A stretch of 64,000 bases of DNA. Source: Mesostigma viride. Its lineage: Eukaryota; Streptophyta; Mesostigmatophyceae; Mesostigmatales; Mesostigmataceae. The notes beneath the pieces are model-generated. The model saw only the letters and a program-made list of their open reading frames with translations. It was not told where the DNA came from and did not search any database. The translations under genes were made by a program, and so were the position numbers. The stretch spans positions 4,234,745 through 4,298,744 of the forward strand of contig RPFO01000072.1 in the NCBI GenBank assembly GCA_009746045.1, written 5' to 3'. Positions 1-64,000 of this stretch are shown in pieces. Position 1 is the first letter of the stretch. Every line of letters starts with the position of its first letter.

Positions 1-2122
1 GACACGTGGAGGACCACACACGCAGTATATAAAGAGAAAATAAGCTGACTTTTTATCCAGCCAACCTGTGGCTAGCTGCTCTGGTTAGCATGACAAATGC
101 TAACATTTACTCAGTGGGAAAGGTGAAGAGACCATTGGAACAGCCTACCTGACGCATGTGCCACCAAAGCATTGTGTCCCGCAAAATGCACACTGCCTCC
201 TTTCTAACAAGCACGAGCCGCTCTCTTTAGGAGACAGGTGCCAGCTCGTCAGTGTCTGGGGAAAATGATGCCGCTGCTTAGGAAGACCGCGTGAATTTCC
301 TCGAACACAACTGTCTATAAAGCAAAAGAAATTTCAGAGAAGCATGGAAATAAAAGCATTACACCTTCCCGACAGGTTGCGGGCCACGCGCTGCAGAAAG
401 CCAGCCACGTCACAGACGATTAACTAGCTAAAAGACACCCAGGAATCCAGCGATGCAGCGCCAGGACCCGCAACTTTCTGGCTGCATCTGGCCGGAAAGA
501 AGGCAAAAAGCTTACGCTCAACGAGGTAAGAAAGCAGGAAAACGCAAGCTTAAGACGTTTAACACAAGAACGTACCATAACGGGCATTTATTCGTGCCCA
601 GGCGCACAAGAAAGTCCACCCTTTCATGGAGTGGTTGGGCAGTACGCATCGCGCAGGGCTAATGTTATCTTACCGCAAAATGACGGGAAAGGTAAAGATA
701 GCAGCGGGAATTTTTACGGCTTTAGAAACATCATTAAACTAGCTTTCCTTACGACCATCAAAACTGGCAACAATCGACAATCAACCCGGCAGGCATCCAA
801 TATACTTTATTCATCCCGACAGAAATTCAGGCCGGACCCCCCCTGCCGATGGCAAAGAAAAAAAGCCCGCGACATTATAGATCGCAACCATCCCGCCATA
901 AATTAGAATCAGTAACTAATTTTCTCCAACAATCGAGCATTTCTGCTTTCCGCGTGCCAGATTTGTCACGTTTCGTCTAAAGGCAGTCGCCATGGCCCCT
1001 ACCGCAAGGGGTGCGCGCACCATGCCGACATAGCTTTTGGGCCTCAATTTGCACCGAAATTTGGTCCGTACCGTCCAGCTCAGTCGGATTATGTATGTGG
1101 ATCGGCCGTGTTGGTTGCATACGCAGGTATATTAATTCTTGCATTCGCCCCGGACCTTCCCCAGGACAGGTCAGGATATAACAATAATTCTTGCATTCGC
1201 CCCCGCCCTTTCCTATGGCCTGGTCAGGTTTGGGCGCGACGCCACTAGCGCGGCGCCCGCGACAGAGTGGCCAGGCTCGAGCACGTTTTCTGGATCCCAA
1301 GCACCGGATTGGACACTGTCCGAGGACTGGACAGGAATTGGCTGACCAATCGGATGCTTGCTCGTCGTCTCCAAAAACATATATAAAGAGCCAAATCGCG
1401 CGAACTACGCAAGGATCCTTTAAGCAGCGTTACTCTGCCGAAATGTCAACCTAGGCCGGTCAAGTGACGCCGAGGTGTTCACCGATAGTTCAGGTCAGCC
1501 ACAGCGCGCCTTCGAATGTAGGCACGGTCGCATTTTTTTTTAGGAAATGTAGAATTGTTGTCGACCAGCTACCAACGCCCGACCGGACCCATACAACGGA
1601 AACATCAAGGCGATGTGATGTAGGTGTGTCTGATATGTCATTAATACACAGAGCATCGTGAATATAATATATAATATAAATTATATAATATACTATAATT
1701 AATATATAATTTTAATTTTATGTTAATTTTAATGTTATTTCATATAACATAATATAGCATAATATAATATAATATAATATAATATTATATAAAGTAGTAT
1801 ATAAAAAATTAAAATGTAAAAGAAAAATATCTACCTTATTGGGGTTTAATGTTCCTTTCCAGTTCAGCATAAGTACACTCTTGAGTGTGTGCAATGTTTG
1901 GTTATACGCCATTGTCTTAAAATAGCAACCAATGTAAACCTCCGTCCTAACCACATTTGGATACAATAAAGACATTGATGCCTGACACATAGCATTCATT
2001 GCTTGAAATACCATGCATATTTTGTGTCAATGTTCTGCAGACCACAGCTTCAAGTGGGCATACTTCGCTTTCCTCAATATAATGGCGACATGGCATTTGG
2101 TGAAAGTGGTGAGTGCCATGAA
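1..2122. other. intergenic, no supported gene
   Basis: No ORF here resembles a known protein and all are short. A TATAAA-like string lies at about 1380-1386 and another near 28-34; either could be promoter-like, but no transcript start can be tied to them. A short direct repeat (a TTCTTGCATTCGCCCC core) occurs near 1135 and 1186. The segment from about 1660 is extremely AT-rich. Confidence 0.5.
1660..1800. repeat. AT-rich low-complexity tract (AATAT/ATAAT)
   Basis: Almost pure A/T built from AATAT, ATAAT and TAATATA units. It is the most AT-rich block of an otherwise mixed or GC-rich window. It could be a microsatellite or a matrix-attachment-like spacer; no gene is visible. Confidence 0.75.
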
Positions 2123-2675
2123 GTTGCGCCGGCCGTCGTTATCCATGACGAACTGAATGGGTTTCGTGCAAATCAAGTTTTTTGTTTTGGTGTTCCAGTT
2201 GCGCCGGCCGGCGTTTCCAATGGTATCTTGCGCGCACTTGCAAAAGCTTGCACGCTTATCAACATTTTGTGTTGGTAAACATTTTATCACCTCTGGGATT
2301 TCCGCCTTCACTACCTGAGTTGCTTCTTTGTGGTTTTCAAATGCAACCGAGTTACGCCGGCCGTCGTTACTCATGACAAATTGTAGGGGTTTTGTGCAAA
2401 TCACTTTTGTATGGTTTATGTACATGCATCCAGTTGCGCCGGCCGGCGTTTCCAATGGTATCTTGCAGTTGCGCAATCAGGCCCCATTACCAAAAGTGTG
2501 TTTGTACATCTTTTTTACACCTGAAGGATTTCTGCCTGCATATCCTGAGTTGCTTCTTAATGGTTTTTAATTGCGCCCGAGTTACGCCGGCCGTCGTTAT
2601 TAATGACAAACTGTATGTGTTTCATAAAATCACTTTTGTATGGTTTACATGTATCCAGTTGCGCCGGCCGGCGTT
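2123..2675 (+). repeat. ~229-bp tandem repeat with GC-rich palindromic cores
   Basis: About two and a half copies with starts at 2123, 2351 and 2581. Each copy holds two related cores, GTTRCGCCGGCCGTCGTT and, about 77 bp later, GTTGCGCCGGCCGGCGTT (2200, 2433, 2658), whose CGCCGGCCGGCG centre is a perfect palindrome. The same core recurs inside both introns of the adjacent gene (4338, 4410, 5310). The array lies directly before a probable splice acceptor at 2760, so it may be intronic or 5' UTR. Confidence 0.75.
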
Positions 2676-2760
2676 ATTAATGACGCTTGTCGTTCTTGTT
2701 TGATGCCCATCGTTTTCGTCGTGTCTTTAATGGTGATTATTTATCATTACTCATCCTCAG

Positions 2761-5700
2761 GGCTTTCGGTGCCGCGGGATTAAGAGGCGAAAAAAATCAG
2801 CTGCCGTCTGACCAAAGTCTGATGGCGCGATCGGGGCGGGGGGCCGTTTCCGACGGTTCGCGTCCCTTGTCCAATGACGACCGGGAGCCTGCACTTCGCG
2901 GTCTCTGGAGCGACAAGTACATCGAGAACAAGGGGTACAAAATTGCCAATGACATCTTTCCTATCATGGCGGAACGCGTGAAAGCAAACAACCACAGGAC
3001 GCCAGAGATGAGCGCGGAGGTTCTGTCTTGCGCAGCTTCAAGACTAAATGCCATGGTGGCGGAGAGCAACGGCATTAAGAAGAGGAAGAACTGTGACGGC
3101 GGGCTTCCTGAAAATTGGGCGGAATCTCTTCGGGATAACATCAAGAAGGCTTTTGGCGACTTGGGAACATCTGAGAAGGATCGTGGGCTTAGGTGGGCCT
3201 TGTGTGGACTTGTTACGAAGGCAATGGAGGGCGTCCCGGACAGGATTGTGGAGCGCGCGTTCGGGATTGACAGGCGCTTTGTCGCAACTGTTCGGGGTCA
3301 CAGGGATGGAATGGAAGAAGGGGAGGACGACCTTTTGATGAGTGCGCCAGAGAGGAGGAGGAGGAAAGACGAGCTTCCGACGGAAGTCATTGCCCTGATA
3401 CAAGCGTGCTGGAGGGATGATAACTTGACGCGGGCGTCTCCGAACATGAAGGATGTTCATTGTGAATGGACCAGAAAGGATTACAAACATACACTAGCGT
3501 TTTCGGAGGGTGCGCGCTACTATACTGTCTCCAAGTCGAAGATTTACGAAGTGTTCATTTCCCGCCATCCGGAGTTGAAGCCACCGCGGCGGATGGACAG
3601 TAGGGAGGGGGGGGGGGGAGGGAGAGGAGGGTGTGAGGGGGGGAAATCAGGTGATTTTGGAGACGGAGGCAGGGATGTCAATGCTACGCACGAATCAGAA
3701 GAGCACAGTTCATGTGGGATACACTACTTTTTGCAAGCATATGCCCGCATGCGTCAAGGGGCGGTGGAAAATGCGGAACTTGTGCGCATGCCAGCACCAC
3801 ACTACCATGCAGTCCATGGTTGGGGGGTTGGCCAAATTTCGTGCAACTTTTCATGCCAGATGCGAGTGCGGACCTGAATGCCACGCGTGCGATCATGGTA
3901 GCCAGCTCGACGTGGGGTCGTCCGTGCCCACATGTTCCATTTTCAAAGCCACTCACACGACAGAGTGGGTGAACAAGTTTACTTGTGAGGTGGAGGGGAT
4001 GAGGGAGGGGGGAGGTTCGAGGTCGTCTGTGGGGTCGTCGCGGCCGCAGGTTCAGCCTTTTCAGGGCGAACTTGAGGATCTGCCCATGCATGGGAGGGTG
4101 CTGGACGACGAGGAAGGGGTGCCCGATCATGACCTGGGCGAGGAGTTGGGGGTTTGCTCGATCCGGCGTAAGGCTTGTGTGTTGGGCACTTGCCTGGCTC
4201 CCAAGTGTGGAATTCGGAACTTCATGTTATGCGAACGGGAGGAGGCTTCCAACCACCTGATTTCATGGACCAGATACGAGATGCAGGATGTGCCGCCGGG
4301 TGCGGTTCTTGGGCCAGAGGTAATTTTTAGTGGAGTGGTTGCGCCCCAAGGCGTTTCTTTTGCAATGTTTCCTGAAGTTCTTGGGCCAGAGGTAATTTTT
4401 AGTGGAGTGGTTGCGCCCCAAGGCGTTTCTTTTTCAATTTTTCCTGAGGTCCTGTCTTTTTTCTTTCTACAGGTCATTGGTGGGTCGAAGTTGATGTCTT
4501 TTCTGTATGTGCACACTGCGCATATGCAGGACGACTGTGACGAGATCGCAAAGGCTGGTGGGCAGCGATTGACGCAAGTCGACGTCAAGTCCACACCAAC
4601 GGAGCTAAAGGAGGCAATTGTGGACAAGTGGCCGGACTTCATCCAGCATTGCTTCAACGCGTGGTGGCAAGCGGACGCCTCCAAGGAATGTCTCTCAAGG
4701 ATGCGGGTGGGGGACCTTGTATGCCACACAGATTACGCCGAGAACTACCAGTCTTACACCTATCACAATCTCCAAGCACAGTATTGGCATCCAGTCACAT
4801 TCGTCCTTATGCCCTGGATCGTGCGCTACTTGGATCCAGCGTCGGGAAAGGTCGTGAGAAGGGAGTTTCACTTCATCGGACAGGGCGGAATGAAAAGGGA
4901 CGGGCGGGCCCTCCGTTTTGCTATCCTCAAAATCCTGGCGACACTACGGTCAGAAGGGGTAGAGGTGAAGCGCTTCATTGGGTGGTCGGACAATTGCTCC
5001 ATGCAGTTCAAGTCAAGGAATGTGATCGCGGAAGTGGCCCGGCTGCTGACGGAGGATCCGCACCTGGAGTCATTTGAGTGGAATTACTTTGGGGAGCAGC
5101 ACGGAAAGGGGGAGGTGGATGGAGCTGGTGGGACTGTGAAGTGCATGTTGAGGAGGTGGCACATCAGGGAAGAGAACCAGGACAAACAGACGGCCGCCCA
5201 GTTGGTGGAGAATCTGGCGTCGGGGGCGGTGGGCGGGACCACAACGACCAGGCGTAACTTCTTCGAGTTCCCCGAGGTAATTAAGTGTACAGTCCTCGTT
5301 CAGGGAATAGTTACGCCGGCCGTCGTTTCTAGGGCGTTCTTGGAGTCCTGGCGATCAGGAGTGCTTAATAAAACACAACTAGCTCGATGGTCTCGTAACT
5401 TCAACTTTCCCTTGTGCAAATCTTGTCTTCGACGCGCAGGTGCTTCCTTACAGCCCAGGGCGCGGCGAAATCAAAGGAGTGAAGAAGGCGCACTGGTGGC
5501 GCATGGACAAGTCGAATGTGACGCGCTTAATGCTGCGCCAGTATTCCTGCTATTGTGGCGGTGCGTGCGCCGAGGAAAGGTGGTGGGATTGTCGAAAGGA
5601 GTGGACCGACATGGACGGCTGGAATGTGGGAGGTGCTCGGATGAAGCTCCACAAACTGGGGGAGCCAGTGCAAAGGAACCCAAACGGACAAGGGGGGCAC

Positions 5701-6171
5701 GCAGGGACGCGACTGAACAGACTACAGGCAGAGAGGACGATGATGGGAAGGAGACTGAAGCTGCGAGACATTTTTGCCGTCGAGTCCTACTCTGGTGATG
5801 AGTCCCACGATCCAGATCATCCATATTGGCTAGCGGAAGTCTTGCAGGAGCCTTATCAGGTGGCCGCTACTTTCGTGAGGCGAGTGGCCGACAGAAACGG
5901 CAAGGTCGATAGGGAGTTGTTCCGTAAGGGACAATGGGTGGTGGGGGTGCGCTACTGGGACAGATTTCCGGGTATGGCGACGATGTTCAAAATGGACGCC
6001 GATGCGCAAGCTGAACAGCCAAACTTGGTCAATTGCTACCTGTGCATGGACGCGGGGTTCGAACACACCATTGTTGTCAACCCAGCTAACAATCGCCAGG
6101 CCATCTTGACCATTCCGACAGACGTCGAGAAACGGCTCACGAACTTGGCCAAGAAGAGACCTGTTGAGTAG
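2761..6171 (+). CDS. DDE/RNase-H-like transposase-family protein, multi-exon, one frame break
   Basis: I place three exons: about 2761-4319, 4473-5276 and 5440-6171 (stop TAG). The first probably follows an acceptor CTCAG at 2756-2760; the first in-frame ATG is 2822, so the true start may be in an unseen 5' exon. Order of parts: a helical N-terminal region; a Cys/His-rich zinc-binding stretch at about 3720-3990; then a catalytic-like core with the three acidic blocks HTDYAENYQ (about 4728), WSDNCSMQF (about 4983) and HGKGEVDGAGG (about 5100); and a C-terminal chromo/SH3-like tail beginning HPYWLAEV. The three spaced acidic blocks fit an RNase-H-fold DDE nuclease, but the superfamily is my inference. 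The frame shifts by one near a 12-G run (3607-3618) inside a G-rich linker, from an indel, a sequencing error or a missed intron. I see no terminal inverted repeats, so it could be domesticated, decayed or host-like. Confidence 0.6.
4307..4450 (+). repeat. 72-bp tandem duplication spanning a 5' splice site
   Basis: Two near-identical 72-bp units begin at about 4307 and 4379. Each contains the exon end TTGGGCCAGAG followed by GTAATTTTTAG, so there are two competing donors, at 4320 and 4392. The unit is 24 codons and stays open, so either donor, or retention, preserves the frame. Confidence 0.85.
4320..4472 (+). other. intron 1 of the DDE-family gene
   Basis: GTAATT donor at 4320 and TTTCTTTCTACAG acceptor ending at 4472. 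The intron is 153 nt, divisible by three with no stop, so it could be retained in frame. It contains two copies of the GCGCCCCAAGGCGT near-palindrome. Confidence 0.7.
5277..5439 (+). other. intron 2 of the DDE-family gene
   Basis: GTAATTAAG donor and GACGCGCAG acceptor, phase 0; removing it joins ...FFEFPE to VLPYSPG.... It carries one core GTTACGCCGGCCGTCGTTTC at 5310, the motif that is repeated upstream of the gene. Confidence 0.75.
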
Positions 6172-7502
6172 GCCAGCTCGCCCGGGCTTGGTTGGACGAG
6201 GTGGACAGCCTTGAGAGCACGTGCTTCGTTGTGAGCACTTGCCTTTCAGCCGTGATTTGCAAACGAGTTCCTTGTCCTGAATTGTAAAGCTCGATTCATG
6301 CTCTTTTAAGGAAGTGTATAATATTATCCAGATCATGTATATATTTAGATCTAGACCTGAGTTCAAATAACATTTCTTAGAGGGCTGAGATGCGCGAGGT
6401 CCAGCATACATGTATATATCCATGGAGACATGTTACAAACTCAAATGTTTCATTGTACGTACCACTAGCTCGTCGACGGGGGTATCCCATGTAATGTATG
6501 ATTTATGAATTAATTAATCGCTTAATTGTACAATTTAAATGGATCATGAACTTGTCAAGTGGCCTAATTTGGTTTATTTGGTTCATCATTTATTGATGTC
6601 AATCATTCTTAATTGAATCTCGAGCAATAGCAATCATGAAGCACATCCTAATCATGTGATTCGCATAATGAGAATAGGCAACAAGTGCTAAGTACTTTGA
6701 GGAATGCGGGGTTGGTCAGGTTATTATAGAGCTAGAGCTACAAACGGCACATATATTGCAAACTTTGCGCTCCAGGCATGGAATTTCAAAAGTACCAAAA
6801 TTGGAGCAGTAGATGTTGGGGACGCCCAACATTGTCTAATTTCCGACAAGCTAAACTTCACGCTTTATCTGTCAAGCGAACACAAATATACAAGGGCAAA
6901 TCTATCGGCTATGCCAGGCACCGCCTGGGGCTTCCTTGCATTTGTGTCTGGTGTCCCACGTTGAAATCCTGAAATTGCACATCTGCTCAGTGCCTCGCCG
7001 GCTTGCTGCGTACCAGCATTCGGCAAACTGCCCTTGTGACGAATGTCAGTGAAATTCAGGTCCGCCCAAAAGTTCCGTCAGCAAATTCAGCGGACTTGGC
7101 GCGTGAGTACAATTGAGATCCGCGGCGTCAGTACCGGGCCGCGGTATAGCAACCCGCACAAGGCTGCGGACGTCAGAATTACGCTAAAATCTGAATTGCG
7201 GACGTGATAGATCACGGACGCGACAGCTGTCGCGTTTGCGTGCCATATCATCCTGGACTGGTCATTACCGCTACTTGGAATGCATCCACTATCAGCAGTA
7301 ATCATGTGTGAGATATGCCACCTCCCCCCCCACTATTTAGCTCACAACAACGTGAGAGCAAAAAGTGAAAGAAAGGCATCTCACACTAAAGAAGGAAGCC
7401 CAAAGAGGGCGTCATTCCAGGCAGCAGCAAAAAGGAAAAAAAAAAATCCAGCTGCTCAAAGATGCTTTTCCAGGATCAGCAACAACCTTAACACGCATGC
7501 TT
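6172..7502. other. intergenic, no supported gene
   Basis: Follows the stop of the DDE-family gene. AT-rich to about 6700, then unremarkable; only short unsupported ORFs. A CGGACGYGA-type string near 7200 resembles one near 13600, but I could not define an element from it. Confidence 0.5.
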
Positions 7503-7506
7503 TTAA

Positions 7507-9599
7507 CCCTTAAATGGTGTCCAACTCGCGCCTAAAAATAGGCTCCAGTTGCACCTTGCATGGTAATGTCCACAACCTAACCTAAAAACAATTTAGGGTC
7601 CATACTGGGACCAAAGCACACACATATAGGGACTTACTTGGGGGTCATGTCATTGGTCATGTTGCAATGTCCTATGGGTGCTAAATATAGCACCACCCTC
7701 AGGGGGGTGCGCGAGTGCGAGAAAAACACTCATGTATAATGCATTATTACACCTGAAAACAGTTCCGTTGCTCCCAACATTTTAAAGGCAGTTGCTTGGG
7801 TAGCCAGGCATGGCTTCTGAACACTGACATGACAGGTTGTCCCAGGGACCCAGATGCATTATCTAAAAATAACTCGCGCCTAAAAATAGGAGCCAGTTTG
7901 GCTGGTGACATTTGCTAGCATTACAAGGCAGGCGCCTCAGTCCGTAGCATCATAAAACATCATAAATGATCAAACATGCATTATTTCATCAATTCCAGCA
8001 TACAGAACATCCATAACAGCGATTAAACATAGGTAGCCATGCCAATGCACAGTCACATTCGCGCGTATCATGGCATGGTAAGGCCAATGACTACCCACCA
8101 CACAAGCCTACCACATGCACAGTTTTTCTCACATGTCAGTGCTAGACTAAATAAGTAAAAGTAAGCCTAGATCATTGGAAATGCTAACTGGAGCTCCTTA
8201 TATGCTGGGCTTCATCATTTCAGCTGTTAACTGGCTACGGGGCGACATGCGGCACTAAGTGGCATTACAATGGTATGAGGCGTGCACAATGGTGCTTTTG
8301 AATGGCCGGGTAATGCTCAAAATGATCACTAACACACAGCTTAAACTATGCTTCATGTTGTTCTAAAGAAAACGTCACCATGTGGTGGCTACCAAGCTCT
8401 ACTAGCAGGTATACCACTGTGCCAAGGCCCAAATGCACGTGTGCAAGGGGCTACGTAGCCCATGCATCCACAACATAAAAAATGACCTCCATATGCTTGC
8501 CTGAGATGAAATGACACAGAGACAACTCATGGACCTTCTTTTGAATGCAAGCAGGGCACTGGGACCTCCACAGGTGTTACATGAAGACAGATGGGGTGAC
8601 TGCACAACAGCAATACTAACAAAGCTAAAAGGCTAACCAAAAACAGGCCAGGATACCATCTATTCTTAAGGATTTAGGCTATAGAAACCATCATGATACC
8701 ATATAGAACTTATTTACATGTAACACCAATCATTATTCTAGTATATTTGGTGCAGACGCAGCCAATCATGCACAAAACTGATGAAAATCTGACCGTAATG
8801 GCTGTGCGCAACCACCACCACAAACCATTACAGAAAAGTAGTAACGAAGCAACTTTGACATCCCAAACCTTCAACAATGAGTCCGAGATTACTTACCGAG
8901 TGATACGACGACTTTATCTTGTCGACGGTAACCGCAGGGACACTAAACTACGCCAGGTCGAAACCGCAAAAAAAAGGCTCAAGGACAGCTAGCAAGCTGA
9001 CGACAGGGCCGATGCGTCAAGACTTTCCTGGCCCACGACACTAATGAAATATTCGAAATACATCGTAAAAAATTTACTCGATGCGAAATATTCAATTATA
9101 AAGCCGCCGATAACAAGTGCTAGCTTCATTGTCACTCCCGTCACAATAAACACGCGTTGACGCAGTAAAACCCAGACCGAGATGATTGCGCACCTCAGTA
9201 AATGTTGCGCGACTGCGGCTACAGCATCTTTATAACGCATAAATAATGCCTACAAAATTTGGAACGAATCCATGCATCGATGCTCCTACACCAATCAGTT
9301 TTCTGCACCGCCATAGCCTCGAATATGCATGTTCGTAATTATTTTACATTCACTTTCGTCCCGGTGGACCTGGGTACCCCCTGTACTGTAACCGTTAATT
9401 AGTCCCTGTAGACTTGGTCGAAACATAGTGATGTCCGGTATCAGGGCGTAGAGCACATCTAGCTCTACAGTAGCAGCAGACCTAAAAATATCACGGAAAT
9501 GTCTACTGGCATTCGCGCCGCGCCGCTTCCCATCTCGCGCCTATTTGTAGGCGCGAGTTCAACTCGCGCCTACAAATAGGCGCGAGCACCATTTAAGGG
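7507..9599. mobile_element. non-autonomous TTAA-flanked DNA transposon (piggyBac-like)
   Basis: Bounded by the direct target duplication TTAA (7503-7506 and 9600-9603) and by perfect 13-bp terminal inverted repeats, CCCTTAAATGGTG at the left and its reverse complement at the right. Subterminal copies of an AACTCGCGCCTA(A/C)AAATAGG motif lie near 7524 and 7870 and as an inverted pair near 9532-9587. The 2.1-kb interior has no recognisable transposase; the longest ORFs (about 8693-8992 plus, 8989-9240 minus) are not convincing. TTAA targets and CCC-starting ends are typical of piggyBac; Kolobok also uses TTAA. Confidence 0.85.
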
Positions 9600-9602
9600 T
9601 TA

Positions 9603-9757
9603 AAGGCTTAGCAATAACCCCTTCAATGGCTTTTTACAGGGAAAAGCCTAACCTCTTCAGATGCTTTTGAAGGCTAAGCAATAACCTCTTCAATGGCTTT
9701 TTCAGGGAAAAGCCTAACCTCTTCAGATGCTTTTGAAGGCTAAGCAATAACCTCTTC
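9603..9757 (+). repeat. ~66-bp tandem repeat next to the TTAA element
   Basis: Copies beginning AAGGCT(T/A)AGCAATAACC at about 9603, 9670 and 9736. Starts immediately at the right-hand TTAA of the preceding element. Confidence 0.8.
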
Positions 9758-10932
9758 CTTGTGCTTCCCTGGGTGAAGCAGGAGGAACCCCAGGCTGGCC
9801 GGACTGAACCCATCATGGGTTGTTCGTCCGTTTAAAATGAGAATGAAAGGTGCGGTCCTTTATGGCACCGCCACCTTCATGACAGGCAATCCGGCCCAAC
9901 CAGCCGATTCTTGAGACCATGCTTTATCATTAAGGGGACATGACACCCGGGACTTTTTTGGCGCCAAAAAAGTCGGGACGGTACCGACGGACCGTGAAAT
10001 TGTGGTGCACAGTGCGCGCACCGTGCGGAGGTGGCCATGGCGACGTGCGTTCCGTTAAAATATGGCTAATCCGGCGGGCGACAGGCCGAAAAATTAAGCC
10101 GATGGTTAAAAGTGATGTTCTATTATGATGTTTCATAGCCAGATCTGCACTATTTGCAAATTCGCTGCCTTTGTTGGTACAGATTTGCACGGGGGTCTCA
10201 TCCAACAATTTGGCCGCGATGAATAATCTAGCATGCGTGCCTGCGACGGTAGAACTCGATATTCGTGGGTTGTATTGATGCAGTAAGAGCCGTTTAGTAA
10301 CGGACACCATGAAAATAACCTAAGCGTCTTCGATCTGCGGCCATTTCCTGTCATTTCTAAAATGATCTCGTTCAGGCCTGCGCGATCCGCGGTTAATCCA
10401 TCCATGGCTGGCTGGCTTTTCTTGCGCGCCTGGGTAGGAAATAATGCCGGCCGTGGTACGTTGATTTGCCGCATGTCACCGCCCAGTCTGTTTGCGCTCT
10501 TAGTGAACCTGGCATGAAACTTTTGGCGCCGTTTCTGGGTTCTTCTTGCTATTTTGTTCTCCACTTGTTGCAGTTGTGCTATCAGATTTTCCGCAGCTTT
10601 CAATGGTTTTCCTTACGCTGCGTATGCCATGCTTCCTAAAGCTACCCAGAATTGATCGGGCAGTTATCTGGCTTTGCTACGCTTCCTGTATGGAGGTTTT
10701 CACACGGTAGACATTCTATATTGCGTAGTCAAGGACCCTAGCTGCCTGGGAGCGGCATCACCGTTGCAAGGAGCTGGCGAGCTCATAAACGCCTGTCATG
10801 GCTCTTCAGCCTGCTGGAAAACAAGGTTCTTGTATGGAAGGTGAAAATATGTGAGTTACTTATCACATCCCCACCTGTTTAGCCTCCATTAAACATGGCT
10901 TGTACTTCCTAGATGACAGGGATCAGGTCGTT

Positions 10933-11376
10933 ATGGCTATGAAGGATGCACCTTTTATCCATAAGCGTCATGACATGGTGTTGGCTATGAGTGATTCCCG
11001 CAAGCGGTCATACCTGCTCATAATGGTTAAAGAGTTGGTGGTTGTTTTCTTCAAGCATCTAGCATTTGTTTTTCGTGGTTCTGCCCCATTTGCAGGGGGC
11101 AAGCTTAGGAATGTGCTCATGGTATTGCCTCATGTCATGGTGCACCAAGCATGCAGGCTGGCAGCTATAACAAGATGTAATATGGATGCCCGGTGCATTA
11201 GATGCTTGGGGCGCGAGGACAAGAATCACAACCCCTTCCTGCTGTGTGAGGCAGGTGCAGGCGGGGAAGAGCATGGTGCCCACATGCTCTGCCTTGGCCT
11301 GACAAAGAAAACCATGCCGGTGGGTGCCTGGTATTGCCCCAACTGCATGGGGGACGGCGATTCCGACGAGGGCTAA
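10933..11376 (+). CDS. divergent PHD-finger-like protein carried by a TTAA transposon
   Basis: The first in-frame ATG is 10933; the frame is open upstream to about 10900 but begins there with TTG. The C-terminal half has a zinc-binding pattern like a PHD finger: CIRC, then LLCEAG, GAHMLCLGL and WYCPNC, ending with an acidic tail GDGDSDEG. Compared with the usual C4HC3 pattern, the fourth ligand is not a cysteine; a histidine (EEHGAH) may replace it. PHD fingers usually read histone H3 tails, which in a transposon could bias integration towards certain chromatin. That role is inference. Confidence 0.55.
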   Translation: MAMKDAPFIHKRHDMVLAMSDSRKRSYLLIMVKELVVVFFKHLAFVFRGSAPFAGGKLRNVLMVLPHVMVHQACRLAAITRCNMDARCIRCLGREDKNHNPFLLCEAGAGGEEHGAHMLCLGLTKKTMPVGAWYCPNCMGDGDSDEG

Positions 11377-11554
11377 AGCCTTCCTGTGTGTTATCAAGGT
11401 GGCAGGATAGTGCTTGTATTATTTGGCCATCATAAGACATGATGGGACTTGCTTGGGTGGGTCATATGCATGTGTGCCCCCTCATGCCATGTTGTACCAG
11501 GAACACAGCGTGGCAGCTATAATATGATGTAACATGGCCATACTAGCTCAGAAT

Positions 11555-12092
11555 CGTCCGTCCTATAGTCAGCAAAATTGGTGCGAGAGGTCCCCAGTTC
11601 GATTCCGGTCGGATTCATTTGCAGATCGCGTTTTCCGCGTTTTCCGCGGCCCGGCACTGAACGCAAAGGTTTTCACCTTTGCGGAGTGTCTGATCAGAAT
11701 ATACGCTTGGCTGATTTCGATAGTACCGGCTACGCCCCCTTCTAAAGAAGGATTCAGCCGTGTTCAGCCCGTCTCACGGTGCGAGACTGAACAAGTCTCG
11801 CGTGCAGACACGTGTGTAGTACTCCTACACACAGATCTCGAGTGATTTATCTAGTACCAAATCCGAAAGGCTTGCATCACTCCCCGGACAGGAGAACTTT
11901 TGCGGATGACTGTAGGTGTAAGTTGGCGATGCCATGGTAACCGGAGACGTCCGTCCTATAGTCAGCAAAATTGGTGCGAGAGGTCCCCAGTTCGATTCCG
12001 GTCGGATTCATTTGCAGATCGCGTTTTCCGCGTTTTCCGCGGCCCGGCACTGAACGCAAAGGTTTTCACCTTTGCGGAGTGTCTGATCAGAA
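11555..12092 (+). mobile_element. dimeric tRNA-derived SINE with 14-bp target-site duplication
   Basis: Flanked by perfect direct repeats TACTAGCTCAGAAT at 11541-11554 and 12093-12106. Inside are two nearly identical ~147-bp monomers (11555-11702 and 11948-12093) separated by about 245 bp of unrelated sequence. Each monomer starts with a tRNA-like head: an A-box-like TATAGTCAGC, a B box inside CCCAGTTCGATTCCGG, and ends that nearly pair (TCCGTCC with GGTCGGA). Pol III promoter boxes plus a 14-bp duplication indicate LINE-mediated retrotransposition into the TTAA transposon. Confidence 0.8.
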
Positions 12093-12730
12093 TACTAGCT
12101 CAGAATGACCTGGGATTTCATAGCAAGCTTCCTAACATCATAAATAAACTAATGGCTGTTGTTTTGGCCCAGTTTGTGGTGGGCAAGGGTGTCTTTGTGG
12201 TGGTGTTTGAGCTCCAAACCACAAAAAGCGATCATTTTTTTTTTGCACATGACCATATTTCAATGTGAGTAAACGTGGTCAGAATGAGCTGAAACTTTGG
12301 GGCTGTGTGATTGCAACCCTGGGCCAATTTTGATTATATGATTTGACCCCATTGCATGTGTCTATGATTTGATATATTTTTTTAGGCACCAAAAAATACG
12401 TGTTTTGGGGTAAACTATTTCAATGTGTCTAAACATGCTTATTCTGACCTGCAAACTAGCTGGAATTAATGGCAAGGGTTGCAATCAGATGGGAATATAT
12501 GATTTGGCCACAATGGGTTTGCCCATTGTCCAAGGGAAAATCGGCCAAAAATAGCGTCTTTTTCTATTTTTAGCACATAACGGTCACATGGTGGGGGGTA
12601 GTACACCCCCAAGTGGTTGGAAATTTTTTTTTTTATCATATTTATGGTCCCCCATCATAACTGGATTTTTATCACATGCCTAGGTATGGTTTCCAGAAAA
12701 GTGCCCTTTTGGGGTGTCATGTCCCCTTAA

Positions 12731-15700
12731 AGCAACCAAAAGACATTTCAATTCCAATGAGATACATGACGAATTACAAAGAGTGTCGAGTTGTAATGTT
12801 GTAGTTATAAGAGCAGCTGTGAGGTCCCTTGGTTGACGCCACTGCAGGCCCCTTGTGGCGGCAGTGCGCGTGTGTTCCCGACCTAGTTCCTACTGGCATT
12901 CTTGCCAACGACGACCAGGGTGCCCGAAGGCCCTGTCCCTTGTCTCGTTCTCAGTCTTACACACATTCTTAACAAAACCAATACATTGTCATATCCGTCA
13001 GTCCATCCTCATGGCAACTGACTGCATGCAACCACTCACGGGGGCTGCTCCGGGCTGCTCGAACTATTTCACCCCATGAAGACAACAAACCAGTTGTGAG
13101 GGAGAGAAACGAGCGAACAACGACCACCATGGCCGCTGCGCTGCTCCTAAATACCTCCAAAAATCCCGGCATCCATGCGCTAGCTGTCGCATTTGCCAGC
13201 AAGCCGCCTGACGTGCAGTTAGACTGCCAGCAAAATGCAGAGCAAGTCTGTTCGACAACCACGTGCGAGCCAGCACACCGCACACTACGATCTGCGTATC
13301 TAGCTTTGTCAGATGGACTGAACATCATTCCGTCTGGACAATACAAAAGATTCATAACTGCCAAATGTCACGCACCGGAATATTGCGCAAGCCACCAAGG
13401 CTTTGCGCCCCAAAGTCTTGCGCCTGAACCTAAGTCAGGTCACCTAAGACTGTCACTCTAGAAATTCAGGCCTTTCCGGCGCGGCGCTCCACACCGGCCC
13501 AAGGAACAAAGCCTGCGGCCTACTGAATCGGAACCAACCAAACGTCGGTAACGATTCCGATTACGGCAACCGCGTAACTTCTTGAGTGCACGGACGTAAA
13601 TGATCACGGACGTGACAACCTTGAGAAGATTGTGTGGCATGCGAGCTAGCTGGCTAGTTAATGTGCTAGAGATGTTAGATAGCAACTGCAAGCAAATGTA
13701 GTGTGCAGCCATGTTTGCTTCGAATCACTATTTGACTTGCCAACTAGTTGCTCTCTCTCAACACGCCCCACCATTGGAATGTTGGTAGTTAATACTATTG
13801 ATGTATCAAAGATCGACAACTGTTCATGCATTTCCATGATGAAGTGCATGCCACATGTATGGGTGGAGATAACCAAGTTGGAGTTCAACCTTACCTCAGC
13901 TCGTACTGTTATGGGGTATGAACTTGTAAGGAAATATTATGTGATGTTGGCTGCTGTCACGTGTCACTGTGACACATCGTCATCTGTGGTGTGACTGAGG
14001 TAATACTTGGCAATCATGTTCAGCATGCTCTATTTAAATTGCATTAAAAATTTCAGCTCTGTCTGAACTCATTTGCGCTACCTGTGGTGCATTATATATC
14101 CAAATTTTGCGTGAGAGTGACGCGTGACAGCAGAATCATGTAACTAGTTGGTGTTCAATCAAGGTGCAACTTTGCAGCCAGCCTGCAGATGTTGCAAGTA
14201 AAGTGTTTGCTTACTTCCAGCTTAATCTGAGCTCATTTGCACTGTTGGGTGCATTTAATGATCCATAAAATGCTCCAAATGACCGTATTTGTGACGGTTG
14301 ACAGCATAATTTCTGGCCATCCCATCTCTATTTCGGGTGCAACTTGGTACTTGAGCTGCATATGTTATATTTAATGTGTCTGCCCATTTCCAGGTCAAAA
14401 CGACATGAATTGTGTTGTTTGTGGAATTAATTATGAATAAAACTGGCAATTTTGGCGTTTTTTATGCTTTTGGACGTCACCATTCTGTGAGCACCAAGTG
14501 GCCAACCAAGGTGTGACTTGGCACAGTAAATCTGGGTACCATGGAGAAGCCAGCCACCAAGTTTGACCATCATCCGAATATTAGTGCAGCTAGGAGGAGT
14601 AAGATGGGTGTTTTTTGGCACTTTCAGACCGTTGTGGAGAAACATAGAGGGAGTTCAATCGGAATGGCATGACTTTGCAGTTTGCATGAATTAGATTGTT
14701 GGTATTGATCTATTCTGTTGATCAATTTTCATGATATTATGCATATGAAATCTAATGTCCATTGAATTTCCCACGCCCAGAGTCCGTCAGGTGTAACATT
14801 GGGCGCCTTAATTTGCACGCCAACAAGGTGGCATTCCCAAACCAAATGCTAGACATAGTCTAAATTTACTAGGCATTAACCTAGCAGTTGGCCTTTGATC
14901 AAAATGGCCCTATAACTAAGGGATGTCATATATCCAAAGTACTTGTGATATTTTGCAGTACGAAACTCCCCGACACCTGCTCGTCTTGCAAAAAGAATTT
15001 CATCTCTGCCACTTCCCCGTCGAAGAATGCTTGAAGTGCTTTCACCTTGATCCCGCCTCGATGTCACTGTTGCCTGCGATAGTAATATCTGCATGCATGA
15101 CAAAATACATTGCACATGAATATCAGCAGATCAGCACTGTCCAGAAGCTTATCTGACAAACACTGAGGTATACTTATTTTACGAATGCAGCTGCATGCAT
15201 GGCACAAGTGTGCAATTGATAGTATGTGCCACTTATCATGCGGCACTCTCAACCCTGTAACTAGAGCTTAGATAATTAGCTCCATCCATCCCATCCCACT
15301 TGACCGTAACTGTCAACTGTTCCGTGTTAATTACGTTATATATGTTACAAAATCCCATCCCACTCGACTGTACTGAGGACTTATGCTCACGTAAGGCTGT
15401 TATGTGATAATCAATCAATTAACCATGCCACTCATGAGACGAACTGAGTTGTAGTTATAACTCCTCCAGGGCAGTCCCAGGCGCAGCTGAGGGACGCCAG
15501 ATACTGACTTGTGGCAGAGGCTATGCAAACAAATACCAACTCCTTCAGCTCAAGCGACTCAAGGAGTAAACATATCAAGGAGACAAAGGAGATATGTTCC
15601 AAATAAAAGAACACAACACTGAAGATTGAAGAACAGCCATACCAGACATATGCCAGGATGGACCTCAGTTCCAAAAGCTGGGACAGGTCAGTACATAATG

Positions 15701-15989
15701 CCTACTCCCAGCATTGGATGGATAGACCCCAAGGCCTTTGGGGTCGAGGTGGGAGCTGCATATCAGAGGATTCAAGAAGTAATTCTGAGCCACTAGGATG
15801 ACTACCGGTATGCCCTCTACTAGAGAGAGAGGGCCACTTGCGCAATAAAAGGATGGGGCAGTAATGCAGGCCACAAAATAAACGGCGGGTAGCCACTCAA
15901 CCGGCGTCCGGCGCACGCTATAAACGAAGAAGAGAGGGGCTTATTTCACATCCACCACCACACCCTATAACTTAGAAGAGAGGGGCTAC
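12731..15989. other. intergenic, 3' flank of the ALC1-like gene
   Basis: No supported gene. Around 13930-14460 there are loosely repeated blocks (ATTTGCRCT.., GTGACGCGTGACAGC / GTGACGGTTGACAGC) suggesting an old ~190-bp duplication. The sequence just before 15990 may be 3' UTR of the minus-strand gene. Confidence 0.5.
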
Positions 15990-49848
<33,859 letters not shown>

Positions 49849-50029
49849 TATTTGACAGCTTTGCCTACTACCAGTAAACGAGGGCGGGCATTCTTTGCCG
49901 CAAATAAAACGCCTCCATGAGTAAACATTAGGGTGCAGCCATGACGACTAAGGAATGAATGCAACATCCACCGCGCCACGTGGCGATGCGGGTGTTGGCA
50001 GCTATGGCCGGCCGAGAACCGCCAGCACC
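49849..50029. other. 5' flank of the ALC1-like gene
   Basis: Short region between the remodeller start codon and the pogo-like element. It must hold the core promoter or 5' UTR unless a distal exon exists. No TATA box is evident. Confidence 0.4.
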
Positions 50030-50031
50030 TA

Positions 50032-50971
50032 CAGTCATTCCCGCGTTAAGTTGCGTTTCTTAAGGTTGCGTTCCCGCGTTAAGTTGCGGCGCCGAAGTTT
50101 GGGGGGCGACCGCAACTTAAGCATGGGGGCCATCGCAACTTAACGCGGTAATGACTCAATTTGTAGGTGTCAGGCCATTTTTGGCCGCGCAGGAGGCCAT
50201 TTTTTGTCAAGTCCGGACCCGCTACGTGATTTTAGGCGGCAAAATACGCAAGCCCCACTCGCGCGCAAATTTCCCCGCCTGCTGGCCGTTTAGGTGAAAA
50301 GCGCGAATGCAACCTTACAAATTCAGTTCAGTTTTGCAGCCTCAGTGCGGGCTGCGGTCAGTACATAAGAATCCACGACCATGCAGGGTCTGTAATTGAG
50401 ACATCTTGCAGGAAATAATCATTACCACCATCATCGATCATGCCAAATTAAATGCACCACAGAAGGGCGGCAAAGACAAGGTCGTTGAGGCCACACTGAG
50501 GCAGTCTCGCTGCCTGTGGCCTCCATGCTGTTATTATAGCCGGTGTTAGTACATGCAGGCCATTGACAGTAAATGAAGCTTCCCTCACGACTGTTCCCAT
50601 GTTTTGTCACAGTCAAACGTGTGAAGCCGGTCGGCAATTAAGCGGTAACCCGCCAAAAAGAGAGCCGAAGTCAGAGGGTAAAAACACACATTATTTTGTG
50701 GTATAAAACACAGGCACTCACTGCGTGGCTGCCCACGGCGTGTTTTGCTGCCCGCCTTTGTCCAAAATATCTGACCTGGAAAATGGACTTTGGCCGGCTT
50801 TGACGCTGCAGCTGGATCGGGCTTGACGAGAGCTGTCGAATGCCGTATAGAAGTCCGTCAGAGGAGGAGGTGGTCGGCTGCTAGCCTAATTCTACCGTTA
50901 AGTTGCGTTCCCGCGTTAAGTTGCGGCGCAAAGTTTTAGGGGGCGATCGCAACTTAACGCGGGAATGACTG
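50032..50971. mobile_element. TA-flanked pogo/mariner-like non-autonomous element
   Basis: TA dinucleotides at 50030-50031 and 50972-50973 bracket inverted ends that begin CAGTCATTCCCGCGTTAAGT and continue TGCG (24 bp perfect). CAGT starts with a TA target are typical of Tc1/mariner/pogo elements. Extra internal copies of the end motif lie near 50067 and, inverted, near 50135-50155 on the left and near 50897-50925 on the right. No transposase ORF. Confidence 0.88.
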
Positions 50972-51097
50972 TACTACTAGGTAACACCTTGTTGTTGTGT
51001 CCCACGCCGCAGCAGAGTCTTGTTATTCTTGTACAGTAGAGGCAGCTGTATGTATGCATCTCTTGGTTTTATGCTGTCAACCAGTCAGTCGGTCAGT

Positions 51098-51452
<355 letters not shown>

Positions 51453-54400
51453 GCCGGTCAGTCAGTAGAATCCCACGCCGGGGATCGCCAGTTATTTTTT
51501 TTTTTTCGGGGAAATGGGTATATTTTATTAGCCAATTATGGACCAAAGAGGTGAGAGGGGAAATGAGTATCAGCGAATCCTAATGAAGGTGGGCACGCAC
51601 ACGTGTGGCGGTGACAGGTGAAAGGCTAATAGGGCGCGTTATTAGACCAGGGAAGCCATTGGACCTGAGTGATGTCGCCATGAGGCATACTGGTGAATAC
51701 CTGATTACGGCCCAGTAGATCATGAAAAAGCTGGAGCGGGCTGGGCTTGTCGTTATTGGGCCCTGGGTCCCACACCCTGTGTTGTTCCTGAGCTAACAGC
51801 CAGTAGCGGCGCATAGCCGCATTCCATAGGTATATAAAGCGCCGGACTACGCCGCCGCGGGTATACTCCTCGCGGACCTTAAAGACTGTCTCGTTGCGTA
51901 TGGTCCAGATCGCGTATAGCATAGTAGTGCGTAGCCATATCCATTCTGCTTGGGAAACTGAAAGCTCGGACCCTGGTGTGCCAGCAATACCGAAAATGAT
52001 GGTACGCACGCTGATTGGGAGAGTGGGTGGCGATGCCGTCCATGCGGCCCAGATGTTAATGAGCCACGTCCAAACCCCAGGGAGATTACAGTAAAGAAAC
52101 CTGTGCTCAATGGTTTCACTAGGGTGCGTGCACAGGCATGATGCATCATGACCAAAACGCTCGTGGAGCATGGCGCAGACCCCTATCGCCCTATGCATCA
52201 AAAGGTGTTGTACATCAGTGGCCCTGCGGTCCACGAGAGGGTGGTCTACCGCCAGGGTAATCATCTTAACCCAAGTGTAGCCCGGCCAATGTATTCCCCA
52301 GCGGGCTCGGCCCGGGTGGGGCTGATGGTACATATGCAACAAGATATCATAACCCCAATCTGCGGTGTACTCAAAGATACATTTGCTGGTTCTGATGTCC
52401 CCCTTGGTTAAGACCCATCCAAATTCAACCGGGTCCAGATGTAGTAGATCGAGCCGTGTGTTGCCCACGTGTAGCCATGTAATGCTCTCAACCGGGGATA
52501 ATGGGTCCGGCTGGATCATGCAAGATCTTGGCACAGACCATGGGACTACGCGTATGCGGTGACACTGGGAAGCTGGCGTGTACGCATATAAGGTGGATAG
52601 TTGATACAGACACCCATTGTGGCCAGAAATAGCGTCCAGCAGTTGTAGTTGGAGCCCCTCAGGTGGCAGAACCGTCACGACTAAACCCTTGCACGCAGGC
52701 GTGACTCCGTCGGCGTAGAAGCTAACCCAGTCGCCGGTTATAATTGGCTTGCGTGGGGCAGTCATCAATGCATGCCACGCCGCTGGTATCGCACTTATAA
52801 GAGTTTGCCACGCTTGCAGGGAGGGCATGTGGGAGACCCAAGTGCTGACCTCGTCGTAGCTGAGCCGTCGGTACGCAGCGCCGTGCCCCAGGTAGAGGTC
52901 CAGCACCCTGACAATCGGCGGTGACGCGCGCAGAAAGCCATCATACGGGTTGTGTCCGTGGAGAGTGCCCAGGGGCTTGTTAGTAGCGTCTGTGATTAAG
53001 TCATTAAAAAAGAGTGGCTGCCGTGCCACCTCCTCTCTAGTAGTAGGAAAGACTAGGCGACCCGGCTTGAGCTTATTGTAACCTGTCCATATGCGCTGCC
53101 AATACCATGGGAGTCCTTTGTACGAAATAAGGGTGCTGCCCAGTATGCCCGCCCCCAGTTGCCACGAGGTGCCACTAGCATGGGTGGAAAGAGAGGCTAG
53201 CGTTTCACGTGCAAGCATGCAGCCAGGGTGTGTGTTAACGCCCATAAAAACGGATATCACTTGTTTAGCATACAGCGACCACAGACGCCATTGTATGTTG
53301 TGGAGCCCGAGGCCCCCGTGCACCCATGACATGAAGGACATCTCTCTGTTGATCCATCCGTGGACCGTGTGGGAGATTAAGCCTTTCTGTTTCCAGACAA
53401 AATTGCTGCCAAGGCGTTGGATGAGCTGTGTGGTGGCATCATTGGGTGGGTGTGCTTGGCAATAATACAAGACCTTAGAGAACAACAGTTGGTTGACGAT
53501 CAGGGTTCGCCCTCGTAGGCTCATGCGGTGGACGGCCCCCCAGCGCCCTGCGGTAAGGAGAACGCCTGCAAGCTTGCCCACGTGGTTGGTTTCATCATAC
53601 ATGAAAGAACGTTGTTCAGCCAAGCGTCCCTCGGGTGTGCAGCCGATGGGACAATTGTGCAAAAGGTGGTGATCCCCCGGCTTGACCCAGGTCACAGCCA
53701 GGTTGGGGAGGGCGTAGCGTAGGGTGTTGGTTTTGCCGATATGCAGTCCCGTGGACTTGAGCACATTGCATCGTTGTTGTGTGGCAACAGAATAGGTAGT
53801 GATATTATCCATGACAGCATGCACTTCAGGCAGAGAGATACAAACATTTGTTGTGTCATCCACATAAGCCGTTTGGAATATACCTTTACCGTTACCTGTC
53901 GGGAAGCCCCGAATGCGAGGATCGTTCTGGTGTAGCCAGTAGAGTCCTGCGTGGGCCAAGAGAAATAGAATAGGGGACATGCAATCTCCTTGTGGTAGCG
54001 ATCGTGAGCTAGCGCCGGTCGCTGACTTGTGTCCGTCTATTAGTAAATACCAAGCCAGGGATTTGATCATACCCATAATGACGGTCATGAGTTGTGGGCC
54101 AAATCCTAGTGCGGTTAGAATGTGTTCTAGGTATTCCCAGCACATACGGTCAAAGGCTTTTTCAAAATCCCAAAACAATATGAAACCCTCTATATCGTCG
54201 CGCCAGGCTTTTTCCACAATGTCCATGATGAGGGTAATGCTGTCGTTGATGTGGAGATTGGCCCTAAAGCCCACTTGCTCCGGACCAATGAGGAAGTCTA
54301 GGACGGTGTATAAGCGTCGTTGGATTATTTTACTGATGATTTTGTACGCTACCGTAAGGAGACGGATTGGGCGGTAGTTTTTCCATAGAGTCTTGTCTCC

Positions 54401-56560
54401 TTTTTTGTACAGTAAGATAAGCGCAGATTCAGCCCATCTGCCGCTCACCTTACCGTGCCGCCAAATTTCAAGAATACATTCGTAGAAATCTATGTGTAGA
54501 AGGGACCAGAACGTTTTCCAGAATTCAATAGGCAGACCGTCGACCCCGGGGGCGCTACCGGTTTTGATGTGTTCCATAGCTGTTGTGGCCTCTTCCATGG
54601 AGGGGATTTGATCGAGTTCCTGCTGTTGAGCTGGTGTAAGGCGACGGGGAATGGCATGTAGGATTTTTTGCATGGCTGCAGATGAGTCAGGATGGGGTTC
54701 GTTTAGAAAGAGAGCTGAGTAGTAACGGTGACCACTCTGTAGTATGGAGGTGATGTCTCGGTGGCTGCCGTGTTCGTCTTGGATTTCCGTGATAGAGGAG
54801 TGAGCTTTAGGGGTAGGAATCAGAGCAAAGAACTCTTTGGTCATTCTTTCTCCTACCTGGTGCCACCACAGATTTTCTGAGTCTAGTGCTAATGTGTGAC
54901 GCTCGAAACGTAGTTTGTCAAGTTCGGTCTGAGCTCTTTGAAGTTTTGTTAGTTCCGATTGATACAGGGTAGGCTTCGCTTGGAGTTTATTCACTATGCG
55001 TTGGTAGTACCGATAGTCCTGTCCTTTCTGGCGGCGGATATTTTGTGAATACAGTTGGGAAAATTCTAGAATGTTAGCTAGGCCCTCCTGCATCCAGCTG
55101 CAGCAGTCTGTGTAGCTACCCTTGCTGGCTCTCCACGACTGCCAGCGTGTCATGATCTCAAGGTAGTACTTATCGTCCGCGAGTAGGTGTTTGTTTAAGC
55201 GGGGAATGCCGGGGCCCCGGGCGGAGTTGGTGTGATGGGCAAGGGTAACGATGAGTGGGTAGTGATCAGAAAAATTAACAGAACGGTCGACCGATGCGTA
55301 GCAAACTAGGTCCGCCCATGCGGGTGTGATGTAGATTTTATCAAGACGACGAGTAGTGCGTACATTTAAACGTGTGGCCAGCCAAGTGGGCCCGTGGTCT
55401 CGTGAGCGGATGACATCCTGTAAGTTCAGGTCCATGATCTGTTTACTGAAGGCCGCTGTGCGTATAGGGGGGTGTTCATCCAGGTCTATATTGAAATCGC
55501 CCATCAACGCAATTTCGAACCCCTGTGAGATAAGGTCAGCGGCCATTTTGAAGAGGGAAGGGTAGAATGAGGCTTGATCCGTTGGCTCGGTTGGGGCATA
55601 TACACTAATAATGTATCCCTTATTTCCTGCCCATGTAATGGACTGCCGCGTCCAACGGCCCTGCCATCTAGCCTCCGCTGTGTCGGTAGCTATAGCCCAG
55701 TCCTGGCATGTCAGCGTAGGGTTGGGAGGTTTACGGTATTGAATGAGGGCAGTGCCCCCTTGTGTACCGCGTGCCCATGCCCAACGGTGAACTGTCCTAG
55801 GTGCAAGTGCTCTAGCAGCTCTAAGGGCGGTGCGTGTGGCAGCTTCTTGGATTTTATGTTCCTGCAGTCCTATCCAAATTTCATGCGAGGGGCCCACGTA
55901 GCGCTCGAGCAAGTTGTGTAATGCATTTGCTAATTCTCGTGTGCGAGGTATTCGCTGTCCCTGCCCTGGTGTGTGTGACCCGTATGTGTTCAGCCCCCTG
56001 ACATTCCACGATACCAGTGTTAGTTGACTCATGTCATTGCAGGGCTCCAGCGGACCAGGCCGGGTAGGTTCCGTGTAGGTCCCCATGGCGTGGTGAGATT
56101 GGACCTGCGAAAGGTGAAAGACACGGCACAACATGCACAGGGCGTGGGCGTGAGATAGTCATTAAAAGAGAGACCTACTGTGCAGTGTGCTGTGAGCAGA
56201 ACCAAAGCGATTGGAAAGGCTGCATTACACCCACGTTTGGGTAATGGCAGCAGGTATTGAGAAAAGTCGTTATGGAGGTGTCTTGGTGATAGCGGATCAC
56301 CTGGTGTGGCGATAACTATTCCATAGTCATTGCGCCTGTGAAAGGGTAACCGAGGGTACAGGAGGTCACGCTCCAAGGAGACTACTCGCCCACCCAGGTG
56401 GAGGGGCCCAGGCCTAGTCCATCCTGCCGATGGGTTTTCGAATCCGAGCCGTGGCTCACTGACCGAATGCCATAATGGGGTAGCCGTCACGAGAAACAGT
56501 GAGGCGAGGGGCGGACTTACGAATTTCGTAAGGCCTGCTCCTTCTACCCACACGTTTCAA
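51453..56560 (-). mobile_element. apparently full-length LINE (non-LTR retrotransposon)
   Basis: Contains the intact endonuclease/reverse transcriptase ORF (56134-51626), about 170 bp of 3' UTR, then the (CAA)n array, and upstream about 400 bp that may be 5' UTR or an ORF1 remnant. The outer limits are approximate; I could not find a convincing target-site duplication. It lies between the divergent ALC1-like and acetyltransferase genes. Confidence 0.8.
51626..56134 (-). CDS. LINE ORF2: AP endonuclease + reverse transcriptase + zf-RVT
   Basis: One uninterrupted 1502-residue frame, so probably young or recently active. Residues ~38-300 are an APE-type endonuclease (SWNVRGLN, GLQEHK with the metal-binding Glu, GDFNIDLDE, and the catalytic SDHYPLIV). 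Residues ~500-800 are the reverse transcriptase, with SAPGVDGLPIEFW, LLYKKGDKTLWKNYRPI, FWDFEKAFD (first Asp ~656), SLPQGDCMSPILF and AYVDD (759-760). A C-terminal Cys/His cluster (CLCTHPSETIEHRFLYC) matches the zf-RVT module of plant and algal L1-like LINEs. The protein nicks target DNA and primes reverse transcription of its own RNA. ATG at 56134-56132. Confidence 0.95.
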   Translation of the reverse strand: MLCRVFHLSQVQSHHAMGTYTEPTRPGPLEPCNDMSQLTLVSWNVRGLNTYGSHTPGQGQRIPRTRELANALHNLLERYVGPSHEIWIGLQEHKIQEAATRTALRAARALAPRTVHRWAWARGTQGGTALIQYRKPPNPTLTCQDWAIATDTAEARWQGRWTRQSITWAGNKGYIISVYAPTEPTDQASFYPSLFKMAADLISQGFEIALMGDFNIDLDEHPPIRTAAFSKQIMDLNLQDVIRSRDHGPTWLATRLNVRTTRRLDKIYITPAWADLVCYASVDRSVNFSDHYPLIVTLAHHTNSARGPGIPRLNKHLLADDKYYLEIMTRWQSWRASKGSYTDCCSWMQEGLANILEFSQLYSQNIRRQKGQDYRYYQRIVNKLQAKPTLYQSELTKLQRAQTELDKLRFERHTLALDSENLWWHQVGERMTKEFFALIPTPKAHSSITEIQDEHGSHRDITSILQSGHRYYSALFLNEPHPDSSAAMQKILHAIPRRLTPAQQQELDQIPSMEEATTAMEHIKTGSAPGVDGLPIEFWKTFWSLLHIDFYECILEIWRHGKVSGRWAESALILLYKKGDKTLWKNYRPIRLLTVAYKIISKIIQRRLYTVLDFLIGPEQVGFRANLHINDSITLIMDIVEKAWRDDIEGFILFWDFEKAFDRMCWEYLEHILTALGFGPQLMTVIMGMIKSLAWYLLIDGHKSATGASSRSLPQGDCMSPILFLLAHAGLYWLHQNDPRIRGFPTGNGKGIFQTAYVDDTTNVCISLPEVHAVMDNITTYSVATQQRCNVLKSTGLHIGKTNTLRYALPNLAVTWVKPGDHHLLHNCPIGCTPEGRLAEQRSFMYDETNHVGKLAGVLLTAGRWGAVHRMSLRGRTLIVNQLLFSKVLYYCQAHPPNDATTQLIQRLGSNFVWKQKGLISHTVHGWINREMSFMSWVHGGLGLHNIQWRLWSLYAKQVISVFMGVNTHPGCMLARETLASLSTHASGTSWQLGAGILGSTLISYKGLPWYWQRIWTGYNKLKPGRLVFPTTREEVARQPLFFNDLITDATNKPLGTLHGHNPYDGFLRASPPIVRVLDLYLGHGAAYRRLSYDEVSTWVSHMPSLQAWQTLISAIPAAWHALMTAPRKPIITGDWVSFYADGVTPACKGLVVTVLPPEGLQLQLLDAISGHNGCLYQLSTLYAYTPASQCHRIRVVPWSVPRSCMIQPDPLSPVESITWLHVGNTRLDLLHLDPVEFGWVLTKGDIRTSKCIFEYTADWGYDILLHMYHQPHPGRARWGIHWPGYTWVKMITLAVDHPLVDRRATDVQHLLMHRAIGVCAMLHERFGHDASCLCTHPSETIEHRFLYCNLPGVWTWLINIWAAWTASPPTLPISVRTIIFGIAGTPGSELSVSQAEWIWLRTTMLYAIWTIRNETVFKVREEYTRGGVVRRFIYLWNAAMRRYWLLAQEQHRVWDPGPNNDKPSPLQLFHDLLGRNQVFTSMPHGDITQVQWLPWSNNAPY

Positions 56561-57564
56561 GTGACGGCTAGCTGTTCCGCCCCTCAGAAGAGATGGCTAG
56601 ACGTACCTTTTCGTGCTGAATCCGAATCTGCCCTTTGTTTCGCGTTTAGATTACTACGTAAGGTGCTATCTCGTCCGCCGTCAGGGCCACCATAGCCAGC
56701 TTGTGCCAAAGGGGATTTCCGTTAGCCAGTTATTCGCCAGACAGTTGTCGCCGATAACTACCAACTACCAACTACAAATGTACCACAAATACCAATCAAA
56801 GCCCCGCCGCGCCGCGCCGCGTCACGCCACCCTGCCCCCGAACGCATGAACTCCTACTTTCCCGCGTTTTCCTGACAAAGATCCGTGACCAAATATAGAT
56901 CTGAATCATCGCAGCCTGATGTGACCTCATCTTCGGATGCACGTGGCGAAGGTTCCTTCGAGACGTCACTCGCTCCTTTCGCTGACAGGCAGCCAGCCTC
57001 AGCCAGCCGGGGATGCCAGGAGAATAATGACTGCAGGCATGATGCTGGGAAGGATCCCGAGAATACCGCACTTGACATCACGCCCGTGTGCGCCAAAGAA
57101 ATGCATACTGCGGCGCAACGTAAGCAAACTGTGTAAGTGTGTATGCACCACTCATCGTTCACCACGTGGTCGGGCAAAGCGTCCTTCTAGGTTCGGAAAA
57201 TTCCGTCCCCGCTGTCCCAGCCTCCACCAGTCCCATGACGAGGAACCTTGCAAGTGGCCGTGCCACGAGGGCAAACAAACCCGCGCGACGCGAGGCCCCG
57301 TGCCACCAGGTCCGTGCACACGCATTGCCCAAGCCCCGTGATACGCATAATAGAAGCATCGCTCGCCATCGTTATTCCTTTTTCGGGAATCCACAGACCA
57401 TTGCAATCTCTTCCGGCTATAGGGTGGAGGGGGGAATATCCCCAGTAGGATCACGTTCTTAATTCACAGGAGTTGAACCGTTTCGGGAACTGGGTGGCGC
57501 TGATCGACCATCCTCGGGCTAGCATTTCTTGTGGGGGACAGGGTTCGCGGGTCGGAACCACTGC
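56561..57564. other. region upstream of the acetyltransferase gene
   Basis: No supported gene. A CGCGCCGCG-type direct repeat at about 56805-56820. It should contain the acetyltransferase promoter; no TATA box or known element is clear. Confidence 0.45.
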
Positions 57565-58574
57565 ATGGAGCTCGCTATGGTATCTGTGGCTTTGGCCCCG
57601 GTGACGGACACTTCCGCAGCGATTGTGGGGGCTAGACCACATCCTCGGCGTTTGTCTAGGAAAAAGTTTAGTGAGTCTGGGCAGCGTCCCATCAGCAAAC
57701 CCGTTCGTTGCTCCAGTAAAGGGTATACCGGGCAGGCATTGAAGCAGGAGCGCTCTGAGAGGCATGTAGTCAGGGCGCTTGCCACGGAGTTGCAGGCCAC
57801 GCCGCAGAGTAATGGTGACTCTTCGACGGATGGGTGGTCCCACGCATTGGCGGTTAACGGGCCCTCCATCACGAATGGCGTGGTCGAGCGTGAGTCGTCT
57901 AGGGACAGCGATGCAAACTCGGCGGATGCCGCAGGTGGTGGAAAGGGCAGATCAGGAAAACCGAAGCGAGATGCCCGAAATTTCACCCCTCTGGAGAAGC
58001 TCCAGTGGACCACCAGCATGCCAGAATACATGCAGTCGTGCCCCGACGAGCTTCTCCTAGGAGACTCGTGGCTATACACAAAAGCGGGGGGCATGGCACC
58101 GCCGTCCCCTTCCGCCCGGCGATCCCTGAGCGTGTCGGATCCCACTAAGGACGGGTCCAACGGCGCGCCCAGCAAATTGGATCCGTACATCTCGGCGACG
58201 CCCGCTGTGAAATGGGGCTCGCTGTCCGCGGGGCCCCAGTATGGGAAATCCGAGATCCCCCAGATGTGGCCAGATCCCGTGTGGCAGCGGGTAGTAGAAG
58301 AGGCCCGAGCGGTCGCGGCCGAGGAGCCCTTTCTGTGCACGAACATGCACGGGTGCATCCTGGACCACAACTGCCTCGAAAAGTCGCTCGCGTTTATTCT
58401 TTCGAACCGGCTGTCGAACGACATCCTCCTGCCCACACAGCTCATGGAGCTATTTTTGGACGTGATGGCGTGTGATGAGGACATCCGGGTCGCGATACGC
58501 GAGGATGCCAAGGCGGTCGTCACGCGCGACCCTGCGTGCCAGAAGTACATCCACGCCATCCTGTACATGAAGGG
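57565..58574 (+). CDS. SAT: SAT exon 1 (transit peptide, N-terminal domain)
   Basis: Begins MELAMVSVALAPVTD; includes EEPFLCTNMHGCILDHNCLE, FILSNRLSNDILLP and the SAT_N block ending at KYIHAILYMKG. Donor AAGGG|GTGCGT, phase 2. The antisense strand is also open for 349 codons, but has no homology. Confidence 0.9.
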
Positions 58575-61500
58575 GTGCGTGTGTTAACTTGCCATAAGGC
58601 AGCCATCGGCTCTGGGTAGGAAGGCGTGCGTGTACAAGCTTGGCTCGGTACAGGACACGCAGGTGTAGTTACCTTTTCTCTGGGCACGGAGGGGTTTGTG
58701 CACGGCAAGTGAAAGCTACACCCAGACTCAAGCCAGCTCATAGTTTGGCTAGTGGGTACACTAGTGCGTACACACGGACAGGAAGGGATGCGTGTGTCAC
58801 TGTGGTATGAATATGCCACGAAGCGAATTCACAGGCGATTCTGGACATGCGAGGCGAGAAATAAAATCGCGAGTGGGAGTGGCCGTGGGCGTGGCCGTGC
58901 CGTGGGCGTGCCTTGGGTTGGGTTGGGTTGGGGGGGGGGGGGGGGGGGGGGGGCGTGTTACAATCCTTCACAGTTTCCTTTCCAATGCATGGGAGAGGTG
59001 TGCTGGGCTTGGGGCTTGGGGACAATCTATACCTCACGTACCCCTCCTCTCCGCCCGCCACCCCTCCTCTCCGTCCCCCAGTTGCTTTTCATTAGTTCTA
59101 TCCCCCACCCCTTGTCTGCGATTCCCCCCCGCGCTATTCATGCCAGCGCTCTGTTCGGACTTTTTCCACCGCTGGTAAATGAATCACTGAGATCCGTGCC
59201 CTCCTTTGGTGCCCACCATTTAGGACCCCGTCCTCTCCTCCCCCCCCCCTCCCCCCCCCCCTGCTCTTCTCGCCTTCCCCTCTCTTGTCCCACCCTTGCT
59301 ATTCCCACGTTTCCTTCCCACCCGCATCCTTCGCCACCTCCCCCGGGCTGTCGCGATGTCTGCTGCGCGCGATGTTGGCGTCGCTTTCTCTTCCCATGTC
59401 ATCGGCGTCCACTTGTGCCCGTGTCGATCCGGTAGATTATCCCTGGGATGGGTGTCCACCGTGTACTTGCCCATCATGTGCACCGTTGGAGATTGCAGTT
59501 GCCCATCAGCCGTCAAAGTGCCCCGCGCTCTCCAGCGGACATCGCTCCAAGACCGTGCTCCCCTAGACCATGCTCCCCTAGACCATGCTCCCCTCAACCG
59601 TCTGCCTGCGCCCTGATGTCGTGTCCCCACAAGTCCTTAGAACCCGGCTGCTTTTCGCTCCGGGTTTTTTTGTTACCCCCTGTGTTGCCTCTCCTTTGAA
59701 ACTCTGCTCTCCCTTTTCTGTTCTACTTTTATTCTTATTTTTGGTATCCCTCCTCTGCATGGTGGCTCCTCCCCACCCGCTGCCACGCGCTGCAGGTTGT
59801 CATTATAATTTATAAATGCCATTGATTGCTTTCATTGCCGTTATGTGCATCTTGGCCCGCTGGCTACCCCCCCCCCCCCCCCTCCCCGGCTGCCGTGCGC
59901 CCACAGCTACCACGCCCTACAGGCGTACCGCATCGCGCACCACCTGTACAAGAAGGGACGCCATGTGCTCGCCTACATGCTGCAGTCCCTCATCAGCCAG
60001 AAGCTCGGGCTGGACATCCATCCGGCCGCGCGCATCGGCCACGGCGTGTTGATGGACCACGGGATGGGGATCGTCATCGGAGAGACGGCGGTGGTGGGCG
60101 AGATGTGCTCGCTCATGCAGGTGGGTGGCCTGGTGTATAGTGTGATGGGCGCGCTCATGCAGGCAGGGAGGAGGGTTATTTTTTACAACTAGTTATTGTT
60201 AGGCATTCTGCTAGGTGAGTTTGGATGCGCTGTCATCCAGGCGGGTGGTGCGCTTCCAGTGTACTTGGCTCACTAGTGCAGTTCAGGTGGCAGATGAACG
60301 TGCTCGCTCATGCAGGCGGGGGTGGTGTCTTTGCTGACGACTTCAACAGTAATGCCCACCAAACCGTTCAGAGCAAGATAACGCGATAGAAGTAAAGATT
60401 GCCTACAGCATTTGGAATTTCTGCGTCGAAGACTTGATCCACCTAGTTGTTAGTCTTCTTTAGTTGCCCGCTCTTTGTCTAGGGACCAGGTGGCTGAACC
60501 CTTCCACGGTTTCGCCCTCCCTCCCTCTTTTTCCCTGCGGCAGGGTTTTGCGTTGGACAGTTCCCCGTTTCCTCTTGACCTCTCACGCTCACCTCCACTG
60601 TTTTACTCACCCTCCCTCCGCTTCCCCTACCCCAGGGCGTGACGTTGGGCGGCACGGGCAAGGAGGGGGGCGACCGCCACCCCAAGCTGGGCCACGGCGT
60701 GCTGGTGGCAGCGCACGCGACCATCCTGGGCAACATCAGCATCGGGACGGGCTCCATGATCGCGGCAGGGTCCCTGGTTCTCAAGAACGTGGAGCGGCGC
60801 ACGTGAGTGGTTGAGGATTATTATTCATCATTATGAATGAATTCATATGAAGGGTTGGTTGGTACTAATGCTCAAGCAGGTGGAGCGCCCCACGCAAGTG
60901 GTGGGGGGAGGTCATTTCCTTTGCATGATGAGAATTCTGTGTATGGGTGCTTGGTGTGGGTGGGTTGGGTGCTTGGCTATGGGTGTTTGGTACGAATGCT
61001 CCAGAACGTGAAGTTGCGCACATGAGTGTTATTGTGGCATCTGCATGGCTTTGCTATGCGTCAGTTCATACGGGTGACCAACTCACATGACAGATACGGG
61101 TGAAAACATGCTTGGCATGAACCGCTTCCAGGCCCATTTGACTAATGACCTCTTGCGATCTCTCGATCGCTGCCTCGCCCCACAGTCCACGTCATCGTGA
61201 TGTTTTCGCTCGTCTCTCATCTAACCCTGCTCCCTCTGCCGTGCCCCCATCTTCGCTGTCTCCTGCTCCTGTGGATGGCCCAACCCCACTGCCCCGGCAT
61301 TGCCCCCTGCCTCCCAATTTCCCCGCAGGATTGTTGCTGGCAGCCCCGCGCGCGTCGTCGGGGTGAAGCTTCACGGCCTGCCCGCGCTCTCCATGAACCA
61401 GGCGCTGTCAGCCAGTAGGTTATTACCCCGATACAGAAATGCACAGCCGTACCCGCAAGCTTGTCCATGAGCCAGGCACTGGCTGGTAGGTTATTACCCC

Positions 61501-62692
61501 ATGACAGTAATGCTCCGTAGCACCGGCAAGCTTGTCCATGAACCAGGCACTGGCGGCCGATATCTTGTCATCTCACTCCCATGCATCATAGCTTGCATTG
61601 TAGCAGCACGGGGCATGATAGGATCACGGGTCAGGTGCTGGTGCTTGTCGTCTTATGACTCTGAATCTCTTTGTGGACCCCCCTGGGCACGCGACGCGCT
61701 CTCAGTCAGTATTTTCTCAATCCAGAAAGGGGTTGCCTTGCGGGGGGGGAAAAAAAAAGAAAAAGAAAGAACGAAAAAAAGTAAAAAAGCCGAAGGTTAT
61801 CAGCCGTGTAGCGGTCATGTGCACCCTATGCACTGTGCCCACCTGTATAAAGTACGTAAGTTCTTGCATGTCATGGCGAGGACGTGTCATGGCGCGGTAT
61901 CACGGCACAGGCTGCCACTAGGCTTACCATTATCCATAGCATGTCTACATAGATATATCCCACTAGGTCCGTACCAATATCCATATCAGGTCTACATAGA
62001 TATATCCCACCACTAGGTTCCGTGCCACTTTCCATATCATGTCTACATAGATATAAAGTGAGCGGTATGGCGAGGTGCGGTGAGCGACCAACACATGAGG
62101 ATATGTCACAGCAATAGATAGGATTGAGTGACGGACTGTGTCCACTGCGCACCGCCGCCACTGTCCGTGTGTCTAGTTCTTCTATTGCTGTATCCTGCTA
62201 ACCGCGATCCTGTCGTGTTGTCCTGTGCCTGTCGTCACGGCCCCACCATGACGCCCCTCCCATGACCAACGTTTTCTCCTCCCCCCCCCCCCCCCCCCCC
62301 CCCCCCCCCGTAAAGGCCGCCCACCCCCGTCCCATGAGAAAGCCGAGTCCTTCTGCAAGGAATGGGAGGCGGCGGTCGGCAAGCAGCTGTCGGTCAATGC
62401 GAGCTTCCAGAGTGCGCAAGTCACGGAAGACAGCTACGTGCGCACCGAGGATGGCGCGGTGGCCAGCGTGAGCAGCAAGAGTGCGAGCATCACCGCCCAG
62501 CAAGGCACGGTGGCCACGCAAAGTGGTGACGTGGCCAGCATAAAGTCAGCCACAGTGACCATGACCACCACCACGACCACGGCCAAGAAGGGTGGCGCCC
62601 CAGTTGTGGGGGGGCTGGTGGGGCGGCTTCCGGGGGCAGCCCCACTTAAGAAAGGCAACGCGGTGGACATGGGCGCAGACACGGTGATCTGA
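57565..62692 (+). CDS. SAT: serine O-acetyltransferase (five exons), probably plastid-targeted
   Basis: Exons 57565-58574, 59907-60120, 60636-60802, 61329-61414 and 62316-62692; all GT-AG, phases consistent, 1854 nt, 617 aa. Transfers acetyl from acetyl-CoA to serine, making the O-acetylserine used for cysteine. Residues 1-60 are Ser/Ala/Arg-rich and basic like a transit peptide; ~60-210 are poorly conserved. The SAT N-terminal helical domain follows, ending AVVTRDPACQKYIHAILYMK. The left-handed beta-helix acyltransferase core has YHALQAYRIAHHLYKKGR, HPAARIGHGVLMDHGMGIVI, GVTLGGTGKEGGDRHPKLGH and IVAGSPARVVG. Exon 5 adds an unusual ~125-residue tail whose last residue is Ile (DTVI), like the C-terminal Ile that docks into O-acetylserine sulfhydrylase in the cysteine synthase complex. 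ATG at 57577 is an alternative start. Confidence 0.93.
58569..58800 (+). repeat. echoes of the SAT exon 1 donor edge
   Basis: The exon end AAGGGGTGCGTGTGT (58569) recurs as AAGGCGTGCGTGTAC (58621) and AAGGGATGCGTGTGT (58783) inside intron 1. The second keeps GT at the donor position; the third has AT. Confidence 0.8.
59907..60120 (+). CDS. SAT: SAT exon 2 (hexapeptide core)
   Basis: Acceptor GCCCACAG about 22 bp after a C-rich tract. Encodes YHALQAYRIAHHLYKK and the catalytic-site turn DHGMGIVIGETAVVG. Donor ATGCAG|GTGGGT, phase 0. Three degraded copies of this exon end follow in intron 2. Confidence 0.95.
60110..60325 (+). repeat. echoes of the SAT exon 2 donor edge
   Basis: The exon end GCTCGCTCATGCAG|GTGGGT recurs three times in intron 2, at about 60144-60172, 60223-60250 and 60293-60325. 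In all three copies the base pair after CAG is GC instead of GT. Confidence 0.88.
60636..60802 (+). CDS. SAT: SAT exon 3 (hexapeptide core)
   Basis: Acceptor CTACCCCAG. Encodes GVTLGGTGKEGGDRHPKLGH, then ILGNISIGTGSMIAAGS, beta-helix turns with the conserved His. Donor CGCAC|GTGAGT, phase 2. Confidence 0.95.
60783..61030 (+). repeat. echoes of the SAT exon 3 donor edge
   Basis: The exon end GAACGTGGAGCGGCGCAC|GT recurs as CAGGTGGAGCGCCCCAC|GC (about 60880) and GAACGTGAAGTTGCGCAC|AT (about 61006) in intron 3. Both copies have lost the GT. Confidence 0.85.
61329..61414 (+). CDS. SAT: SAT exon 4 (beta-helix cap)
   Basis: Acceptor TTCCCCGCAG. Encodes IVAGSPARVVGVKLHGLPAL, closing the beta helix. 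Donor GCCA|GTAGGT, phase 1. Confidence 0.92.
61390..61560 (+). repeat. echoes of the SAT exon 4 donor edge
   Basis: The exon end CCATGAACCAGGCGCTG...GTAGGTTATTACC is followed by a copy CCATGAGCCAGGCACTG...GTAGGTTATTACC (about 61466-61500) and a third, CCATGAACCAGGCACTGGCG (about 61538-61557). The second keeps a full donor. Confidence 0.88.
61920..62062 (+). repeat. ~60-bp tandem repeat, ~2.5 copies
   Basis: Units containing TCTACATAGATATATCCCAC and TATCCATATCA-like segments in SAT intron 4. Confidence 0.8.
62282..62309 (+). repeat. poly-C run (~28) used as a polypyrimidine tract
   Basis: Homopolymer of C ending about 6 bp before the exon 5 acceptor of the acetyltransferase gene. Confidence 0.85.
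62316..62692 (+). CDS. SAT: SAT exon 5 (C-terminal extension ending in Ile)
   Basis: Acceptor GTAAAG directly after a ~28-base C run. Encodes HEKAESFCKEWEAAVGKQLS, a Ser/Thr/Val-rich region with a TTTTTT run, and the end MGADTVI before TGA. Assignment rests on matching phase, an open frame and the terminal Ile; the region has no known domain. Confidence 0.75.
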
Positions 62693-64000
62693 GGGGGCTG
62701 CTGGTGTTAGCCATGGGGTCTACCAGTAGGCGCGCTTGGTGGGCAGTTGACCCTGTTTGTATTTGTTAGGCCGCTGGGCACTTGGAGGCCAGATCATGTA
62801 GGGCTCCTTTCGAAGATCAAAAGGCTCCCTAATATGAATTTCATAGAATGTCACAAAGGTCCCTGTTAGGAAACAGATCAGGTATCTAAACAGAGTTTTT
62901 TGCGGCATTTGGATACAGCCAAGGACAAAGGACGATCTTGGCTGGTGTTCTAATCAAACAGGGGCAAGTGCAAAAGCTTGCCCTGCTCCAAGGGTGATAT
63001 ATTCTTGCTGAAACTCGTTAGAAATCAGTCTCTCTGAGTCATGTGTTGGGAAGGGAGGCAAAATGTGCAGTTGGAAAATGTGACCAAGCCGCCTTTATGT
63101 CGCGCGCCGGAGTAGCATGTCCCGACTCGCGCAGTATTCCTTTTCCTTGCGTCCCGGCTTGTCTGTCATTGACGGCGGATTGCCCGCAATGCTTTCGTGT
63201 AATTATTTTCTAATGAGATTAGCATAGTACTCTGTGGCATGCCCATGCGCATGACACGGAAGTACTTACTTTCTTATTGTTGTTGTTGTGTCCCACTCTG
63301 CACATGAGCAGCAGAGAAGCTACTGTGGCCGAGGGCAGGATATATATTTAGTATCGATTGGTGCTCATGTGCCCGCAGTCACGTGTCTATCAATTAATCG
63401 ATCGGTGGTACTATCGGGGCACTGTGACGAGGACGGTTGCATCATCGGATACACCCACGCGCCACACAATTGCATGAGGATGCAGGGCTTCTGGGATTAT
63501 CTGTACTCCGCGCGCCCGCTTGATAGACAAGAAGAAATGGGCTGCCGCCTTCAATAAGCAACTTCCTGTGGAGTGTGGGGCATGCTCCTGATTTCTCCCC
63601 ACGGGCCCCGCGGCCCATTGGTAGAATGCAGGGTAGAATTCCCCAGGTGGATCGAGATTATTTCCCCTGCAGGATAGATTCTCATGATGATAGCCGCTGC
63701 ACTACCGCCTGGTCTACCCATGCATGCTAGCAACTTCTGTGGCCTGCCAGGATCGACCGGCATGCCGGATACCCGCTAGGGATCCCCGGCGGTGCCAGCG
63801 CTAAAGCGAGCACTGATACTCAGTTCACGTATATTCGACTGTGTCACATTAACTCGCGTTATTACATAACGCAATTTTTTGCGTTGTGAGGTTATAACGC
63901 AAAAAATTGCGTTGTTAACATGGAGTTCAAACAACTATTTCCCAATAGTTTAGAGGCCAAACAACTGCAGTCAGGCTTAGTTTATAACCCTAGGATCTCA
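62693..64000. other. 3' flank, no supported gene
   Basis: Downstream of the acetyltransferase stop. Only short ORFs. A TTGTTGTTGTTGTGTCCCAC segment near 63277-63296 resembles one near 50990 and the junction of the LINE's TTG array, perhaps a short LINE 3'-end remnant. A hairpin lies at 63866-63913. Confidence 0.5.
63866..63913. repeat. inverted repeat (AACGCAATTTTTTGCGTT)
   Basis: Perfect 18-bp inverted repeat with a short spacer; each arm is itself almost self-complementary. Bracketed by TTAAC strings. It could be a MITE remnant or a structured site. Confidence 0.75.

Follow-up and report, generated by a model that had tools for sequence, protein, structure and literature searches.

Gene content of the window

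The DNA analysed here, referred to throughout as the window, is a stretch of 64,000 nucleotides from Mesostigma viride. For strain NIES-296, the available part of the genome paper gives a published assembly of 441.8 Mb, with introns averaging 1142 bp (PMC6947507). On the + strand the window carries a gene for a plant-type serine acetyltransferase (SAT), of which five exons were found; the best listed protein matches are 53-60% identical and belong nearly all to land plants. The - strand carries a gene for a CHD1L/CHR10-like SNF2 helicase with 12 exons (a-l) in consistent frames, and first and last exons were not found beyond these. Exons and the copies of exon ends described below are collected in Table 1.

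Both genes contain further repeats. Long G or C runs were seen in the SAT introns at 58931-58953, 59239-59261, 59870-59882 and 62281-62309, and the C runs 59870-59882 and 62281-62309 directly precede SAT acceptors. Helicase intron h/i holds a 58-bp satellite with 72 copies and 97% matches (34016-38186), and intron i/j a 43-bp x 15.8 array (32115-32794). Exon f opens with a repeat of the last part of exon e (40709-41141, - strand), and exon g includes a 24-bp x 2.1 tandem repeat at 40184-40233; this insertion in the SNF2 domain looks as if it had been assembled from local duplications.

Elsewhere in the window, a 1510-codon open frame occupies 51629-56158 on the - strand. By eye, its start resembles the endonuclease of LINE-type retrotransposons, and a (GTT)119 tract at 51096-51453 adjoins it. 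In a Pfam scan of 1-34 and 38-48 kb of the - strand and 1-20 kb of the + strand, a low-complexity PT repeat was the sole match above its cut-off outside the helicase, and no RNA family reached its gathering score in the window. Among viral contigs, no relatives of the helicase exon k/l peptide or of the long open frame were found. The exon c/d peptide matched seven viral-contig and 80 genome-contig loci in one scan; their titles were bacterial or archaeal and none was used.

Table 1. Positions of exons, exon-end copies (echoes) and boundary-crossing arrays within the window
Feature	Position	Strand	Remarks
SAT exon 1	57523-58574	+	open frame, 5' end undefined; donor after 58574
SAT exon 1, echo 1	58590-58631	+	copies -38 to +6; GT kept
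SAT exon 1, echo 2	58778-58797	+	GT to AT (58788)
SAT exon 1, further partial copy	58814-58849	+	exon positions -38 to -5
SAT exon 2	59907-60120	+	
SAT exon 2, echo 1	60144-60163	+	GC
SAT exon 2, echo 2	60224-60246	+	GC
SAT exon 2, echo 3	60286-60320	+	GC; core 20/21 identical
SAT exon 3	60636-60802	+	
SAT exon 3, echo 1	60871-60899	+	GC
SAT exon 3, echo 2	60999-61027	+	AT
SAT exon 4	61329-61414	+	
SAT exon 4, tandem array	61390-61554	+	71-bp x 2.3; begins within exon, crosses donor; contains echoes 1 and 2
SAT exon 4, echoes 1 and 2	61442-61491, 61535-61558	+	copy 2 without GT
SAT exon 5	62318-62692	+	includes stop codon; acceptor accurate to a few bases
Helicase gene	28075-45705	-	12 exons
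Helicase exons a-d	45705-45627, 45099-44939, 44240-44106, 42028-41891	-	
Helicase exons e-h	41288-41141, 40794-40709, 40263-40034, 39515-39257	-	
Helicase exons i-l	33663-33538, 30756-30448, 29192-29067, 28369-28075	-	
Helicase exon c, echo	44040-44060	-	GT kept; echo donor 44049, real donor after 44106
Helicase exon h, tandem array	39203-39270	-	27-bp x 2.5; crosses donor
Helicase exon i, echo	33403-33420	-	18/18 identical including GTGGGT; echo donor 33412
Helicase exon j, two echoes	30384-30345, 30244-30229	-	both GT
Helicase exon l, echo	27880-27922	-	43 bp, 79% identical, GT kept
Helicase exon k, acceptor-side echo	29298-29331	-	
Helicase exon i, acceptor-side echo	33800-33835	-	

Exon-end copies in the window and elsewhere in the genome

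All four SAT donors are followed by one to three imperfect direct copies of the exon end together with the donor, near the positions at which the sequence-only reading of this DNA had placed them. That reading was also right in assigning GC to all three copies of exon 2 and GC and AT to those of exon 3. Its statement that the remaining copies keep GT holds for the first copy of exon 1; the second copy of exon 1 has AT, and the second copy of exon 4 has lost GT.

The scores of the four SAT donors against their own introns were 32, 38, 40 and 43; the remaining SAT introns gave 12-24. The donors of SAT and helicase were then taken together, with 40 exon and 10 intron bases as the query against the next 350 intron bases. 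Twelve of these 16 donors scored above every one of the 15 swapped introns and had a shuffle p ≤ 0.01. By the same swapped-intron and shuffle test, helicase donors a, d, e and f gave no clear echo. Two of the 15 acceptors were clear and one was marginal. A score of at least 24 was reached by 11 of 16 donors, compared with 4.1% of 14,313 array-free generic positions, and by donor-like GTRNGT sites in 2.7% of 110 cases elsewhere and 9.5% of 21 cases inside the two genes. Control positions were masked for tandem arrays and donors were not; the real donors that pass the same mask and motif all reach 24 (4/4). Without masking, 12-14% of window positions attain the SAT donor scores, presumably via satellites. 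Recursive splice sites (AG-GT ratchets) appear unlikely by eye, many exon ends and echoes being without AG or GT.

Other genes of the genome were sampled as 20 SNF2-family and four CCT chaperonin stretches, whose introns were placed by spliced alignment of protein to DNA. When the aligner was run on the window, 10 of 11 helicase donors were recovered, with 8 of 11 introns exact. Of the four SAT introns three were exact; in the fourth the donor was correct and the acceptor lay 2 bp from the position in Table 1. Where conservation is poor the aligner predicts a few additional introns, and the 16 window donors on which it was checked also supplied its donor matrix. Only well-aligned junctions were kept, namely 37 of 100 SNF2 introns (36 with room for the search) and 17 of 29 CCT introns. 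Together with 15 introns of the window they make a set of 68, from which the donor of helicase exon l was omitted despite its echo because its acceptor is unknown.

At the threshold of 24, echoes were found at 17/36 donors and 9/36 acceptors of the SNF2 introns, and at 5/17 donors and 0/17 acceptors of the CCT introns. Outside the window this amounts to 22/53 donors against 9/53 acceptors (Fisher 0.0098), and for all 68 introns to 32 donors against 11 acceptors (Fisher 0.00019). At least one donor echo was present in 17 of 23 loci. The introns that failed the filter gave lower rates in the SNF2 sample (63 introns, 59 scored; donors 16/59, acceptors 6/59); with the 12 failing CCT introns included, all 29 gave ten donors and one acceptor. 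The CCT-beta gene, whose product agrees with a Mesostigma protein (label Mesvir1) in 483 of 484 aligned residues, has echoes at two of seven donors. The densest case is an SNF2 gene (L121), with echoes at 4/7 donors and 5/7 acceptors. Two TCP-1 chaperonin genes (C1641:60944-67934 and C887:341605-349664) have equal scores at three matched exons; lying on different contigs, the pair is either a recent duplicate or unmerged haplotypes.

As controls, 4286 swapped exon-intron pairs were scored, of which 0.58% reached 24 on the donor side and 0.40% on the acceptor side. Queries from the exon interior (-100 to -50 from the donor) gave 0/68 echoes. Inverted copies, or pairing decoys, likewise reached the threshold in 0/68 introns. 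A metagene of the 68 introns peaks at the donor and falls to 1% by -50 in the exon. Introns with an echo exceed those without in length, with medians of 856 and 555 bp (n = 51, Spearman p 0.011), with the reservation that short introns offer less search space.

Origin of the copies

Several copies have the structure of tandem duplications. Units of 27, 28, 71 and 81 bp were found in the clear cases across a boundary, among them an 81-bp duplication from -15 to +66 with 93% identity (locus L133). In L122, 32 bp are matched at a spacing of 28, and in L121, 88 bp over a spacing of 97. Among 11 young cases, at least one of which is a self-overlap artefact, at least 70% of the spacing was covered in three only. 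Other young echoes, including the second copy of SAT exon 1, match over 20-35 bp, far below the spacing; examples are 25 bp at 96% with spacing 77 (L119) and 33 bp at 91% with spacing 313 (L126). For these short matches a single simple duplication is insufficient, and either turnover of the array or some other route has to be invoked. Similarity on the intron side extends past +10 (8/20 at p ≤ 0.1, combined p 0.014); on the exon side no excess was found beyond 30 bases (combined p 0.35). Copies in the same intron have 34 derived states in common, compared with 15.8 by chance (ungapped), as in serial arrays, so some copies were made from earlier copies.

The echoes are probably remains of short direct tandem duplications across exon-intron boundaries, in a genome rich in intronic duplication; we put the probability of this reading at about 0.7. 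The duplicated units, which in the clear cases measure about 27-100 bp and at times recur, would span a boundary by chance. After duplication of a donor, the spliceosome would keep the authentic upstream 5' splice site, and the extra copy would become intron, lengthen it and decay. The exon copy being constrained, such a duplication should stay visible about twice as long as an intron-internal one. After duplication of an acceptor, the upstream copy would be the wrong one, and these duplications would be partly purged by selection, as splicing would turn to that upstream acceptor. The young tandem structure, the donor excess over swapped introns, the smaller number of acceptor echoes and the lack of exon-interior, inverted or cross-gene copies all support the duplication reading. 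Which donor is spliced, the rule that the upstream site wins and selection at acceptors are what we infer from these patterns; protein conservation puts the splice junction at the first donor.

The tendency of intron interiors to duplicate sets what is to be expected at an edge. In matched interior windows (W = 200), local duplications were found in 42/196 cases forward and 37/196 backward, compared with 27/49 donors and 9/49 acceptors. By offset, the rate in matched windows was 0.14-0.42, and about 19-28% of matched windows carried local duplications. In a simulation, a duplication with one constrained copy was detectable 1.95 times as long, and this ratio gives a neutral edge expectation of about 0.35 in the matched-window setting. 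The interior control alters this expectation, as the interior rate is 0.12-0.28 depending on the analysis; metagene and interior controls were not equally strict, so the neutral expectation is a range. Window donors lie above it (10/15 vs 0.40 expected, p 0.03), donors of the other genes equal it (22/53 vs 0.43, p 0.6), and acceptors fall below it (11/68 vs 0.42, p 5e-6). Donors are thus at or moderately above the neutral expectation. Much of the signal at donors would be predicted under neutrality, given that interiors duplicate locally and that the copy in the exon is kept from decaying. The acceptor deficit is compatible with the rule that the upstream site wins. In one analysis interiors close to acceptors held fewer duplications (about 0.10) than those close to donors (0.18), and part of the asymmetry between donors and acceptors may therefore reflect a 5'-3' gradient; in another analysis the two were alike (0.19 vs 0.21).

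The same numbers bear on a donor-directed process, in which the 5' splice site itself starts the duplication, for example through transcription-linked R-loops or slipping of G-rich donors, and introns grow from their 5' edge. The metagene peak at the donor, the donor rates in the matched windows and in the window genes, and the richer donor-near interiors of the one analysis would all be expected of it. Against it, the other genes stand at the neutral level, acceptors echo as well, and only 2.7% of the 110 array-free donor-like sites score, which argues that the donor motif alone is no attractor. We regard such direction as unlikely. Equally hard to credit is the far-reaching form in which donor-edge duplication in Mesostigma would be directed, continuing and a main engine of long introns, with the upstream donor always winning, even where the competing site some 100 bp further on is identical or stronger. 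The sequence-only reading had proposed that introns may grow by slippage or duplication starting at the exon edge. Growth by duplication stands in part, since the copies are duplications, lie at the SAT donors, are gene-specific and occur in longer introns; a start at the exon edge finds no support, given the 11/68 acceptor echoes and interiors rich in local duplications.

The state of the splice dinucleotides bears on whether the copies serve as functional decoys, kept by selection as 5'-site-like sequences that bind U1 or tune splicing. Some donors have two or three copies, eight of the 12 echoes that keep GT equal or surpass the real donor in score, and the core of the third copy of SAT exon 2 is almost unchanged between weakly matched flanks, as retention would predict. 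Yet among echoes found from the exon part alone, GT was kept in 12/21, compared with 17.4 expected by exon-part identity (p 0.005), an expectation inflated by local alignment and affected by some mis-registered cases; among the best echoes, with the donor included in the search, 19/28 keep GT. Core identities of 72-100% are as in plain decay, and binding of U1 needs no exon-specific sequence. A retained function is therefore quite improbable. The converse idea of the sequence-only reading, that selection silences the decoy donors, gains weak support from the GT deficit, subject to the same inflation and mis-registration. At acceptors AG is kept in 9/11 echoes, which speaks against silencing there and is a poor fit to upstream acceptors that are harmful, removed or silenced.

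Tandem duplication has also been proposed to create introns (the AGGT model), and the echoes could then be birth marks of introns born from duplicated exon segments. One intron would fit such a birth: the end of exon e is repeated at the start of helicase exon f, with a score of 31 and a spacing of 366 that bridges a 346-bp intron. This is the one exception-like case; the model predicts a copy directly before the acceptor, whereas the SAT and helicase copies lie 15-321 bp past the donor and serial copies are common, which makes this origin very doubtful for the echoes at large. Dispersed elements or chance similarity among G-rich donors, which have a GTGGGTG-like consensus in common, can be set aside, chance and shared consensus by the swapped, shuffled and pseudo-donor controls, and dispersal because copies are not common to genes and SAT stretch 60080-60330 (251 bp) matched only itself in the 439.9-Mb assembly in a search that skips very common words.

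Comparison with known boundary duplications and intron gain

Among the systems compared, introners, which are transposable intron-creating elements, also make introns on a large scale in protists (PMC11453091). As described in the available part of that source, they form families common to genes; here each tested echo is specific to its own exon, and recurrence in introns of other genes was confined to 0.58% of the 4286 swapped pairs. Intron gain in Daphnia by double-strand break repair likewise ties short direct repeats to introns (PMC3443670), but in the accessible text these repeats flank both intron ends, and here they lie inside the intron and copy exon and donor. The AGGT model invokes the same mutational event, a tandem duplication over a splice-like sequence (PMC3443670). 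As far as that source goes, the model creates a new intron, whereas in Mesostigma an existing intron is lengthened and the copies follow the donor and not the acceptor.

The closest parallel is found in amphioxus. The available parts of two reports (PMC3087553, PMC3902484) describe mirages, in which exon-intron boundaries of the Adh3, globin, TnC and PGBD5 genes are duplicated in tandem in the manner of minisatellites. Either boundary may be affected, many copies carry AG/GT, and splicing is reportedly undisturbed. Mirages are a precedent for serial copies at donors, of which the sequence-only reading had known none. Mirages and the echoes are alike in being direct tandem copies over donors and acceptors, and their unit sizes overlap (10-72 and 150-160 bp in mirages, as given in those texts). 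As in mirages, the repeat unit spans the boundary at SAT exon 4, helicase exon h and L133, and both 5' and 3' boundaries are duplicated (32/68 donors, 11/68 acceptors). Unlike the amphioxus cases, the echoes occur in a streptophyte alga, many copies are old and degenerate, and they were found at 32/68 donors in 23 loci; compared with what these sources describe, they are also donor-biased, as gauged against interiors, acceptors and swapped introns. Within its limited coverage, a literature search found no report of boundary duplications in plants or algae.

As judged from their sequences, the echoes of this green alga can be classed as mirage-like; their lineage, extent and donor bias are new, their kind is not. 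Boundary duplications would thereby extend from lancelets to an early-diverging streptophyte alga, with a prevalence in donors and loci that goes beyond a few genes, and they may offer a countable mechanism for intron growth. Each echo sets up a natural competition between near-identical splice sites, and the contrast between donors and acceptors could read out splice-site choice on an evolutionary scale. Like the mirages of amphioxus, the echoes of Mesostigma may thus be seen as a natural record of intron growth and of how splicing handles duplicated sites.
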